Shown here piece after piece: positions 1 through 64,000 of a stretch of 64,000 nt of DNA. The notes beneath the pieces were generated by a model that was not told the origin of the DNA, searched no databases, and was given only the letters and a program-made list of their open reading frames with translations. The stretch's first letter is position 1. Every line of letters starts with the position of its first letter. The DNA is from Martelella lutilitoris (GTDB lineage: Bacteria; Pseudomonadota; Alphaproteobacteria; Rhizobiales; Rhizobiaceae): contig NZ_CP066786.1 of assembly GCF_016598595.1 (NCBI RefSeq), positions 1,263,501 through 1,327,500 on the forward strand, given 5' to 3'. Position numbers and translations under genes: made by a program.

Positions 1-459
1 GCCCTGCAGGATCTGCTGGATGAAGGTGATGTCCTTGCCGCCGGTCGGCGTCGTATCGGAGACCATGTCGACGACCTTGCCGTCTTCGAGCGTATAGCGG
101 GCGATCTTGTCAACGCGGCCATTGCCGTTGAAGTAGACCGCCAGGATTTCCTGATTGACGAGGCGCGGCTTCTGGAACTCGAAACGGCGCTCCTTGCGCT
201 GCGAGATGTAGAACAGGACCTCGTTGTCGAAGGTCGCCGTCGTTGACGGCTGGCCGAGCGTCAGCACGACCTGCTCGCGGCTCGACCCTTCCTTCACAAG
301 CTGCAGCCGCTCTTCGTCGACCACATAACCCTGATAGAAGACGTCCTTGGTGCCGATCACGTCGGAGGTCGAGCACCCTGCGGTAAAGAGCGCGACGGCG
401 ACGAGCGCGCCCGCGGCAGCCGGACGAACCGGTCTGAAATCAAAATAGTCTCGGCGCAT
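1..459 (-). CDS. bamE: Outer membrane protein assembly factor BamE (partial)
   Basis: SmpA/OmlA (BamE) lipoprotein of the beta-barrel assembly machine, expected at the inner face of the outer membrane. The visible 153 codons start at ATG 459 (MRRDYFDFRPVRP). They show a hydrophobic export segment ending in FTAGC with the lipidation Cys at residue 29. The BamE core follows: QGYVVDEERL, then a GSSREQVVLTLGQPS turn and YFNGNGRVDKI strands. The C-terminus runs off the left edge, so the gene is incomplete here. It is divergent from the gene at 767. Family assignment is firm; the exact start is inferred from the lack of a better upstream ATG. Confidence 0.9.
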   Translation of the reverse strand, partial: MRRDYFDFRPVRPAAAGALVAVALFTAGCSTSDVIGTKDVFYQGYVVDEERLQLVKEGSSREQVVLTLGQPSTTATFDNEVLFYISQRKERRFEFQKPRLVNQEILAVYFNGNGRVDKIARYTLEDGKVVDMVSDTTPTGGKDITFIQQILQG

Positions 460-766
460 CTTCAAGCGTCCACTCCCTGGCAAACTTCATATCAGGCCGG
501 CGAAGCCTTCCGGCCGGCCGCCGTGTTTCATATTATGCAGGCGTCGCCTTCAACGAAGGTCGGCTTTGGCCGCGATTCCCGGTTGCGGGCGCGGGACGCG
601 CAAACTACCATTGACCATGGTTCCGTTTGAGCGCACAGACCGCCTGCTGCCGGATGAACCCGAAGCCTCGCGTTTTCCAACTCAACTGGATAAACCAGCT
701 TGTGCCGGGATGCAATTGTTCGGGCGGTTTGCGGCCGGTGGCTAAAGCCAAGTCAAAGAGAGTGGA
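460..766. other. Divergent intergenic region bamE / Cbp3-like gene
   Basis: A 307-bp spacer between divergent genes. It must hold the promoters of both but shows no convincing -35/-10 pair by eye. A GAGAGTGGA purine stretch just before ATG 767 can serve as ribosome binding site for the right-hand gene. No RNA gene or repeat was recognised. Confidence 0.5.
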
Positions 767-1321
767 ATGGTCCTGAGGATTTTCGGCAAGAACCGCGCCA
801 ACCGCATGATCGTGCAGCGCCAATATGGCGTGATCACGGCAACGGCGCGGCAACCCTGTTTCTATACGGATTACGGTGTTCCGGATACGGTAATGGGCCG
901 TTTCGAGATGCTGTCCGTGGTGATGATCCTTTTCCTGCAGCGCACCTCGAAATCCTCGGACAGCGGCAAGCAGATGGCCCAGGAGGTCGTCGACGCCTTC
1001 TTCATGGATATCGACTATTCGATTCGCGAGCTTGGCGTCGGCGACAATTCGGTTCCCAAGCGGATGAAAAAGCTGGCGGGCATGTTCTATGGTCGCCTGG
1101 AACGCTATGTGCGCTGTCTGCAGCATCGCGATCTGGAACAGCTTGCGATCGCGCTTGCACAGAATATTCACGCGGCAGATGCCGATCACGGCGAGATGGC
1201 GGAGCTCGCCCGCTGGATGCTGGAAAATGCCGATCACCTCGGCAGGATCGATGAAATTGTGGTGGAAACGGGGATGGTGAGCTTCCTCGTGCCCGAAAGC
1301 ATGGAGACGGGACGTGCCTGA
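767..1321 (+). CDS. Ubiquinol-cytochrome c chaperone (Cbp3/UQCC1 family)
   Basis: 184-aa protein matching the alphaproteobacterial ubiquinol-cytochrome c chaperone family, homologous to mitochondrial Cbp3/UQCC1, which assists cytochrome b maturation in the bc1 complex. Recognisable blocks are YTDYGVPDTVMGRFEML near residues 30-45, the conserved DAFFMDIDYSIRELGVGD block near 75-92, and VPKRMKKLAGMFYGRLERY near 95-113. The start has a GAGAGTGGA purine stretch immediately upstream. Its stop overlaps the GTG start of the yceD-like gene by 8 nt, so the two are translationally linked. No signal peptide is seen, consistent with a cytoplasmic assembly factor. Confidence 0.85.
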   Translation: MVLRIFGKNRANRMIVQRQYGVITATARQPCFYTDYGVPDTVMGRFEMLSVVMILFLQRTSKSSDSGKQMAQEVVDAFFMDIDYSIRELGVGDNSVPKRMKKLAGMFYGRLERYVRCLQHRDLEQLAIALAQNIHAADADHGEMAELARWMLENADHLGRIDEIVVETGMVSFLVPESMETGRA

Positions 1322-1898
1322 CAGGAATGCAAACGAGAAGCCCCTGCCGTTCTCGCGCCCCTTTACAGTTGCGCGCGCGGCTGCGGTGCCGTTTGAGATG
1401 CGCCTTGAAGCGGAGGAAGACGAGCTTGAGCGGCTGGCCGGCTTTCTCGATGTCGATGCCGTGACCGCGCTTGCGGCCGATCTCAGGATCACGCCTTTCC
1501 GGCGCGAGGGCGTGCGGGTGAGGGGCGAGGTCAAGGCGCATATCGTGCAGTCCTGCGTGGTGACGCTGGAGCCGATCGAGTCGGATCTTGCAGAGCCGGT
1601 GGATGCGACTTATCTGCCCGAGCAGTCCCGCCAGTTCAGGCGCAAGGTCAATGAGGAAGGCGAACTTCTGGTCGATCCCGAAGGGCCTGATGACCCTGAG
1701 CCTTTTTCCGGCAGCGAGATCGATATCGCCGCTGTCGTCATAGAGGCGATCGGCCTTGCCATCGATCCCTATCCGCGCAAGCCCGATGCGGAACTGCCGC
1801 CGGACGTCAGCGATGAGGACGACGAAGGAGAGGCGACGGCAGAAAAGGAATCGCCTTTCGCCGCGCTGAAGGACTGGAAGGGCGGAGGAGAAGAGTAG
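1314..1898 (+). CDS. YceD/DUF177 family protein
   Basis: 194-aa acidic protein of the DUF177 (YceD) family, often found just upstream of plsX or rpmF and linked to 23S rRNA/ribosome biogenesis in other organisms. The typical DUF177 strand [21 protein letters not shown] lies near residues 63-83, followed by the acidic EVDLP-type segment (here [22 protein letters not shown]). It starts at GTG 1314, overlapping the upstream chaperone gene by 8 nt. The C-terminus is strongly charged and ends [13 protein letters not shown]. It is probably co-transcribed with plsX about 140 bp downstream. Confidence 0.85.
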
Positions 1899-2040
1899 GC
1901 GACGGAGAAGAGAGCCCTTCCGGCACGGCCTTTGCTGCTGTCGGACCGGGCTTTCCGACAAAACGCATGTTAATTGCTGTTTTTGCCGCGCGGCAGTTGT
2001 CTCCCGCAGCAAAAACGGTATTTTGGCCCGGCTTCTCCGG

Positions 2041-3114
2041 ATGCGTGCAAACAGGGATCCCGAACGTTTGATTAGAATTTCCATTGATGCCATGGGGGGA
2101 GATGTCGGACCGGAGGTCGCCGTTGCCGGCGCGGCCGAGGCTCTGACGCGCCACCCCGACATCAGCTACATTCTCTACGGCCGGCAATCAGCCATCGAAC
2201 CGCTGCTTGCGTCCTATCCCAAACTCAAGGAACAGGCGCGCGTTGTCGATTGCGAGGTTGCAGTCGGCATGGACGAGAAGCCTAGCCAGGCCTTGCGGCG
2301 CGGCCGCAACGTCTCCAGCATGTGGCGCGCGATCGAGGCGGTGAAGGAGAATGAATCCGACGCGGCCGTCTCGGCGGGCAATACCGGCGCGCTGATGGCC
2401 ATGGCGATGTTCTGTCTGAAGACCATGCCCGACATCGACCGCCCCGCGATCGCCGGCATATGGCCGACGCTGAAAGGCGAAAGCATCGTTCTCGACATTG
2501 GCGCGACGATCGGCGCGGACGCCAAGCAACTCCTCGATTTCGCCCTGATGGGCGGGGCCATGGCGCGCGCGCTGTTCGAGCTGAAGAAACCGACCGTCGG
2601 CCTCCTCAATGTCGGCGTCGAGGAGGTGAAGGGCGTCGAGCAGGTCAAGGAAGCGGGGAAGCTTCTCCGCGAGGCCGACATCGACAATCTCGACTATGCC
2701 GGATTTGTCGAGGGCGACGATCTCGGCCGGGGCACGGTGGACGTCTTCGTCGTCGAGGGCTTTACCGGCAATATCGCGCTGAAGACGGCCGAGGGCACGG
2801 CCCGTCAGATTGCTGAATACCTGCGTTCGGCAATGTCGCGGACCCTGATGTCGCGCATCGGCTATCTGCTTGCCCGCGGCGCGTTCCGCATGCTGCGCGA
2901 GAAGCTTGATCCGCGCAAGGTCAATGGCGGGGTCTTTCTCGGCCTGAATGGCATCGTCATCAAAAGTCACGGCAGCACCGATGCCGAGGGCTATGCCTCG
3001 GCAATCGAGGTTGCCTATGACATGGTGCACAACGGTCTGCAGGCCAAGATCCAGCATGATCTGAGCGAGTACCATGCGCGTAATGAATCACCCATGGGGC
3101 CGGAAGCGGCCTGA
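2041..3114 (+). CDS. plsX: Phosphate acyltransferase PlsX
   Basis: Acyl-ACP:phosphate acyltransferase, which makes acyl-phosphate for the first acylation of glycerol-3-phosphate in phospholipid synthesis; soluble and membrane-associated. The N-terminal [15 protein letters not shown] signature, [27 protein letters not shown] and [12 protein letters not shown] blocks are all present. I placed the start at ATG 2041. A TTG at 2068 would give [12 protein letters not shown], which fits the usual family N-terminus better, so the first nine residues are uncertain. It is followed 57 bp later by fabH, the conserved fatty-acid/phospholipid pairing. Confidence 0.92.
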
Positions 3115-3171
3115 AGCGGCAGTGCGTCATCGGCCCTCCGGCCATGGCGCCTGCCAACAAGGAATAACAGT

Positions 3172-4140
3172 ATGATCCGTTCTGTCGTTTGTGGTTTCGG
3201 TTCGGCGCTGCCGGAGCGCGTGGTGACCAATGACGAACTGCGGCAGCTTGTGGACACCTCCGACAGCTGGATCCAGCAGCGCACCGGCATTCGCCAGCGC
3301 TATATCGCCGGTCCCGACGAGACCACGGCATCGCTCGGCGAACAGGCCGCGCGCGCGGCGCTGGACAATGCGGGGCTTACGCCGGCGGATATCGACCTGA
3401 TCGTGGTCGCGACCTCGACGCCGGACAACACCTTTCCGGCAACGGCGGTGAACATCCAGAACCGGCTCGGCATGGAGCACGGCTTTGCCTTCGATATGCA
3501 GGCGGTCTGTTCCGGCTTCGTCTTTGCGCTGACGACGGCCGACAATTTCATCCGCGCCGGGCGTGCGCGCCGGGTTCTGGTGATCGGCGCGGAGACGTTT
3601 TCGCGGCTTCTCGACTGGACCGACCGGACGACCTGCGTGCTGTTCGGCGATGGCGCCGGCGCGCTCGTGCTGGAGGCACAGGAGGAGGGCGACGCCGGAA
3701 ACCGCGGTATCATTGCCGCCAGCCTGCGCTCGGATGGTTCCCATTGCAAAAAGCTCTATGTCGACGGCGGGGTGTCCACCACCGGCGATATCGGCCACCT
3801 GCGCATGGAGGGCCGCGAGGTCTTCAAGCATGCCGTCGGCATGATCACCGATGTGATCGAGTCGGCCTTCGCCGAAGCGAAAATCGACATCGACCAACTC
3901 GATTGGCTGGTGCCGCACCAGGCGAACCGCAGGATCATCGAAGGCTCGGCCAAGAAGCTCGGCATTCCGATGGACAAGGTTGTCGTGACCGTGGATCAGC
4001 ACGCCAATACCTCGGCGGCCTCCATTCCGCTGGCGCTGGCAACGGCTGCAGGCGATGGCCGGATCAAACGCGGCGACATGGTGATGCTGGAGGCGATGGG
4101 CGGCGGATTTACCTGGGGTGCGGTGCTTTTGCGCTGGTAA
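3172..4140 (+). CDS. fabH: 3-oxoacyl-ACP synthase III (FabH)
   Basis: Ketoacyl-ACP synthase III condenses acetyl-CoA with malonyl-ACP to start type II fatty acid synthesis in the cytoplasm. The 322-aa product has the family length. Catalytic motifs are visible: Cys in AVCSGF (near residue 112), His in [10 protein letters not shown] and Asn in HANTSAAS, giving the Cys-His-Asn triad. It also has the [11 protein letters not shown]-terminal block and the C-terminal [13 protein letters not shown] ending. It lies directly downstream of plsX and probably shares its transcript. Confidence 0.96.
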
Positions 4141-4244
4141 TGCGCTTCCGGCAACGAAATCAGTCCTTTCACACGCTTGACCGCTTTGCCCCGCGGCAAT
4201 AGTGTCATGTTCAAGGGGATTTTGACAGAATTTGGGATGCGGCG

Positions 4245-4589
4245 ATGCCTGGCAAAACTGTGACGCGTGCGGATCTGGCCGAGTCGGTGTTCCGCAAGGT
4301 GGGACTTTCCCGCACGGAATCGGCCGAGCTGGTCGAAACCGTCATCGATGAAATCTGCGATGCGATCGTCAAGGGCGAGACGGTGAAGCTCTCCTCCTTC
4401 GCGACCTTTCAGGTGCGCGACAAGAACGAACGCATCGGCCGGAACCCGAAGACCGGAGAGGAAGTGCCGATCTCGCCGCGCCGGGTCATGACCTTCAAGG
4501 CCTCCAACGTGCTGAAGCAGAAGATTCTCAAGGCCCATCTCAACCGCAAGCACAAGGCCGAAAAGGCCGCGCAGAAATCGGCCTCCTGA
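4245..4589 (+). CDS. ihfA: Integration host factor subunit alpha
   Basis: 114-aa DNA-bending protein of the HU/IHF family; heterodimerises with IhfB and organises nucleoid, promoters and recombination sites, including phage att sites. The alpha-subunit pattern is clear: [13 protein letters not shown]-terminus, [12 protein letters not shown] and the DNA-wrapping arm [19 protein letters not shown]. The lysine-rich C-terminal tail ([16 protein letters not shown]) is longer than in Escherichia coli, as usual in alphaproteobacteria. It sits between fabH and merR. Confidence 0.95.
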
Positions 4590-4692
4590 GGCGCCTGCCG
4601 GAACGGCTTTCGCCCGGCTTGCCTTGCCGGCCTTATCGCGCTGAAATACAGGTCTGATTCGATCATTGTGGCAGGCGAGGACGGCTGAACCC

Positions 4693-5217
4693 ATGGACAA
4701 GTCTCCCGAGGCATTTCGCACCATTTCCGAAGTGGCGGAAGAACTGGAGCTGCCGCAACACGTGCTGCGCTTCTGGGAAACGCGTTTCACCCAGGTCAAG
4801 CCGATGAAGCGGGGCGGCGGCAGGCGCTACTATCGCCCCGAGGACATCGAGCTTCTGAAGGGTATCCGCCATCTCCTTTATGATCACGGCTACACCATCA
4901 AGGGCGTCCAGAAGCTGCTGAAGAGCAATGGCAACCGTTTCGTCACAGCGATCGGCAGCGGCGACGCCGAGCTTGTCGAGGCGCTGGCCGTCCCTCCCGA
5001 GGCCCGGCAACACGAGGACCAGCCTTCTATTTTCGATGATGACCAGGTGGTCGGCCGACCGAAGAAGGCGGGCGGGACCGGCTTCTTCCGCCGCAAGAAG
5101 GACGAGGAGGGGGCCATCGACCCCGCTTCCGGCCTCGCGCGTTCGGATGACGCGCTGCTGCAGGAAGTCCTCTACGACCTGCTGGAATGCAAGCGTCTGC
5201 TCGATCAGGTGCGCTGA
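4693..5217 (+). CDS. MerR family transcriptional regulator
   Basis: 174-aa regulator with an N-terminal MerR winged-helix: [23 protein letters not shown] followed by [36 protein letters not shown]. The start at ATG 4693 ([10 protein letters not shown]) was preferred over 4666 because the family begins this way and a GAGGACGG purine stretch lies just upstream. The C-terminal half is acidic and low complexity, with no metal-binding cysteines, so it is not a metal sensor of the classical type. This is the MerR gene that follows ihfA in rhizobia; its target is unknown to me. Confidence 0.88.
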
Positions 5218-5290
5218 CGGTCTGCATATCCCAGAACCCCGGCAATGGGGCCTTCAGACTGCTGACGAAGCCATCCTGTTTACGGACGTC

Positions 5291-5313
5291 ATCCTCGGCC
5301 TTGTGCCGAGGAT
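5291..5313. repeat. Short palindromic intergenic repeat
   Basis: ATCCTCGGC and GCCGAGGAT form a perfect 9-bp stem around a 5-nt loop. The sequence around it (GTCATCCTCGGCC..GAGGATCTAACC) is like the dispersed palindromes seen between genes in many Rhizobiales. Copy number outside this window cannot be seen. Confidence 0.55.
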
Positions 5314-5472
5314 CTAACCACCCTTCCGCACGAGCAGCGCTGGTGTCTCGAAATGTATTGTATTTAAATAAAACCTCGCCCGAGATGCTTGTCGCGGCGA
5401 TGCGTGTTTAGATGCTCGGGACGGGCCCGAGCATGTCGAATGAGGGTGACGCGCGCTTCGTCAACAAACTGA

Positions 5473-5492
5473 AGCCCCGGCAACGGGGCTTT
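5473..5492 (+). terminator. Possible intrinsic terminator downstream of merR
   Basis: A 7-bp perfect stem (AGCCCCG / CGGGGCT) with a GCAA loop is followed by only TT before GGC. The T-tract is weak, so it may be a palindromic repeat rather than a strong terminator. It lies about 250 bp after the merR stop and faces the P-type ATPase. Confidence 0.4.
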
Positions 5493-5735
5493 GGCATGTC
5501 TGCGGCCAGGTCCCGCATCGGTGTTGATCGTCTTCAAATTCCTGTCTTCACGGCTGCGCTATAGTGTCCGCCAGAGGCGGAATTGCGACTCCCATATTGC
5601 CAAAACCGCCCCATTCTGCTTCCACTTATGGTGGCAATTTCGTATCGTCTCAATACGAAAGCCGGTTTCGGGGGTGAGTTTGCGGATCGCGACGGCGGTG
5701 CCCGACACGATGCGCCATGATTTTGGAGAATGATG

Positions 5736-8285
5736 ATGGCGGAGAATGCAGCGGCCAATGACCTGGAGAGCCTGCCGGTCGAGGCGGTTCTGGAAAAGCT
5801 CGGCGTCGACCCCGAAAAGGGCCTGAGCGCGGCGGAGGCGCAAAAGCGGCTGGCGCAATATGGCCCCAACGCATTGCCCGAGGAAAAGACCAGCCTTTTC
5901 AAGAAGATTGCCCAGCACTTCGTCGGCCCGATCGCCTTCATGATCGAGGCCGCCGCGCTGGTGTCTTTGATCCTCGGGGATACGGGCGACTTCATCATCA
6001 TCTTCGGCCTGCTGCTCTTCAACGCCGGCCTCGAATTCTACCAGGACAGCAAGGCGACGAGCGCGCTCGCGGCACTCAAGAACTCGCTCGCCCCGCAGGC
6101 AACGGCGCTGCGCGACGGCAAGTTCGCCGTCATCGACGCTGCGACGCTCGTGCCGGGCGACATCATCAAGATCAGGCTCGGCGGCATCGTGCCCGCCGAT
6201 GTCCGTCTGGTCTCCGGCGACTATGCCTCGATCGACCAGGCGGCGCTGACGGGCGAGTCGCTTCCGGTCAACAAAAAGGTCGGCGACACGGCCTACTCGG
6301 GCAGTGTGGTGAAACAGGGCGAGATGGCGGCCGTCGTCACCGGAACGGGGTCGGAAACCTTCTTCGGCCGCACGGCAAAGCTTGTGGCCGGGGCCGGCGC
6401 CGTCAGCCAGGCGCAGAAGGCGATGTTCCAGATCGGCAACTTTCTCATCGTCGTGGCGGTCGTGCTGGCGATGATCATGGTCGCCGTCCAGGTCTATGTC
6501 GACATCGTCAAGACCGACAACTGGGGTCTCGCCGATGCGCTCGGCATTCTGCAATTCGTGCTGGTGCTCTTGGTCGCCTCCATTCCCGTGGCGATGCCGG
6601 CGGTGTTTTCCATCACCATGGCGCTCGGCGCGCTGGCGTTGTCGAAGGAGAAGGCGATCGTCTCGCGTCTGTCATCGATCGACGAAATGGCCGGCGCTGA
6701 TATTCTCTGCTCCGACAAGACCGGAACGCTGACGAAGAACATCCTGACGCTCGGCGATCCGATCCCGGTCGGCGGAGCCACGCCTGAGGACATCGTGCTG
6801 GCCGGCGCGCTCGCCTCGCGCGCCGAGGACGGCGATGCGATCGACGGCGCGGTGATCGGCGCCCTTGCCGACAAGGCCGTGCTCGAGCAGTACACCATCG
6901 GCAAGTTCACGCCGTTTGATCCGGTGTCGAAGCGCACCGAGGCGACCGTCACCGGTGCGGACGGCAAGGCGTTCCTGACATCCAAGGGCGCGCCGCATGC
7001 GATCGTTCTCCTGGCCAATGCGGAAAAGGCGGTTGCCGATGAAGTCGACGCTCATGTCGCCGAACTTGGCGCCAAGGGCTATCGCGCGCTCGCCGTGGCC
7101 CGATCCGATGACGGCGGCGAGACCTGGACGCTGCTCGGCATCCTGCCGATGTTCGATCCGCCGCGCGATGATTCGAAGCAGACGATCGAGAATGTCCGCG
7201 CCAAGGGCGTCGCCGTGAAAATGATCACTGGCGACGACACCGCGATTGCCAAGGAGACGGCGCGCCAGCTCGGTCTCGGCACCAATATCCTGCCGGCCGC
7301 CGAAGTCTTCCCGAAGGACATGGACCCCGACAATGTGCCCGGCCCGATCGCCAACCGGATCCTGACGGCGGACGGCTTTGCCCGGGTGTTTCCCGAGCAC
7401 AAATACGCGATCGTCAAGACTTTCCAGAAAAACGGGCATCTGGTGGCCATGACCGGCGACGGCGTCAATGACGCGCCGGCGCTGAAACAGGCCGATTGCG
7501 GCATCGCCGTCTCCGGCGCGACGGATGCGGCGCGGGGCGCTGCGGCGCTGATCCTGACGGCGCCCGGTCTTTCCGTGATCCAGAACGCGATCGACGAGGC
7601 GCGGCGCATCTTCGGGCGGATCACCAGCTACACGATCTATCGGGTGGCGCTGACCATGGACATCATGTTCCTGGTGGTGCTTTCGACCATCTTCCTCGGC
7701 TTCCAGCCGCTGACGCCGATCATGATCGTGCTGATGTCGCTTCTCGACGATATCCCGATCATGACGGTGGCCTATGACAATACCAGCGTCTCCGAACAGC
7801 CGATCCGGTGGCGCATGCCGCATCTTCTGTCGGTTTCCGCCGTTCTCGGCTTTGCCTCGATCGTCCAGTCCTTCGGCCTTTTGCTGATGGGCATGGAAGT
7901 GCTGTCGGAACCGGGACGCTGGGCGGGGCTTGGGCTGACCGACCAGTCCCACCTCCAGTCGATGATGTTCCTGCAGCTGGTCGCCGGCGGTCATCTGCTG
8001 ATGCTGGTCAGCCGCAAGGAAAACTGGTTCATGAAGAAGCCCTATCCGGCCCGGCCGCTGCTGATCGCCATCTTCGCCACGCAGCTCGTCGCGGTGCTGA
8101 TGTGCGGCTTCGGCATCATCGTTCCCGAAATCCCGTGGAGGCTGATCGGCTTCGTCTGGATCTACCTGATTGTCTGGTTGTTCATCATCGGGCTGGTCAG
8201 GATCGGCATCGACCACGTTCTCGAAAACCGCAGCGCCCGGCGGGCCATGTCCATCGACGTGGTCAACGAACGGCTGTTCCGCTAG
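5736..8285 (+). CDS. Plasma-membrane H+-ATPase type P-type ATPase
   Basis: 849-aa P-type ATPase of the P3A (plasma-membrane proton-efflux) group, predicted to export protons at the cost of ATP across the inner membrane. Seen: cation-transporter N domain, actuator motif LTGESLPV, phosphorylation motif DKTGTLT with the aspartate at residue 327, hinge motif TGDGVNDAPALKQAD, and about ten hydrophobic segments (for example FVLVLLVASIPVAMPAVFSITMAL split around residue 280). There is no N-terminal CxxC metal domain, arguing against heavy-metal transport. Three consecutive ATG codons occur at 5730-5738. The third has the best spacing (7 nt) from GGAG at 5725, so I chose it. Confidence 0.88.
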   Translation: MAENAAANDLESLPVEAVLEKLGVDPEKGLSAAEAQKRLAQYGPNALPEEKTSLFKKIAQHFVGPIAFMIEAAALVSLILGDTGDFIIIFGLLLFNAGLEFYQDSKATSALAALKNSLAPQATALRDGKFAVIDAATLVPGDIIKIRLGGIVPADVRLVSGDYASIDQAALTGESLPVNKKVGDTAYSGSVVKQGEMAAVVTGTGSETFFGRTAKLVAGAGAVSQAQKAMFQIGNFLIVVAVVLAMIMVAVQVYVDIVKTDNWGLADALGILQFVLVLLVASIPVAMPAVFSITMALGALALSKEKAIVSRLSSIDEMAGADILCSDKTGTLTKNILTLGDPIPVGGATPEDIVLAGALASRAEDGDAIDGAVIGALADKAVLEQYTIGKFTPFDPVSKRTEATVTGADGKAFLTSKGAPHAIVLLANAEKAVADEVDAHVAELGAKGYRALAVARSDDGGETWTLLGILPMFDPPRDDSKQTIENVRAKGVAVKMITGDDTAIAKETARQLGLGTNILPAAEVFPKDMDPDNVPGPIANRILTADGFARVFPEHKYAIVKTFQKNGHLVAMTGDGVNDAPALKQADCGIAVSGATDAARGAAALILTAPGLSVIQNAIDEARRIFGRITSYTIYRVALTMDIMFLVVLSTIFLGFQPLTPIMIVLMSLLDDIPIMTVAYDNTSVSEQPIRWRMPHLLSVSAVLGFASIVQSFGLLLMGMEVLSEPGRWAGLGLTDQSHLQSMMFLQLVAGGHLLMLVSRKENWFMKKPYPARPLLIAIFATQLVAVLMCGFGIIVPEIPWRLIGFVWIYLIVWLFIIGLVRIGIDHVLENRSARRAMSIDVVNERLFR

Positions 8286-8327
8286 CGCATCGGCCCGAAA
8301 ATCGATTTCGGTTTTCGGATCGATGCG
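8286..8327. terminator. Long inverted repeat after the P-type ATPase
   Basis: CGCATCG (8286-8292) pairs with CGATGCG (8321-8327), and CCGAAAA (8295-8301) pairs with TTTTCGG (8312-8318), with two short mismatched positions between. It begins one base after the ATPase stop. It probably ends or stabilises that transcript, although there is no T-tract on the plus strand. Confidence 0.5.
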
Positions 8328-8358
8328 TTAGTCTCTGTCAACAACAGGAGGCCTGCCG

Positions 8359-9192
8359 ATGGATTTTCGCGAGAAACTGAGGATCGAGCCCGCAAGTGCG
8401 GTCCGGCTTGCCGATATCGACCCGTCCTTTCACGGCAATATCAAGGACAAGGAAGAGGGCAAGGCCGCGCTTGACGCGGTGCTCGACGAGATCACGCCGC
8501 TGCAGGAAAAGCTCTATGCGGAGAAGAAGCACGCGCTTCTCGTCGTGCTGCAGGGCATCGACGCCGCCGGCAAGGACGGCGTGTGCTGGCATGTGATCCG
8601 GGCAATGAACCCGCAGGGCACCTATGTCGCGAGCTTCAAACAGCCGACCGAAACGGAAAAGGCCCACGACTTTCTCTGGCGCGTGCACCAGCGCACGCCG
8701 GCGCTCGGCCAGGTCGCCGTCTTCAACCGTTCCCATTACGAAGACGTTCTGGTCGCCCGCGTCCACAATCTCGTGCCCGAAAGCGTCTGGTCCAAGCGCT
8801 ACCGGCAAATCAACCATTTCGAGGAGTTTCTCTCCGAAAACGGCGTCAGCATCGTCAAGTTCTTCCTCTATATTTCCAAGGACGAGCAGCTTGATCGCTT
8901 CGAGAAGCGGCTGGAGGACAAGGAGCGCCAGTGGAAGATTTCCGGCTCGGACTATTCCGAGCGGGAGCGCTGGGACGACTATATCGCAGCCTATGAGGAC
9001 ATGCTGTCTAAATGCTCGACCGAGCATGCACCCTGGTATGTGCTGCCGGCCAACCGGAAATGGTTCCGCAACCTGGCGACGGCTGAGATCATCCACAAGA
9101 CCCTTGTCGACATGCGGATCGAAACGCCGCAGCCGACGGTCGATCTCGACGAGATCTATCGCAAATATCACCATGCGGTGCGCAGCGGCTAA
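8359..9192 (+). CDS. PPK2 family polyphosphate kinase/phosphotransferase
   Basis: 277-aa member of the PPK2 family, which transfers phosphate between inorganic polyphosphate and nucleotides. The Walker A motif LQGIDAAGKDG lies near residues 65-75, the second signature FNRSHYEDVLVARVH near 127-141, and a KERQWKIS lid region follows. The C-terminal ANRKWFRNLATAEII block is typical of the polyphosphate:AMP/ADP subgroup. Class I versus III cannot be decided by eye. It follows the P-type ATPase, and a purine-rich AACAGGAGG ribosome binding site precedes ATG 8359. Confidence 0.9.
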   Translation: MDFREKLRIEPASAVRLADIDPSFHGNIKDKEEGKAALDAVLDEITPLQEKLYAEKKHALLVVLQGIDAAGKDGVCWHVIRAMNPQGTYVASFKQPTETEKAHDFLWRVHQRTPALGQVAVFNRSHYEDVLVARVHNLVPESVWSKRYRQINHFEEFLSENGVSIVKFFLYISKDEQLDRFEKRLEDKERQWKISGSDYSERERWDDYIAAYEDMLSKCSTEHAPWYVLPANRKWFRNLATAEIIHKTLVDMRIETPQPTVDLDEIYRKYHHAVRSG

Positions 9193-9431
9193 GGCCGGTA
9201 TCCTTGGCAATTACGCCGAAAGGTTGTGCTGCGGTGCGATAACGCTCCTTGCAAGTAAGTTATTATCTGTCATAATGCCCCAAGAGGCCCTGGGTGATGG
9301 TGCTGCAGTCTTATATTGCGCTGCATCATTATGCATCTCTTGGTTGTTCGAAGTGGAGACTGCCTGACAATGGTCCGCGCGCGGGCCGTGATCGACTCGA
9401 CATCGACGCCTTTCAGGAGGGCGCGAAAGAT

Positions 9432-9602
9432 ATGCGGGTTTTCTACTGCCAATATTGCGACCATCATCTGCGCTTCGGGCCTGCCGTTTGCTCCGCCTGC
9501 AGCATGCCGACGCCGGTTGCCAATCGGACCCGGTTCTGGGTGAAGCTCGTGGCGGCCGTCATGCTTGCCGCGATCGCGGCCTTCTTTCTGGCGGTGTTCT
9601 GA
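9432..9602 (+). CDS. Small zinc-ribbon membrane protein
   Basis: 56-aa protein with two cysteine pairs, FYCQYCDHH near residues 4-10 and CSACSM near 20-25, which together look like a small zinc ribbon. A single C-terminal transmembrane helix follows (LVAAVMLAAIAAFFLAVF). A longer reading from 9294 exists, but AGGAGG at 9415-9420 sits upstream of ATG 9432, so the short form is favoured. I do not recognise a named family. It lies between ppk2 and the antiporter. Confidence 0.6.
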   Translation: MRVFYCQYCDHHLRFGPAVCSACSMPTPVANRTRFWVKLVAAVMLAAIAAFFLAVF

Positions 9603-9751
9603 GAACAATTCCTTCAATCAAGAATAAAAACGTTCACGCTTGCTGACTTACGCGCGTGATTTCGGCTAAGTTGAATGTCTTCAAGGGTTTGGGTAACGGA
9701 ACCCGGCCGACGAAGAGCCACGGCTTCGTCGCGCCAGGCGTTTGGGAAAGG

Positions 9752-12355
9752 ATGTGTGGAGTGGAGCTTGCGATCCTCGTCGCAATTGCCGCGGGCATAT
9801 TTGCGGTCATCGGGCTGAGCGAGCCGCTCGCGGCGCGCCTCCGCCTGCCTTTCTCCGTGATCCTTGCGGCCATGGGGATCGGCATTGGCATTGCCGCCAC
9901 CTTTTTCTGGCAGACGAGCCTGACCAATGCGCTCAATCCCCTGGCGCTGGGCATCCTGAACCTGCCGATAAGGGCGAGCTTCTTTCTCAACGTGTTCCTG
10001 CCGCTGCTCGTGTTTCAGGTGGCGCTCAATATCGATATCCGGCGCATGCTGGATGACTGGGTGCCGATCCTTGTGTTGGCGGTTCTTGCGGTTTTCGTCG
10101 CCATGCTTGCCGTCGGCTTCGCGCTTTATCCGGTCGCCGGTCTGCCGCTTGCCGCCTGCCTTCTGGTCGGCGCGATCGTCTCCACCACCGATCCCTCCGC
10201 CGTCGTCTCGATCTTCAAGGCGACGCCGTCGCCCCAGCGGTTGGCGCGCATCGTGGAGGGCGAAAGCCTGCTGAACGATGCGGCGGCGATCGCCTTGTTC
10301 TCGCTGTTCCTGGGCTTCGTCACCGTCAATGTCGCCAATCCGAAGATCGGCCCCGCGCTTGTCACCTTTCCCTGGATCGCCGGCGTCGGCGGCCTGATCG
10401 GCATCGCCGCCGGACGCTTCGCCGTAGAGGTTATCGCCCGCATGCCGGATTTTCCACGCGGCCAGATCTCGGTATCGGTCGCCGTGCCGCTGCTGACTTA
10501 CCTGCTGGCCGAACAGTTTTCGGCATCCGGCGTGATCGCGGTGGTTGCCGCCGGGTTGACCATCAACCTGCACATGACGGCGCGCTTCACCCCGGCGCTG
10601 AACCTGCAGATGCGCGATACCTGGGATCTGATCGCCCACTGGGCCGGCTCGCTGATCTTCATTCTCGCCGCCATCCTCATACCCAAACTCCTGTCGGATT
10701 TTGTGCTCTACGACCTGTTTCTGATCGCCGTCGTGGTTATCGCGGCCCTTGTCGCCCGGGCGCTCATCCTGTTCGGCGTTCTGCCGGTGCTCGCCTATTT
10801 CAGGCTGTCTCCGAAGATGGAGCGGCCCTACAGCGTGGCGATCCTCTGGGGCGGGCTCAGGGGCGCGGTCACGCTGGCGCTGGCGCTGGCGGTCACCGAG
10901 AACCGCTACGTGCCGCAGGACATCAAGCACCAGGTCGGCCTGATTGCAACCGGCTTCACCCTCTTCACACTGATCGTCCAGGGCACGACGCTGCGCTGGA
11001 TCATCCGCAGGCTCAAGCTCGACAGGCTCAGCCCGCTCGATGTCGCGCTCAGCAACCAGGTGATCGCCGTCGCCTTGCAGAGCGTGCGCGAGCGGGTCTC
11101 CGAGACCGCGCGCGACCTCGGACTGACCCGCGAGATCGTTCGCGACGAGGCCAAGCGCTTCGCCGAGCGCGTCGATGCGGCCGTGGAGGAGACCGACGCG
11201 ACGGAGCGGCTGCAGGACCGGGACCGGATCACGCTCGGCCTTGTCGCGCTGGCTGCGCACGAGCGCGATTCGATCCTTGAAGGATACCGCGACCAGATCA
11301 TCTCCGCAGACCTTGCCGAGCGTCTGGTGATCGGCGCCGACATGATTATCGAGGCAACGCGCACCGGCGGGCGGGCGGGCTACCGGGCGGCCTCGCGACG
11401 GGTCTACGCAACGAACCTGCGCTTCCGCGTGGCGACGCTGCTGCACAACTACCTCGGCATCGCCCGGCCGCTCGCCAGCCTGCTGGAAGACCGGTTCGAT
11501 GTCCTCGTGTCCTACAGCCTGGTGCTGCCGCGTCTGGAACTGTTCATTGACGAACGTATCCGCCGCATCCATGGCCGGCGCGTGGCCGAACTTCTGCACG
11601 AATTGCTCAACCGCCGCCTTGAGGAAGCGCGCCGGGAACTCGAGACCCTCAGGCTGCAGTTTCCTGGCTATGCCGAGGAGCTGGAGCGGCGACTGATCCG
11701 GCGCACCACGCTGCAGCTGGAAGAGGGCGAATACGAGGCGCTGGTGGAGGACGGGCTGATCGGCCCGGAACTGCGCGCGACGCTTGGCGCGGATATCGAC
11801 AGAAGACGAGCGCAGCTGAAGGGCCGGCCGGTGCTCGACCTGAAGCGGCAGAAGCGCGTCACGGTGGAGGGCTTCGCCGCCTTCGCCGATTTCAGCGAGC
11901 GGGAACGCAAGCTGCTGCGCAAGAAGATCCGCATCGTCTACGCCGCGCCGGGCCAGCATATCCTCAGGAAGGAAAGCTCCGCCCGCGAGGTCTGGTTTAT
12001 CGCCGCCGGCACGGTCACGGTCGTTACCGACGGGGTGAAGCTCAGGTTGACGGAGGGTGACCTCTTCGGCCAGTTTGCCGTTCTGGCCAAGCGCCGCCGG
12101 CCGATCCAGGTGACGGCGGTGACGGACTGCACGCTGCTGACGCTGGACGAGCACACCTTCCGCACCTTCATGGCGCGCGAAGGCGCTTTCCGCACCGCCG
12201 TCATTCGAAGCGCCGCCGAGCGCGGCGTCATCATTCCGCCCGAAACCTTCGATCGTCCGGCGGACGAACAAACAGCCGAGATCCGCGCGATCCTGGTGAA
12301 ATCCGGCTCGCTCAAGCCGCGGCCGCGGAGACGATTCTACCAAAGCGGATTTTGA
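9752..12355 (+). CDS. CPA1-type Na+/H+ antiporter with C-terminal cyclic-nucleotide-binding domain
   Basis: 867-aa cation:proton antiporter of the CPA1 (NhaP/NHE) family. The first ~420 residues hold about 12 hydrophobic segments with VSTTDPSAVVSIF and EGESLLNDAAAI, the ion-binding region of this family. A long charged helical region follows, then a cAMP-receptor-like beta barrel near residues 730-820 (QHILRKESSAREVWFIAAG, LTEGDLFGQFAVLAKRRRP). Whether it binds a nucleotide is unproven. The start was set at ATG 9752 (MCGVELAILVAI) because upstream residues are not membrane-like and GGGA lies at 9744. The protein ends 120 bp before the prophage. Confidence 0.88.
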   Translation: MCGVELAILVAIAAGIFAVIGLSEPLAARLRLPFSVILAAMGIGIGIAATFFWQTSLTNALNPLALGILNLPIRASFFLNVFLPLLVFQVALNIDIRRMLDDWVPILVLAVLAVFVAMLAVGFALYPVAGLPLAACLLVGAIVSTTDPSAVVSIFKATPSPQRLARIVEGESLLNDAAAIALFSLFLGFVTVNVANPKIGPALVTFPWIAGVGGLIGIAAGRFAVEVIARMPDFPRGQISVSVAVPLLTYLLAEQFSASGVIAVVAAGLTINLHMTARFTPALNLQMRDTWDLIAHWAGSLIFILAAILIPKLLSDFVLYDLFLIAVVVIAALVARALILFGVLPVLAYFRLSPKMERPYSVAILWGGLRGAVTLALALAVTENRYVPQDIKHQVGLIATGFTLFTLIVQGTTLRWIIRRLKLDRLSPLDVALSNQVIAVALQSVRERVSETARDLGLTREIVRDEAKRFAERVDAAVEETDATERLQDRDRITLGLVALAAHERDSILEGYRDQIISADLAERLVIGADMIIEATRTGGRAGYRAASRRVYATNLRFRVATLLHNYLGIARPLASLLEDRFDVLVSYSLVLPRLELFIDERIRRIHGRRVAELLHELLNRRLEEARRELETLRLQFPGYAEELERRLIRRTTLQLEEGEYEALVEDGLIGPELRATLGADIDRRRAQLKGRPVLDLKRQKRVTVEGFAAFADFSERERKLLRKKIRIVYAAPGQHILRKESSAREVWFIAAGTVTVVTDGVKLRLTEGDLFGQFAVLAKRRRPIQVTAVTDCTLLTLDEHTFRTFMAREGAFRTAVIRSAAERGVIIPPETFDRPADEQTAEIRAILVKSGSLKPRPRRRFYQSGF

Positions 12356-12456
12356 CCGAGCCTATACCGCGGTCCGCACAAACTTCGTGAAGTTCGCTGA
12401 CGTGTTCCGGAGCTTCCGGCGCAAATTTCCGGTTTTTGGTTTGGATCGTCAAATTG

Positions 12457-12487
12457 CCTCTTGCGCGCCCGGCATCGAAAGTCTAAT
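12457..12487 (+). promoter_or_regulatory. Native promoter of the disrupted tRNA-Pro gene
   Basis: TTGCGC (12461-12466) as -35 and TCTAAT (12482-12487) as -10, 15 bp apart, lie just upstream of the tRNA 5' end at 12511. This is the chromosomal copy: its left flank is contiguous with the antiporter gene. The same boxes at the same spacing recur at the right end of the prophage. The identity of the hexamers is inferred. Confidence 0.55.
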
Positions 12488-12549
12488 GGGGACGGGCCGT
12501 TATGGCTGGTCGGGGTGTAGCGCAGCCCGGTAGCGCACTTGACTGGGGG
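12476..12549 (+). repeat. attL: left copy of the 74-bp attachment repeat
   Basis: Identical over 74 bp to 57302-57375. It spans the tRNA-Pro -10 region, leader and the 5' half of the tRNA, and ends exactly at the last base of the anticodon loop. The bases on each side of the repeat differ between the two ends. Confidence 0.95.
12511..12549 (+). pseudogene. tRNA-Pro 5' half left at attL
   Basis: The first 39 nt of the tRNA-Pro (acceptor 5' strand CGGGGTG, D arm, 5' anticodon stem and loop) are present. Then the sequence changes to phage DNA, so no mature tRNA can form. The matching whole gene is at 57337-57413. Confidence 0.93.
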
Positions 12550-12573
12550 ACGGGTGGTCCCGTTCTTATTTTT
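12549..12573 (+). terminator. Phage-borne intrinsic terminator after the tRNA half
   Basis: GACGGG (12549-12554) pairs with CCCGTT (12559-12564) around a TGGT loop. It is followed by a T-rich tail (CTTATTTTT). It faces plus-strand transcription, so it would stop RNA started at the native tRNA promoter before it enters the convergent integrase gene. Confidence 0.6.
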
Positions 12574-13699
12574 CCTGCTTTTTCAGATTGTTATCCATGG
12601 TGCCATCGGTCGCCGTGGTATTTTTCGTGGGACTCGATGTCGCCTCCAGTGCAGCGCGGATATCATCGTCCAGTGCGTGAGCGTACTTCGTCGTCGTCTG
12701 GATATCGGCATGGCCGAGGAGGCGCTGAGCGACACGTAGGTTTGATTTTCTCAGCACTCGCGTTGCTGCCGTGTGGCGCATGTCGTGGAAGTGAAAGTCC
12801 TCGATGCCCGTTGCCGCGATCGCGCGCCGCGCCGCGGTCTTGAGGCCATCTTCTGTCAATGGATACCGCTTGCCGCGGACTAGCCCACGCTTTTTCAACG
12901 TGCGGCGTGCCTCGTAGGTGAAGACGACGTCCGGATGGTGATCCTTCTGCGACCACAACAGATCATAGATCGCGTCCGACATGGGGATCGTGCGGCGCTT
13001 GTCGCCCTTTCCGAAGACAGTAAATTGCCGCCCAAAGAAATCGACATGCGGCCATCGTAGGCCGAGGATCTCCATGCGCCGGCAGCCTGTGAGGAATGCG
13101 AAGAGGACAGCTTCCGCATAGCCTGGGCTCAACTCTGCGAGGATGGCCTCTTCCTCGGCCGTGCTTGCCTCGCGTACGCGCTCCTGTCTCTCGCGAAGCA
13201 TATGCTGCCCAAAGTCAAAATCGGCTGTCTTGACCTTCCAGACGTTTCTGGCGCGCAGCATGATCTCGCGAAGCGGCTGGGTGCAGGTTCGGTTGACAGT
13301 CGCGGCGGAAACGAGCGGGCGCTTCTCGTCACCCTTGATGTGCTCGCCGCGTCGCCGTGCGACCACGGCCGCAATCTTGGCGTCATCAATTTTCGCAAGA
13401 TCTGTCTTCGGCCCGACAGCGTCGTTCAGCCAGGCTAGGACGTGGAGTGTGGTCTCGACATTCTTATGGTGCTGACCGATCTCGGTCCACCATCGCGATG
13501 AGGCCTCTTCGAACGTCATGCGATCGGCAGGGCGGTTCTCGGCCGCGATCAGTTCGGCGCGTATTGTTTCTTTGATCGAGTCTTCGACGCGCTTTGCGTC
13601 CCGCTTCGAAGTTGCGCCAGTTTTGCCCGAAAATCGACGACCCCTGAGGACGAAGTCGTAGGAGTATACGCTTTCTCCTGGCCGCTTATAGACTGACAC
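12566..13699 (-). CDS. int: Phage tyrosine integrase
   Basis: 377-aa site-specific tyrosine recombinase that joins attP and attB. Catalytic residues are seen in order: Arg207 in TGCRRMEILGLRW, Lys in the GKGDKRR hairpin near 231-234, His305-x-x-Arg308 in HDMRHTAATRVL, His330 in LLGHADIQ and nucleophile Tyr339 in TTTKYAH. The N-terminal arm-binding and SAM-like core-binding domains precede. It lies beside attL with its 3' end 17 bp from the repeat, the usual position. Its 5' end overlaps the excisionase-like gene by 151 nt in another frame. Confidence 0.96.
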   Translation of the reverse strand: MSVYKRPGESVYSYDFVLRGRRFSGKTGATSKRDAKRVEDSIKETIRAELIAAENRPADRMTFEEASSRWWTEIGQHHKNVETTLHVLAWLNDAVGPKTDLAKIDDAKIAAVVARRRGEHIKGDEKRPLVSAATVNRTCTQPLREIMLRARNVWKVKTADFDFGQHMLRERQERVREASTAEEEAILAELSPGYAEAVLFAFLTGCRRMEILGLRWPHVDFFGRQFTVFGKGDKRRTIPMSDAIYDLLWSQKDHHPDVVFTYEARRTLKKRGLVRGKRYPLTEDGLKTAARRAIAATGIEDFHFHDMRHTAATRVLRKSNLRVAQRLLGHADIQTTTKYAHALDDDIRAALEATSSPTKNTTATDGTMDNNLKKQEK

Positions 13700-13920
13700 T
13701 CGCGCCTCCTCATATCGATGAAATCATCGAGGTCGGCCTTGGTATAGCGTCGTGTCGGTCGTTTCGTGCCGAGGCCGATGTTTATCCAGCGCAGGCTTCC
13801 GCTCTGCGTCAAGTGTGTGAGTTGCTTTTTCGAGATGCCGAGGTAACGTGCAGCCGTGTCCGCACTCAAAAGCCCCTCATTCAGATCCGATGCTCCTGGG
13901 CCCGTTCTTCCAGCGGCCAT
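13549..13920 (-). CDS. Helix-turn-helix protein, probable excisionase
   Basis: 123-aa basic protein with a MerR/AlpA-like DNA-binding fold near residues 15-70 (LLSADTAARYLGISKKQLTHL, then RWINIGLGTKRPTRRYTKADLDDFI). This is the architecture of many phage Xis proteins. It starts at ATG 13920 with a strong GGGAGGGTGAG ribosome binding site inside the preceding small gene. The last 50 codons overlap the integrase start. Role in excision is inferred from position and fold. Confidence 0.72.
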   Translation of the reverse strand: MAAGRTGPGASDLNEGLLSADTAARYLGISKKQLTHLTQSGSLRWINIGLGTKRPTRRYTKADLDDFIDMRRRECQSISGQEKAYTPTTSSSGVVDFRAKLAQLRSGTQSASKTRSKKQYAPN

Positions 13921-13921
13921 C

Positions 13922-14035
13922 TCACCCTCCCATGATCGAAACGGCGAGTATCGCGGTCAAGCCAATGCCTGTGCAAAGGCCGATGACGAAACCAAGCCAA
14001 GAGGCGGTGCGAAGCGAGTAGGGCAGGGGATGCAT
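13922..14035 (-). CDS. Small single-pass membrane protein
   Basis: 37-aa product beginning MHPLPYSLRTASWLG, with one transmembrane segment (WLGFVIGLCTGIGLTAILAV). Its ATG overlaps the stop of the upstream gene (TGATG at 14037-14033) and its own stop abuts the next start. So it is embedded in the minus-strand integrase operon, which supports real translation. Function unknown. Confidence 0.5.
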   Translation of the reverse strand: MHPLPYSLRTASWLGFVIGLCTGIGLTAILAVSIMGG

Positions 14036-14268
14036 CAAGCCGCCTCCTCTTCAGGAACGGCGATCGATGTGCCTTTCAGGCAAATGATACGGATACCGCC
14101 GGCCCGCGCGTCTACCTTGCCGTCATTGATGCCAGCAGCTTCGAGGGTTCGCAGGATATCATAGAGCAAGGCCATGCGCGCGTTGCCGACGATGTCATCG
14201 TGGCGGACTGTGCCACCCATGGCGTTTATCGAATGCCATAGCTGTTCGAGTGGGATTTCTTCCATCAT
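14035..14268 (-). CDS. Hypothetical phage protein (77 aa)
   Basis: Acidic 77-aa protein starting MMEEIPLEQLWHSINAMGG. It has no recognised domain. It starts at 14268 (or the second ATG at 14265) behind GGGAAGGAAG. It is the first gene of the minus-strand run leading to the integrase, downstream of repressor-type operators at 14351-14396. Its stop overlaps the next small gene. Confidence 0.6.
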   Translation of the reverse strand: MMEEIPLEQLWHSINAMGGTVRHDDIVGNARMALLYDILRTLEAAGINDGKVDARAGGIRIICLKGTSIAVPEEEAA

Positions 14269-14346
14269 GCTTCCTTCCCATTGGAACTGCCGCTATAGGC
14301 CCAACGGCCGCAGCAGATTTCAGACCGAGGTAGTCTGACGAGAAGG

Positions 14347-14396
14347 AATGTGCCATGTGGCAAAAAATATGACAAGAGGCAAAGTGCCGAAAGGCA
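14347..14396 (-). promoter_or_regulatory. Left operator cluster and promoter of the int operon
   Basis: Three sites of the form TGCC-N4-GGCA: 14351-14362 (perfect), 14370-14381 (TGAC left half) and 14385-14396 (perfect). On the minus strand the altered half-site at 14370-14375 reads TTGTCA, a good -35. It lies 17 bp from a weak -10 (CACATT, 14352-14347). Binding of the CI-like or Cro-like protein here would silence the integrase operon. Confidence 0.6.
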
Positions 14397-14475
14397 AATT
14401 TTGTGTCCAAATACAGAAAACCGCTGTAGCGCTCGGCACATTTGACTCTGGTTGTTTATGTTCAGCCCATGCTGC

Positions 14476-15102
14476 TTACCAGTGACAAGCTTCTCTCAAA
14501 GGCTGAATCGCTTTTTCTAGTCCCTTTATCGGAAAGGTCACCATGATGGGGTTGCCGTTATAAGGAGTAATACGCACCAGCATTTGATCGTTGTCGAACA
14601 TTCTTCGAATGAATGGGATGGATCGATTTCCACTCCAGAGACCGAGAGCACTGTTGTCCGAAGAAACATGCATATTTTGAGAGCGGGCCGTCTCTTTGTC
14701 GAGACGGTATTCAACGTTGCCGTAGCCTTGTATGTCCGAGAGGAAATTGCCGTTCAAGCTGATATGGATCGAAGTTGTGTTTTCCAGGCATCTGATCAGC
14801 ATGGATGCCGTATCGCTTTGGCCGAAACGTCCTGGGATTTCCTCATTAGATGAAACGAGCATCGCAACAGTTTTGGTGTCATCCATGGGGGAGGTATCAA
14901 TCTGAATGTACCAATCACCGATGTAGTCTGCGATTTGTCCATCAGTTGCCATTGCGCGCGCCAAGCACTTCTTAGATATCGCGCTATCGGCTGGATACTC
15001 CATACACAAAGACACATCTGGTTTTTCGGGAAGATCGTCCTGTGCTGCTACAGTGGTCAGGGTCAAAAGCGAGATGGCAGTTGCATAAAAAAGGCCTCGC
15101 AT
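14476..15102 (-). CDS. VasI/TagO-like exported protein
   Basis: 208-aa protein with a signal peptide (MRGLFYATAISLLTLTTVAAQ) and a domain like VasI/TagO, a periplasmic family also found beside type VI secretion loci. Matching blocks are WYIQIDTSPMDDTKTVAML, LIRCLENTTSIHISL, YRLD and the C-terminal FPIKGLEKAIQPLREAC with a conserved Cys. The start at 15102 was chosen because the signal peptide begins there; a longer reading to 15201 adds non-signal residues. It sits between the repressor and the int operon, both minus strand, and is probably expressed in the lysogen. No type VI genes are nearby. Confidence 0.72.
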   Translation of the reverse strand: MRGLFYATAISLLTLTTVAAQDDLPEKPDVSLCMEYPADSAISKKCLARAMATDGQIADYIGDWYIQIDTSPMDDTKTVAMLVSSNEEIPGRFGQSDTASMLIRCLENTTSIHISLNGNFLSDIQGYGNVEYRLDKETARSQNMHVSSDNSALGLWSGNRSIPFIRRMFDNDQMLVRITPYNGNPIMVTFPIKGLEKAIQPLREACHW

Positions 15103-15179
15103 ATTTGCCTCCCTTAATATTTGCAAGTGAAACTGATAGCCGCAGGAACTGGCGATGATTCTCTGAAATGAAGAGCGGA

Positions 15180-15872
15180 TTAACCGCGCCACTGGAACCA
15201 TGCAACGACGCGGCCATATACGCGAATGTCTTGCCTGTTCAATTCGTCTGGCTCCCCATAGCGCTCTCGATTGTCAGAAATCACCAAGATGCTTTCGCTG
15301 CGTGGAACGAGTTTAAGTCTTTTAACGACAAGCCCGTCGCCGTAGTCGCACGCATAAATATCCTCAGGATTAGGATAGGTGTGTGAAGTGTCCACGAACA
15401 CGGTCGAACCTTTCGCGAGCGTTGGCTCCATACTATCACCGATGACAGGCATCGCTTTAATACCATCAAGATTGCGCCAGCCAGCCTTAATGTTATCCGG
15501 GAATGACCAGTAGCCATTCGACATGGCCGGGTCCGAAATCTGTCCGTCATCGCGGTATTCGACGCTGAGTAGTCCGCCGCCTCCAGCGCCTGAGATTATA
15601 TCAAGGTTCTCTATATCGCCGCCTTTGGGCCGAGGTGCTGCGATCTCTGGCATGTCCGATGCTAAAGATAACGCCTCATGGTCGAATTCATCCGTCAGCT
15701 CGACGGCATCAACACCAAGAGCCTTCGCGATTTTAATTATGTTCGCAAGCGACAGGCCGCGTTTACCGCTCTCCATCCGCGACAGATGCGTTTGAGAGAT
15801 GCCGGTCAAGTCGGCTAGTTCCTCAAGTGTGACGTTTTTGGATTTGCGGAATTCACGAACTTTGTTTGCCAT
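15180..15872 (-). CDS. CI-like phage repressor (XRE + S24 peptidase)
   Basis: 230-aa repressor. An N-terminal XRE helix-turn-helix lies at residues 4-60 (TLEELADLTGISQTHLSRMESGKRG split by helix turns). The C-terminal LexA/S24 domain has catalytic Ser147 in GDSMEPTL and Lys184 in VVKRLK. An Ala96-Gly97 pair in the linker (ISGAGGGG) is a plausible self-cleavage bond, so SOS induction is likely. It should bind the TGCC-N4-GGCA sites on both sides and hold lysogeny. Divergent from the Cro-like gene. Confidence 0.93.
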   Translation of the reverse strand: MANKVREFRKSKNVTLEELADLTGISQTHLSRMESGKRGLSLANIIKIAKALGVDAVELTDEFDHEALSLASDMPEIAAPRPKGGDIENLDIISGAGGGGLLSVEYRDDGQISDPAMSNGYWSFPDNIKAGWRNLDGIKAMPVIGDSMEPTLAKGSTVFVDTSHTYPNPEDIYACDYGDGLVVKRLKLVPRSESILVISDNRERYGEPDELNRQDIRVYGRVVAWFQWRG

Positions 15873-15885
15873 GGTTCAGCTATTT

Positions 15886-15953
15886 TGCCAAATGGGAAAA
15901 AATACAACCGCCAAACGGCAATATGCCTATTGACAAACTTATGCCATATGGCA
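15886..15953. promoter_or_regulatory. Right operator cluster between cI-like and cro-like genes
   Basis: Four sites of the TGCC-N4-GGCA type: 15886-15897 (TGCC/GGGA), 15909-15920 (CGCC/GGCA), 15924-15935 (TGCC/GACA) and 15942-15953 (perfect). Together with the three sites at 14351-14396 they form two operator regions flanking the repressor and VasI-like genes, comparable to lambda OR and OL. Confidence 0.75.
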
Positions 15954-15957
15954 AATT
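15930..15957 (+). promoter_or_regulatory. Promoter of the cro-like gene
   Basis: A perfect TTGACA (15930-15935) lies inside the third operator. A weak -10 (CAAATT, 15952-15957) follows 16 bp later and overlaps the fourth operator. Transcription would begin within a base or two of the ATG at 15965, suggesting a leaderless message. Confidence 0.55.
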
Positions 15958-15964
15958 GCCAGTT

Positions 15965-16192
15965 ATGAAGCTGGATGAATATCTCAAATTTAAGGGTGTG
16001 AAGCCCTCAGTCTTTGCCGCCGAGCTCGGAGTCGCCCCATCGACGATCAGTCGGATTATTCGGGGCGAAAGAATGCCGCGCACGCCTCTAATTCTGAAGA
16101 TCTTCAACGCCACCCAAGGTCGGGTGACCTTTTCTGATTGGGCTGACGCTGCGTGCGTTCGGGCCTCGAGTGGCGAGGGAATTGCCGAATGA
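15965..16192 (+). CDS. Cro-like helix-turn-helix regulator
   Basis: 75-aa protein with a compact YdaS/Cro-like helix-turn-helix (KPSVFAAELGVAPSTISRIIRGERMP, read as two adjacent helices near residues 10-35). It is divergent from the repressor and starts at ATG 15965. No ribosome binding site is visible, and upstream reading in this frame crosses the operators. It is expected to act as the lytic antagonist of CI on the shared operators. Confidence 0.82.
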   Translation: MKLDEYLKFKGVKPSVFAAELGVAPSTISRIIRGERMPRTPLILKIFNATQGRVTFSDWADAACVRASSGEGIAE

Positions 16193-16320
16193 TGGGTTTG
16201 CTGTCTCATTCATGTCGCTCTCCTTGACCGGGTTTCAATGATGTCACCATAGCGGCGAGGTTTTCGCCGTTCACCGAAGATTTTTCGAAAAAGATTTCCT
16301 TGAAATGCAGGGAGGATTTC

Positions 16321-16776
16321 GTGCGCGCTATTTCCGACGATGACAGACAAAAGCTGAAGGCTGCCACCCGCCGCGCCGTGAAATCTGCCGGTGGCGGCGA
16401 CAGCTTTGCGCATGTGACCCGAGTTTCCGAAAGTCAGCTATCAAAATACGGACTGGCATCGGACGAACATCAGGACGCATTCATACCGGTTGATGTGGCT
16501 CTCGAGGCCGATGTCGAGGCCGGGTCGCCGATCATCGCCACCGCGCTTGCCGCTGCTCAGGGCTTCCGGCTGGTGCGCAATGCCAGTCCGGTTGACGATC
16601 ACAGCCTCGGCTTTGCCGATATCTCTCAAATCAGCGTGGCCTTCTCCTCCTTCCACACCCGCATGCACGAGGCGCTGGCCGATGATGGCCGCGTTGATGA
16701 GGCCGAACGTCGCAGGATACTCAAGGACTTCGACAAGTTTATGCGCACGCTCTTCACGACCATGGGGCGGGTGTAG
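16321..16776 (+). CDS. CII-like phage regulator
   Basis: 151-aa protein similar in layout to the phage regulatory CII (CP76) family. It has an N-terminal helix-turn-helix (LKAATRRAVKSAGGGDSFAHV, RVSESQLSKYG), then FIPVDVALEADVEAGSPII and a C-terminal helical part with a KDFDKFMRTLF ending. GTG 16321 is favoured as start because AGGGAGGA lies 5-6 nt upstream. It opens the early rightward operon, with rusA starting 2 bp after its stop. Role in the lysis/lysogeny choice is inferred. Confidence 0.68.
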   Translation: MRAISDDDRQKLKAATRRAVKSAGGGDSFAHVTRVSESQLSKYGLASDEHQDAFIPVDVALEADVEAGSPIIATALAAAQGFRLVRNASPVDDHSLGFADISQISVAFSSFHTRMHEALADDGRVDEAERRRILKDFDKFMRTLFTTMGRV

Positions 16777-16778
16777 TC

Positions 16779-17351
16779 ATGAAAACGCCAGCGCCAGACA
16801 TTGCCTCCACCGCTGCCTGCTTTCTTTCCGATGGTTCCGTGGCAGGGCCGTCTACCGAAGGCGAGCACGAGGAGCATCTGGCGCCAGTCAGTTTTTCGAT
16901 CCCGATGCCTCCAAGCACGAACCATCTCTTCAAGAACGTCAAAGGTGTCGGGCGGGTCAAGACCAAGGCCTACCAGGATTTCTGCCTGATGGCCGTCGCT
17001 GCCATCCGCCGGCAGAAGGTCGCGAAGATAGGCGGCTACATCACCATGGTCTGGGCGGTGGAGCGCAACTCTCTGCAGGCTGATATCTCCAACCGGCTCA
17101 AGGCCGCGGAGGACGCCATCGTCATGTCCGGCATCATCGATGATGACCGGTTCGTCACAGCTCACACGATCACCTGGGCGCCGAAGGCAAACGGCATGGC
17201 CCACGTGCAGATCTACCCGATCCAGCGAATGACGCTGGACTTCTACCCGTCGCAGGATGGCGCGAGCGGCGCGTGGATTGTCAGAGCGCCAGAACAGGAG
17301 AATGAAATCAATGGCGATTTCCCTCAACAATCTCAGGACGGTCAGGGCTGA
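16779..17351 (+). CDS. rusA: RusA-type Holliday junction resolvase
   Basis: 190-aa protein with a RusA endonuclease domain in its central and C-terminal part: FSIPMPPSTNHLFKNVKG, then DISNRLKAAEDAIVMSGIIDDDR carrying the acidic metal-binding residues of the family (split here across residues ~107-130). RusA dimers cut four-way junctions during phage recombination or packaging. An N-terminal extension of about 40 residues is unusual and low in complexity. It overlaps the next gene by 41 nt. Confidence 0.85.
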   Translation: MKTPAPDIASTAACFLSDGSVAGPSTEGEHEEHLAPVSFSIPMPPSTNHLFKNVKGVGRVKTKAYQDFCLMAVAAIRRQKVAKIGGYITMVWAVERNSLQADISNRLKAAEDAIVMSGIIDDDRFVTAHTITWAPKANGMAHVQIYPIQRMTLDFYPSQDGASGAWIVRAPEQENEINGDFPQQSQDGQG

Positions 17352-18138
17352 CAAAGCCCCGCGCGTTCTGATCTATGGCCCGCCGGGTATTGGAAAGACG
17401 ACGCTTGCGAGCGAGTTTCCGAATGCTGTCTTTCTGCAGATCGAAGACGGCACGCCGGGTGATGTCGAGTTGACCAGCTTTGGCAAGCTCGACAGCTTCG
17501 GCGACGTGATGGATGCGCTTGGCGCGCTCTATCAGGAAGATCACAGTTTCAATACCGTCGTGATCGACAGCGTCACCGAGATGCAGCGGCTGATCTATGC
17601 CGAAACATGCGCGCGCGGCGACGACAAGGGCAATGCGAAAGCCAACATCGAGGACTTCGGTTATGGCAAGGGCTATGTCTACGCCATGCGCGTCGCTCAG
17701 GAGTTCATCGACGGTATCAACTTCCTGCGCTCCGATCGAAACATGGCCGTGGTGCTGATCGCTCACTCATCGGTCCAGCGGTTCGATGATCCGGAGACGG
17801 TCAGTTATGACCGCTACGAGATCGAAATCCGCTCGTCCGATAAGGCCAACTCAAACCTTCGTGGCCTCTTCGAACGCGAGATGGATGCGATCATTCTTCT
17901 GAAGCAGCCGGTGACGGTGAAGACCGAAGAGCAGGGCTTCAATAAGGAGCGGGCGCGCGCCGGCGGCGGTGGCACGACGCTGATGCATGCGGTCGGCCGC
18001 CCAGCCTATACGGCCAAGAACCGTTACGGCATTCCGCCGGAAATCCGATACGACAAGGGCACGGGCTTTGATGCTCTCGCACCCTATTTCCCCGACTTTG
18101 CTGGCCTTGCGCCGTCAGGCCAGAAGGAGGCTGCATAA
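17311..18138 (+). CDS. Phage AAA ATPase (AAA_24 / RecA-like)
   Basis: 275-aa P-loop ATPase with Walker A GPPGIGKTT at residues ~23-31 and Walker B TVVIDSVTEMQRL near 80-92, the AAA_24 pattern of phage nucleotide-binding proteins. Some related phage proteins (Sak4 group) promote single-strand annealing or strand exchange with an SSB. The start at ATG 17311 has AGGAG 10 nt upstream; ATG 17302 is too close to it. The gene is followed by a DUF669 protein (TAATG overlap), the usual partner. Confidence 0.8.
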   Translation: MAISLNNLRTVRADKAPRVLIYGPPGIGKTTLASEFPNAVFLQIEDGTPGDVELTSFGKLDSFGDVMDALGALYQEDHSFNTVVIDSVTEMQRLIYAETCARGDDKGNAKANIEDFGYGKGYVYAMRVAQEFIDGINFLRSDRNMAVVLIAHSSVQRFDDPETVSYDRYEIEIRSSDKANSNLRGLFEREMDAIILLKQPVTVKTEEQGFNKERARAGGGGTTLMHAVGRPAYTAKNRYGIPPEIRYDKGTGFDALAPYFPDFAGLAPSGQKEAA

Positions 18139-18698
18139 TGGTTCAGATCGCAGGACATTACGACGAACATGCCGAGGCCTCGACAGGTTTCGATCCGGTC
18201 CCTTTCGGGGACTATCGCGCCAAGATCATTGAAAGCGGCATTGAGGACATCTCCCGCAACAACGACCGGGGGCGCTGCTTGCAACTGACATGGCAGATCG
18301 AAGGTGGCGAATATAACGGCCGGCTGGTCTGGCAGCGGCTGAACATGTGGGCCGAGAACATGAACAACCTCGACAAGGTCCGCAACATCGCCAACTCGCA
18401 GTTTGCCGCTATCCGCGAGGCGACCGGCAAAACTTCGCCTCGCGACAGCGAGGAGCTGCATTTCATCACGTGCACCATCAAGGTGAAGGTGCAGAAGGAT
18501 CCAAACGGTCAATTCCCTGATCGCAACGAAATCACTGCGGTCAAGCCAGCAGCAGGCGCGCGCCAGAGCGGGGCGGCTCGGCAGACGCCGCAACGACCAG
18601 GGCCGACCGGGCAAGCTGCCCCTGCTGGTCAGCGTTCGGCGCCTTGGCCGTCGCGGCAGCCTGCTCCAGCCGGACTGGACGACGATATTCCATTCTGA
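18138..18698 (+). CDS. DUF669 protein with SSB-like acidic tail
   Basis: 186-aa protein. The N-terminal DUF669 domain (FDPVPFGDYRAKIIESGIED, WQIEGGEYNGRLVWQRLNMW) spans about residues 1-120. A proline/glutamine-rich linker follows, then the terminal acidic-hydrophobic tip LDDDIPF. This tip imitates the C-terminal peptide of bacterial SSB, so a single-strand DNA-binding role beside the AAA ATPase is likely. It overlaps the upstream stop by one base. Confidence 0.75.
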   Translation: MVQIAGHYDEHAEASTGFDPVPFGDYRAKIIESGIEDISRNNDRGRCLQLTWQIEGGEYNGRLVWQRLNMWAENMNNLDKVRNIANSQFAAIREATGKTSPRDSEELHFITCTIKVKVQKDPNGQFPDRNEITAVKPAAGARQSGAARQTPQRPGPTGQAAPAGQRSAPWPSRQPAPAGLDDDIPF

Positions 18699-18793
18699 TG
18701 ATGCGGCCGGGCGGCGATAAGGCCTCGAAAACCGCGCCGCCCGGAGCCCCTTCAAACAATCCGTTTTCAGCATTGCTCGAAAGGACCGAGACA

Positions 18794-19504
18794 ATGAACG
18801 ATATCGCTTTGCCCCGCAACAGGCGGCTCTACCTCGACATCGAGACTATCCCGACACAGGATCCGAAAACCTATGCTGAGATCGCCGGTAGGATCTCGCC
18901 ACCGGCCAGCATGAAGAAGGCCGAAACCATCAAGAAGTGGGAGGAGGAACAGAAGCCGCAGGCCGTGACTGATGCAATCGCCAAGACCTCGTTTGATGGC
19001 GCTGCCGGGCACATTTGCTGCATTGGTTGGGCGCTCGATGGCGAGCACCTGGACAGTCTCTCTCTGGGCCCGGACATCGCGCTCGAGCATGAGATGCTGA
19101 CCACGTTCTTCGAGGAGATCTCGAGCCAGATCCCGCGCTATGGAACCGTTCAGATTGTCGGCCACAACGTCATTGGCTTTGACCTTCGGTTTATCTGGCA
19201 GCGGTGCCTTATCCTCGGTGTTCGGGTTCCGGGCTGGTTCCCGCGTGATCCGAAGCCTTGGAGCGACGATGTCTTCGACACGATGACGGCCTTTGCCGGG
19301 GCGCGGGACTCGATCTCAATGGATCGACTTTGCGGAGCCTTTGGGCTTGAGGGGAAGGGCGACATAGATGGGTCGCAGGTTGCCGGGCTTTGGAGCGACG
19401 GTGAACATGAGACGATAGCTGCCTATTGCCGCGACGATGTGGAGAAGACGCGGGCGCTGCACCGCAAGATGATGGTTGCGCTGGGTGAAACGGAGGCTGC
19501 GTGA
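18794..19504 (+). CDS. 3'-5' exonuclease (DnaQ/PolB-exonuclease-like)
   Basis: 236-aa DEDD exonuclease related to the proofreading domain of family B polymerases. Exo I is YLDIETIP (Asp15, Glu17), Exo II IVGHNVIGFDLRF, Exo III AAYCRDDVEKT. Two metals are expected at these acids. It starts at ATG 18794 in the early operon, 95 bp after DUF669. It probably trims 3' ends during phage replication or recombination; no polymerase domain is fused. Confidence 0.83.
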   Translation: MNDIALPRNRRLYLDIETIPTQDPKTYAEIAGRISPPASMKKAETIKKWEEEQKPQAVTDAIAKTSFDGAAGHICCIGWALDGEHLDSLSLGPDIALEHEMLTTFFEEISSQIPRYGTVQIVGHNVIGFDLRFIWQRCLILGVRVPGWFPRDPKPWSDDVFDTMTAFAGARDSISMDRLCGAFGLEGKGDIDGSQVAGLWSDGEHETIAAYCRDDVEKTRALHRKMMVALGETEAA

Positions 19505-20442
19505 TGGTCAGTCTTCCGATCCCGAAGAGCCTGACCGCAGACAAGGTCAAGGCAACGACGCGCGAGGAAATGCCAAAACAGCGGCTTTCGCTCTCGGCCT
19601 GCACCGGGTGCAATCGTCGAGCGTGGTATGACTTCCTTCTATTCGGGCAGGGACGCGACATGCGTCCCGACCACAGTCGATCAGGTGATATCGCAATCGC
19701 ATTGAAGGGGGTTGTCATTCGGTGGTTGACCGCTGCCGGTATGACGGTCGAGACAATTAATGCAGCAACTGGTGAGATGTTGGCCGCGTCTGGTCTCGAT
19801 GGTCACCTATATTCGCCGATCGATGGGATCGTCACGGGCGTGCCCGAGGCGCCAACCAAGCGGCATCTGCTGATCGTTGCGGCGCTTAAGGCTGCCGACT
19901 TCGCAAAGCTTGAGCGTCAAGGTGCCGAGCAAACCCGGCCCGAGATCGTTGCGCGTGCCCAGCTTGGCATGCATCTGCTCGGTCTCGAGCGGACACTCTT
20001 TGCCTTCTGCAATCGCGACACGGGCGACTTTGGCGCTGAACGTATTCGTTATGACGCAGCTCATGCCGGATCGCAGGCCGTACGGGCTGAGTGGATTGTC
20101 GATACTCGCCGAGCGCCGGCGCGCATCAGTGAAAGCCCCGAGTTCTTCGTCTGCGCGCATATGTGCAGCCGCGCCGACATCTGCCATGGCGGTGTGCTTC
20201 CGCCGCGGCATTGCAGGACCTGCCTGCACGTTACTCCCATCAATGACGGCCAGTGGTACTGCGACCGGCACGAAAAGGAGTTGTCGTTCGATGACCAGCT
20301 AAACGGTTGCCCGAACCATCTTTTCGTTCCGGATCTCGTGCCGGGCGAGCAGGTCGACGCGGATACGACCGCTGAAACCGTGACCTACGAGCTTGGCAAC
20401 GGGCAGACCTGGATTGATGGAGCGGAAAGGAGGGCAGCATGA
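19504..20442 (+). CDS. PD-(D/E)XK/Cas4-like phage protein with altered active site
   Basis: 312-aa protein of the phage RecB/Cas4-like group. Cys33-x2-Cys36 precede a nuclease-like core with Asp107 (SPIDGIV) and Lys129 (VAALK). The glutamate expected two residues before that lysine is Ala127. Later cysteines (FVCAHMC, ADICHG, HCRTC, NGC) suggest a metal-bound module. It therefore looks catalytically weakened or inactive, unless the acid is supplied elsewhere. The start overlaps the exonuclease stop (TGATG) and its stop overlaps the helicase start (ATGA). Confidence 0.65.
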   Translation: MVSLPIPKSLTADKVKATTREEMPKQRLSLSACTGCNRRAWYDFLLFGQGRDMRPDHSRSGDIAIALKGVVIRWLTAAGMTVETINAATGEMLAASGLDGHLYSPIDGIVTGVPEAPTKRHLLIVAALKAADFAKLERQGAEQTRPEIVARAQLGMHLLGLERTLFAFCNRDTGDFGAERIRYDAAHAGSQAVRAEWIVDTRRAPARISESPEFFVCAHMCSRADICHGGVLPPRHCRTCLHVTPINDGQWYCDRHEKELSFDDQLNGCPNHLFVPDLVPGEQVDADTTAETVTYELGNGQTWIDGAERRAA

Positions 20443-22061
20443 TCAGCCTTCGCTACTATCAGGACGAGGCAAAGCAGGCCGTCATGAATTTCTGGGGCCA
20501 AGGCGGCGGTAATCCGTTGATCGATCTGGCCACCGGCACGGGCAAGAGCATGGTTATTGCGTCGATGGTGCAGGACTTGCTGCGCGATTATCCGACCTTT
20601 CGCGTTCTGATGCTCACTCACGTCAAAGAGCTTGTTCAGCAAAATTTCATGGCGTTGTTGCGTGTGTGGCCGGACGCACCGGCGGGGATCTATTCGGCCG
20701 GATTGAACAGGCGAGACGTGCACCACCGCATTACCTTTGCCTCGATCCAGTCAGTCTACAACAAGGCCAGTCAGCTCGGGCGCCGGGACCTCATTTTGAT
20801 TGATGAGGCGCATCTCGTGCCGCTCAAAGGTGAGGGCATGTATCGACGATTGCTCGACGATCTCTACGCGATCAATCGTGACGCTCGAGTGGCGGGTCTG
20901 ACTGCTACGCCTTATCGCCTGGATACCGGTCGGTTGGACGAGGGCGACACACGTCTCTTCGATCAGGTCGTGTACTCCTACGGGATTGCGAAAGGTATCG
21001 AGGACGGCTTTCTGTCGCCATTGATCTCCAAGGCCACTGCGGCTCGGATCGACGTTTCCGAGGTCAAACGGCGCGGCGGTGAGTTTGTGCCGGCCTCACT
21101 TGAGGGTGCTGCCGACGCGGTAACCCAGGAGGCGGTCTCCGAGATCGCTGACCTCGGCGCCAACCGCAAGTCTTGGCTTGTGTTCTGCGCTGGCGTCAAA
21201 CACGCGTTGAATGTTCGGGACGCAATCCGCGCTTCAGGTTTTTCATGCGAAACTGTCAGCGGCGAGACGCCATCCGGTGAACGTGACAACATCATCCGAA
21301 AGTTTCGCGCCGGTGAAATCCGGTGTCTCACCAACGCCAATGTACTGACCACCGGTTTCGACGTGCCGCAGGTTGACCTGGTTGCAATGTTGCGGCCGAC
21401 GCTTTCGACATCGCTCTACGTGCAGATTGTCGGGCGCGGAACGCGACTTTCGCCGGGCAAGGACAACTGCCTTATCCTGGACTTCGCGGGCAACGTCCGT
21501 CGGCATGGCCCGGTTGACGAGGTGTCCGTATTGCCGAAATCGGGCGGCGGAAGTGGCGAGGGAAAGGTCAGTGTTGACCGTGTCGCCGCGAAGGAATGCC
21601 CGGAATGCCGAGAGCTGATGGCTCTCAACGCGCGATCCTGCAAGGCTTGCGGCTACGAGTGGCCCCATGAGGACAAACCGAAGCATGAGGGGCAAGCCGA
21701 AAGTCAGGTCGGCATTCTATCGAGCGAACAGGTCGCCCCAACCATGTTGCCGGTCGTCGATTGGCGTATCCAGAAGCACGAAAAGTTTGGCGCGCCAGAT
21801 AGCCTCCGGGTCGGCTTCATCGCCGGATTGATGGAGTATCCAGAGTGGGTGGCGTTCGATCATGGCCGGTCCGCGTTTGAGCGCGCTTGCCAATGGTGGT
21901 CGATGCATGGCGGCGGCACACCCTTTCCCAAAAGCACGGACGAGGCTCTCGCGCGGACAGGAGAGCTGACCATTCCGGAGACCATCAGCATCAAGCCGCG
22001 AGGCAAGTATTACGACATTGTCGGCCGGAGCTTCCCTCAGACGCGAGAAGCCGCGGAGTAA
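20439..22061 (+). CDS. SF2 DEAD/DEAH-box helicase
   Basis: 540-aa superfamily 2 helicase of the phage type. Motif I is ATGTGKS (residues 31-37), motif II DEAH (122-125), motif III TATPYR, motif VI QIVGRGTRL. A C-terminal zinc ribbon (CPECREL..CKACGYEW) follows at about 387-408. Likely unwinds DNA at phage forks or recombination intermediates. Linked by a 4-nt overlap to the gene before it and 3 bp from the gene after it. Confidence 0.9.
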   Translation: MISLRYYQDEAKQAVMNFWGQGGGNPLIDLATGTGKSMVIASMVQDLLRDYPTFRVLMLTHVKELVQQNFMALLRVWPDAPAGIYSAGLNRRDVHHRITFASIQSVYNKASQLGRRDLILIDEAHLVPLKGEGMYRRLLDDLYAINRDARVAGLTATPYRLDTGRLDEGDTRLFDQVVYSYGIAKGIEDGFLSPLISKATAARIDVSEVKRRGGEFVPASLEGAADAVTQEAVSEIADLGANRKSWLVFCAGVKHALNVRDAIRASGFSCETVSGETPSGERDNIIRKFRAGEIRCLTNANVLTTGFDVPQVDLVAMLRPTLSTSLYVQIVGRGTRLSPGKDNCLILDFAGNVRRHGPVDEVSVLPKSGGGSGEGKVSVDRVAAKECPECRELMALNARSCKACGYEWPHEDKPKHEGQAESQVGILSSEQVAPTMLPVVDWRIQKHEKFGAPDSLRVGFIAGLMEYPEWVAFDHGRSAFERACQWWSMHGGGTPFPKSTDEALARTGELTIPETISIKPRGKYYDIVGRSFPQTREAAE

Positions 22062-22064
22062 CCC

Positions 22065-22406
22065 ATGCCTGCCGACAGATTTGTAGAGGGCGTGTGCGGG
22101 TGCTGCGCGCGCCGGGAAGTTGGTCACGGCATTGGCGTTGGTCGATCGACCATTTGGCTTTGCGATGACCCGGACTGCCTCGAGATTGCAAAAAGGACAG
22201 CGGTGATGAAGCAGGACAGGTTCAGCGATATCGAGAGCCTGGCGGCGCAGGACGGCGGCAATGAGGGGCTTTGGTTTCTGGAAGAGATCGGCAAAACCGA
22301 TCTGACCACGCTCACCATCGACGAGGTTTGCGAATTCAAGCGCCGCGTTGTCGCCGGATATCGCAAGGCGCTCAAAAACAATCTCAGGCGTGAGGCAGGG
22401 CTGTGA
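22065..22406 (+). CDS. Hypothetical phage protein, Cys-rich N-terminus (DUF6511-like)
   Basis: 113-aa protein with GVCGCCAR and LCDDPDC cysteine clusters near residues 10-40 that could bind zinc, then a helical C-terminal part. It resembles a small phage family often placed between helicase and primase genes (DUF6511, from memory). Its stop overlaps the GTG start of the primase gene. No activity can be assigned. Confidence 0.6.
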   Translation: MPADRFVEGVCGCCARREVGHGIGVGRSTIWLCDDPDCLEIAKRTAVMKQDRFSDIESLAAQDGGNEGLWFLEEIGKTDLTTLTIDEVCEFKRRVVAGYRKALKNNLRREAGL

Positions 22407-24649
22407 CTGTGACCGATGCAACGCGAAACGCGGACACGGCGTTGGAACTGGCCGCGGCCGGCTTCTATGTCTTTCCCTGCCATTCAGGCGGTGAGAAAGT
22501 CAAGCAGCCGATGCCAGGGGTTTTCTGGCGCAAACAGTCATCGATCGATGAGGCGGTCATACGCCGCTGGTGGTCGCGATGGCCGGATGCTGCGATCGGG
22601 ATGGATCTCGCAAAATGCGGGCTGGTCGTCATCGATGCCGATCGTCACGAGCTCGACAAGGATGGCGTCGAGGCCTTCGGCGCGATCATGAGCGATCACG
22701 GCTTCGACCCGGACAGCGCGCCATTGGTCGCGACGCCCTCGCGCGGCAATCACCATTTCTTTCGCCAGCCGCCCAGCAAAGAGTTCGGCAACGCTGATAG
22801 TGCACTCTATCGCGAACGTAAGCTGCGCGATATGGGTATCAATGTCCGGGGCGCCGGCGGCTACGTCGTCGCGCCTGGCACGGTCCTTAAGGATGGCAGT
22901 TTCTATGAACTGTGGGGCAGCCTCGAAGACATTCCCGTCTTGCCCGCCTGGCTGGCCGCAATCCTTGAAAAAGAGCTTGATGAAAAACAGGCGGAGCGGA
23001 TGCCCGTCCAGCGCTCGGAGATAATGGATAGCCGCGTGAAGGCTTATGTCGATGCGGCCATCGAGGCCGAGACGGCGCGAGTGCGCTCGGCTGGAAAGGG
23101 CGGCCGAAACAACACGCTCAACGAGGCTGCCTTCTCGCTGGGGCAGCTTGTCGGAGCCGGTCACGTTGGTGAGGCTGAAATCTTCGCCCTCCTGATGAAT
23201 GCCGCGATGGATTGCGGCCTGGGGCAGGCCGAGAGCCGAAAGACAATCCTGTCCGGCCTGAAAGCCGGCGCCAAGGTTCCGCGGCAAATCGCGGACATCG
23301 ATCGACCGGATGACGGGGCGAACGCCGAAGCAGCGCAACGGCTGATCGAGCATCATGATGGCACCCTGACCGATGCCGACACCGGCGAAGTGATAGATGA
23401 CGGAACGGGGCTGCAAGAGGGCGGCGATTGGTCCCATCCGGGCGGGTTGATCGAGGACATTGCCGACTGGATTGTCGAGACCTCGCCACTGCCTAATCGC
23501 AAGCTTGCCCTGGCCGCGGCAATATCCTTTGTCTCGCTCGTTTGCTCCAGGCATCGCGAAACGCCGGGTTTCTCCGGCGGTCTGCAGCTCTTTACCATTT
23601 GCACCGGCCAGACCGGCATCGGCAAAGACTGGCCGATGAAGGCGATCGACAGGTTGGCAGTAGAGGCCGGTCTGAAAGAGTTGGTGCGCTCCGGCAAGAT
23701 CACGACATCGCTTGCTCTCGAGAAAGAGGTAGAGAAGGTTGCTGCCCAACTGATCGTTGCCGACGAAGTCGGCCGTCGGATCTTCGGCAAGGCCGGGAGC
23801 AAAAGGGCAGGGACCTATGAGACAGCGATGATCGACACGCTTCTCGAGCTGTGGTCATCCAGCCCCGTCACCTTCTTTCGCACCACCAGCCGCGTCACGG
23901 GAGAGGCGGCTGTCATCGAGGGGCCGGCGGTCTCCATCTTCGGCGTCTCGACGCATCGCGATTTCTATTCCTCCCTCGGCCGATCAGCGATCGATAACGG
24001 TATGATCAACCGTCTGCTGATCATTGAGGCTGACAGGCGCAGCGCCTTGCGTTCAATCGATGGCAGCGCGGCCCGCACACCACCGACGCATATTATCGAA
24101 GCGATTGACGCCCTGAAGCCTGCCTTTGGTTCGCTGAATGGCGGTGTTCAGGCATACCGGGTGCCGGAGGGCGTGAAGACCAGACCGGTGCCATGGGGGC
24201 AGGAGGCCGCAAGAGAAGCGTGGAACACCTTTCGCGACGAGATGCTGGTCTTGGCTGATCAGAACGAAGAGACCGCACCCTTTGTCAGCCGCGCCGCCGA
24301 AATGGCGCTGCGACTCGCCTGTGTCCATGCGCTCAGTCGCTTGGGGCCGGATGGCGTGATAATGATGGCGAGCGTCGAATGGGCCATCAATGTCGTGCGT
24401 GAGAGCGTCAGGAATGCTGTTCAGGGCGCAAACGAATATATCGTCGCATCGGATTTCCAGGAGCATGTGCGCCGTGTTGAGAAGATCATACGCAGCAAGG
24501 GGCGGATGCCGAAGTCTGTCATTGCCCGCCGCATCGGGGGCGCGTTCGATAACCGCGTGCTCGAAAGCGTCCTCAGCTCTTTGGTTTTGGCTGGAAAGAT
24601 CGAAAGGGAAGAAAGAAGCCGCGGGGATGCTTATGTCTGGCGGGGGTGA
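22403..24649 (+). CDS. Primase-polymerase with DUF3987 helicase-like domain
   Basis: 748-aa replication protein. The N-terminal archaeo-eukaryotic Prim-Pol domain (residues ~10-200) carries GLVVIDADRH, with the two acids of the DxD motif, and TPSRGNHHFF. A DUF3987 P-loop-type domain follows (FTICTGQTGIGKDWPMKAID near 395-415, IVADEVGRRIFGKAG). It likely synthesises primers and may unwind the fork. It starts at GTG 22403 overlapping the previous stop and ends the early operon. Origin of replication not identified. Confidence 0.88.
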   Translation: MTVTDATRNADTALELAAAGFYVFPCHSGGEKVKQPMPGVFWRKQSSIDEAVIRRWWSRWPDAAIGMDLAKCGLVVIDADRHELDKDGVEAFGAIMSDHGFDPDSAPLVATPSRGNHHFFRQPPSKEFGNADSALYRERKLRDMGINVRGAGGYVVAPGTVLKDGSFYELWGSLEDIPVLPAWLAAILEKELDEKQAERMPVQRSEIMDSRVKAYVDAAIEAETARVRSAGKGGRNNTLNEAAFSLGQLVGAGHVGEAEIFALLMNAAMDCGLGQAESRKTILSGLKAGAKVPRQIADIDRPDDGANAEAAQRLIEHHDGTLTDADTGEVIDDGTGLQEGGDWSHPGGLIEDIADWIVETSPLPNRKLALAAAISFVSLVCSRHRETPGFSGGLQLFTICTGQTGIGKDWPMKAIDRLAVEAGLKELVRSGKITTSLALEKEVEKVAAQLIVADEVGRRIFGKAGSKRAGTYETAMIDTLLELWSSSPVTFFRTTSRVTGEAAVIEGPAVSIFGVSTHRDFYSSLGRSAIDNGMINRLLIIEADRRSALRSIDGSAARTPPTHIIEAIDALKPAFGSLNGGVQAYRVPEGVKTRPVPWGQEAAREAWNTFRDEMLVLADQNEETAPFVSRAAEMALRLACVHALSRLGPDGVIMMASVEWAINVVRESVRNAVQGANEYIVASDFQEHVRRVEKIIRSKGRMPKSVIARRIGGAFDNRVLESVLSSLVLAGKIEREERSRGDAYVWRG

Positions 24650-24949
24650 AGACGCGATAGGCTGGGTTTCCTGCTGTGACCAAGGCTGCCTTCTTTGCGC
24701 CACCAAAGGTCCTTTTAGGCGGACTGCTAGACCAAACGCGCTCGAACACACTGAGTGTGCTGGGCAGGGCGATGTGCTTTTGTCGGGTGCCTGGAACAAA
24801 GTTCTGTTCCGTTGTGATTATAAACATTTGGATTTTTGCTACCATTGAGTGTTTTTAATGCTTGATTCAATCTGCGAATTAAATACTCAGTTAACCATAG
24901 ACGGAGTATTAACTCGTCAACATAAACACGCTCGATCGAGGTAGCCGTT
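24650..24949. other. Intergenic junction to the accessory island
   Basis: 300 bp in which GC content falls sharply from about 24780. No gene is supported. It holds a near-perfect palindrome (CACACT-G-AGTGTG, 24747-24759) and an inverted repeat AATACTC/GAGTATT (24882-24888 / 24904-24910) 40 bp before the methyltransferase start. The latter may control that gene. Confidence 0.5.
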
Positions 24950-26263
24950 ATGTCGCTAATCGAAGCAGAAAAGGCAAACGGTGAAGAGTTTGTCTCTTTT
25001 GCAGAATGGCTGGATGGTCGTTATCTACGGTACCTTTCAACCAATTCTGGATCCGACGAGATTGCATTTCAAAGCTGGAAAAATTTCAAAGAGGCTTTCG
25101 CTCCTGAGCTCGTAGGGCAGGCTGTTGAGGAAACCTCCAGGTCGCTGGGCCGTCCGGTGAAATCCTGTATCGATCCATTCGGGGGATCCGGCACGACAGC
25201 TCTTGCATGCCAATTTCTGGGCGTGGCGCCGACTACGATTGAAGTAAATCCCTATCTCGCCGACCTAATCGAGGCAAAGCTGTACTCGTATGATGTAAGC
25301 TCTCTGATAGATGACTTTAAACAAGTGGCTGAAAGCCAAGAGAGCTTTATCGGCGACCGCCCGTTTGGTTCCGCGCCATCGACGTTTGTGGAGCCAGGCC
25401 AAAAGGGAAAATATATCTTTAACCATTCAATCGCTGAAGAGCTGGCATCTCTTAAAACTCGGATCGACGCGGTGAAGAATGACAGCAGCAGACGTTTGTT
25501 CAGAGTGCTTCTCGGATCAATTGCTCTTCCTGTCAGCAACGTTGTAATAAGTGGTAAAGGCAGACGATATCGTCGAGGATGGCAAGAGCGGCACTTCCAG
25601 GTTGGAGAAGTCAACAAGCTCTTTGCAGGGGCTGTAATCAAGGCAATCTATGAAATCCGCCGTTACGCTGGTCGACGCTACCGGGGTTATAATATCCTCC
25701 GTGGTGATGCGCGAAAGCTTACACCTGAGAAAGGACCGTATGATCTGGCGGTTTTTTCGCCGCCCTATCCGAATTCGTTCGATTACACAGACGTTTACAA
25801 TATTGAGCTTTGGATCTGCGGCTACTTGAATTCTGGGCTCGATAATAAAAGTCTTAGGCTTTCAACGCTTCGGAGCCATGTTCAAATCGCCCAGACATTC
25901 ACCTATCACGAGCTTCCGAGCTCACCGGAATTGGACGAAGTTGTTAGAGAGTTAAGAGATCTACGCAGCAGTCTGTGGAATCGGAACATTCCGGAGATGG
26001 TCGGAGCCTATTTCGCCGATATGTATATGCTGCTTCAGCGTCTACATAAATCTGTCGTTCCGGGTGGCCGTATATATATGGTTGTGGGAGATAGCCGCTA
26101 TGCCGGCGTCACCATACCTGTCGCGTCAATCCTTAGCGATATAGCAATCATATGTGGATTTTCCGCAATCGCCGAAGAGCCATTCCGCTCAATGCGAGCC
26201 TCACCGCAACAAGGGGGTAAAAAAGAGCTACTGGAAACTCTCGTCACCCTCCAGCGCGATTGA
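24950..26263 (+). CDS. DNA methyltransferase (SPPY motif, probable N4-cytosine/N6-adenine type)
   Basis: 437-aa AdoMet-dependent DNA methyltransferase. Motif I is IDPFGGSGTT (Asp75) and motif IV is FSPPY (SPPY at 270-273), with about 190 residues between. SPPY suits N4-cytosine but also some N6-adenine enzymes. The long insert may hold the target-recognition part. GC content is lower than in surrounding phage genes. It is convergent with the nuclease gene, overlapping its 3' end by 20 bp. It may protect the host or phage DNA from the adjacent nuclease; this link is inferred. Confidence 0.85.
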   Translation: MSLIEAEKANGEEFVSFAEWLDGRYLRYLSTNSGSDEIAFQSWKNFKEAFAPELVGQAVEETSRSLGRPVKSCIDPFGGSGTTALACQFLGVAPTTIEVNPYLADLIEAKLYSYDVSSLIDDFKQVAESQESFIGDRPFGSAPSTFVEPGQKGKYIFNHSIAEELASLKTRIDAVKNDSSRRLFRVLLGSIALPVSNVVISGKGRRYRRGWQERHFQVGEVNKLFAGAVIKAIYEIRRYAGRRYRGYNILRGDARKLTPEKGPYDLAVFSPPYPNSFDYTDVYNIELWICGYLNSGLDNKSLRLSTLRSHVQIAQTFTYHELPSSPELDEVVRELRDLRSSLWNRNIPEMVGAYFADMYMLLQRLHKSVVPGGRIYMVVGDSRYAGVTIPVASILSDIAIICGFSAIAEEPFRSMRASPQQGGKKELLETLVTLQRD

Positions 26264-27329
26264 GATAATCTTGGTCTTTTCGAGAGTCTGCGGTGCCTCG
26301 AAACAAGAACCATCGCCACAGCGGTACTTCTGCGGTGGCTGCGCTCTCCGCAATTTCTGTAAAGCACTTTTCGTGCCCAATATCCTCGCGTCTCATATCG
26401 TAGCAGCATAGCGCCGCACGACCAGCATTTAGGCGTTGTTTGTATGCAACTGCCTGTTCCAATCCACTTCGGATGGCTTCTCTGCATTTTGAATCCGAGA
26501 CTGAGCTACCAGTTGTGGTTTTATCCGCAAGCGCTTTGAGTTCGAGAATCCAGTCCGTTACCCTTGCCTTTTGTCCCTCAGAATTGCTGTATCGCCAAAT
26601 CTCAATATCTGCCCGGCCATCATCAGTGAATGTTTCCGCACGAAAGTTATATTTCACAAAGGCCACACGAAGGCCGTCCATTAGTCGTCCCTGGATGGCT
26701 TCTTCTGGACGAGGATCTGGAATGCCTTTATCAGATTTCCTCCATATCTTTTTCGCATGCCCTTCAGCAGCCAATGCCGGCGTACGCAGACACCTATGAT
26801 AGAAGAGGTTCAATGCCTTCTCCAGTTCATGTTCACTCATCGGCCCGTCTTCAAGTGAGACTTCGACTACGTCTTCCTGATTTTTTATGCCTTTCCTATA
26901 AAAAAGGACCACAGGTGTTGACGGGCGCCAATCGACTATCATTGTAGGCTTTTCTGACAGGTCTGCATGCCGAATTGTCTGAAATAAGCTCGCCTGATCT
27001 GTCCAAGTTAAAACTAGCTCGTGCGACGTTCGCAATGTGCAACTAGTCAACCACAACTTCCCCGAAACGGCGTCGGCACCATTGGCTAATAGAGGAAACT
27101 CCTTCAAATCGAACTTTGTAGGACTTTGGTTTGCTAAGCTCTGATCTAGAATAAAAGCAGAGAAATCCCCTGTTTCACGTTGAGCCAGGCGCAAATTGAT
27201 CAGCTTAGCTACTCGGACTCCAAATCTGATCGTGTCATCCGCTCCTGCCAACTCTGGAAGTCGAGAATTCGTTATAAAGCTCTCGATTTCGCTCGAGGAA
27301 ACGCCCCCTGTATCTCGCTCCTCAGCCAT
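26244..27329 (-). CDS. PD-(D/E)XK nuclease of the accessory island
   Basis: 361-aa protein whose C-terminal half has the restriction-nuclease signature: Asp241 in GRADIEIW, Glu263-x-Lys265 in WILELKAL, and Gln292-x3-Tyr296 in EQAVAYKQ, the RecB/Cas4-like QxxxY pattern. A conserved EEAIQGRL helix precedes at 209-216. The N-terminal ~200 residues are unlike anything I recognise. It is the last gene of the minus-strand operon, overlapping its upstream neighbour by 8 nt. Probably the DNA-cutting effector. Confidence 0.75.
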   Translation of the reverse strand: MAEERDTGGVSSSEIESFITNSRLPELAGADDTIRFGVRVAKLINLRLAQRETGDFSAFILDQSLANQSPTKFDLKEFPLLANGADAVSGKLWLTSCTLRTSHELVLTWTDQASLFQTIRHADLSEKPTMIVDWRPSTPVVLFYRKGIKNQEDVVEVSLEDGPMSEHELEKALNLFYHRCLRTPALAAEGHAKKIWRKSDKGIPDPRPEEAIQGRLMDGLRVAFVKYNFRAETFTDDGRADIEIWRYSNSEGQKARVTDWILELKALADKTTTGSSVSDSKCREAIRSGLEQAVAYKQRLNAGRAALCCYDMRREDIGHEKCFTEIAESAATAEVPLWRWFLFRGTADSRKDQDYLNRAGG

Positions 27330-27969
27330 TAGCCCTCCGTTGCATTAAGCGCATGTACATTACGAGCTTCTCTGCACGATTCAGAGTTACCCCTTCCTCC
27401 ACATACTGCTGAAATTTCTGGGCAGTGTTCCACGAAGCGTTGCCACGGGTTGGGGAAACCCACTCTGCAAAATCAACTACTCGTCCTTCGGCTACACCGG
27501 GATCAGAATATGCAGCATCCAAGCGAGCTGCATCGTCGCGGAGCTCAGGTCGAATTTCCACGAAAGCGTCAGCTAGCTCCAGCAAAAACGCCTCGACCTC
27601 AGCCTCATCTGGTAGAACACGGATTAGGTCCAATGCCTTTTCCGCACTCTCGTATCTCAGGCGAAATTCGGCGTGCAATTGATTTTCCTCACCACTCTTA
27701 AGTGCCACCACTTCGACCAAACCTAATCCCACAAGCCTATCGAGTTCCTTTTGCAGCGCGGGAAAATATGGGCTCTCGCCATCTTTCAGGACAGATCCTT
27801 CTAGAGGATAAAGATCCCACAGCGGGCTCAAGACATTTGCAAAAAAAGCAAAAGAATGAAGCGATATTGTATCAATTGGGGTTCCGCCTGTCTTTTCCAG
27901 TGCAAGAAACATTTGCAAAAGGCGTGCGCGAATAAATAGCGGAAGCATATGTTGATGAGAGAAGTTCAT
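27322..27969 (-). CDS. Small middle component (Lamassu LmuC / ABC-3C-like)
   Basis: 215-aa, mainly helical protein. Its N-terminal part (SLHSFAFFANVLSPLWDLYPL near residues 37-57, then YFPALQKELDRLVGLGLVEVVAL) has the winged-helix-like look of the middle components that accompany SMC/ABC ATPases in defence operons. No catalytic motif is visible. ATGA overlap with the ATPase gene and 8-nt overlap with the nuclease gene imply a fixed complex of the three products. Family call is by analogy. Confidence 0.6.
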   Translation of the reverse strand: MNFSHQHMLPLFIRARLLQMFLALEKTGGTPIDTISLHSFAFFANVLSPLWDLYPLEGSVLKDGESPYFPALQKELDRLVGLGLVEVVALKSGEENQLHAEFRLRYESAEKALDLIRVLPDEAEVEAFLLELADAFVEIRPELRDDAARLDAAYSDPGVAEGRVVDFAEWVSPTRGNASWNTAQKFQQYVEEGVTLNRAEKLVMYMRLMQRRANG

Positions 27970-29951
27970 GTCGATGGATCATTCTTCAAGAGATCATCAA
28001 CAATTTTATTGTATTCGCTTCGCAGAACATTCAATGCTGCAGTTGGTGCGCCCAATTCCACCAAATTGACAATTCGCTCTCTCTTCCTTCCCATCCCCTG
28101 AAAGTTCTTCAATGAATTTGGTATTAAACCACCCTCGACAATGTTGCAGGCTAGAATGTTATTATATTCACCGTCTGAATCGCGAGTTTTCGAAAATAGG
28201 TTACCCGCTTTCTGGGCGAAAACAGCATCGACGGAACCTTCCGGTCCGTCAAAAATAAGCGTGCCTCCTCCCGAGCCAAGCACCTCCATCAATGTCAATC
28301 GGAATATTATGTCTAAATACTCTCTCTGTGACAAAGAAACCTGGGACAATTTTCGTCTTATAAAATTCCCTTCAGTGGCTGTACTGGTTAGCTCTACCTC
28401 AAAGGCAGGAAATTCGAAACTCCGACCACCTTGTCCAATTCTGTCATGACGAGGTTCGTAAACAAGTCGTACGTTCTCAGCGAAAAAATCCTTCGCTGTA
28501 ATATTGAATTTGTCTTCAATTGATACTCTTATTTCCTCTGTTTTATTTACAACGAAACTTAACAGTAATTCGATTTTCTCCTCGGCTCTTTCCCTCTCTC
28601 TTCGGAATTCACTAACTTGCCTTCGCATATAGACAATATTTTTCTCATCCTCAGATAGGGAAGACTGTTCTTTGTTAGGTAATTTCTTGACGAGACTACG
28701 ATACTCGTTCCGTAAAGTTTGGCTTTTTTGTTGTGACAGCTCAAGAGCGTTATCGATTTCTTTGTATTCATCCTCCGCAGCAGAAAATTGATCGGCCGCG
28801 TTGGCAAGTTTTGCACGCAGCCGCACGAGTTCTCCAAATACGTGATCCGCCTTTTCCTTTAGGGCATCAGCGGCAACTACGACATTTTCTCCGAAATCTT
28901 TGGCTGTCCCGCATACCAAGCATTGGCCGTCCTTTTGCCGTTCCTCTAGCTCAGCAGCGGCAGCGTCAGCATGCTCCTCACCGCAGGCAAGGCATTTATG
29001 TTCCGAGACCAGTTTCATCAATACGTACTGATCGCTGGGAGGGAGTTCGGCAAATGAGTGACGCAAAAGATCGAATTTTAGACGCTCATATTTAAGTGCT
29101 GTATCATCGACATCTCTCTCTATTCTTTTGAGCGCTAGCCGTGCGTCCGTTCGTCGTTGTTCGCATTCATCAAATTCAAGCTGACGAGTGATCTCTATCT
29201 TCGATGCTCGATCGAGATCTGCTGCCACCCGACTCAGCTCTGCTCTAACCGCTACTTCAGATGCTTGCTGAAGCGAAATTTTTTCACGACGCTTTACAAG
29301 CCTAGTTAGAGCGGCATTTATATTTCTGGCCGCACTGTCAGAGGAGACAATTTCCTTCTCAAGCTCACGGAGTTGTCCCGAATTCTCAGGTGTGAGGATC
29401 GCTCGAAAAACTTCGAATTGGGCCGCTGAATTCCAGACTAAAGTCTCCCTTGTCTCGAGGAAGAACGTGACGCGTTCCAAGATGCGGACTGCGTCTTCAA
29501 ACCGGCTCACACCCATTAGGGTTGCGACAATCGTCTGATAATCGAGTTCTGAAGCAATACTCTCGTTCTGCGCGTTGATGATCTCGGCGGAGATCAAACT
29601 TAGGTCGTTTAAACTCCTCTTGACGCGCAGTACCCTTGGGCCAAAACGGATTTCGGCTTGCGCGGTGGCGTTTTTCGCCCCATCGGAAACACGAACCGCG
29701 AACATACGTTTGTCAGCTGCGACGATATCCGCGCGCTCTCCGCCGAAGCCGGGGGGGCGAAGACTGACCGCCCCGAGCAAAATATGCTTTAGCACAAGCA
29801 AAAGCGTGCTCTTTCCAAGGCCGTTCACCCCGAGGATGATCCAAGGTCCGCCGCCAAATTTAAGCTTGAGGCCTGGAGTTTTTTCAGTCCCAGGATATAG
29901 AAGGTAGTTTTCAATATCTAAGCTTTGGAAAGTCGGGAACAAAACCGCCAT
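27966..29951 (-). CDS. SMC/Rad50-like ABC ATPase of the accessory island
   Basis: 661-aa ATPase. Walker A GVNGLGKST at 41-49; coiled-coil arms about 190-310 and 360-480; hinge tip with two CxxC pairs (Cys320/323 and Cys344/347); signature helix VSLSQREYLDIIF near 538-550; Walker B LIFDGPEGSVD near 565-575. The PEGS(V/L)D form after Walker B is the one I associate with ABC-3C/Lamassu-type ATPases rather than Rad50. It is the first gene of a minus-strand operon with the middle component and nuclease. Likely a sensor of foreign or damaged DNA ends. Confidence 0.8.
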   Translation of the reverse strand: MAVLFPTFQSLDIENYLLYPGTEKTPGLKLKFGGGPWIILGVNGLGKSTLLLVLKHILLGAVSLRPPGFGGERADIVAADKRMFAVRVSDGAKNATAQAEIRFGPRVLRVKRSLNDLSLISAEIINAQNESIASELDYQTIVATLMGVSRFEDAVRILERVTFFLETRETLVWNSAAQFEVFRAILTPENSGQLRELEKEIVSSDSAARNINAALTRLVKRREKISLQQASEVAVRAELSRVAADLDRASKIEITRQLEFDECEQRRTDARLALKRIERDVDDTALKYERLKFDLLRHSFAELPPSDQYVLMKLVSEHKCLACGEEHADAAAAELEERQKDGQCLVCGTAKDFGENVVVAADALKEKADHVFGELVRLRAKLANAADQFSAAEDEYKEIDNALELSQQKSQTLRNEYRSLVKKLPNKEQSSLSEDEKNIVYMRRQVSEFRRERERAEEKIELLLSFVVNKTEEIRVSIEDKFNITAKDFFAENVRLVYEPRHDRIGQGGRSFEFPAFEVELTSTATEGNFIRRKLSQVSLSQREYLDIIFRLTLMEVLGSGGGTLIFDGPEGSVDAVFAQKAGNLFSKTRDSDGEYNNILACNIVEGGLIPNSLKNFQGMGRKRERIVNLVELGAPTAALNVLRSEYNKIVDDLLKNDPST

Positions 29952-30354
29952 TGCAAAATGCCCCTAGATACTAAGGCGACTGCGCAACCCACTCTTCGGG
30001 CTGCACCACGATTGAGACCATCGTGGATTTTGTGAAAAAAATAACAATTCGCCCCCCCTTTGGAATTCTCCATCTATCTTTGCGCGATGGAAAGATTGAA
30101 TCAATAAATTGATTTCATTTTTATATGAGGTCCTTGAGAAACGGGCACCGGTGTTGGGCTTCTTTTCGCTCGGATTATGCTGTAACAAATTGATATTTAT
30201 ATATTTATCGGAAAGCGCGGCTCTGTTCCATGTCGGACTTTTGATTTTCGCCCGCTAGTACGGCACGCTTCGCATCCTTTGGGAGTTTTTGGAGAGGCTT
30301 TGAAGGGTATTTGAAGCCGGCCTGTGAAAAAAGACTCAAAATTCATGAAGCCTT
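29952..30354. promoter_or_regulatory. Upstream region of the ATPase operon
   Basis: 403 bp without a gene. It carries two inverted repeats upstream of the minus-strand ATPase start: CCACGAT/ATCGTGG (30006-30012 / 30020-30026), likely inside the message leader, and AATCAAT-AA-ATTGATT (30099-30114). Both are candidate regulatory sites. No -35/-10 pair was convincing. Confidence 0.4.
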
Positions 30355-30504
30355 ATGTCAAAGGCGCTTGGCGGAGAGGGGGCTAAGTTCCATAAGGTCC
30401 CTGGCGCATACGCAGCAGATGCTGCTGTCTCAACGCTTTTTGAAAAGATCGACAGCGAATGGCCTACGCTCACGCTGAACGTGGAATATTGCAGCCTGGT
30501 CTGA
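30355..30504 (+). CDS. Possible small protein or gene remnant (49 aa)
   Basis: Reads MSKALGGEGAKFHKVPGAY and ends YCSLV, with codon composition more like a GC-rich gene than its AT-rich surroundings. No ribosome binding site or known domain was recognised. It may be a fragment left by an exchange at the right border of the accessory island. Low confidence. Confidence 0.22.
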   Translation: MSKALGGEGAKFHKVPGAYAADAAVSTLFEKIDSEWPTLTLNVEYCSLV

Positions 30505-30561
30505 CAAACAGCACCCGCTAAGTTTGGGTTGTCGCGAAACCGGAATCTTGTTGTTCAACTC

Positions 30562-30635
30562 GTTGCAACATTGGCAGCTAACTTGGCGGCCTTTCAGCGG
30601 GCTTGTTGCCAATGTTGCAACACTTCGGCAACAAG
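30562..30635. repeat. Two overlapping, mutually exclusive inverted repeats
   Basis: A perfect 15-bp inverted repeat (30562-30576 and 30607-30621) shares bases with a second perfect 9-bp one (CTTGTTGCC 30602-30610 and GGCAACAAG 30627-30635). As RNA, only one of the two stems could form at a time. Located before an AT-rich promoter-like stretch that leads to the next phage genes. Confidence 0.6.
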
Positions 30636-30676
30636 ATATAGGACTTAAGATATTGATATATATAATAAAATTTATC

Positions 30677-30705
30677 TTGTTGTCATATTGCCTTGTTTCT
30701 ATAAC
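30677..30705 (+). promoter_or_regulatory. Candidate promoter for the 30804 gene and NusG-like gene
   Basis: TTGTTG (30677-30682) and TATAAC (30700-30705) at 17-bp spacing, about 100 bp before ATG 30804. A second TATAAT occurs at 30661 without a clear -35. Confidence 0.35.
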
Positions 30706-30803
30706 TCGATATTAAATGCGTTTTTCCTTCATTTAATGCCAGATTTGAGTCTATATTGGGGGTGGTTTTGTATTATGCGCAATATGGACAACAAGGTTTT
30801 CAA

Positions 30804-31286
30804 ATGGGCAAAACGGCTTGGAAGTTGGCGCCGGGTCAGTGGGTTCGGCTTCGATCGGGTGGCGGCCTGCTTGGCAAGTTCGGACGCATCACCTCGATCG
30901 ATGAGGGCGGCCTGATCTACATCGAGACGGATGGCTGCAAAGAGGTGGCGACCGTGCGCGAGGACTTCAGGGTTATCCGCTCCAGGTTGGCGCCGCATGC
31001 GTGGTTCCCGATGCGCAAGACGCTGCCCTATGGCCGGTACAATTGCCCGGACGGATCTGTGGTCCTGCACAATCGCGATTACCAGCCGCTTGCGCGCATC
31101 TCCCCCTCGGGCAGTGTATCCACCTGTCTGACCTCGGAGCGCATCCACTACGATAGCCAGGAATGGTTCTGGGGAAGTGCGACCGGGATGGCATCGCCCT
31201 GGCGTTCGGATGCGGTGTTCAAAATGTGCGTTGAGATCATGAATGATCCCGTTGTGTTCTTGCGTTCGGTTCCGGAAATGAGTTAG
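30804..31286 (+). CDS. Hypothetical phage protein (160 aa)
   Basis: Starts at ATG 30804 (MGKTAWKLAPGQWVRL); upstream in-frame codons to 30756 would need a TTG start. An SH3/KOW-like stretch (GKFGRITSIDEGGLIYIETDG near residues 20-40) is visible, but no family is certain. Being next to the NusG-like gene, it may be a partner in transcription control; this is positional inference only. Both genes are on the plus strand, 65 bp apart. Confidence 0.6.
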   Translation: MGKTAWKLAPGQWVRLRSGGGLLGKFGRITSIDEGGLIYIETDGCKEVATVREDFRVIRSRLAPHAWFPMRKTLPYGRYNCPDGSVVLHNRDYQPLARISPSGSVSTCLTSERIHYDSQEWFWGSATGMASPWRSDAVFKMCVEIMNDPVVFLRSVPEMS

Positions 31287-31351
31287 TTTTCGCTTGCCCT
31301 GCCACGGCACACCATCGGTCCAAACTTGCCCTGCAAACCCGGAGCCGATGA

Positions 31352-31909
31352 ATGAAGAAATGTTTGAATAACGGTCGTCTGCCTGAGCTCGTATCTGAGC
31401 TTGATTGGTATGCGCTGCTTGTCCCGCCTCAGAAAGAGTTCGCCGCTCAGGAGATTTTGTCGAAGCGTGATATCGCCACGTTCTGCCCGTTTCAGAGCGT
31501 CTGGCGAAAGCCGTCCCGGTATTCGAAGGACAAGGTGCTGAAGCACTATCCCGTTATGCCGCGCTATCTTTTCGCTGGATTTGCGGGGCAGGTAGACTGG
31601 TATCGCCTGTTTCAGATGCCCTTGGTCAGCGCAGTCGTTGGTGTCGCCGGTGAACCCAGGTGCTTCGACAACATGGACGCATTTATCCGCAATTTCAGGA
31701 ATGGGCTTCGCCGGCCTGACCATGACCGGCATATGCCAACCCATCGCGAGTTTGGCGTCGGGGACACTGCTGTGATCGTCGACAGCGCTCTCGCTGGCCG
31801 TCATGTGGTGGTCGAGAGTATCGACAAAGGTCACGCGTTCTTTACGGTTGAGATGTTCGGAGGGGAGATGCGACTGAGCCTGCCAACAGATAAATTAGAA
31901 GCTGCTTGA
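31352..31909 (+). CDS. NusG-like transcription antitermination factor
   Basis: 185-aa NusG paralogue. The NGN domain opens with DWYALLVPPQKEFAAQEIL and continues CPFQSVWRK, HYPVMPRYLFAGF, the RNA-polymerase-binding face. A KOW-like C-terminal part begins FGVGDTAVIVDSALAGR. Such specialised NusG proteins attach to a paused polymerase and let it pass terminators. The gene lies directly before a strong terminator (32026-32049) and the whole late cluster, so it likely turns on late transcription. Confidence 0.82.
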   Translation: MKKCLNNGRLPELVSELDWYALLVPPQKEFAAQEILSKRDIATFCPFQSVWRKPSRYSKDKVLKHYPVMPRYLFAGFAGQVDWYRLFQMPLVSAVVGVAGEPRCFDNMDAFIRNFRNGLRRPDHDRHMPTHREFGVGDTAVIVDSALAGRHVVVESIDKGHAFFTVEMFGGEMRLSLPTDKLEAA

Positions 31910-32025
31910 CAATGGGGAACAAATCGGAAACAAATAGCGCAGGATGATTTGGGTCCCTCGGCCGATCGGTGTCGATACCTGAACCCGGAAGGCGCGAAAG
32001 GCGCTCTTCACAGATGGATGTTTAT

Positions 32026-32049
32026 GGCCGCTTTCATAGCGGCCTTTTT
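32026..32049 (+). terminator. Strong intrinsic terminator before the late genes
   Basis: A perfect 7-bp GC-rich stem GGCCGCT/AGCGGCC with a TTCAT loop is followed by TTTTT. It separates the NusG-like gene from the structural genes and is the natural target of antitermination. Confidence 0.85.
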
Positions 32050-32078
32050 CGTTTCCAGACATCGAAAGCCCAAAAAGC

Positions 32079-32330
32079 ATGGACACCTTCAAGAGCTATT
32101 CCTCTGGCGTTACCGCGCCGGCCTCCCATGCTGCAGAAGTGACCCCTGGCGCCGAAGCCCTCAGTGTCGCGACGCGTGCCCTGTTTGTTGGCGGACGCGG
32201 TGATCTCGAACTGACCATGCTCGGTGGTGAGACGGTGAAGCTTGTCGGCGTTGAGCCTGGCTATCATCCGCTCAGGGTAACGCATGTGCTCAGTGCCACG
32301 ACGGCGACGGACATTGTCGCGCTCTGGTAA
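32079..32330 (+). CDS. Spike base protein, RCAP_rcc01079 family (copy 1)
   Basis: 83-aa protein resembling the small spike-base protein of the Rhodobacter gene transfer agent: ATRALFVGGRGDLELTM, then a proline-free strand pair and the ending VLSATTATDIVALW. The same ending pattern recurs in the gene at 44719. Position before HNH and terminase genes suggests a head or decoration protein. Its 3' end overlaps the HNH gene by 47 nt. Confidence 0.68.
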   Translation: MDTFKSYSSGVTAPASHAAEVTPGAEALSVATRALFVGGRGDLELTMLGGETVKLVGVEPGYHPLRVTHVLSATTATDIVALW

Positions 32331-32616
32331 GGGCGAGCGTCACCGGCTTTACCAGACGGCGGCGTGGCGGAAGCTACGCCTTCAGGCGATCGCCCGAGAC
32401 GGTGGCCGGTGTCGGATGTGTGATTGCCACGTGGTTTCCGGACGCAGTGATCCGCAGGCAGCCGAGGTTGATCATATTCAGCCACACAGGGGCGACAGGG
32501 CGCTGTTCTTTTCGCTCGGCAATCTTCAGACGCTTTGCAAGTTTTGCCACTCCACGGCCAAGCAGCGGATGGAGAGGGGCGGTCGGATGCAACGCGATGA
32601 TGGTTGGGCCCCCTGA
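32284..32616 (+). CDS. HNH endonuclease
   Basis: 110-aa HNH nuclease with the metal-binding cysteine pairs CRMC and CKFC and the core AEVDHIQPHRGD..NLQTLC. HNH proteins next to terminase are needed for DNA packaging in HK97-type phages, where they cooperate with TerL. The start at ATG 32284 overlaps the previous gene; TTG 32314 is an alternative that reduces the overlap. Next gene is TerS. Confidence 0.85.
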   Translation: MCSVPRRRRTLSRSGKGERHRLYQTAAWRKLRLQAIARDGGRCRMCDCHVVSGRSDPQAAEVDHIQPHRGDRALFFSLGNLQTLCKFCHSTAKQRMERGGRMQRDDGWAP

Positions 32617-32700
32617 TAAAAAACAAGGGGGTGGTGTCTGGTTACCCGCGGCCCACCTCCGTTCGCACTGAGATCAAGCTGAAAGATGGGGTAGGGGTCT

Positions 32701-33099
32701 ATGGCGGTGAAAAAGCCTCGTCAGCCACGCTATGCCGATATCTTTCGAGCGGACGAAGAGAAGGCGGTAAAGGCCAAAGAGGTCTGGCGCGAAACGATCG
32801 ATTGGCTGGACGAAAATGGCCTCCTGACTGTCCGGCGCGTTGAGATCGCCGATCGATATGCGCGGGCCTGCGCTGAATACCACGCGCTTTATCCAATCGC
32901 AGTCGAAGAGGGGCCGGTGAAGGTTGGCCCGAACGGCGGCGACGTCTTCAACTTCAATTGGTCGGCTTGCGAGAAGCTCAACGACCGCATGGCAAAATTC
33001 GAAGATGCGTTGCTGATCAGCCCCAAGTCCGCACAGGATAAGGTCGCGGAGAAGCCGCCCGCATCAAAGCCCACGAAAGCTGACGCGTACCTTGATTGA
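32701..33099 (+). CDS. Terminase small subunit (P27 family)
   Basis: 132-aa acidic, helical protein of the P27 type. It begins MAVKKPRQPRYADIF, with EVWRETIDWLDENGLLTVRR and DRYARACAEYHALYP, the helices that bind phage DNA near the packaging start. It precedes the large subunit with an 8-nt overlap, the standard HNH-TerS-TerL order. Confidence 0.83.
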   Translation: MAVKKPRQPRYADIFRADEEKAVKAKEVWRETIDWLDENGLLTVRRVEIADRYARACAEYHALYPIAVEEGPVKVGPNGGDVFNFNWSACEKLNDRMAKFEDALLISPKSAQDKVAEKPPASKPTKADAYLD

Positions 33100-34864
33100 C
33101 CAGACAACGGAATGGGCACGTAAGGCCGCTTCCGGTGAAATCATTGTGGGCGATCTTGTTCGGCTGGCAGCACAGCGACATCTCGATGATCTGCGAGATG
33201 GCGCAAAACGCGGCCTCACCTGGGATCTTGCTGCCGCGGAGCGGGCGATCAACTTCTTCCCTTCGGTATTGAGCATCACGGAAGGCGCGAAAGAGGGAGA
33301 GCCCTTCAAGCTCTTGCCGTGGCACGTCTTCGTGGTCGGATCGATTTACGGCTGGAAAGACGCGAATGGGCTTCGTCGGTTTCGGTTCGTTTGGATGGAA
33401 ACCGGTAAGGGGCAAGCCAAGTCGCCGTTGATGGCCGGCCTCGGGCTCTATGAGATTGCTGGCCGGAAGCGCCGGCGAGCCGAAGTCTATTGCATTGGTG
33501 AGGATCGGAAGACCGCCAACGTCATGTTTCGCGATGCGGTCGCCATGTGCCGGGCGCCTATCCCGGATAAGGAAGACGAAACGCTCGAAAGTCTGGGAAA
33601 GGTGATGATCCGGGGCTTTGGTGACAACGCCTGGAAGATCGAACACCCGGCCAGTGGTTCGAAATTTGAACCGGTTGCAAACAGCGATGCAATCTCGGGA
33701 CCGAAACCTGTTCTGGTTCTCGGTGACGAGATCCACGAAATGAAGACGAACAAGGCCATTTCGATCTGGCGCGCCGCGATCGCGAAGATGAGCGGTGATC
33801 CGATGATGGTTTTGGGCACCAATACGCCGTCCGTCGACCAGCATGTCGGGACCGAATACAGCGAATTCTTTCAGAAGGTGCTGCGCGGCGAATTTACCGA
33901 TGACTCTGCCTTTGCGTTCATCGCGAGGACGGATAAAGGCGATGATCCGCTTCACGACGAAAGCTGCTGGGTCAAATCCCTTCCGGCGCTGGGCATCACC
34001 TATCCGATCGAGAACGTGCGAAAAGAGGTTGAGACCTCCCGCAACATGATCTCGACTGCATTGACGACCAAGCGTCTGTATTTCGGCATCCCGGTCGGTA
34101 CGGCCGGCTTTTGGATTGCTGAGGATGCCTGGGAGCGCGTTCAGGGTGACGTTGATGAAGAGGAAATGGTCGGGCGGAAGCTCCACCTCTCGCTCGACTT
34201 GTCAGAAAAGAACGACCTGACGGCGCTTTCGGGATGTTGGGAAGGCGAAACCCTTGCCGCGAAGACTTGGTACTTCACCACTGGCGAGCGGGTCGACGAA
34301 CGCAGCACGGCCGATCAGATTCCCTACCGCGAGATTGAGGCGGCCGGACAGGTGACCATCACGGCGACTGCCACGATCGACTATTCTTTCGTGGTGAGGC
34401 AGGTCGCGGATCTCTATTCGAGGCACGATGTCGAGCAGATGGTGGTGGACTCGACCTTCATCCAGAACTTCATAAGGGCGGCAGATGATGCTGGCTTCCC
34501 GGTGTGGAAGTACGAGGGCGACGATCAGCCCGAGGGCGTTGGCTTGAAGATCGTACCGCATGCCCAGGGAAGCAAGGTTGTCTTCGAAGAGAAGATGCTT
34601 TGCATGCCGCTGTCCATGCGGCACCTCGAGGACAGCATCCTCCGCAACGTCGTGGTCATTGATCGAAATCGCCTGACCACAATCTGTGCGTCAAATGCGG
34701 TCGTTCAGTCTGACGCCTTCAAGAACAAATGGTTCGACAAGCGGAAGTCCCGAGGTCGGATCGACGGCATGGTTACCATTGCCATGGCGGTCGGTTCGGC
34801 GGCGAGTCGAATGGCCAGCCAGACGCGGTCGTATCTCGAGGAAGAGGAATTGATCATCCTATGA
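33092..34864 (+). CDS. Terminase large subunit
   Basis: 590-aa packaging motor and nuclease. ATPase half: Walker A-like ETGKGQAKSPL near residues 109-119 and Walker B PVLVLGDEIHEMK near 206-218. Nuclease half: LSLDLSEKNDLTAL near 368-381, VVDSTFIQNF, and C-terminal RIDGMVTIAMAVG. It starts at TTG 33092 (MIDQTTEWARKA), overlapping TerS; there is no better ATG before conserved residues. ATGA overlap with the portal gene. Confidence 0.92.
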   Translation: MIDQTTEWARKAASGEIIVGDLVRLAAQRHLDDLRDGAKRGLTWDLAAAERAINFFPSVLSITEGAKEGEPFKLLPWHVFVVGSIYGWKDANGLRRFRFVWMETGKGQAKSPLMAGLGLYEIAGRKRRRAEVYCIGEDRKTANVMFRDAVAMCRAPIPDKEDETLESLGKVMIRGFGDNAWKIEHPASGSKFEPVANSDAISGPKPVLVLGDEIHEMKTNKAISIWRAAIAKMSGDPMMVLGTNTPSVDQHVGTEYSEFFQKVLRGEFTDDSAFAFIARTDKGDDPLHDESCWVKSLPALGITYPIENVRKEVETSRNMISTALTTKRLYFGIPVGTAGFWIAEDAWERVQGDVDEEEMVGRKLHLSLDLSEKNDLTALSGCWEGETLAAKTWYFTTGERVDERSTADQIPYREIEAAGQVTITATATIDYSFVVRQVADLYSRHDVEQMVVDSTFIQNFIRAADDAGFPVWKYEGDDQPEGVGLKIVPHAQGSKVVFEEKMLCMPLSMRHLEDSILRNVVVIDRNRLTTICASNAVVQSDAFKNKWFDKRKSRGRIDGMVTIAMAVGSAASRMASQTRSYLEEEELIIL

Positions 34865-36036
34865 ACCTCTTTCGAAAAATCTTCCGCCCCGCAGAGATGA
34901 AGAACGCCGCGGCGGCGGGGATTGAGGACAAGGAAGACCGCATCTTCTATGAGGGCGTCGGCGAGGTCGGGTCGCGGCAATTCACCAGCGTCGCGGCTGC
35001 GCTGCGGGCTGGTTTCGTAATTGCCGGCGGCATGGGACTTCTGCCTCTCAAGACTGAAGGCGAGGATAAAAATACATCTCGCGTCCTGGATCTGATCAAC
35101 ACCGAGCCGAACGAGTTCATGACGGGTGTCGAGTTCAAAGAGCTGATCACCCTTCATGCCGTGTTCAATGGAACTGGGCGGGCTTACATCCGCCGGAACA
35201 GCCTCGGCAAGCCGGTTGAGCTTATCCCGCTGCATCCGAATTGGAACGGCCGCTGGATGTACAAGAATGGGCAGTATGTGCTGCCGGTCAGCATCGATGA
35301 CTATGCGATTTATGGTGATTTCACCCGTGACGAGATTTTCGAAGTCACGTCGCCGCGCTGGGATATGCTCGCCGGCCTCAACCTCATCAAATCGTGCCGG
35401 CGCGTCCTTGATCTGTCCAGGCGCTTGCAGGATCGGCAGGCGCAGTTTGCCGATACACGCGCTCCGTATGGCGTCATGTTCATTCAGGAAGGCACCGGCA
35501 AGGATAGCGTTGCAAAGCTGAAAAAGGCCTGGTCCGAGCAGTTTGGGAAAACTGGCATTGCCGTTGTCGATATGGACGGCAAATTCCAACAGCTGGTGCA
35601 GACTTCATCCGATCAGCAACTACTTGAAACGATGAAGTTTCAGATCGAGGAAATCGGCCGGATTTTCGGGGTTCATCCCTACTATTTGATGCAGACGGCG
35701 GGGTCTGGCGCTCAGGGCGCGGTTGCCGATGTGATGCTGTTTCACCAGGCAAATACCATGGCGCCATGGATCGGGCGCTGGGAAGCTTCGCTCAAGCGTT
35801 CATTCTTCCGCAAGTCCGCCGTGGAACCGAATTTCGACGAAAATGCCCTCATGCGGACCACGCCGCAGGTCAGAGCAGAAATCTATGCCCGAGCGCTCGG
35901 TTCCGGCGGAAACGCACCATGGATGACCGAGGATGAAGTGAGACAGGGCAAGTCCCCGTTCAATCTCCCTGAGCGTGGCGACGACTTCTGGCAGAAAAAC
36001 AGGCGGAACGGAGGTCAGAATGGCCCTTCAGTATAA
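34861..36036 (+). CDS. Phage portal protein (HK97 type)
   Basis: 391-aa portal subunit forming the ring at the capsid vertex. It begins MNLFRKIFRPAEMKN. Family blocks: FMTGVEFKELITLHAVFNGTGRAYI (split, near 80-105), ELIPLHPNWNGRW and GRIFGVHPYYLM. Starts inside the TerL stop (ATGA) and ends 17 bp into the protease gene, so translation is coupled along the head operon. Confidence 0.92.
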   Translation: MNLFRKIFRPAEMKNAAAAGIEDKEDRIFYEGVGEVGSRQFTSVAAALRAGFVIAGGMGLLPLKTEGEDKNTSRVLDLINTEPNEFMTGVEFKELITLHAVFNGTGRAYIRRNSLGKPVELIPLHPNWNGRWMYKNGQYVLPVSIDDYAIYGDFTRDEIFEVTSPRWDMLAGLNLIKSCRRVLDLSRRLQDRQAQFADTRAPYGVMFIQEGTGKDSVAKLKKAWSEQFGKTGIAVVDMDGKFQQLVQTSSDQQLLETMKFQIEEIGRIFGVHPYYLMQTAGSGAQGAVADVMLFHQANTMAPWIGRWEASLKRSFFRKSAVEPNFDENALMRTTPQVRAEIYARALGSGGNAPWMTEDEVRQGKSPFNLPERGDDFWQKNRRNGGQNGPSV

Positions 36037-36646
36037 GTTTGCGCCTCTCGAGGCCGAAATTGACGATCGAGGCAGGGTCACGGGTTATGCCTCGAAGTTC
36101 GGCATCCGCGACATGGGCGGCGATATTGTCGTCAAAGGCGCGTTTTCCAAGTCGGAACGTAAGCCCAAGATGCTCTTTCAGCACGATCCGGGGCAGGTTG
36201 TCGGCGTTTGGGACCGGATCGAAGAGGATAATACCGGGCTTTATGTCGAGGGACGGGTCAATCTGGGCTCGACGCTCGGAAAAGATGTTCATTCGAACCT
36301 GGAGTTCGGCGCGATCGACGGCATGTCCATCGGGTTTCGGACCAAGGACGCCGTGAAAACCAAATCTGGCCGGGAGTTGCGTAGCGTTGACTTGTGGGAG
36401 GTCTCGTTTGTCACCTTCCCGATGCTGCCAGAAGCTCTTGTGTCGTCGGTGAAGTCGATTGAGGGCGAAAGCCCCGCCATTTTGAAGAGATTTGTCGAGA
36501 ATATCATGCGTGAGGCGGATTTCTCGGCTGATGAGGCCAAAGCGGCGGCGGCCGCTGTGGCCCGTGTTCGCGCGGAACGTGAGGTGAGCGACGGGCAAAA
36601 AAGTCTGACACTAGAAGACTTTAAACGCGCGCTGAGCGGCCTCTGA
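36020..36646 (+). CDS. HK97-type prohead protease
   Basis: 208-aa serine protease (family U35/S78) that removes the capsid delta domain during maturation. Catalytic-type residues: His in LFQHDPGQVVG and Ser in GMSIGF; EVSFVTFPMLPEA completes the fold. ATG 36020 has GGAGG 5 nt upstream. Immediately before the major capsid gene, as usual. Confidence 0.9.
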   Translation: MALQYKFAPLEAEIDDRGRVTGYASKFGIRDMGGDIVVKGAFSKSERKPKMLFQHDPGQVVGVWDRIEEDNTGLYVEGRVNLGSTLGKDVHSNLEFGAIDGMSIGFRTKDAVKTKSGRELRSVDLWEVSFVTFPMLPEALVSSVKSIEGESPAILKRFVENIMREADFSADEAKAAAAAVARVRAEREVSDGQKSLTLEDFKRALSGL

Positions 36647-36678
36647 CGGGCCATATTCCTCAAAATCTGGAGAAAACC

Positions 36679-37881
36679 ATGACTGAATTGTCCATGGAAG
36701 GCATTCGCGAAGCTCTTCGCGAGGAAGTGAAAGGCCAGTTCGAAAAGCTTGATGGCAAGTCGAACGATCTGGCGGCGATGATCGATGCGCTCAAGTCGGC
36801 GGCGAGCGACGAGAACGGTGTTATCAAGGGTGAGATTGAAAAGCTCTCCGGCGACATCGAGAAGGTGAGCGACGAAGCTGCGGAAATGCAGAAGAAGTTC
36901 GCCGGCCTTCTGAACCCCACGTCGGCAAAGTCGATCGGGCAGCAGTTTATCGACAGCGACGAGTTCAAGTCGAACGCGACGACCCGCGAGGCGGTCAAGA
37001 TCGCGCTTGAGATAAAGGACGTGACGAACGCCGGCAATATCGCGACGGGTGTCTCCCGTTCGGTGCTGACGCCGGAACAGTCCGGCGACTTCGTCGCTCC
37101 GCCTGATATTGATCTTCGCATTCGCAGTCTGATCCCGGCGGGGACGACTTCGAGCAATTCGATCCGTTCCATTCAGGAAACCGGCTTCACGAATGCCGCC
37201 GCTCCGGTGGCGGAAGGTGGAACCAAGCCGAAGTCTGAGATCACCTTCGGTGAGCTCATCGTCCCGGTCCAGAAGATCGCCCACAAGTTCCGGGCATCGA
37301 TGGAAGTCCTGGACGATGCGCCGATGCTGCGTTCCTATATCGACGGGCGCGGTCGTTATGGCCTCAATCTTGTCGAAGAAGAGCAGCTTCTGACCGGCAA
37401 CGGCACCAGCCCCAACCTGAAGGGGCTTCTGCCCCAGGCGACGGCTTATGACAACACGACCATTGGCGGCTACACGCCGGCCACCTTGGTCGATGATATC
37501 CGTGTCGCCAAGCTTCAGGTTCGCAAAGCACTCTATCCGGCCTCGGGCATCGTTCTGAACCCCGAAGACTGGGCTATGATCGAGCTTCTGAAGGATACCC
37601 AGGGCGCTTACCTGTTCTCTTCGGTCACGACCGGCGCAACACCGCGTCTGTGGGGCCTGCCGGTTGTTCTTTCGGACAGCATCACGCCCGGAGATTTCCT
37701 TGTCGGCGCGTTCGCTCTCGGAGCGCAGATCTGGGACCGCATGGGCCTTACGGTCATGGCATCGACCGAAGACGGCGACAACTTCTCGGAAAACATGGTC
37801 ACGATCCTGTTTGAGAAGCGTCTTGCGCTGGAAGTGTCGCGTCCTGAGGCTTTCGTCTTCCACGACGCTTCGGCCGTGTAA
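36679..37881 (+). CDS. Major capsid protein (HK97 fold)
   Basis: 400-aa capsid precursor. The first ~100 residues are a charged coiled-coil (EGIREALREEVKGQFEKL and on) acting as internal scaffold, expected to be cut off. The capsid core follows: LTPEQSGDFVAPPDIDL, AAPVAEGGTKPKSEITF, VPVQKIAHKFRASMEVLDD, QLLTGNGTSPNLKGLL, GLPVVLSDSITPGDFLVG. The pattern and length fit HK97 gp5-like proteins. Confidence 0.93.
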   Translation: MTELSMEGIREALREEVKGQFEKLDGKSNDLAAMIDALKSAASDENGVIKGEIEKLSGDIEKVSDEAAEMQKKFAGLLNPTSAKSIGQQFIDSDEFKSNATTREAVKIALEIKDVTNAGNIATGVSRSVLTPEQSGDFVAPPDIDLRIRSLIPAGTTSSNSIRSIQETGFTNAAAPVAEGGTKPKSEITFGELIVPVQKIAHKFRASMEVLDDAPMLRSYIDGRGRYGLNLVEEEQLLTGNGTSPNLKGLLPQATAYDNTTIGGYTPATLVDDIRVAKLQVRKALYPASGIVLNPEDWAMIELLKDTQGAYLFSSVTTGATPRLWGLPVVLSDSITPGDFLVGAFALGAQIWDRMGLTVMASTEDGDNFSENMVTILFEKRLALEVSRPEAFVFHDASAV

Positions 37882-37930
37882 TATGAAAGGGGCGGCTACG
37901 GTCGCCCTCATTCTCCCATGAGGCTGACAT

Positions 37931-38440
37931 ATGCCGGAATTTCTGGATCTCGACGTTTTCAAGCAGCAAGGCAAGATCGATTTCGCCGACGACGACGCCG
38001 AAATCACGTCTTATCTTGACGCGGCTGAAAGCTACTTGGCTGATCCCGCAAATGGCATTCTGTGCCGCCCGATTGTCGCGACGGAGTTCACCGAGAGCTT
38101 CAGTTCTTTCCGGTCCGTCAACCTGTCCTACCACGACCTGATCACGACATCGGCTGTCACGTATGTTGACGAGGATGGGCAAGAGCAGACGCTCGCGACG
38201 ATCTACGCCATTCAAGACGGGACGCTCGTCCTTAATCCCGGCGAGACTTGGCCGAGAGCCATCTCCGTAACTGTGACCTATACCGCCGGCTGGCCCATCA
38301 GAGATGTGCCGGACGCTATCAGGCAGGCTGGGTATTTCATCGCTCGCTCTTTCTATGAGGAAGGGTCGAACATCAATCACAACAGGCTGCGCAGCATCGT
38401 TGCGATCATGGTTCGCGGCTTTCGGAGGCAGACCATATGA
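37931..38440 (+). CDS. Head-tail connector (HK97 gp6-like)
   Basis: 169-aa adaptor with helices DADDAEITSYLDAAESYL-like at the N-terminus (here FADDDAEITSYLDAAESYL) and VTVTYTAGWPIRDVPDAIRQA in the C-terminal part, as in gp6/gp15-type proteins that dock on the portal. Follows the capsid gene; its stop overlaps the next start (ATGA). Confidence 0.82.
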   Translation: MPEFLDLDVFKQQGKIDFADDDAEITSYLDAAESYLADPANGILCRPIVATEFTESFSSFRSVNLSYHDLITTSAVTYVDEDGQEQTLATIYAIQDGTLVLNPGETWPRAISVTVTYTAGWPIRDVPDAIRQAGYFIARSFYEEGSNINHNRLRSIVAIMVRGFRRQTI

Positions 38441-38667
38441 AAACCGTCGAGTTCACCAAGAAGCACAATTATGGTGGCGTCCCGTTTGCAACGGATGACC
38501 GACTTGAGTGTCCGGATGACCGCGCCGCGCTGCTGGTAAAGGCCGGCGTTGCGAAGGAAGTTTCAGGCCGCGATGCAGGCGAGGAGCTGACCGGCAACGG
38601 CAAGCGCAATTTTACGCCGAAAACGAGTCCGAGCGCATCCGGCGAGAAGCCTTCGAAACGCGATTGA
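38437..38667 (+). CDS. Small hypothetical head protein (76 aa)
   Basis: Basic 76-aa protein, MKTVEFTKKHNYGGVPFAT, with DRAALLVKAGVAKEV and a lysine-rich tail. Similar tiny proteins that carry a LVxxGVA segment occur in the connector region of many phages. ATGA overlap upstream supports expression. Function unknown. Confidence 0.65.
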   Translation: MKTVEFTKKHNYGGVPFATDDRLECPDDRAALLVKAGVAKEVSGRDAGEELTGNGKRNFTPKTSPSASGEKPSKRD

Positions 38668-38677
38668 GGTCTGCAGT

Positions 38678-38860
38678 ATGGTCTGGGTTAAATTCAGCCA
38701 GGGCTTTCGCTGGTCGCCGCCGGAAAGGCCAAAGATCACGATCGCCTATCGCGCGGGCGGCGAATACAACGTCCGGGCTGCTTGCGCCGATGCTGCAGTG
38801 AGCGCTGGCGCTGCCCGCCGAAGAGACGCGGAGGCCGATCATGGCACGACCGGCGACTAG
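38678..38860 (+). CDS. Small hypothetical protein in connector region (60 aa)
   Basis: 60-aa product MVWVKFSQGFRWSPPERPK with YRAGGEYNVRAACADAAVSAGAA, a layout seen in short proteins between connector and head-closure genes of siphoviruses. Overlaps the next gene by 20 nt. No catalytic features. Confidence 0.65.
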   Translation: MVWVKFSQGFRWSPPERPKITIAYRAGGEYNVRAACADAAVSAGAARRRDAEADHGTTGD

Positions 38861-39203
38861 CGGCGGACAATTGCGGTCGAGGCTGCATTTCCAGAAGCGG
38901 ATCGTCGCCGATGACGGCTATGGCAATGATGTCGCCGGACCTTTCGAGACCGTGTTCACCCGCCGTGCGCAGATGATCGCGCGCAATGGCAACGAAACCG
39001 TGATGGCCGCGCGCCTCCAGGGTGTCCAGCCCTATACGGTGCGCATCCGATACAGCGCCGAAGCGGCGGCGGTCACGGCAGACTGGCGTATCATGGACGC
39101 CCGCAAGCCGGGCAGGGTGTTCGCGATCACGGCGCCGCCGGTCAATGTCTATGACGAAAACCGGTGGGTCGAGATGATGGTTTCGGAAGGGGCGCCGAGC
39201 TGA
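38841..39203 (+). CDS. Head closure / head-tail adaptor protein
   Basis: 120-aa protein of the SPP1 gp16 type: GGQLRSRLHFQKRIVADDGYGN, AQMIARNGNETVMAARLQG, YTVRIRYSAEAAAVTADWR, VNVYDENRWVEMMV. It closes the filled head and forms the seat of the tail. Shares a TGATG overlap with the following gene. Confidence 0.85.
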   Translation: MARPATSGGQLRSRLHFQKRIVADDGYGNDVAGPFETVFTRRAQMIARNGNETVMAARLQGVQPYTVRIRYSAEAAAVTADWRIMDARKPGRVFAITAPPVNVYDENRWVEMMVSEGAPS

Positions 39204-39634
39204 TGGCCCGACGCTCGACCATTCTCGGCCGTGCCGCCCTTGAGCGGAAACTGAAGCGGATGCCGGTGGTCGCCAAAAAGCTGATCCGGCGCGCGATGGA
39301 GCAGTCCGCCGACGAAATCGTCGCCTTGATGAAAAGTCTTGCGCCGGTCGACAGTGGCGCCCTTCGGGACAGCATCGGCTGGACCTGGGGGCGTGCGCCA
39401 TCCGGCTCGATCATCGCGGCCACGGTGAAATCCTCGCTCGGATCCGAACTGACCATCACGATCTATGCCGGCGATGATGAAGCCTTTTGGGCGCGGTGGG
39501 TCGAATTCGGCCGACAGGACATGCCGGCGCAACCTTATTTCTATGTGTCCTATCGGGCCAAGCGCCGCCGCGTGAAATCACGGATATCTCGCTCGCTCAC
39601 AAAGGCGGCAAAACAGGTCGCGGCAGGTGGCTGA
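39203..39634 (+). CDS. HK97 gp10-like tail completion protein
   Basis: 143-aa protein with MSLA-like core LMKSLAPVDSGALRDSIGW, the hallmark of the HK97 gp10 family, and C-terminal RAKRRRVKSRISRSL basic tail. Sits at the head-tail interface. Start ATG 39203 overlaps the previous stop; its stop overlaps the next start. Confidence 0.86.
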   Translation: MARRSTILGRAALERKLKRMPVVAKKLIRRAMEQSADEIVALMKSLAPVDSGALRDSIGWTWGRAPSGSIIAATVKSSLGSELTITIYAGDDEAFWARWVEFGRQDMPAQPYFYVSYRAKRRRVKSRISRSLTKAAKQVAAGG

Positions 39635-40161
39635 TGGATCCAAACTATGAACTGACCAGGGTGGTCATCAACAGGTTGAAGCGCGACGTTTCGGTTTCCG
39701 GTTTCGTTGCGGCGCGCGTCTTCGATCGCGTGCCTGCCGATCCAAAGCCGGCCTTTCCCTATATCTCCATGGGACCGAGCGACAGCCTGCAGGACGATGC
39801 CGAGTGCATCATGGGAGAGGAAGTCAGCTTCCAGATCGACTGCTGGTCGGAAGGTGACGGTGAAGCCTATGGATCGGCCGAGGTGAAAAAGCTCGCCGGC
39901 GCCGTGAAACGTTGTCTGCACGGTGCTGAAGTCACGGTCATCGATCGAGAACCGTTTGAGCGGTACCGCGCGGAAGACAGCGTCTCGGGCATAAGCCTCT
40001 ATCCCTCGGTGGTGATGGATTTCTGCTCCGGACTTTCACTAAGCCCTCGTGAAACCGGAAACGTGACGATCGACCATCGCATCACCCGGATCGTCCGCGA
40101 GCCGAATGGCATCACCAACCATGCCGCCCTGTCGTTCACGGCCTTTGTCGAGATCGACTGA
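39634..40161 (+). CDS. DUF3168 tail terminator protein
   Basis: 175-aa protein, MDPNYELTRVVINRLKRD, with the DUF3168 pattern VFDRVPADPKPAFPYISMG and EVSFQIDCWSEGDGEAYGSAEVKKL (read as two adjacent blocks). It is longer than the usual ~130 residues, with extra C-terminal strands. Caps the tail tube below the head. TGATG overlap upstream. Confidence 0.82.
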   Translation: MDPNYELTRVVINRLKRDVSVSGFVAARVFDRVPADPKPAFPYISMGPSDSLQDDAECIMGEEVSFQIDCWSEGDGEAYGSAEVKKLAGAVKRCLHGAEVTVIDREPFERYRAEDSVSGISLYPSVVMDFCSGLSLSPRETGNVTIDHRITRIVREPNGITNHAALSFTAFVEID

Positions 40162-40234
40162 GCCTAACCCGACAATCTGAAATCTGCAATCGCCAGCCGT
40201 CGTCCACGGTGGCGGAACACTGGAGCTATGGAAA

Positions 40235-40684
40235 ATGGCAGAAGCAAAAACCACGACCTTTGGCAAACTTCTGATCAAGCTGGGTGACGGCGCCGATCCG
40301 GAAGTCTTCGCCCAGCCCTGCGGGATGACGTCGAAGTCGCTGACCTTCTCGAAGAATACCGGCGAAACGCTGGTGGTCGACTGTGACGATGAAGATCAGG
40401 TGACCTGGCTGGAGCGCAACGCCGAAAGCCTCTCGGCCTCGGTCTCCGGCGACGGCGTTCTGGCCGCAACGTCGATCCAGCCCTGGTGGGAGGCGTTCGC
40501 CAGTACCGAGCCGATCAATTGCGAGCTTTCCATCCAGTACTCGACCGGAACCATGAAATGGACAGGGCCCTTCCATCTGACCAGTTTTGAGATCAGCGGT
40601 GAGAAGAGCGGCGATCCCAAGGTGAAGTCGGCAATCCAGATGGATTCGGCCGGCGCCATCGAAAACGAGTGGGTCGCGGCCTGA
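40235..40684 (+). CDS. Phage tail tube protein
   Basis: 149-aa beta-rich protein: AEAKTTTFGKLLIKLGDG, CGMTSKSLTFSKNTGET, DDEDQVTWLERNAESLS and the ending FEISGEKSGDPKV. This fits the tail tube subunit placed before the tail chaperones and tape measure. Begins after a 73-bp gap and has a TGATG link to the next gene. Confidence 0.84.
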   Translation: MAEAKTTTFGKLLIKLGDGADPEVFAQPCGMTSKSLTFSKNTGETLVVDCDDEDQVTWLERNAESLSASVSGDGVLAATSIQPWWEAFASTEPINCELSIQYSTGTMKWTGPFHLTSFEISGEKSGDPKVKSAIQMDSAGAIENEWVAA

Positions 40685-41010
40685 TGCGCGATGCCCGGAT
40701 CGAACAGCCCTTTGGCGATGGGGTCTATCCCTTCCGCCTTGGCTACGGACAGATCACCGAACTGCAGGAAAAGTGCGATTGCGGTCCGATGCGGTTGCTT
40801 TCGCGCCTGCAGTCCGGCGACTGGAAGATCGAAGACGTCTTCGAGACCGTCCGCATTGGCCTGATCGGTGGCGGGATGGAGCCGAAAGAGGCTCTCAAAC
40901 TTGCCGGCCGTTATGTGAAGGATCGGCCGCCGCTCGAAAATCACCCGCTTGCCCTGGCAATCGTGTTCGCCGGTCTGGCCGGCGCTCCGGATGAAACCGT
41001 GGGGGAGTGA
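40684..41010 (+). CDS. Tail assembly chaperone, gene-transfer-agent type (first part)
   Basis: 108-aa protein, MRDARIEQPFGDGVYPFRL, with YGQITELQEKCDCGPM and FETVRIGLIGGGMEPKEAL, as in the GTA gp10/TA0 family. Chaperones the tape measure during tail building. Overlaps the next gene in the -1 frame, the lambda G/GT-like position. Confidence 0.82.
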   Translation: MRDARIEQPFGDGVYPFRLGYGQITELQEKCDCGPMRLLSRLQSGDWKIEDVFETVRIGLIGGGMEPKEALKLAGRYVKDRPPLENHPLALAIVFAGLAGAPDETVGE

Positions 41011-41255
41011 CAAGCGCCGGGGCCGAAGAGCGCCTTGATGATCTTCCAAACGGCAAGATCCGCATGGCGAAAATCTACGGTGCTGGCGCGGCCATGGGTT
41101 TTTCCCCGCAACAGGTCGACGCCATGAGCGTCTGGCAGTTCTCGGCAGCGCTCGACGGCTACATCAAGGCCAACTCGGCCGCCGAGAACGATCAGACCAG
41201 GCTGACAGACGGGCAGGCCGAAGAGATATGGGCCTGGCTTCAGGAGCAGGAATAG
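41007..41255 (+). CDS. Tail assembly chaperone second part (rcc01693-like)
   Basis: 82-aa protein starting at GTG 41007 or made by -1 frameshifting from the previous gene. The segment FSPQQVDAMSVWQFSAALDGY matches the short phage tail assembly protein seen before tape measures in GTA-like clusters. Ends LTDGQAEEIWAWLQEQE, directly followed by the tape measure ATG. Confidence 0.72.
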   Translation: MTSAGAEERLDDLPNGKIRMAKIYGAGAAMGFSPQQVDAMSVWQFSAALDGYIKANSAAENDQTRLTDGQAEEIWAWLQEQE

Positions 41256-44200
41256 ATGGCCGCCACCGACCTTGAACAGCTTGTCGTGCAGCTTTCCGCT
41301 GACTTCAACAAATACGAAAAGCGGCTCGCCAAGGCCAACGGCATCACCAACAAGCACCTGAATGCGATCCAGAAAAAGGCGGTTGCTATGGATCGCCGTC
41401 TTGAGGGCTTTGGCGCGAACGCGTTCAAGGGGCTGCTCTATTCCACGACGGCGCTCACCTCGGCGCTTTCGGTGCGTGAAGTGGCGCGCTATGCCGATGC
41501 CTGGACCGAAGCGAAGAACGCGCTGGCTGTTGCCGGCGTTGTCGGCCAGGATCAGGTGCGCACGCTTGATACGCTCTATCAGAGCGCTCAGAAGAATGCC
41601 GCGCCGATCACGGCGCTTGCCGATCTGTTCGGCAAGGCCTCGCAGGCCAATGACAATCTTCAGCAGTCGCAGGAACGCCTGCTCAAGTTCACCGACGGGA
41701 TTGCCACCGCGCTGAAGGTCGAGGGCAAGTCGGCGGCGGAGGCCTCCGGCGCCCTGACGCAGCTCGGGCAGTTGCTCGGCTCGGCCCGTGTCCAGGCCGA
41801 GGAATTCAATTCGATCAATGAGGGCGCACGGCCTATTCTGATCGCGGTCGCCAATGGTCTCGATGAAGCGGGCGGCTCCGTTTCCAAGCTGAAGCAGCTG
41901 GTCAATGACGGCAAGGTCTCGGGCCGAGAGTTCTTCGACGCCTTTATGAAGGGCTTTCCGACCATCGAGAAGATGGCTGATAACGCCACGCAGACGATCG
42001 CACAGGGCGTCACGAAGGTGAACAATGCGCTCACCAAATATATCGGCGAGACGGATAGCAGCCTGGGCGCATCCCAGCGGCTGATCTCCGGGCTTAATGC
42101 CCTGGCTGACAATTTCGATCAGACGGCGGACACGGTTCTGGCACTTGCCGGCGTGATCGCTGGCGCGCTGGTCGGTCGGTCGATCGCGGGCATGCTGGTC
42201 AAGCTTGGCCTTGCCGGCACGGCGCTGACGAAGTTTGCGGCTGCCATGCGCTCGGCCATGGCCGCCGGTAGCCTGTCGACCGCCCTTGGCGGCATGAGCG
42301 CGGCGGCTGGCCCGCTTGGTCTGCTGATCGGCGGAACCTTGGTCGGGGCGGTGGCGCTTTATTCGCGGCATTCGCAGGAAGCGGAAGCCCGGACGGAAGC
42401 CGTCAATGCCGAACTGGAGCGGCTGGGCCTTGTTGCCGAGGAGGCCGCGCCGAAGCTTGAGGGTGTGACGGAAGCGGCCGAAGGACTCACCGATGGCGAG
42501 ATCTATCGCAAGGTGAAGATGCTCGCCGACGAATATGACCGCCTCAGCAAAATGGGCGAGGGCTTTCTCGGCTGGTTCCGCGATGATGATGCCCTTGGCG
42601 GCATTGTCGACAAGGCAAAGGAACTGACGCATCAGTTTGAACGCGGCTCGGTCGATCTGAATGCCGTCTTCGGCATCCACGACATGGCGCGCGATCTTGA
42701 ACGCGGTCGCGTCGGTTTCCAGGATGTTATCAACAAGATGCGGGAGATCCGGGCAACCGAGGTTTCCCAGCCGGTCGCGGATCTGGCCTATCAGGTCGAA
42801 CAGACGGCACAGAAACTCCGGCATCTCGACGGCGCAAAGGCCGCAAGCGAGGTGAATGATCTGAAGCGCGAGCTTGAGGAAGCCCGCGACAGTCTGCTGG
42901 ACTTTAGTCAGGCCATGCCGATCTCGCTCGATCAGCGCGAGGCGATTGCTGACATCATTGATGATTTCGACGGAACGAAGGAAGGGGCGGCCGAGGCGCG
43001 AAGAGCGCTCGAAACGATGGCCGACGCCAATCCCGATGCGGCCGGCTATGTCGCCAAGCTGGCGCCGATCTTCGGCATGCTGCAGAAGCTTGTCGATAAA
43101 TCGCGCGAGTTCATGACGCTTCTCAGTGCGGTCAATGTCAGCACCTCAGGTGGTATGAGCGACAGTCAGGTGTCGGCCTATCGCGGATATAGCGAAAGCC
43201 GGTCTGAAGGCGAGAAAATGCTTCAGGTCGGCAAAGACTATGCCGACGAAATCGAACGCCAGAACGGCCTGTCAAAAGAACAGATCGCTCTTGAGCGGGA
43301 AAAGGCAAGCATCAAGCGGGATCTCGAAAACAAGGGTGGCTTCCTTCCCGACAATGAGATTGCCCACCTGGCACAAAGCTCGTTGGCGGCCAATGCCCGT
43401 CGAAGCAGCGGCGGCGGTGGCGGAAGCGGAGGCGGTGACAACAGCTTCGACAATGCCGTTCAGTCGATCCGGGAGCGCACCGCCGCTCTGATGGCCGAGA
43501 GGGATGCCCAAACCGCGCTGAACCCGCTGGTCGAGGATTATGGCTTTGCCCTTGAGAAGGCGCGGGCAACGCAGGATCTGCTGACGGCTGCCGAAACGGC
43601 GGGCTTGAGCGTCGATGCGGATCTTCGGCAATCGATCGAGGATCTGGCGCAAGGTTATGCGGAAGCGGCGGCGGAAGCCGAGAAGGCGGCGCGCAAGAAC
43701 GAGGATCTTCGCCAGTCGGTTGATGACTTCAAGGCGACGGCAAAAGACGTAACCGGCGGCTTTGTGTCGGACTTGGTGAGCGGCGTGAATGCCGCTGATG
43801 CCCTCGCCAATGCGCTTGGCCGCGTCGGCGACAAGCTGCTGGACCTCGCGCTGAACGACCTGTTCAATACCGGCGAACCGGGACTTGGCAGTTTCTTCGG
43901 TGCGATTTTCGGCGGTATTGGCAAGGCCGATGGCGGCGCCGTTCATGCGGCCACCGGCGGGCGCATTGATGCCACGGGCGGCGGTCGCCTTTCCGGTCCT
44001 GGGGGAACGCGCGGTGACAAGATCCCGGCATGGCTCTCCGATGGTGAGTATGTGATCAATGCCAGGGCGGCGGGAAAATACGCGCCCCTGCTTGAGGCGA
44101 TCAACAATGGCGATGGCCTGAAACTTGCCGATGGCGGCCTTGTTCGCCATGCGGCTTTGCCGCGCCTGCCGATGAAGGCTTTGCGCTCTGTCCAGTCGCG

Positions 44201-44375
44201 CGGCTCCAGTTTGGTGAGTATCGGCGATATCAATGTGACCGTCCCGGAAACCACGGACCCGAAGGATGCGGCGGCCATGGGACGGGAATTCCGAAAACAG
44301 ATCGATGCGGCCATCGACGCGCGGATACAGGAGAACCGGCGCGGACGCGGCATGCTGGCTGGAGGGCCATTCTGA
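41256..44375 (+). CDS. Tape measure protein
   Basis: 1039-aa protein that sets tail length. The N-terminal tape-measure domain shows ADAWTEAKNALAVAGV, SARVQAEEFNSINEGARPIL and KGFPTIEKMADNATQ. Hydrophobic segments lie near 295-370; long helical and coiled parts near 390-640; a Gly/Ser linker (SSGGGGGSGGGD) near 712; C-terminal glycine-rich repeats ending RGDKIPAWLSDGEYVINA. By the ~1.5 A per residue rule the tail would be about 150 nm. Confidence 0.92.
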   Translation: MAATDLEQLVVQLSADFNKYEKRLAKANGITNKHLNAIQKKAVAMDRRLEGFGANAFKGLLYSTTALTSALSVREVARYADAWTEAKNALAVAGVVGQDQVRTLDTLYQSAQKNAAPITALADLFGKASQANDNLQQSQERLLKFTDGIATALKVEGKSAAEASGALTQLGQLLGSARVQAEEFNSINEGARPILIAVANGLDEAGGSVSKLKQLVNDGKVSGREFFDAFMKGFPTIEKMADNATQTIAQGVTKVNNALTKYIGETDSSLGASQRLISGLNALADNFDQTADTVLALAGVIAGALVGRSIAGMLVKLGLAGTALTKFAAAMRSAMAAGSLSTALGGMSAAAGPLGLLIGGTLVGAVALYSRHSQEAEARTEAVNAELERLGLVAEEAAPKLEGVTEAAEGLTDGEIYRKVKMLADEYDRLSKMGEGFLGWFRDDDALGGIVDKAKELTHQFERGSVDLNAVFGIHDMARDLERGRVGFQDVINKMREIRATEVSQPVADLAYQVEQTAQKLRHLDGAKAASEVNDLKRELEEARDSLLDFSQAMPISLDQREAIADIIDDFDGTKEGAAEARRALETMADANPDAAGYVAKLAPIFGMLQKLVDKSREFMTLLSAVNVSTSGGMSDSQVSAYRGYSESRSEGEKMLQVGKDYADEIERQNGLSKEQIALEREKASIKRDLENKGGFLPDNEIAHLAQSSLAANARRSSGGGGGSGGGDNSFDNAVQSIRERTAALMAERDAQTALNPLVEDYGFALEKARATQDLLTAAETAGLSVDADLRQSIEDLAQGYAEAAAEAEKAARKNEDLRQSVDDFKATAKDVTGGFVSDLVSGVNAADALANALGRVGDKLLDLALNDLFNTGEPGLGSFFGAIFGGIGKADGGAVHAATGGRIDATGGGRLSGPGGTRGDKIPAWLSDGEYVINARAAGKYAPLLEAINNGDGLKLADGGLVRHAALPRLPMKALRSVQSRGSSLVSIGDINVTVPETTDPKDAAAMGREFRKQIDAAIDARIQENRRGRGMLAGGPF

Positions 44376-44722
44376 TGGCAGACAGGTTCGAACCGCCGAA
44401 ATGCCCCTCGGTGCAAAGCACGCGGGAAACGGAATTCCGCGTGCTGGAGAGCAGTTTCGGTGACGGCTATAGCCAAAGATCCGGGGCAGGCCTCAATGCA
44501 GAGGGGTTGACCTTCAACGCGGTGTGGTCGTCGCTCTCGATCTCACAGGCCGATCAGATCGAGGCCTTCTTTCGTAGCCTGCGCGGCTTCCATGCCTTTG
44601 AATGGAAAGCGCCGCGTGACAAAGCGGCCCGGCTTTATCGCTGCAAGAGTTGGACGCGGGGCTTTCTCGGCAGCGGCCGTGACACGATCACAGCGAAGAT
44701 CGAAAGGGTGTATGACCTATGA
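44375..44722 (+). CDS. Minor tail protein (lambda gpM-like)
   Basis: 115-aa protein with FGDGYSQRSGAGLNAEG, the hallmark turn of phage minor tail protein M, and FEWKAPRDKAARLYRCKSW. The start overlaps the tape measure stop (TGATG). Beginning of the tail-tip operon M-x-L-K-I-J. Confidence 0.8.
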   Translation: MADRFEPPKCPSVQSTRETEFRVLESSFGDGYSQRSGAGLNAEGLTFNAVWSSLSISQADQIEAFFRSLRGFHAFEWKAPRDKAARLYRCKSWTRGFLGSGRDTITAKIERVYDL

Positions 44723-45087
44723 GCACGCTCAAAGTCTATGATGCCACCGGCGTCCAGCGCCCGATCTCGGCAGAAACCAATGGCGACGGCGCGCTTAGTC
44801 CGCGTCATGGTCTGTCGGACGAAGCCACGGCGCTGATCGAGGCCATTCGGACGGCTGCCGAGATCATCACGCCGGCCCGACAGCATGCCGCTGTCACGCC
44901 CTCCGACGATAATGCCCTGGTCGGCGTTCAATCGCTCTATGTCGGTTTTGGCGGGGCTGTCGCGGTTGAACTGAGCGGCGTCACCGCGATCTATCACTGC
45001 CAGAGCGGCACGCTTCTGCCGGTTGCCGCCCACAAGGTGCTGGCGACGGGCACGACGGCTTCCGAGATCGTGGCGCTGGTCAAATGA
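44719..45087 (+). CDS. Spike base protein, RCAP_rcc01079 family (copy 2)
   Basis: 122-aa protein. The C-terminal half (AAVTPSDDNALVGVQSLYVG, TLLPVAAHKVLATGTTASEIV) matches the GTA spike-base pattern and is paralogous to the gene at 32079. The N-terminal ~60 residues, including LSDEATALIEAIRTAAEI, are an added helical part. Placed between gpM- and gpL-like genes, where lambda has nothing similar. 4-nt overlaps on both sides. Confidence 0.68.
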   Translation: MSTLKVYDATGVQRPISAETNGDGALSPRHGLSDEATALIEAIRTAAEIITPARQHAAVTPSDDNALVGVQSLYVGFGGAVAVELSGVTAIYHCQSGTLLPVAAHKVLATGTTASEIVALVK

Positions 45088-45839
45088 CGGGATCGCATTA
45101 TGGCACGATGCTGGTTGTCGAGCAGGCGGGAAACGGCCTGTCGCAAACGGCGCAGGGGCTGGTGAGCGATGATATCATCCACCTCTATGAACTTGATGCC
45201 TCGGTCATCGGCGGCGGCATCTATCGCTTCACGTCATCGGCCTTCGAGGAAGCGCCGGTGTCCTTCGGCGGCCATGTCTATGCGCCGACGCCGATCGAGA
45301 CCGATGGCTGGGAGATGTCGTCGCAAGGCACCATGCCGCGCCCGACGCTGAAGGTCGCGAATGTCTCCGGCGTGTTGTCGGCCGTGGTCAACGAGTTCGG
45401 CGATCTGGTCGGGGCGACCTTCCGGCGCATCCGCACCTTTCGGCGGTTTCTCGACGGCATGGAGGATGCGGATCCCGACGCGCATTTCCCCATTGATGTC
45501 TATCGGATCGAGCAAAAGACCAACCAGAACCGGGTCTATATCGAGTGGGTTTTGGCCGCCGCAATCGATCAACAGGGCAGAAAGCTCCCCGGCCGACAGG
45601 TGATCCAGAGCGCCTGCACGCATACCTATCGCCGCTTCGATCCCGAAACCGGCTCGTTCGATTATTCCAGGGCCACATGCCCCTATGCGGGCTCGGCCTG
45701 TTTTGACGCGAAGGGTAATGCGGTTTCGGCATCGGAGGACCGGTGCAGCAAGCTTTTGCAATCGGGCTGCGTCAAGCGCTTCGGCCATGGCGATCTGCCG
45801 ACCCGGGCCTTTCCCGGCGTCGGCCGGGCAAACACCTGA
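45084..45839 (+). CDS. Minor tail protein (lambda gpL-like)
   Basis: 251-aa tail-tip protein: IHLYELDASVIGGGIYRFTS, PTLKVANVSGVLSAVV, FPIDVYRIEQKTNQN. The C-terminus has four cysteines (ATCPYAGSACFD, EDRCSKLLQSGCVKRFG), the site that binds an iron-sulfur cluster in lambda gpL. Followed 13 bp later by the gpK-like gene. Confidence 0.88.
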   Translation: MTGSHYGTMLVVEQAGNGLSQTAQGLVSDDIIHLYELDASVIGGGIYRFTSSAFEEAPVSFGGHVYAPTPIETDGWEMSSQGTMPRPTLKVANVSGVLSAVVNEFGDLVGATFRRIRTFRRFLDGMEDADPDAHFPIDVYRIEQKTNQNRVYIEWVLAAAIDQQGRKLPGRQVIQSACTHTYRRFDPETGSFDYSRATCPYAGSACFDAKGNAVSASEDRCSKLLQSGCVKRFGHGDLPTRAFPGVGRANT

Positions 45840-45852
45840 AGGATAAGCAATC

Positions 45853-46548
45853 ATGTTTGGTGATGATGTTGCCCGGGAGGCCCGGGCGCATGCGCTTGCG
45901 GCATGGCCGGAAGAGGCCTGCGGCGTGGTGTCCGGCGGTCATTATGTCCCCATCGAAAACATCGCGGCCGATCGCGAAAACGGCTTCGAAATGCCGGCGG
46001 AAACCTGGCTGAAGTTCCGGCCAGAAGCGGTCATCCACAGCCATAACGCCAAAGTGCATCCGCACTGGCCGTCAAAAGCCGATATGGTCAGTCAGATCGC
46101 GGCCAATATTCCCTTCGGGATCGTGAGCTGCGACGGCGAGGTGACGACGCCCATTCTCTGGTGGGGCGATCACTGCCTGGATGCGCCGCTGACCGGACGA
46201 TCCTTCGTGCCGGGCGTGTTCGACTGCTACGGGCTGGTGCGCAGCTGGTATTGGCAGGAGCGAGGCATCCGCCTTCCGGACTTTCCCCGCTCGAAAAGCT
46301 GGTGGGAAGAGGGCGAGAACCTGCTTGCCGATCATTTTGAAGAGGCGGGCTTCCGGACGGTCGATACGTCGGAAGCTCAGCCCGGCGATGTGTTCTTCAT
46401 GCGGCTTGTATCGAAGGTGCCGTGTCACTCCGGCATTCTGCTGGAAGATGGCCTTTGCCTGCATCATCTCGATGGACGGCTGTCACGGCGCGAGCCCGTC
46501 GGGCCGTGGCTGAAGCGGGTGACGCATTGGGTGCGCTATGGTTCGTAA
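45853..46548 (+). CDS. Tail tip peptidase (lambda gpK-like, JAB + NlpC/P60)
   Basis: 231-aa two-domain hydrolase. The N-terminal Mov34/JAB zinc peptidase has PEEACGVV and IHSHNAKVHPHWPSKAD (HxH...SxxD). The C-terminal NlpC/P60 domain has Cys in VFDCYGLVRSWY and His in PCHSGILL. It likely cleaves peptidoglycan cross-links at DNA entry. Overlaps the next gene by 11 nt. Confidence 0.9.
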   Translation: MFGDDVAREARAHALAAWPEEACGVVSGGHYVPIENIAADRENGFEMPAETWLKFRPEAVIHSHNAKVHPHWPSKADMVSQIAANIPFGIVSCDGEVTTPILWWGDHCLDAPLTGRSFVPGVFDCYGLVRSWYWQERGIRLPDFPRSKSWWEEGENLLADHFEEAGFRTVDTSEAQPGDVFFMRLVSKVPCHSGILLEDGLCLHHLDGRLSRREPVGPWLKRVTHWVRYGS

Positions 46549-47134
46549 AATCCACCTCCACGGCGATCTCGCCCGGCAGTTTGCCCCAACCTACCAGCTC
46601 GATGTCGCGAGCGCCGGCGAGGCGGGCCAGGCGCTCGCCGCCGTCGTGCCCGGCTTCCGGCAATATGCGACCGACCGGAATTTTAGGGTTCTGCGCGGTG
46701 ATCCGGAAACCGGCATGGCGCTCGGGCCGGATGATCTCGACTTCCATCTCGGGAACGCGGATCTGCATATCGTTCCGGTCATTGCCGGCGCGGGCAATCG
46801 CGGGCTTGGCAAGATCATTGCCGGCGTCTTCCTGATCGGGGCGGCCTTCATGTTCCCGGGCGCGATCACCGGCATCGGCATTGGCGGCTCGACGATCGGC
46901 GGGGCGATGAAGGGGCTTGGCGTGGCGCTTGCCATGGGCGGGCTCGGGCAGATGCTGTCGCCGGCGCCGAAGATCAATGCGGACAGCGGCGAGGATCAGT
47001 CCTCCTATCTCTTCAGCGGCGGCGCCAATGTGACGACCGAGGGCGGTCCCGTGCCGCTGGTTTATGGCCAAAAATTCCGCGTCAAACCGGTGCTGATTGC
47101 CGCCGGGCTTTCCACCGAAGACGTGGCTATCTGA
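46538..47134 (+). CDS. Tail assembly protein (lambda gpI-like)
   Basis: 198-aa protein with ubiquitin-like N-terminal strands (IHLHGDLARQF, AGEAGQALAAVVPGF) and a glycine-rich hydrophobic middle (GVFLIGAAFMFPGAITGIGI), as in gpI. Ends GGPVPLVYGQKFRVKPVLIAA. Needed for the tail tip but perhaps not kept in the virion. Directly before the host-specificity gene. Confidence 0.84.
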   Translation: MVRKIHLHGDLARQFAPTYQLDVASAGEAGQALAAVVPGFRQYATDRNFRVLRGDPETGMALGPDDLDFHLGNADLHIVPVIAGAGNRGLGKIIAGVFLIGAAFMFPGAITGIGIGGSTIGGAMKGLGVALAMGGLGQMLSPAPKINADSGEDQSSYLFSGGANVTTEGGPVPLVYGQKFRVKPVLIAAGLSTEDVAI

Positions 47135-47151
47135 GTTTCGGAACAAACCTC

Positions 47152-50100
47152 ATGCATGATTTGCGCATCTCCGGCCGTGGCGGCGGCAAGGGCGGCAAGA
47201 GCGGCGGCTCGGGCGGCTATAGCGAAGCGGCGAACACGCTGCGCTCCAAACAGACATTGCGGCTTCTGTTCCTCGTCTCCGAAGGCGTCACCGGCGGGCT
47301 GAAGGACGGGGCAAAATCGATCTTCTTCGATGACGTGCCGGTCCAAAACGGCGACGGTACGTTCAACTTCGAAGGCGGCTCGTTCGAGACCCGCAATGGC
47401 TTTCCCGATCAGGCGGCCTTGTCCGGCTTTCCGGCCGTCGAGAACGAACAGGGCGTCGGCGTCGAGATCAAACAGAACCTGTCGGCAACGCGGGCAATCA
47501 CCAATCTCGCGGCAACGGCCGTGCGCGTCTCCATTCAGGTGCCACAACTGATCTTCACCGATCCCGACAATGGCAATGTCAAGGAGAATGCGGTCGATAT
47601 CGCCATCGATCGCCGCACCGAGGATGGCACCTGGCAAGAGGCCCGCGCTGATACGATATCGGGCAAATGCACCTCGCCCTATGTTCGCGCCTACCGGATC
47701 CCGCTTGAGGGGATGGGACCCTGGTATATCCGCGTGCGGCGGCTTTCCGAGGATGCCAATGGCACGACGTCCAACAACCAGACCTACTGGTCCTCCTATA
47801 CGGTGATCGAGGATTATCGGCTGACCTATCCCGACAGTGCCGTGATGGGCGTGACGCTTGATGCGGCTGAGTTCGGCGGCGGCGCCATTCCGACGGTCTC
47901 GGTCGACTGGGCCGGGATCGAGATTGCCGTGCCGTCGAACTATGATCCGGAAACGCGGTCCTATGCGGGTGTCTGGGATGGTACGTTCAAACGCGCCGTC
48001 ACCGATAACCCGGCCTGGATTTTCTATGACCTTGTGGTCAATGACCGTTATGGCCTCGGCCAATATGTCGATGTCGGGCAGGTGTCCAAATGGGCGCTTT
48101 ACGAGATTGCACGCTATTGCGACGAATTGGTCGATGATGGGTTCGGGGGCAAGGAACCGCGCTACACCTTCAACGGCGCCATCACCTCGCGCGATGAGGC
48201 GATCAATGTGCTGACGGCCTTTGCCGGCGTGTTCCGGGGCATGGTCTATTGGGGCACGGGCGCTGTGACGGCGGTCTGCGACAAGCCGGCCGATCCCGTC
48301 AAGCTGGTGACGCCCGCCAATGTGGTCGACGGCACGTTCAGCTATCAGGGATCGGCGCTCTCGGCCCGCCACACGCAGGTGCTCGTCCGCTGGTTCGATC
48401 CGGCCAACAATTATATGCCGGCGATCGAAGTGGTCGAGGATGCTGAGGCGGTTGCAAGATACGGATCGCGGCAGACCGAGATCCAGGCGATCGGCTGCTG
48501 TTCGCGCGGACAGGCGCATCGTTACGGAGCATGGCTGCTCGATACCGAACAGAATTCGACCGAGGTCGTAACCTATCGGGCCGGGCTCGATCACGCCGAT
48601 GTCGCGCCGGGCGATGTGGTGCTGGTCGCCGATCCCTCCTATGCCGGTGTGCGCTATGGCGGCCGGGTGAAGGCGGTATCCGACGATCTGGCGGCGGTCA
48701 CGCTCGATGCGCCGGTGACGATCAATGACGGCGATGCCTATACGCTGACCGTAGTCATGCCGGACGGCACGCTTGCCGATCGGGTCGTCGTGAACGGGGC
48801 GGGGGAGACCGATGTTCTGGCACTGGCGGAAGCATTGCCGGATCGCCCTGTCAATGGCGCCATGTGGATCCTGACGGGCTCGGATGCAGCGCCGCGCCCG
48901 TTCCGGGTGTTGTCGATCACGGAAAACGACAAGCATCAGTTCGATGTCTCGGCGCTGATCTATGACGCAACCAAATGGGATCGTGTCGAGAAGGGTCTCG
49001 AGCTCGAACCGCCATCCTTCTCGACCTATCCGACCGGGCCGCTTCTGCCGCCTTCGGACGTGACGGTCGCGGAATATCTCTATCTTGCCGGCGGCGTGTC
49101 CGCCCGTGGTGCTGTTACCATCGGCTGGAGCGCGCCGAACGATACAAGGGCCACGCTCTATGAAGTCCAGTATCAGGGGCAGGGCGGGATCTGGCTTGCT
49201 GTCGGGACCACGGAAAGCGTCTCGATCGACCTGCAGGATCTCGATCCGGGGATTTACAGCTTCAGGGTTCGCTCCGTCTTCGCGGCGCTCAACCAGCGCT
49301 CGCCCTGGGCAACGCTGGACGCGGTCTATCTGGCAAGCGTGTTGTCGCCGCCGGACAATGTCGAGCGCTTCAATATTGCCGTGATCGGCGATGTTGCCAC
49401 GCTCACCTGGGCACCGGTGACGGCGCTCAACCTGTCGCATTATGTGATCCGCTATTCGCCGGAACTGACGGGCGTGTCCTGGCGCTCCTCCGGCGCCCAG
49501 CTCGATCATGTGGATGCCACCAGCGTGCAGATCCCGACGCGGCCGGGCACCTATCTGATCAAGGCGGTGACGCGGCAGGGGGTGGAAAGCCCGGTCGCGA
49601 CCATGATCCAGACCACAGTCGGCGCCACGCCGATGAATGCAGTCGAACGCTTTGTCGAACAGCCGGCCTGGTCGGGACGTTTTGACGGCTGCCGGGCGGG
49701 CGAGCCGGGCTTGCGGCTTGCGGAGGCGGAAGGGGGCGGGCTGTTGCCCTCCGGCACCTATGTCTCTTCCCGCACGATCGATCTCGGCTCGGTCTATACG
49801 TCCCGGGTAACGCCGGTCCTGTCGGTCTACGGGCAGGATGTCGATGACACGATGTCGAAATGGCCGGTGCTGAGCGCGCTCGACGGCATTGTCGGGGCGG
49901 ATGCGTCGAAGTGGAACGCGGTCATGGAGATGCGCACCACGGATGACGATCCGGACGATGCCGGCGTGCACTGGTCGGACTGGCGGGAAGCGGCCACCGG
50001 AGACGTGGCGGCAAGAGCCTATCAGATGCGGCTGATCCTCACCTCGGTCGATGACAACATCACGCCGATCGTCGCGCGCGCCGAACTGACGGTCGATATG

Positions 50101-50349
50101 CCCGACCGGATACTGAGCGGCAATAATCTCGCCGTGCCGGCCAGTGGACGGCGGATCGGTTTTGACCCGCCCTACTTCGGCCTCACCGGGCTTTCGGTCT
50201 CGGCTGAGGGCCTTCGCTTCGGCGATTACTACGAGATCGCCAACAAGGATGAGAGCGGCTTTGACATCGTGTTCAAGGACCAGTCCGGCGCGCCGGTCGA
50301 ACGCACGTTCGATTTTGTGGCTGCCGGCTACGGAAAGGTGCATGCATGA
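47152..50349 (+). CDS. Tip attachment / host specificity protein (lambda gpJ-like)
   Basis: 1065-aa central tail-tip protein that contacts the host receptor. Conserved N-terminal pattern AANTLRSKQTLRLLFLVSEG and FFDDVPVQNGDGTFNF; tail-associated core with WAGIEIAVPSNYDPETRSY and NPAWIFYDLVVNDRYGLGQ; two fibronectin-III-like units around residues 640-820. The C-terminal ~250 residues (after TTVGATPMNAVERF) are the likely receptor-binding part. Overlaps the fibre gene by 4 nt. Confidence 0.92.
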   Translation: MHDLRISGRGGGKGGKSGGSGGYSEAANTLRSKQTLRLLFLVSEGVTGGLKDGAKSIFFDDVPVQNGDGTFNFEGGSFETRNGFPDQAALSGFPAVENEQGVGVEIKQNLSATRAITNLAATAVRVSIQVPQLIFTDPDNGNVKENAVDIAIDRRTEDGTWQEARADTISGKCTSPYVRAYRIPLEGMGPWYIRVRRLSEDANGTTSNNQTYWSSYTVIEDYRLTYPDSAVMGVTLDAAEFGGGAIPTVSVDWAGIEIAVPSNYDPETRSYAGVWDGTFKRAVTDNPAWIFYDLVVNDRYGLGQYVDVGQVSKWALYEIARYCDELVDDGFGGKEPRYTFNGAITSRDEAINVLTAFAGVFRGMVYWGTGAVTAVCDKPADPVKLVTPANVVDGTFSYQGSALSARHTQVLVRWFDPANNYMPAIEVVEDAEAVARYGSRQTEIQAIGCCSRGQAHRYGAWLLDTEQNSTEVVTYRAGLDHADVAPGDVVLVADPSYAGVRYGGRVKAVSDDLAAVTLDAPVTINDGDAYTLTVVMPDGTLADRVVVNGAGETDVLALAEALPDRPVNGAMWILTGSDAAPRPFRVLSITENDKHQFDVSALIYDATKWDRVEKGLELEPPSFSTYPTGPLLPPSDVTVAEYLYLAGGVSARGAVTIGWSAPNDTRATLYEVQYQGQGGIWLAVGTTESVSIDLQDLDPGIYSFRVRSVFAALNQRSPWATLDAVYLASVLSPPDNVERFNIAVIGDVATLTWAPVTALNLSHYVIRYSPELTGVSWRSSGAQLDHVDATSVQIPTRPGTYLIKAVTRQGVESPVATMIQTTVGATPMNAVERFVEQPAWSGRFDGCRAGEPGLRLAEAEGGGLLPSGTYVSSRTIDLGSVYTSRVTPVLSVYGQDVDDTMSKWPVLSALDGIVGADASKWNAVMEMRTTDDDPDDAGVHWSDWREAATGDVAARAYQMRLILTSVDDNITPIVARAELTVDMPDRILSGNNLAVPASGRRIGFDPPYFGLTGLSVSAEGLRFGDYYEIANKDESGFDIVFKDQSGAPVERTFDFVAAGYGKVHA

Positions 50350-51203
50350 CGCAGTATAACAACGTGACGATCGACCCGACCGTCACCAATGGCTCGCAGC
50401 TTGCGGCCAATATCAACAGCTTTCGGACGGCAAGCCTTTCCATGCATAGCGGCGTGGAACGCCCTGCCTATGCGACCGGGGGGACGATGTGGATCAGCAC
50501 CGCCTCCAAGCCGTGGAAGCTCTTTGTCTTCGACGGTGCGGCCGATGTCGCGATCGGGGAGGTGGATCCGGACGGGCACGGGTTTCTGAGCGCCGGCGGA
50601 ACGGCCTTCACCAACGATCTGATGACGGCGGGCGATGCGGCGGATGCCAGGAACAAGCTCGGTGCCTATGCCAGGAACGGCGGAACGCTCACCGGCTTTG
50701 TGCGCGTGATGTTCGATGGCGCGACGCTGGCCTCGTTCCAGGCGAGCGGTGAGAGCGATGCCCGGATCGAGTTCCGCTCCAACAATGGCGGCAACAGCTA
50801 TGTCGAGGTCGGTCAACGCAGCAATGGCGATGGCTTCATCTGGTCGCGGGGCATGGAGTATGCATTCCGCAGCAATGGCGATCTGGCCTCTGGTTCCGGC
50901 TGGACGCTTCACGCGGATGGCAATGTCAGTGGTTCTGTCTGGAACAATTGGGGGCGCTCGGACGCCTATTCAGCCATTCATGACCGGATCGAAAGCAGGG
51001 CATCGGCCTATGCCAACAGCCGGGCCGCCGCCGGCGCTCGCGTCCAGCACGACAGCGGCACATACGAGATCGGCACGGTTCAGACCACCGGCAACACGGT
51101 CGACTGCCCGGACGGCATGTTCATCACCGGCCTGCGTTGCCAGAACTATGACTGGGCGGTGCGCGAGATCTATGTCCGGGCCAAATATGCGAGGAACCAG
51201 TAA
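50346..51203 (+). CDS. Tail fibre protein
   Basis: 285-aa protein, MTQYNNVTIDPTVTNGSQLA, with a fibre-type middle (GGTLTGFVRVMFDGATLASF) and the repeated DARIEFRSNNGGNSYVEVG beta segments. Ends in a cysteine-containing tip (NTVDCPDGMFITGLRCQNYD). Likely a side fibre attached to the J tip. Chain of overlaps with both neighbours. Confidence 0.75.
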   Translation: MTQYNNVTIDPTVTNGSQLAANINSFRTASLSMHSGVERPAYATGGTMWISTASKPWKLFVFDGAADVAIGEVDPDGHGFLSAGGTAFTNDLMTAGDAADARNKLGAYARNGGTLTGFVRVMFDGATLASFQASGESDARIEFRSNNGGNSYVEVGQRSNGDGFIWSRGMEYAFRSNGDLASGSGWTLHADGNVSGSVWNNWGRSDAYSAIHDRIESRASAYANSRAAAGARVQHDSGTYEIGTVQTTGNTVDCPDGMFITGLRCQNYDWAVREIYVRAKYARNQ

Positions 51204-51847
51204 TGGCGACAAAACTCACGCCCGACAGCGCCAATGCGCTCAATCCGGATCTCGATCACGATACGCTCGGCTATCTTCTGTCGCTGGCCTATCCCGAAGC
51301 GGAACCGGGCCGCGACTTCCGCACCGGTCATATTGTCGATGACGACACCGGCGCGCGCGTCGGTTCGGCCGTGATCCTCGACTGGCAGATCGATGCGGCC
51401 TTTCCGACGCCCGACGATCTCCACGATATGCTCGATGCGCATCGCGATGCGGTCGAGGCCTTTGCCCGGAAGCGTGCAAACCGCGCTCTGTGCCATGCCG
51501 TCGATGCCGAGCGGGACCGCCGGATTGCGGCGGGCTTTGTCTTCAACGGCGTTCTCTACCAGTCCCGGGCGGAAGACCGGGAGAACATTGCCGGCGCGGC
51601 AACGGCCGCCCTTGGCGCCATGATCGCCGGCGCTGAAGCCGGCGACTATCGCTGGCATGGCGGTGACAGCGATTTTGTCTGGATCGCCGCCGACAACAGC
51701 ACGCACAAAATGGATGCGGCGACCCTCTATGCGCTCGGGCAGGCAGCCCTTGCCCACAAACAGGCGCATATCTTCGCCGCCCGGGCGCTGAAGGATCTGT
51801 CACCGATCCCGGCAGACTTTGCCTCAGATATCCACTGGCCGGAGTAG
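51203..51847 (+). CDS. DUF4376 protein, fibre-associated
   Basis: 214-aa protein with a DUF4376-like C-terminal half (DAERDRRIAAGFVFNGVLYQS, AEDRENIAGAATAALGAM, WIAADNSTHKMDAATLYAL), a module common downstream of fibre genes, where it may be a fibre part or chaperone. Starts at the fibre stop (TAATG). Confidence 0.78.
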   Translation: MATKLTPDSANALNPDLDHDTLGYLLSLAYPEAEPGRDFRTGHIVDDDTGARVGSAVILDWQIDAAFPTPDDLHDMLDAHRDAVEAFARKRANRALCHAVDAERDRRIAAGFVFNGVLYQSRAEDRENIAGAATAALGAMIAGAEAGDYRWHGGDSDFVWIAADNSTHKMDAATLYALGQAALAHKQAHIFAARALKDLSPIPADFASDIHWPE

Positions 51848-51851
51848 CACC

Positions 51852-52118
51852 ATGCCATCCCTGACAATCGGACTGAGCCTTGCGGCCATGCGGCCGCCGG
51901 GGCGCGCACGCTGGTGGGCGTCCGTCGCCTTTCCGGCAATGGATAGAGAGACGGGTCTGACGCTCGGCCCGGCGGCCATCCTGGACTTTGGCGGCAACCG
52001 TTACGCCATCACCGAAGGCTGGTGGGAACTGCCGGCTTATGCGGCGGGCGATGCCGACGGGATCGGCCGGGCGCCGGCCGCCTTTCTTGATTTTTCCACT
52101 GACAGATATGCGAGGTGA
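51852..52118 (+). CDS. Hypothetical phage protein (88 aa)
   Basis: MPSLTIGLSLAAMRPPGRAR then AILDFGGNRYAITEGWWEL and a repeat-like AAFLDFSTDRYAR. The LDF..(N/D)RYA motif occurs twice, suggesting two related beta units. No family recognised; lies within the fibre operon. Confidence 0.6.
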   Translation: MPSLTIGLSLAAMRPPGRARWWASVAFPAMDRETGLTLGPAAILDFGGNRYAITEGWWELPAYAAGDADGIGRAPAAFLDFSTDRYAR

Positions 52119-52121
52119 GCC

Positions 52122-53207
52122 ATGCGGAATGCAGGCTTTGCGGAGATGATTGATTTTACCCGACCCGGCTCGGCGACCTATGTCGATGCCGACGGCGTGT
52201 TCAGGATCGCGGCGGCGAATGTGCCGCGCTTCGACCATACCAATGGCCGGCGACAATTGCTGCTCGAAGGACCGGCAACCAACAAGGTGTTGTGCAACAA
52301 CGCCAATCCGACCGACCTGACCGGGATCGGAGGGTCGGCCGCGCCGGCCGTCCTTTCGGTCGTTGACGATACGGCTGCCCTTTCCGCCGCCGGTCTTTCC
52401 GAGGTCTGCGCGTCCGGCAAGGTCTACAAGCTCGACAATTCCGCCGGAACCGGGGTTGCCTTTGCCGTTGCTTCGGGAAACGCGGATAACACCGCCGTCC
52501 ACTCGATCTCGGCTTATATGCGCGTGGATGCCGGAGAAGCCTATCTGAGGATCAGCGAAGTGGCCAACGGCCCGAGGGTCTCCAACACGGCCTATGAGAG
52601 AATTACCCTGGACGGACATCAGGCCGTTGCCAATGCGACCTTCAGCGTCCGGGCGGATCCCGGCGCGGTGGTCTACTTCATCCTGCCCCAGTTCGAGCAG
52701 TCTGCGGTGACAAGCTCGCCCATTATCACAAACGGCGGCAGCGCCGTCACCAGGCCGGCCGACAAGGCGCGCCTGAGCGATGCCGTTGCGGCGCTTCTTC
52801 AACGCGACAAGGCCTCCATTCTGGTGCGGTTCGAGGGGCTGACCGGCTTTGTCGGCCGGATCGTCGGCGGGGCGAGCTACTATCCCCTGCTTGGCTATTC
52901 CGGAACCGATCTCGAGGTCGACCAGACCGCTGTTCTTGCCTCCGGCCTCTCCCAGCCATCGCCGCGCGCCGGCGCCGCCTTCGCTTTCGACAGGACCGAC
53001 GACACGATCGGCGGCTCCTATAATGGCAATGCCGTGGTGACGGCAAGCCGGGAGCTTCTGTGTGACACGGACAAGATCTATCTCGGCCGCGACGAGAACG
53101 CGACCACGGCCGATCGCTTTGCCGCCGGCTGGTACGATCAACTGGTGATCTGGCCGTTCCGGATGACCGATGCGGCGCTTGAAGGAAAGGCGATGGCCCA
53201 TGCGTGA
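52122..53207 (+). CDS. Fibre / head-spike-like protein with lectin-type fold
   Basis: 361-aa protein beginning MRNAGFAEMIDFTRPGSATY, with DADGVFRIAAANVPRFDH and QLLLEGPATNK. This 'DFTR..SATY' opening is typical of phage carbohydrate-binding fibre proteins, including the GTA head-spike fibre as I recall it. A C-terminal laminin-G-like part (DKIYLGRDENATTADRFAA, WPFRMTDAALE) follows. Likely binds surface polysaccharide. Confidence 0.65.
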   Translation: MRNAGFAEMIDFTRPGSATYVDADGVFRIAAANVPRFDHTNGRRQLLLEGPATNKVLCNNANPTDLTGIGGSAAPAVLSVVDDTAALSAAGLSEVCASGKVYKLDNSAGTGVAFAVASGNADNTAVHSISAYMRVDAGEAYLRISEVANGPRVSNTAYERITLDGHQAVANATFSVRADPGAVVYFILPQFEQSAVTSSPIITNGGSAVTRPADKARLSDAVAALLQRDKASILVRFEGLTGFVGRIVGGASYYPLLGYSGTDLEVDQTAVLASGLSQPSPRAGAAFAFDRTDDTIGGSYNGNAVVTASRELLCDTDKIYLGRDENATTADRFAAGWYDQLVIWPFRMTDAALEGKAMAHA

Positions 53208-53556
53208 TGTGTTTTTGAAGTTCGAAGACCATGCCGAGGCGTTGGCCGTTCTCAATGCGGCCGGGGTGACGATCCCGGCCGAAGAGGGAGCGGATGCCCG
53301 CCTTACCTACCGCGATACCGGCCTGCCCACGGGCATGCTGGCGCTCAAGCCTGTGGGCGCGGCCTGCGATGGTCTCGTCTATGCCCCGACCGGCAAGACC
53401 GTGACCGGCGGCGATGGCATCGCCTATCCGGAGATGGCGGCCGTCGCCGGATACCACGTCAATCTCCGTCTGGCCGATGGCGCAGCGCTGCCGGCGGAAC
53501 TGGCGGCCTTCCAGGTCGCGCCGGAACCGGCAACGCCGGCCGAACGCTTTGCCTGA
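53200..53556 (+). CDS. Hypothetical phage protein (118 aa)
   Basis: Begins MRDVFLKFEDHAEALAVLNA at ATG 53200, overlapping the fibre gene by 8 nt. The opening 'FLKFxDxxEAxxVL' is frequent in small proteins next to tail fibre and lysis genes. The rest shows no known motif. Confidence 0.65.
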   Translation: MRDVFLKFEDHAEALAVLNAAGVTIPAEEGADARLTYRDTGLPTGMLALKPVGAACDGLVYAPTGKTVTGGDGIAYPEMAAVAGYHVNLRLADGAALPAELAAFQVAPEPATPAERFA

Positions 53557-53617
53557 TCATTTGTCGGCCTGAACGACTGCCGGCCTGACCGGCGCAAACT
53601 CCAAGGGAAAACAGAAA

Positions 53618-54562
53618 ATGGAAATCACCACGGTCTCCGAACCGGGGGCAGCCTTCGTGCGCTGGCACGAGGGCGCGCCCACGGTTGCCTATCTCGATCC
53701 GACCGGCACGCCGACGCTCTTTGCCGGCTTCACCATGAACTCGCCCTATTGCCGGCTGGAACTGGCAAAGATCGGGATCACGCGGATCGTTCCCGGCAAG
53801 ACGACAATCTCGGTCGAGGATGGCGACCGGATCTTCCGCGCCGTCCTCAATCAGGGCTATGCAAGGGAAGTCGTCGCCAACTCGCCGGCGGACCGCACGC
53901 AGTATCAGCTCGATGCCGCAACAAGTGCTGCCTATAATCTCGGCGGCCGCGTGGTGAGCCGATGGCGCTTCGGCAAGCTCTGGCGTGCTGGCAAGCTGAA
54001 GGCGGCGGCCGATTATCTCGCCTCGCACTACAACACCTCCAAGGGCAAGCGCCTGCCCGGGCTTGTGCGCCGGCGCCGGGAAGAGGCGCTGCTGTTCGAG
54101 CAGGGCATCTATACTGGTGTGGATGCCGTCGCGCCCGAGGGCGTTCCGCGAAAGGCCACGGATACCGTGCCTGAGAAGGGCGATCCCGTCGTGCGCGATG
54201 TCCAGACCATGCTCACAAAACGGGGTTTCGATCCTGGCGCGATCGATGGCTGGTTCGGCGACAAGACGAAGGCGGCGGTGCTCGCCTATCAGATGGCGCA
54301 TCCGCATCTCAAAAATGACGGGATCATCGGCCCGGCAACGATTGCCCAGCTGCGCCGCGACATGAAGGCCGTGAAAGATGCCGCGCAGAAATCCGGGGCA
54401 TCGGCGGCGGCGACCGGCGCGCTCGCCTGGGCCTCCGGCCTGCCGGTCGGCTGGATTGTCGGCGGAGTGACTATTGCGGCCGCACTCTGGTTCGCCTGGC
54501 GCTACCGCGATGTGATCGCGCGACGGATCAACACGCTGACCGGTCACGAGGTGTGGGTATGA
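53618..54562 (+). CDS. Endolysin: GH24 lysozyme + peptidoglycan-binding domain + membrane anchor
   Basis: 314-aa muramidase. Glu18, Asp27 and Thr33 have exactly the spacing of the T4 lysozyme triad (E-x8-D-x5-T) in RWHEGAPTVAYLDPTGTPT. The lysozyme part covers ~1-165. A peptidoglycan-binding domain (VVRDVQTMLTKRGFDPGAIDG split, FGDKTKAAVLAYQ) lies near 188-245. A C-terminal transmembrane helix (GWIVGGVTIAAALWFAWRY) follows near 276-300. No N-terminal signal is seen, so export should need the holin. ATGA link to the holin-like gene. Confidence 0.88.
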   Translation: MEITTVSEPGAAFVRWHEGAPTVAYLDPTGTPTLFAGFTMNSPYCRLELAKIGITRIVPGKTTISVEDGDRIFRAVLNQGYAREVVANSPADRTQYQLDAATSAAYNLGGRVVSRWRFGKLWRAGKLKAAADYLASHYNTSKGKRLPGLVRRRREEALLFEQGIYTGVDAVAPEGVPRKATDTVPEKGDPVVRDVQTMLTKRGFDPGAIDGWFGDKTKAAVLAYQMAHPHLKNDGIIGPATIAQLRRDMKAVKDAAQKSGASAAATGALAWASGLPVGWIVGGVTIAAALWFAWRYRDVIARRINTLTGHEVWV

Positions 54563-54981
54563 TCGCAGCGATCGTGACATGGCTCGCCAAACTCGGTGCG
54601 GGCGGTCTTCTCGACCGCGCCGCCGACCTGATCGAAAGGCGGGCCGAACAGGCAAACGACCGGGAGAAGATCGAGGCCGATCTGACGGCTGAGTATCTGC
54701 GGCAGGTGGTCGAAGAAGCCCGCATCGTGGCGGACTACAACAAGGTCAAACTCTCGTTTCCTTGGTTCTGGCTGTTTGCCGGTCTCTTCCTCGTACCGCT
54801 TGCCGTCTGGTGGGCGGCGATCTGCCTTTACAACATGCTCTGGTGCCCGGACTGCATCTATGCGCAGCCCTGGACGATCGCCGCCTTTCCCGCCCCGCTC
54901 GATGCCTGGGCGGGCAACATGATCCAGTGGGTCTTTTATGTCGGCTCGGGCGTTGCCGGGCTTCGCGCAATCATCAAATAA
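54559..54981 (+). CDS. Holin-like membrane protein
   Basis: 140-aa protein. An amphipathic N-terminal part rich in charged residues (RRAEQANDREKIEADLTAEYL split around 32-52) is followed by two strong membrane helices (FWLFAGLFLVPLAVWWAA, and MIQWVFYVGSGVAGLRAII). It follows the endolysin with a 4-nt overlap and resembles the 3TM holin group. Expected to form the lysis pore in the inner membrane. Confidence 0.7.
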   Translation: MIAAIVTWLAKLGAGGLLDRAADLIERRAEQANDREKIEADLTAEYLRQVVEEARIVADYNKVKLSFPWFWLFAGLFLVPLAVWWAAICLYNMLWCPDCIYAQPWTIAAFPAPLDAWAGNMIQWVFYVGSGVAGLRAIIK

Positions 54982-54993
54982 CGAGGGCAGGGC

Positions 54994-55317
54994 ATGACGG
55001 TCGATCTCGCGCGTCATCTGGGAGAGGTTCAGGGCAAGCTCGATGCCCTGATCCGCAAGGTGGACGAAAACCGCAGCGGCAATGATGAAATCCATGACCG
55101 TCTGAACACGGTCGAGCACCAGAACGAACGTCTGCTCGAGCAGAACAAGGCCCTGTCACAGCGCATCGGCGAAACCGAGGAGTTCGTCGCCGAATACCAG
55201 AAGATCAAGCAGATCGGCCGGGGCTATATCCTCGGCGCCGCCATGGCCGGGACCGGGTTCGGCGTGTGGCTTTCCGACGGGCTGATGCAGGTGCTGAAGG
55301 TGTTGAAGGGTGGGTAA
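54994..55317 (+). CDS. DUF1515-like coiled-coil membrane protein
   Basis: 107-aa protein: a helical coiled-coil (residues ~5-65, LNTVEHQNERLLEQNKAL) then one membrane helix (GYILGAAMAGTGFGVWLSDG). Similar to rhizobial DUF1515 proteins. In the lysis module it could be a holin partner or a spanin-like protein; neither is shown. Last gene of the late operon, with no clear terminator after it. Confidence 0.65.
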   Translation: MTVDLARHLGEVQGKLDALIRKVDENRSGNDEIHDRLNTVEHQNERLLEQNKALSQRIGETEEFVAEYQKIKQIGRGYILGAAMAGTGFGVWLSDGLMQVLKVLKGG

Positions 55318-55553
55318 CATAGCACAATGCTACCATCACACGGTTGAGGTGTGGCTTAAGCACGAGTAGATGATCAGAAATCTACGAAATTCTATTGGAA
55401 AAATTGTTGATCGTGAGTAGCTACTTCGGTGTTGTGGGATAGTTACCTGAATCGAATCGCAACGGTGCTGGCCGAAGGAGCTGGTTAAGGGGTGCAGTCC
55501 GATTAGCAAATATGATGAATTGATATCTTGATTGCGGTTGAAGGTTGACATAT

Positions 55554-56033
55554 ATGCCAACTCCAAGCGAAGCTGTTGCTCGCAATGAACTCTTTAGGGT
55601 CGATGGTGTCCTGGACGCTCATGAGCAGCCCGCGCGGCTATTGTATATCACGCCGAGAGCGGTCCAATGGCTGAATACCAACTTGGAGAATATGGCTTCT
55701 GACGGGTTTTATGACAATGCTGCCACGCCAGCTCAGCAAGCAGATGATCTGTTCTATTCCTTTATTGTTGGAGAGGATATTGCTGCGGATTTACCCCCCC
55801 ATGTGATGCTGCCTGCTGAAGATGGAATATGGGAACTAAGGACTCCAGATCTTCGCATGTTTGGTTGGTTCTGGCGTAAGGGAGTTTTCATTATATCTGC
55901 CATAAATTCGGCTGAAATGTGCAAGAAGCACAGCCTTTACGCTGGTTATAGAAATCAAGCAGTAGGTGACCGGATGGCGTTCAATTTCGAACCACCACCG
56001 TTTGTAAATGGGGGGCTGAATGATGTCATTTAG
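55554..56033 (+). CDS. Toxin-like protein next to XRE regulator
   Basis: 159-aa protein, MPTPSEAVARNELFRVDGVL. The C-terminal block DLRMFGWFWRKGVFIISAINSA with LYAGYRNQAVGDR recalls RelE/HigB-like proteins (a 'DLRM.G.F.R' core). The next gene encodes an XRE protein, overlapping by 14 nt, the order toxin-antitoxin of higBA. GC content is clearly below the late genes, so it is a recently acquired accessory gene. Toxin activity is inference. Confidence 0.55.
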   Translation: MPTPSEAVARNELFRVDGVLDAHEQPARLLYITPRAVQWLNTNLENMASDGFYDNAATPAQQADDLFYSFIVGEDIAADLPPHVMLPAEDGIWELRTPDLRMFGWFWRKGVFIISAINSAEMCKKHSLYAGYRNQAVGDRMAFNFEPPPFVNGGLNDVI

Positions 56034-56451
56034 TTTAGGACTTTCTGAAAAAGACAGAGCTACTGGTCGCTTCAAGAGCCGCGTTAATCGCGGGTTAATT
56101 CGAGCGGTTTTAACTGCGAAGAAAAAAAAGCAGCTTACCCAAAGCGACATCGCCCGATTGATGGAAATCGATAAGTCGACCTTATCTAAAATCCTTAATG
56201 GCAAAGGAAACCTAACGCTCAAAACGATCGGCGATCTGGCGTGGGCCGTTGGCTTGACGCCACACATTGAGTTCCGAGAGAAGGAGCAGCACCACAAGTT
56301 GGTTTTGTCCAACTCCGCTCATCTTTCCAAAGGTGTTAGGACAAAAAATGCTGATAGTAGCTCCAATTTCATTGAGAGCGGCGTCTCACCTTACGTAAAG
56401 AGAGCGCCTATCCCCCATGGGAAAAATACCTTCGAAGGCGTGGATTTATGA
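56020..56451 (+). CDS. XRE helix-turn-helix protein, probable antitoxin
   Basis: 143-aa protein with an XRE domain at about residues 35-80 (LTQSDIARLMEIDKSTLSKIL, GNLTLKTIGDLAWAVGL) and a flexible C-terminal tail (ADSSSNFIESG). Starts at ATG 56020 or 56023 behind GGGGG. Overlaps both neighbours, so the three genes form one unit. Likely neutralises the upstream protein and represses the operon. Confidence 0.75.
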   Translation: MMSFSLGLSEKDRATGRFKSRVNRGLIRAVLTAKKKKQLTQSDIARLMEIDKSTLSKILNGKGNLTLKTIGDLAWAVGLTPHIEFREKEQHHKLVLSNSAHLSKGVRTKNADSSSNFIESGVSPYVKRAPIPHGKNTFEGVDL

Positions 56452-56840
56452 CCGTATCCGGTGATGTCATTTTTTGCGACGACATTCGTAAAGAAGACAA
56501 CGGCAAGGCTATACTCATTGGCGTTTACACGGGTGCTCTTGTCCTAGAGCAGCTCCCAGTCGATATATTGCTGAGCGCTTGGATTAGGGTCTCTGGCCTG
56601 GATAAGGGAAAGCATGATGTATCCGTAGAGTTTCATTCTCCCGGTGGTAAAACGTTTAGCATCGGTGCAGAGGCACACATAGTGGATCCGGAAAATGTCG
56701 ACAGCATCATGCTGTCCGGATTTCCCTTGCACATTGGGGAGACGGGTAAAATATCGTGCAAATTTAAGGTCAGCAACGAGGAATATGAGTTAGGGAACCT
56801 GCCGGTGACCGTTGCTGACGAGCCCAAACTTGACGACTGA
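56448..56840 (+). CDS. DUF6941-like protein
   Basis: 130-aa beta-rich protein, MTVSGDVIFCDDIRKEDNGK, with the opening 'FCDDIR.E..GK..LIGVY' of a widespread uncharacterised family (DUF6941, from memory) found on mobile elements. ATGA overlap with the XRE gene. Ends PVTVADEPKLDD. Role in the trio is unknown. Confidence 0.65.
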   Translation: MTVSGDVIFCDDIRKEDNGKAILIGVYTGALVLEQLPVDILLSAWIRVSGLDKGKHDVSVEFHSPGGKTFSIGAEAHIVDPENVDSIMLSGFPLHIGETGKISCKFKVSNEEYELGNLPVTVADEPKLDD

Positions 56841-57039
56841 CCAAAGTAGGGCGCTGATCTGAGTTTCAACGCTGATACAGGGAAACTCGAACTGCCACGT
56901 CAGCAGAGATTGCACGATTGAGCGAGCGTTCGACCCGAGGGACGCCAAGGCTGCAGCCAGAGTCTTTCAGTGCGAGGCCGAGGATTGCGAGTAGCCAGGA
57001 GAATTTTCGCGATCGTTGTCGGTGGTGGGCGGAAAGCGG

Positions 57040-57129
57040 ATGTCGATGTTTGAGTTTATCGAAGCATCGTTGTCTATCGCTATTTTGATGTTAGCGATCT
57101 GGTTCGTCATCGCCTCCAATCGAAAATAG
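57040..57129 (+). CDS. Possible small membrane peptide (29 aa)
   Basis: ATG 57040 preceded by GGAAAG gives MSMFEFIEASLSIAILMLAI and ends VIASNRK, a single membrane helix with a basic end. Nothing else supports it. Could be a phage moron or chance. Confidence 0.3.
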   Translation: MSMFEFIEASLSIAILMLAIWFVIASNRK

Positions 57130-57211
57130 CTGCAGTGCGGGTGGTGCTTCGCCAACTCCCTTTTGATGGAGAATTCGGTTAGAACATTGGCGGAACATCT
57201 CGTGGGACTTT

Positions 57212-57232
57212 CGTGGGACTTTTGGTCCCACG
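57212..57232. repeat. 8-bp inverted repeat near attR
   Basis: CGTGGGAC (57212-57219) and GTCCCACG (57225-57232) around TTTTG. The left arm is repeated directly just before, at 57201-57208 (CGTGGGAC). Candidate recombination arm site or terminator. Confidence 0.45.
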
Positions 57233-57286
57233 GCTGACCTCTCGAGGCAAATTTTCCGTTTTTGTTCAAGAAAGCGAAATTCCCTC

Positions 57287-57301
57287 TTGCGCGCGGAAAC
57301 C

Positions 57302-57313
<12 letters not shown>
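57287..57313 (+). promoter_or_regulatory. Phage-derived promoter of the restored tRNA-Pro
   Basis: TTGCGC (57287-57292) and TCTAAT (57308-57313), 15 bp apart, are the same boxes and spacing as the native copy at 12461-12487. The 18 bp around the -35 (57277-57294) match 12451-12468 at 17 positions although the DNA beyond diverges. Confidence 0.6.
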
Positions 57314-57413
<100 letters not shown>

Positions 57414-57621
57414 TTTAAACTTCCCCCCAAAATCTTTCTGGAAATACAGGTGGATAGGGTCGGTTCGGATCGTGAACGGGGCCAATCGCCCTTTGGTCCG
57501 TCCACGCTTTCCAGCCAACCTTCCCGTGGTAGAAACGGTTTCCAAATAGCTGGAAAAGCTCTAGAAGTCGCTTGAGAACAACCGGAACGGGCACCGCCCG
57601 CTTCAGTGAGGGAGAAGAACG

Positions 57622-58566
57622 ATGGATGACGCCGTCAAGGGCTGCTGTGCCGTCTCGCGCAATGCAGGAGAGCCGGCGCCCGCCTCTGCGCCCGCCGCCG
57701 CGCCTTTCGTTGCCGGCGAGCGCTCCAATGCGATCTTCATTCCCGGCGGACGCAGCCATGTGGGCATGGACAACCCTGTCATCCCGCTCGACGGCGAAGG
57801 CCCGGCGCGCAGCGTCAAGCTCAACGACTATCTGCTGGAAGCCCAGACGGTGACGATCGGCCGCTTTGCCGATTTCGTCGCCGCGACAGGCTATGTCAGC
57901 GAGGCGGAGCGCTTCGGCTGGTCGGCCGTTTTCGCCGGACTCCTGCCCGCCGGGACCGAGGTTACGGGCAACGCGCCATCGACGCCCTGGTGGGTGCGAA
58001 TCGACGGCGCCAGCTGGCGTCGGCCGGAAGGGCCCGGCAGTTCGATCGACGACAGGCTCGATCACCCCGTCACCCAGGTGTCCCATGTCGATGCCCTGGC
58101 CTTCGCCGAATGGGTCGGCGGCAGGCTTCCGAGCGAGGCGGAGTGGGAACGGGCGGCCCATGGCGGCGTGCGCGGCCGCAAATTCGCCTGGGGCAACGAA
58201 GAGCCGGATGACGAGACCATTTTCTGCAACATCTGGCAGGGCACGTTCCCGCATACCAACACCATGGCCGACGGCTATATGGCGACAGCGCCCGCACGGT
58301 CATTCGCGCCGAATGAGGGCGGGTTCTACAACATGGCCGGCAATGTCTGGGAATGGACGGCCGATCCCTATCGCATCCGTTCGCTGTCGCGCCACGCCAA
58401 GAAGCGCAATGCCGATGCGGTTGCCGCCAACGAACGGCTGTTGAAGGGCGGGTCCTTTCTCTGCCACATCTCCTATTGCTATCGCTACCGGATTGCCGCC
58501 CGCATGGCCCTCACGCCCGACAGCGCGGCCAGCAATGTGGGTTTTCGCGTGGCCTATGACGCGTAA
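57622..58566 (+). CDS. Formylglycine-generating enzyme family protein
   Basis: 314-aa SUMF1/FGE-type protein that converts an active-site cysteine of sulfatases to formylglycine. Family blocks: FIPGGRSHVGMD, QVSHVDALAFAEWVGGRLPSEAEWE (split, near 150-175), NMAGNVWEWTAD. The catalytic cysteine pair is present in FLCHISYCYRYR, as in true FGE. No sulfatase lies in the window. First chromosomal gene right of the prophage; a GGGAGAAGAACG ribosome binding site precedes the ATG. Confidence 0.9.
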   Translation: MDDAVKGCCAVSRNAGEPAPASAPAAAPFVAGERSNAIFIPGGRSHVGMDNPVIPLDGEGPARSVKLNDYLLEAQTVTIGRFADFVAATGYVSEAERFGWSAVFAGLLPAGTEVTGNAPSTPWWVRIDGASWRRPEGPGSSIDDRLDHPVTQVSHVDALAFAEWVGGRLPSEAEWERAAHGGVRGRKFAWGNEEPDDETIFCNIWQGTFPHTNTMADGYMATAPARSFAPNEGGFYNMAGNVWEWTADPYRIRSLSRHAKKRNADAVAANERLLKGGSFLCHISYCYRYRIAARMALTPDSAASNVGFRVAYDA

Positions 58567-58586
58567 GGCCTTCGCCTGAACCGCAG

Positions 58587-59942
58587 CTATGCGATGCCCG
58601 TGCCTGAACGTTTCTTCGGCATGCGCTCGGGGTGGACGCCGGCCTGGGCCAGGGTGCGGTCGAGAAGCTGTTCGTAGATGGGATGGCCGCCGATCCACTG
58701 CGCGACCAGATTTGCCGTCAGGCAGGTGGCGATCAGCGGCAGCGTCATCGTATAGGCGCCGGTCAGTTCCAGCGTCAGCGCCACGCCGACGATCGGTGCG
58801 CGCACCGAAGCGGAGAACAGCCCGCCCATGGCGGCAATGCCGAAGGCAAGCGGCACGGCGGCGCCTTCGGGCAGGAGCCCCGCAAGCGCTGTACCGAAGG
58901 CAAGCCCGATGCAGATGGCAAGGGCCAGCATCGGCGCGAAGATGCCGCCCGGCGTGCCGGCGGAATAGCTGGCAACCATGCTGACATAGCGCAGCACCGC
59001 AAGCCCCAGCAGCGCGCCGAGCGCCAGGTTGTCGCGCGCCATCATCACGATCACGTTCTCGCCACCGGTGACGGCGCGCGGAAACAGGATGAACAGCGCG
59101 CCGACGGCAAGGCCGATCAGCGCCGGCATCAGGTATGGCACGCGCCTGTGCATGGCCATGACGAAGTTGCTCACGCCCATGATCGCGGCGTTGAGGCTGA
59201 CGCCGACGGCGCCGAGCACGCAGCCGAGGATGACGAAAGCCGGCAGCAACGCCAGTGCCGGAGCGGGCACGGACATGGAAAAATCGGGCGCCGTGCCGCC
59301 GATCGTCTCCGTCATCACGGTGGCGAAGAAGGCGGCGGCGATCACGCCCATATAGGTGCGGAAGGTATAGGGAAACTGGCTGTGCGTTTCCTCGATGATG
59401 AACAGCACGGCGGCAAGCGGCGCATTGAAGGCGCAGGCAAGCCCGGCGGCAGCACCCGCGCCGAGGAGCCCGCGCCGCTCCACGTCGGAGACCTTGAAGA
59501 AACTGGTGATCGCCGCCGAAATCGATGCGCCGATATGGATGGTCGGCCCCTCGCGACCGAGCACCAGACCTGAAGAAAGCGCGGCGATGCCGGTGAGGTA
59601 TTTGACCGGCAGCACCTTGCGCCAGTGCACGGTGCGCAGGTTGCTCATCGCGCCCTCGATCTCCTGAACGCCGCTGCCGCCGGCCTCGGGCGCATAGCGG
59701 CGCACGATATAGACCGAGGCGACCGTGAGACACATGGTGATGAGAGCGGCAACGCCGACCAGAAGCGCGCCGTCGAGATGGCGCGAAAGAACCGACGGCC
59801 AGATGAGCAGCCTGTCGATGATCAGGTGGAAGAACGAGCCGGCCGTGCCGGTCAGGATGCCCGCAGCCGCAGCCAGGACGATGAAGCGGGCCTCGGCCCG
59901 CCGGTCGCCGGGTTGATCGGGAAGCTGGGACATGTCATCCAT
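58587..59942 (-). CDS. ClC-type chloride channel / H+/Cl- antiporter
   Basis: 451-aa membrane protein of the ClC family with GSGVQEIEG, GREGPTIHIGA (gating glutamate), FNAPLAAVLFIIEE (proton glutamate) and GGIFAPMLALA. About ten to twelve hydrophobic segments. The second glutamate points to an H+/Cl- exchanger more than a channel. Start set at 59942 (MDDMSQLPDQPG); codons upstream are not family-like. Converges on the FGE gene. Confidence 0.9.
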   Translation of the reverse strand: MDDMSQLPDQPGDRRAEARFIVLAAAAGILTGTAGSFFHLIIDRLLIWPSVLSRHLDGALLVGVAALITMCLTVASVYIVRRYAPEAGGSGVQEIEGAMSNLRTVHWRKVLPVKYLTGIAALSSGLVLGREGPTIHIGASISAAITSFFKVSDVERRGLLGAGAAAGLACAFNAPLAAVLFIIEETHSQFPYTFRTYMGVIAAAFFATVMTETIGGTAPDFSMSVPAPALALLPAFVILGCVLGAVGVSLNAAIMGVSNFVMAMHRRVPYLMPALIGLAVGALFILFPRAVTGGENVIVMMARDNLALGALLGLAVLRYVSMVASYSAGTPGGIFAPMLALAICIGLAFGTALAGLLPEGAAVPLAFGIAAMGGLFSASVRAPIVGVALTLELTGAYTMTLPLIATCLTANLVAQWIGGHPIYEQLLDRTLAQAGVHPERMPKKRSGTGIA

Positions 59943-60171
59943 GGGTAACCAACCGGATCGCAAGGGGTCAACATCAACGGAAAAGCAGGTGCATCGGAGC
60001 CTTGGGCTTGCAAGGCCCGTCGTGTTGCATCCCCCTTCACGCAAGGCCAGTATGCAGACAAGCGAATTGGAGTCTACCCTCGATCAAGGTCCATTCACAC
60101 ATTGCTTCCGCAACGTCATCAAGCCTTTATAATGCCTTGTATAGTAAGGGGAAAACGAAAGGAACTTTATC

Positions 60172-61215
60172 GTGACGGATGCCACTGCCGGTGATTTCGC
60201 GCTGAGCGCGCCCCTGACGCCGCTTGCGCGAATAATCGACCAATCGCCGTTGACGCTGAAGCCCGAGACGAGCGCGGGCGAGGCGGTGAAGCTTTTCACC
60301 AAAAACGGCGGCAGGTCCGTCACCATGGCCTGTATCCGCGATGCGGAGGGACTTCTCGCCGGCGTCGTCTCCCTGCACGACTGCCTCCGCCACAAGCTTG
60401 ATGATCCGGTCGGCATGTTTGCCCGCACGGACATGGCTGTGACCCGTGCCGATCGTTCGGCCGAATCCGTTGCGCATGAGATGGTCGAGGGCGATATCGA
60501 CTTCATGCCTGTCGTCGATCGGAGGAACCGGCTTGTCGGCATCATAGACGGCGCGCGGGCGAGCCGCTTCATGGTCGATACGCTGCAGGAGGACGCCGAG
60601 GTCTTCGTCGGCCTTTCGGGCACGGTCAACGACGACTATTTCGAGCGTTCGGTCTGGTCGGACTTCCGTCGCCGCTTTCCCTGGGTGCTGGGTCTGGCGA
60701 TTGCGGGTCTCGCCGCTGGCTATGTCGTCCATATCTACGAGAGCGCTCTCGATGCGCTGGTGATCCTCGCGCTCTACATGCCCATGGTGGCCGATACCGG
60801 CGGCAATGTCGGCACCCAGTCCGCCAGCCTCGTCACCCGCGTTCTGACAACCGGCGGCATCCGCTGGGCAGAGGCGGCGACGATCATGTGGCGGGAAATG
60901 CGCGTTTCGCTGCTGATGGCCGCGATGTTGTTTGTCTTCGCCTTCCTCAAGGTGGTGCTGATCTCCAACGCCGCCGATGTTCCGGAAGGGATGACGCTTG
61001 AAGCGATCGGTCTTGCCATTGCCGTCGCCCTTGCCGCCCAGGTGGTCTCCGCCACGCTGATCGGCGCGCTGCTGCCGCTCGGCGCCGTTGCCGTGAAGCA
61101 GGATCCGGCCGTCGTTTCGGGCCCGGCGCTGACCACGATCGTCGACCTGACCGGGCTGCTTCTCTATTTCACCATCACCACCATGATGCTTGGCATCGTC
61201 GTCGTGCATCAATAG
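60172..61215 (+). CDS. MgtE-type magnesium transporter lacking the N domain
   Basis: 347-aa protein. Two CBS motifs (residues ~15-130, FMPVVDRRNRLVGIID) are followed by the five-helix MgtE channel domain with MPMVADTGGNVGTQSAS, the signature of the family. Full MgtE is about 450 residues, and the Mg2+-sensing N domain before the CBS pair is missing here. GTG start at 60172 with AAAGGAAC upstream. Divergent from the ClC gene and convergent with the next. Confidence 0.86.
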   Translation: MTDATAGDFALSAPLTPLARIIDQSPLTLKPETSAGEAVKLFTKNGGRSVTMACIRDAEGLLAGVVSLHDCLRHKLDDPVGMFARTDMAVTRADRSAESVAHEMVEGDIDFMPVVDRRNRLVGIIDGARASRFMVDTLQEDAEVFVGLSGTVNDDYFERSVWSDFRRRFPWVLGLAIAGLAAGYVVHIYESALDALVILALYMPMVADTGGNVGTQSASLVTRVLTTGGIRWAEAATIMWREMRVSLLMAAMLFVFAFLKVVLISNAADVPEGMTLEAIGLAIAVALAAQVVSATLIGALLPLGAVAVKQDPAVVSGPALTTIVDLTGLLLYFTITTMMLGIVVVHQ

Positions 61216-61219
61216 CGGC

Positions 61220-62068
61220 TCAGGCGGCGGCGTTGTCGCCCGCATGGCGGGCCTCGCGCATGCTGAGCGCGGCGGCAAGCGCGAAGCAGAAGGCGCCGAA
61301 CCAGAGATTGGCGTTGGAGACATCCATCAACCCGACCGAAACGCCATGGCGGGGCACATAGGCGAGCGTCGAGGCGATCATGAAGGCGATGCAGCCGACA
61401 AGGTTGATCGCGGCGATCCACCAGCCGAGTTCGCGGCGGGGCTTGGAGAAGTGGGCGTGTCCGACCTCGATATAGGCGAGATAGGCCGAGACCAGGAACA
61501 GCACGGAGCCGATCATGCCCGGCGTCCAGATCGCAAGATTCTGCGCGACCCAGCCCTTCGGCGCGTTGATGGCATCGAAGGTGTTGAAATTGAAGGCGAC
61601 CGTGCCGACGAATTGCGTCGCGGCGCTGAGCCAGCCGGGGCTTTCCGGGCTCCAGCCGAACAGCTGTGGCCTGACGCCGGAGCCTGCCGCCGTCTGGTCG
61701 GCGTTGGCCGCCTGGAACAGCTGCAGATAGGCCGCTGTGGTGAACGGGATCGAGCCGATGAAGAAGGTGACGTTGGTCGTCCACCCCGGCAGACCGGAGA
61801 CGAGCTTCGGATAGAGCGCCATCGCGCTTCCCGCCATGAACAGCGAGGCGCCGATGACGAAGACCAGCCCCATGATCCAGTTATAGCGCGCGGTCTGCCA
61901 AGCTGGCGCGCGAACGTGTTCCAGCGCGCGCCTGTGGCGGAACAGTCCCTTGCGGTGATCACGGGCACGCCAGAGCAACCGGCGACCGTCGCGCGTTTCG
62001 CGACGCAGCGTGACGAAAGGCCAGGCGCCCGCCTGAAGGTGCTCTTCCGCGTGGGTGTCCTTTGACAT
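61220..62068 (-). CDS. Multi-pass membrane protein of unknown function
   Basis: 282-aa protein. A charged N-terminal tail (MSKDTHAEEHLQAGAWPF) is followed by about seven membrane helices, for example IMGLVFVIGASLFMAGSAMAL, FFIGSIPFTTAAYLQLFQA and WIAAINLVGCIAFMIAST. The G-S-(I/L)-(P/F)-F-T repeats recall YrhK-like domains, but I am not certain. AGAAGG upstream of the second ATG (62068) sets the start. It is 4 bp from the mgtE stop, tail to tail. Confidence 0.7.
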   Translation of the reverse strand: MSKDTHAEEHLQAGAWPFVTLRRETRDGRRLLWRARDHRKGLFRHRRALEHVRAPAWQTARYNWIMGLVFVIGASLFMAGSAMALYPKLVSGLPGWTTNVTFFIGSIPFTTAAYLQLFQAANADQTAAGSGVRPQLFGWSPESPGWLSAATQFVGTVAFNFNTFDAINAPKGWVAQNLAIWTPGMIGSVLFLVSAYLAYIEVGHAHFSKPRRELGWWIAAINLVGCIAFMIASTLAYVPRHGVSVGLMDVSNANLWFGAFCFALAAALSMREARHAGDNAAA

Positions 62069-62284
62069 CATGCCTTCTTCTGTCTGCCGGTAACTCTGTG
62101 GTGACGCTTGCCGGCGACTTTGGCCGCTCGTGTGGCGAAGGTCAACCACGGGGAATGGCCGGAGATCACCAGGCGGGCGCTCTTTGCTGTTGATCGCAGG
62201 CGTCATTCGGGCAAGACTTGGCGCAGTCTGCAGGAGACGGGGCGGGATGGCTGCCTGCCGCGAAACGAGAGGGATGAATAACGC

Positions 62285-62776
62285 ATGGATCGCGCACACG
62301 ACCCGAGCCAGCTTGAAATGGTTGTATTGATGACGCCGGACATGGCGAATTTCTCCGGCAAGGTGCATGGCGGGGCGCTGTTGAGCCTGCTCGACCGCGT
62401 GGCCTATTCCTGCGCCGCGCGCTTTTCCCAGGATTACGCCGTCACGCTGTCTGTCGACCAGGTGACCTTTCGCGAGCCGATCAATGTCGGCGAACTCGTC
62501 ACGCTGCGCGCCTCCGTCAACTATACCGGACGGACATCGATGGAAATCGGCATCCGGGTGGAGGCGGAGGATGTGCGCACCGGCCATCGCCGCCACACCA
62601 ATTCCTGTTATTTCACCATGGTCGCCGTGGACGAGCACGGCAAGCCGACGCCGGTGCCGAAGCTCGCTCTCGACACGCCTGACAAGGAACGCCGCTTCGA
62701 AGAGGCCCGGATGCGCCATCAGCTGCGCAAGGAATACGAGGCCCGTTTCCGGGAATTGAAATCCGAAAAGGGCTGA
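62285..62776 (+). CDS. Acyl-CoA thioesterase (hotdog fold)
   Basis: 163-aa hotdog thioesterase of the YciA/BACH type. The active segment GKVHGGALLSLLDRVAYSCA with the conserved Asp is near residues 25-44, followed by VTLSVDQVTFREPINVGELV and TNSCYFTMVAVDEHGKP. Hydrolyses acyl-CoA in the cytoplasm. Ends in a charged helix (MRHQLRKEYEARFREL). Stands alone, with a 230-bp spacer downstream. Confidence 0.9.
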   Translation: MDRAHDPSQLEMVVLMTPDMANFSGKVHGGALLSLLDRVAYSCAARFSQDYAVTLSVDQVTFREPINVGELVTLRASVNYTGRTSMEIGIRVEAEDVRTGHRRHTNSCYFTMVAVDEHGKPTPVPKLALDTPDKERRFEEARMRHQLRKEYEARFRELKSEKG

Positions 62777-63007
62777 GGCCGGAGCTTTCTGTCTGGAACG
62801 ACTTTCGCCGGCCTATGCTGCGCCGCAAACGATAACGCGCGGCTCACATTTTCTTCATCGCGCGGAATCTCTGTAAAATCAGTCATTTGGCTCGTTGAAC
62901 AGTTCGTTCAGCATTTGCGAAATTGTCGAACACGCAAATTCCGCTAGCTGTAGTGGTGCACGCGACCATTCCGGTCCTGTCCAAACCGCATCAGCGAGAG
63001 GTTATTT

Positions 63008-63583
63008 ATGTTCCGTTTTGCTACCACGGCTGTCGTTCTGTCCATGATGTCCGCTCCGGTTCTCGCCGCCCCGGTCTCCTATGAATTCGACAAGTCGCAC
63101 AGCAACCTGTCATTCAGCTACAACCACCTCGGCTACTCGATCACCGACGGTCGTTTCGATGACTGGGACGCCACGCTGACGATCGACGCCGAGGTGCCGG
63201 AAAGCTCGTCGGTTGAGTTCGTGATCGCCGCCGACAGCCTCGACACGTTTTGGGATGCGCGCGACGAGCACTTCAAGAGCGCCGATTTCTTCGACGTCGA
63301 GAACTATCCGGAGATCGCCTTCACCAGCACCGAGGTGAAGAAGCTGTCCGATGCCGAGCTTGAGGTGACCGGCGACCTGACCATCAAGGATATCACCAAG
63401 CCCGCCGTGCTGACGGTGGAAGTCCTGTCCTTCGGCGAGCACCCGATGGCCGAGAAGCAGGCGGCCGGCTTCCTGATGGAGGCGACCGTGCTGCGCTCCG
63501 ACTACGGCATGGACATGTACACGCCCTATATCGGCGATGAAGTATCCGTCGTCTTCTCCGGCGAAGCGCTGATTGCCGAGTAA
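63008..63583 (+). CDS. YceI family periplasmic protein
   Basis: 191-aa lipocalin-like YceI protein that binds isoprenoid-type lipids in other bacteria. A signal peptide (MFRFATTAVVLSMMSAPVLA) precedes YEFDKSHSNLSFSYNHLGYS, HFKSADFFDVENYPEIAFTS and LTIKDITKPAVLTVEV. An AGAGGT purine stretch lies before the ATG. Followed by a cytochrome b561 gene, the common yceI-cybB pairing, probably one operon despite the short hairpin between. Confidence 0.93.
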   Translation: MFRFATTAVVLSMMSAPVLAAPVSYEFDKSHSNLSFSYNHLGYSITDGRFDDWDATLTIDAEVPESSSVEFVIAADSLDTFWDARDEHFKSADFFDVENYPEIAFTSTEVKKLSDAELEVTGDLTIKDITKPAVLTVEVLSFGEHPMAEKQAAGFLMEATVLRSDYGMDMYTPYIGDEVSVVFSGEALIAE

Positions 63584-63649
63584 CGGCTGACCAATGAGCG
63601 CGCGGGCGGAGCCGCTGAGCGGTTCCCCCGCGTCTCTCGGAGATTTTCG

Positions 63650-64000
63650 ATGATCAAGAACACCAGACATGGCTATGGCGCCGTCGCCATCCTGTTTCAC
63701 TGGGTCATGGCGCTGCTCATTCTCGGCATGCTCGGCCTTGGCCTCTATATGGTGCGGCTGCCGCAGTCGGATCCGGACGCCTTCGCGCTGTTCCAGCTGC
63801 ACAAGTCGATCGGCTTCGTGGTGCTGACGCTCGCCGCGCTTCGGCTGCTGTGGCGGGCCGTGAACCCTTCGCCGAAACTGCCGGCGGAGATGCCTGTCTG
63901 GGAGAAGGGCGTCGCGCATCTTGGGCATGCCGGGCTTTACGCGATGATGTTCCTGCTGCCGCTCTCCGGCTGGCTGCTGGTCTCGGCCTCGCCCTGGGGC
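63650..64000 (+). CDS. Cytochrome b561 (partial)
   Basis: The first 117 residues are visible, open at the right edge. Seen: GYGAVAILFHWVMALLILGM (first heme His in a membrane helix), LFQLHKSIGFVVLTLAALRL (second His) and HLGHAGLYAMMFLLPLSGWL. A diheme inner-membrane electron carrier, likely linked with YceI. Start ATG 63650 follows CGGAGATTTTCG. Confidence 0.9.
   Translation, partial: MIKNTRHGYGAVAILFHWVMALLILGMLGLGLYMVRLPQSDPDAFALFQLHKSIGFVVLTLAALRLLWRAVNPSPKLPAEMPVWEKGVAHLGHAGLYAMMFLLPLSGWLLVSASPWG

Follow-up and report, generated by a model that had tools for sequence, protein, structure and literature searches.

Among described systems, those closest to the locus reported here are Lamassu type II, ABC-3C and DdmABC, with which it shares a three-gene operon encoding a coiled-coil ABC ATPase of about 650 residues with a CxxC hook and a nuclease effector. 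The composition of Lamassu is described in a review (PMC10586767), which, in the portion available, places the effector domain of LmuA at the N-terminus, joined to a variable C-terminal docking domain, gives glutamine in place of the Walker B glutamate of LmuB, calls target recognition poorly understood and does not contain the term 'methyl'. In the available part of PMC12409362, DdmABC is abortive and its cutting is proposed to be non-specific. Lamassu type II with LmuC is described in the accessible text of PMC8565338 alongside Hma, a candidate defence operon that combines an m5C methyltransferase with a helicase and an ATPase. In the CxC-ABC/DndE systems (PbeABCD; PMC10853773, available part), a coiled-coil ABC ATPase is joined to cytosine methylases; these systems centre on a partner protein of the DndE-like ribbon-helix-helix kind and on the fusion of an HKD nuclease with an SF2 helicase.

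The available portion of a BREX paper (PMC12839542) describes no Lamassu-like trio with a methyltransferase, and that of a restriction-modification review (PMC12707154) contains none of ABC ATPase, SMC, Lamassu and MADS as whole words. We found no description of such a trio with a methyltransferase in the portions of the literature searched; an earlier one may exist, for example in the founding ABC-3C work.

The locus that we describe is a relative of Lamassu with a dedicated DNA methyltransferase, and not Lamassu proper. On balance, we think it probable that its four genes form a mobile, ATP-gated, restriction-modification-like unit, built on a Lamassu-type sensor, in which the methyltransferase would protect self.

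A four-gene locus in a Martelella prophage

The window, the whole stretch of DNA analysed, comprises 64,000 nucleotides of Martelella lutilitoris (GCF_016598595.1, contig NZ_CP066786.1, positions 1,263,501–1,327,500 of the forward strand), and the locus occupies window positions 24950–29951. The methyltransferase gene (24950–26263, plus strand, 437 residues) faces three genes on the minus strand, which encode an SMC/Rad50-like ABC ATPase (27966–29951, 661 residues), a middle protein (27322–27969, 215 residues) and a PD-(D/E)XK nuclease (26244–27329, 361 residues); each open reading frame starts with ATG. The ATPase and middle genes overlap by 4 nt and the middle and nuclease genes by 8 nt, and the nuclease and methyltransferase genes converge with a stop-to-stop overlap of 20 nt (26244–26263). 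Recomputation reproduced to the base the coordinates, lengths and overlaps given in an earlier note on this DNA. Since relatives of each of the four open frames exist in public sequence data, the four-gene observation is more than chance; for the methyltransferase, 2,833 relatives were retrieved.

The carrier is a prophage of 44.9 kb (12476–57375), delimited by 74-bp exact direct repeats and containing phage genes. The left copy of the repeat (12476–12549) lies beside the integrase gene and the right copy (57302–57375) overlaps tRNA-Pro at 57337–57413; the two are likely to be attL and attR. The locus sits between a primase gene (22403–24649) and a transcription antiterminator gene (31352–31909). 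To its left are integrase, CI-like repressor, recombination and replication genes, and to its right, following the antiterminator, are HNH, terminase, portal, protease, capsid, tape-measure, tail-fibre and lysis genes. The GC content, taken in 1-kb steps, is 0.44–0.51 over the locus between 25 and 30 kb and 0.47 at 30–31 kb, compared with 0.59–0.62 at 20–24 kb and 0.56–0.65 at 31–55 kb, so that, with the surrounding phage genes, the low-GC island inside a prophage proposed previously is borne out. Other low-GC stretches (0.49–0.51) occur at 14001–16000, in the repressor region, and at 55001–57000, near the right end of the prophage.

A 15-bp perfect inverted repeat (30562–30576/30607–30621), spotted by eye in the stretch that separates the antiterminator gene from the ATPase operon, is a possible operator or terminator. 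A promoter and terminator scan was uninformative, with 6 sites of each kind where 7.1 and 7.6 were expected. Besides the locus copy, the ATPase profile matches only four fragments in the 4.79-Mb host genome, at E-values of 1.3e-4 to 8.4e-4. When 17 prophage proteins were compared with the relative loci, weak matches were found (the repressor in L022 and L029, a Cas4-type exonuclease in L022), and a shared phage slot for the locus is therefore not demonstrated.

Conservation of the four-gene linkage

All four genes are held together in 17 complete non-redundant relative loci, the window excluded (L002–L009, L015, L017, L018, L023, L024, L026, L030, L031 and L034). The count leaves outside L022, which is cut by a contig end, the degenerate L032, the cut L029, and L025 and L033, which have other partners. 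The relatives come from several Proteobacteria, from phage contigs and from metagenome-assembled Actinomycetota and Chloroflexota; L003, L004, L006, L007 and L009 are on metagenome-assembled contigs, so that the Actinomycetota and Chloroflexota assignments may reflect mis-binning. The earlier note had suggested a survey of homologous loci and had stated that a methyltransferase rarely linked to the trio in other genomes would refute its reading; the survey gave no such refutation, for the linkage is found in these 17 complete relatives and is kept although the gene order varies. A pattern-limited scan of genome contigs with the middle protein gave eight distinct loci, every one of them with ATPase, middle protein, nuclease and convergent methyltransferase; the ATPase of L009 is split over two frames.

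Searches that started from different genes converged on the same genomes. The middle protein was found in two of the 385 genomes drawn from the class (its own and G079) and in four of the 394 drawn from the family (its own, G391, G539 and G655, the last judged to be the same genome as L005 from identical matches), and methyltransferase searches of the two draws (E ≤ 1e-40 and 1e-30) returned the identical two and the identical four. The ATPase profile (E ≤ 1e-8) found the same two genomes in the class draw, together with a 44-position P-loop match in G034. The system is rare: five different genomes across both draws, its own included.

In plasmid records, the middle protein has one match (Burkholderia stagnalis), the ATPase two (adding Azospirillum brasilense) and the methyltransferase three at E ≤ 1e-20, the third being a Cryobacterium protein of 25% identity in an operon with two methylases and an AAA ATPase. 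The methyltransferase profile identified four loci in viral contigs: L023 and L024 with the trio, L022 with the nuclease at the contig end, and L025 with a KaiC-like ATPase and two family-less proteins instead of the trio. The ATPase profile gave at least six viral loci; among the matches listed, five have an adjacent methyltransferase, and the L029 contig breaks off within the ATPase gene. L023 and L027 are one contig; the pair L024 and L028, alike in scores and in the lengths of their genes, was counted once. Searches of the viral contigs with the single ATPase and with the middle and nuclease profiles were empty, as were those of the phages collection with the middle protein, methyltransferase and ATPase.

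Together the four genes make up a single conserved unit: we reject chance association on the strength of the linkage and of the recovery of the same genomes by independent searches, and retention of the genes together in distant relatives indicates that they probably form one system, little known and probably antiviral. We give scarcely any credence to the suggestion that the methyltransferase is an unrelated prophage gene, acting for example against host restriction, that came to lie beside a Lamassu-like operon by chance. It does occupy its own strand in the window, with its own promoter region, and the methyltransferase of L025 lives with other partners; linkage in 17 complete relatives, in several gene orders and in the same genomes from independent searches contradicts this suggestion.

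Gene order and co-variation

The methyltransferase gene is convergent with the trio in 12 of the 17 complete loci. In three (L026, L030 and L031) all genes run in one direction and the methyltransferase comes last, in one (L024) it comes first, and in B. stagnalis (L034:5793–15916) a single methyltransferase gene lies between two diverged trios. Counting the window and L022, 14 convergent loci were examined, and in 12 of them the nuclease and methyltransferase genes share 4 to 62 nt at their stop ends; the methyltransferase gene adjoins the nuclease gene in the window and in 13 other convergent loci.

Pairwise identities were correlated over 17 loci, namely the window and 16 relatives, with L009, L022, L032 and the second Burkholderia trio omitted. 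The correlations are 0.87–0.89 within the trio and 0.64–0.73 between the trio and the methyltransferase; none of 2000 permutations reached any observed value, in a test that leaves shared ancestry uncorrected. This lower co-variation and the partner set of L025 suggest that the methyltransferase may be more loosely coupled to the trio than the trio members are to one another. Few of the inner branches in the gene trees are well supported and several are long, and no order of events was drawn from them.

The ATPase

The ATPase matches Pfam AAA_23 at 3.7e-6, just above the curated cut-off, and most of the solved structures retrieved with its profile are ABC transporters, coiled coils or Rad50/SMC heads. 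All 13 ATPases scanned match the PADLOC LmuB model PDLC03859 (9.8e-13 for the window protein, over residues 29–573), 12 of them also match mad3 and six match one PbeC model; the LmuB matches are stronger and more general than the PbeC matches. Judged by these models, the ATPase is LmuB-like.

Walker A is present in all 17 ATPases compared (window and 16 relatives), the VSxSQ signature in 15, the pattern being unmatched in L030 and L031, and two central CxxC motifs (at 320 and 344 in the window) in 16, L008 having none. Walker B conforms to hhh[D/E][A/G/T]PExS-D in 16, with L031 unmatched by the pattern. In these 16, the Walker B acid is followed by Ala, Gly or Thr and not by Glu, unlike the Gln of LmuB, and because the Glu is replaced, it is likelier that the ATPase switches slowly under the control of ATP than that it acts as a translocating motor.

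The nuclease and the middle protein

The putative catalytic residues of the nuclease, Glu232, Asp241, Glu263, Lys265 and Gln292, are kept in all 43 aligned relatives, and Tyr296 in at least 90%. They follow the PD-(D/E)XK pattern with an added QxxxY motif (Gln292 to Tyr296), and they lie between residues 232 and 296 of 361, in the C-terminal half, apart from a separate N-terminal α/β domain. The window protein matches Pfam PDDEXK_9 at 1.5e-3, under the cut-off, and 13 of the 43 relatives match it at E ≤ 0.01; the conserved residues and the matches of these relatives uphold the nuclease assignment made earlier. The top row of a Foldseek comparison was MUS81–EME1 (E-value 1.6e-3, probability 0.99). 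LmuA was absent among the best 50 rows, an absence that excludes nothing, and the nuclease has no match to PADLOC LmuA at E ≤ 0.1.

A QxxxY motif beside a PD-(D/E)XK core is known from RecB-type nucleases and from nucleases without a recognition site. Together with the LmuB-like ATPase, the motif would suit an abortive machine in which DNA structures set off indiscriminate, cell-killing cutting by the trio and the methyltransferase acts only as a safety catch, keeping the complex silent on resident DNA or making the prophage addictive, with no site-specific restriction. DdmABC, abortive and non-specific in its cutting as described in the available part of PMC12409362, offers a precedent. We nevertheless regard this explanation as unlikely: the Lamassu systems in the accessible portions of PMC10586767, PMC12409362 and PMC8565338 are described without a dedicated conserved methyltransferase, and the layout of the nuclease is unlike that of LmuA.

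For the N-terminal domain, the modelled structure offers a DisA-type fold as a lead. Were the domain a DisA-type sensor, the nuclease would answer a nucleotide signal and the methyltransferase would be an accessory. This explanation has very little chance of being correct; hhalign scores of the N-terminal profile of the nuclease against the DAC-domain proteins of L046 and L047 were 13.0 and 14.3, below the maxima of 18.7 and 19.6 reached by 40 column shuffles of each protein, and a DisA-type sensor was rejected.

The middle protein is predicted to consist of a winged helix and C-terminal helices. At E ≤ 0.1, none of the families in four libraries matched it. Pfam is one of these libraries and contains at least one family of ABC-3C middle components, MC2 (PF20288). 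A search of 14 control genomes with PF20288 gave no match in any and shows only that the family is present in the library. In structure alignments, the middle protein matches chains of LmuC size in three Lamassu structures, with scores that are middling and tied; LmuC was absent among the best 50 Foldseek rows, which again excludes nothing. The middle proteins of L024 and L030 match the profile weakly (6.6 and 15.4 bits), and comparison of the middle and nuclease profiles with solved structures gave no informative relative.

The methyltransferase

Motif I of the methyltransferase, DPFGGSGTT (residues 75–83), precedes motif IV, SPPY (270–273), and by this motif order the enzyme would be amino-methylating, producing N6A or N4C. 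It matches Pfam N6_N4_Mtase at 2.2e-6, just above the curated cut-off, and PADLOC type II methyltransferase models, the best at 1.2e-44; the match of its profile to solved structures is limited to the motif I region. In loci with the arrangement of the window, it is the most conserved of the four proteins, with 46–61% identity to the window compared with 24–46% for the ATPase.

This conservation is compatible with an active role in sensing, and hence with modification-dependent restriction, in which the trio would recognise methylated DNA or the methyltransferase would trigger the nuclease by modifying DNA as it enters or replicates. A resident methyltransferase would, however, expose the host's own DNA, and convergent, apparently separate transcription would better fit opposed roles; we consider modification-dependent restriction improbable.

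A relative of 44% identity on the viral contig L025 (7992–13428) is convergent with the KaiC-like ATPase (849 residues), whose two companion proteins have no Pfam family. The set is possibly a second machine using the same methyltransferase family.

Relationship to described systems

The earlier note called the locus Lamassu/ABC-3C-like. The description holds well for the ATPase and, at the middling, tied fold scores, may hold for the small middle protein, but not for the nuclease, whose domain is C-terminal where that of LmuA is N-terminal. Because the domain order of the effector differs, we file the locus near Lamassu and not as Lamassu proper; the methyltransferase gene is a further difference, as is the lack of a Pfam family for the middle protein. 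With type II restriction-modification, the locus shares adjacent methyltransferase and nuclease genes, the former matching type II models, but it adds two conserved proteins, one of them an ABC ATPase, and we identified no shared recognition domain.

Membership of PbeABCD, MADS or Hma was dropped on weaker or absent model matches and differing gene sets. Like PbeABCD, the locus joins a coiled-coil ABC ATPase to DNA methylation, but its partner is predicted to be a winged helix, where theirs is of the ribbon-helix-helix kind, and its nuclease is a PD-(D/E)XK enzyme, where theirs is the HKD nuclease–helicase fusion. MADS is by name a methylation-linked defence with ATPases and has a larger gene set. 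The window proteins match its models weakly (mad2, a methyltransferase, 2.4e-6; the ATPase models mad3 and mad8, 2.6e-5 and 1.3e-4), in each case far below the best family, and the other mad genes are unmatched by the four proteins. Hma likewise combines a methyltransferase, an ATPase and a third protein, but none of the four window proteins matched its models at E ≤ 0.1 (for the methyltransferase, among the best 25 families).

Proposed mechanism

The most likely mechanism is of the restriction-modification kind; self-marking, trigger, cutting and phage defence are what we infer from the genes. The methyltransferase would mark the resident DNA of host and prophage alike. Together with its winged-helix partner, the LmuB-like ATPase, which is presumably dimeric, would bind foreign DNA in an ATP-bound clamp, for which a DNA end, a replication intermediate or DNA without the mark are candidate triggers. 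The clamp would then release or position the nuclease to cut DNA lacking the mark. We identified no target-recognition part in the trio, which counts against a mark-reading model. More tentatively, and as a possibility that we do not favour outright, a Lamassu/Rad50-like clamp, and not a translocating helicase, may itself read the absent mark, or an unmarked end or structure, and license a separate nuclease. The methyltransferase mark would then be a shared self-identity tag, as suggested by the occurrence of the same methyltransferase family with the unrelated ATPase machine of L025.

A Lamassu-like machine that carries its own methyltransferase makes the question of self and foreign directly testable: if methylation silences the trio, then the clamp or the nuclease reads a mark. 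If correct, the restriction-modification reading would join SMC-like sensing to restriction-modification, branches of immunity usually treated apart.

Carriers and variant loci

Besides this prophage, carriers of the locus include the L023 contig, with a Mu-type transposase and a terminase, the L026 contig, with a portal gene, and L002 and L030, with a serine-recombinase integrase. Three of ten long flanking proteins tested from the relatives match PADLOC at 1e-10, weak support for a defence-island setting. An HKD nuclease–SF2 helicase fusion is absent from the four window genes; L009 (6259–10023, from the Chloroflexota metagenome assembly) has such a neighbour, an HKD and Snf2 helicase protein (PADLOC C3a139, 2.6e-51) beside the methyltransferase gene and on the same strand. 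In A. brasilense (L032:9257–11880), a KAP-type NTPase lies between the methyltransferase and a degenerate trio with a split ATPase, and the nuclease slot holds a 300-residue protein whose similarity to the N-terminal part of the nuclease amounts to 8 bits.
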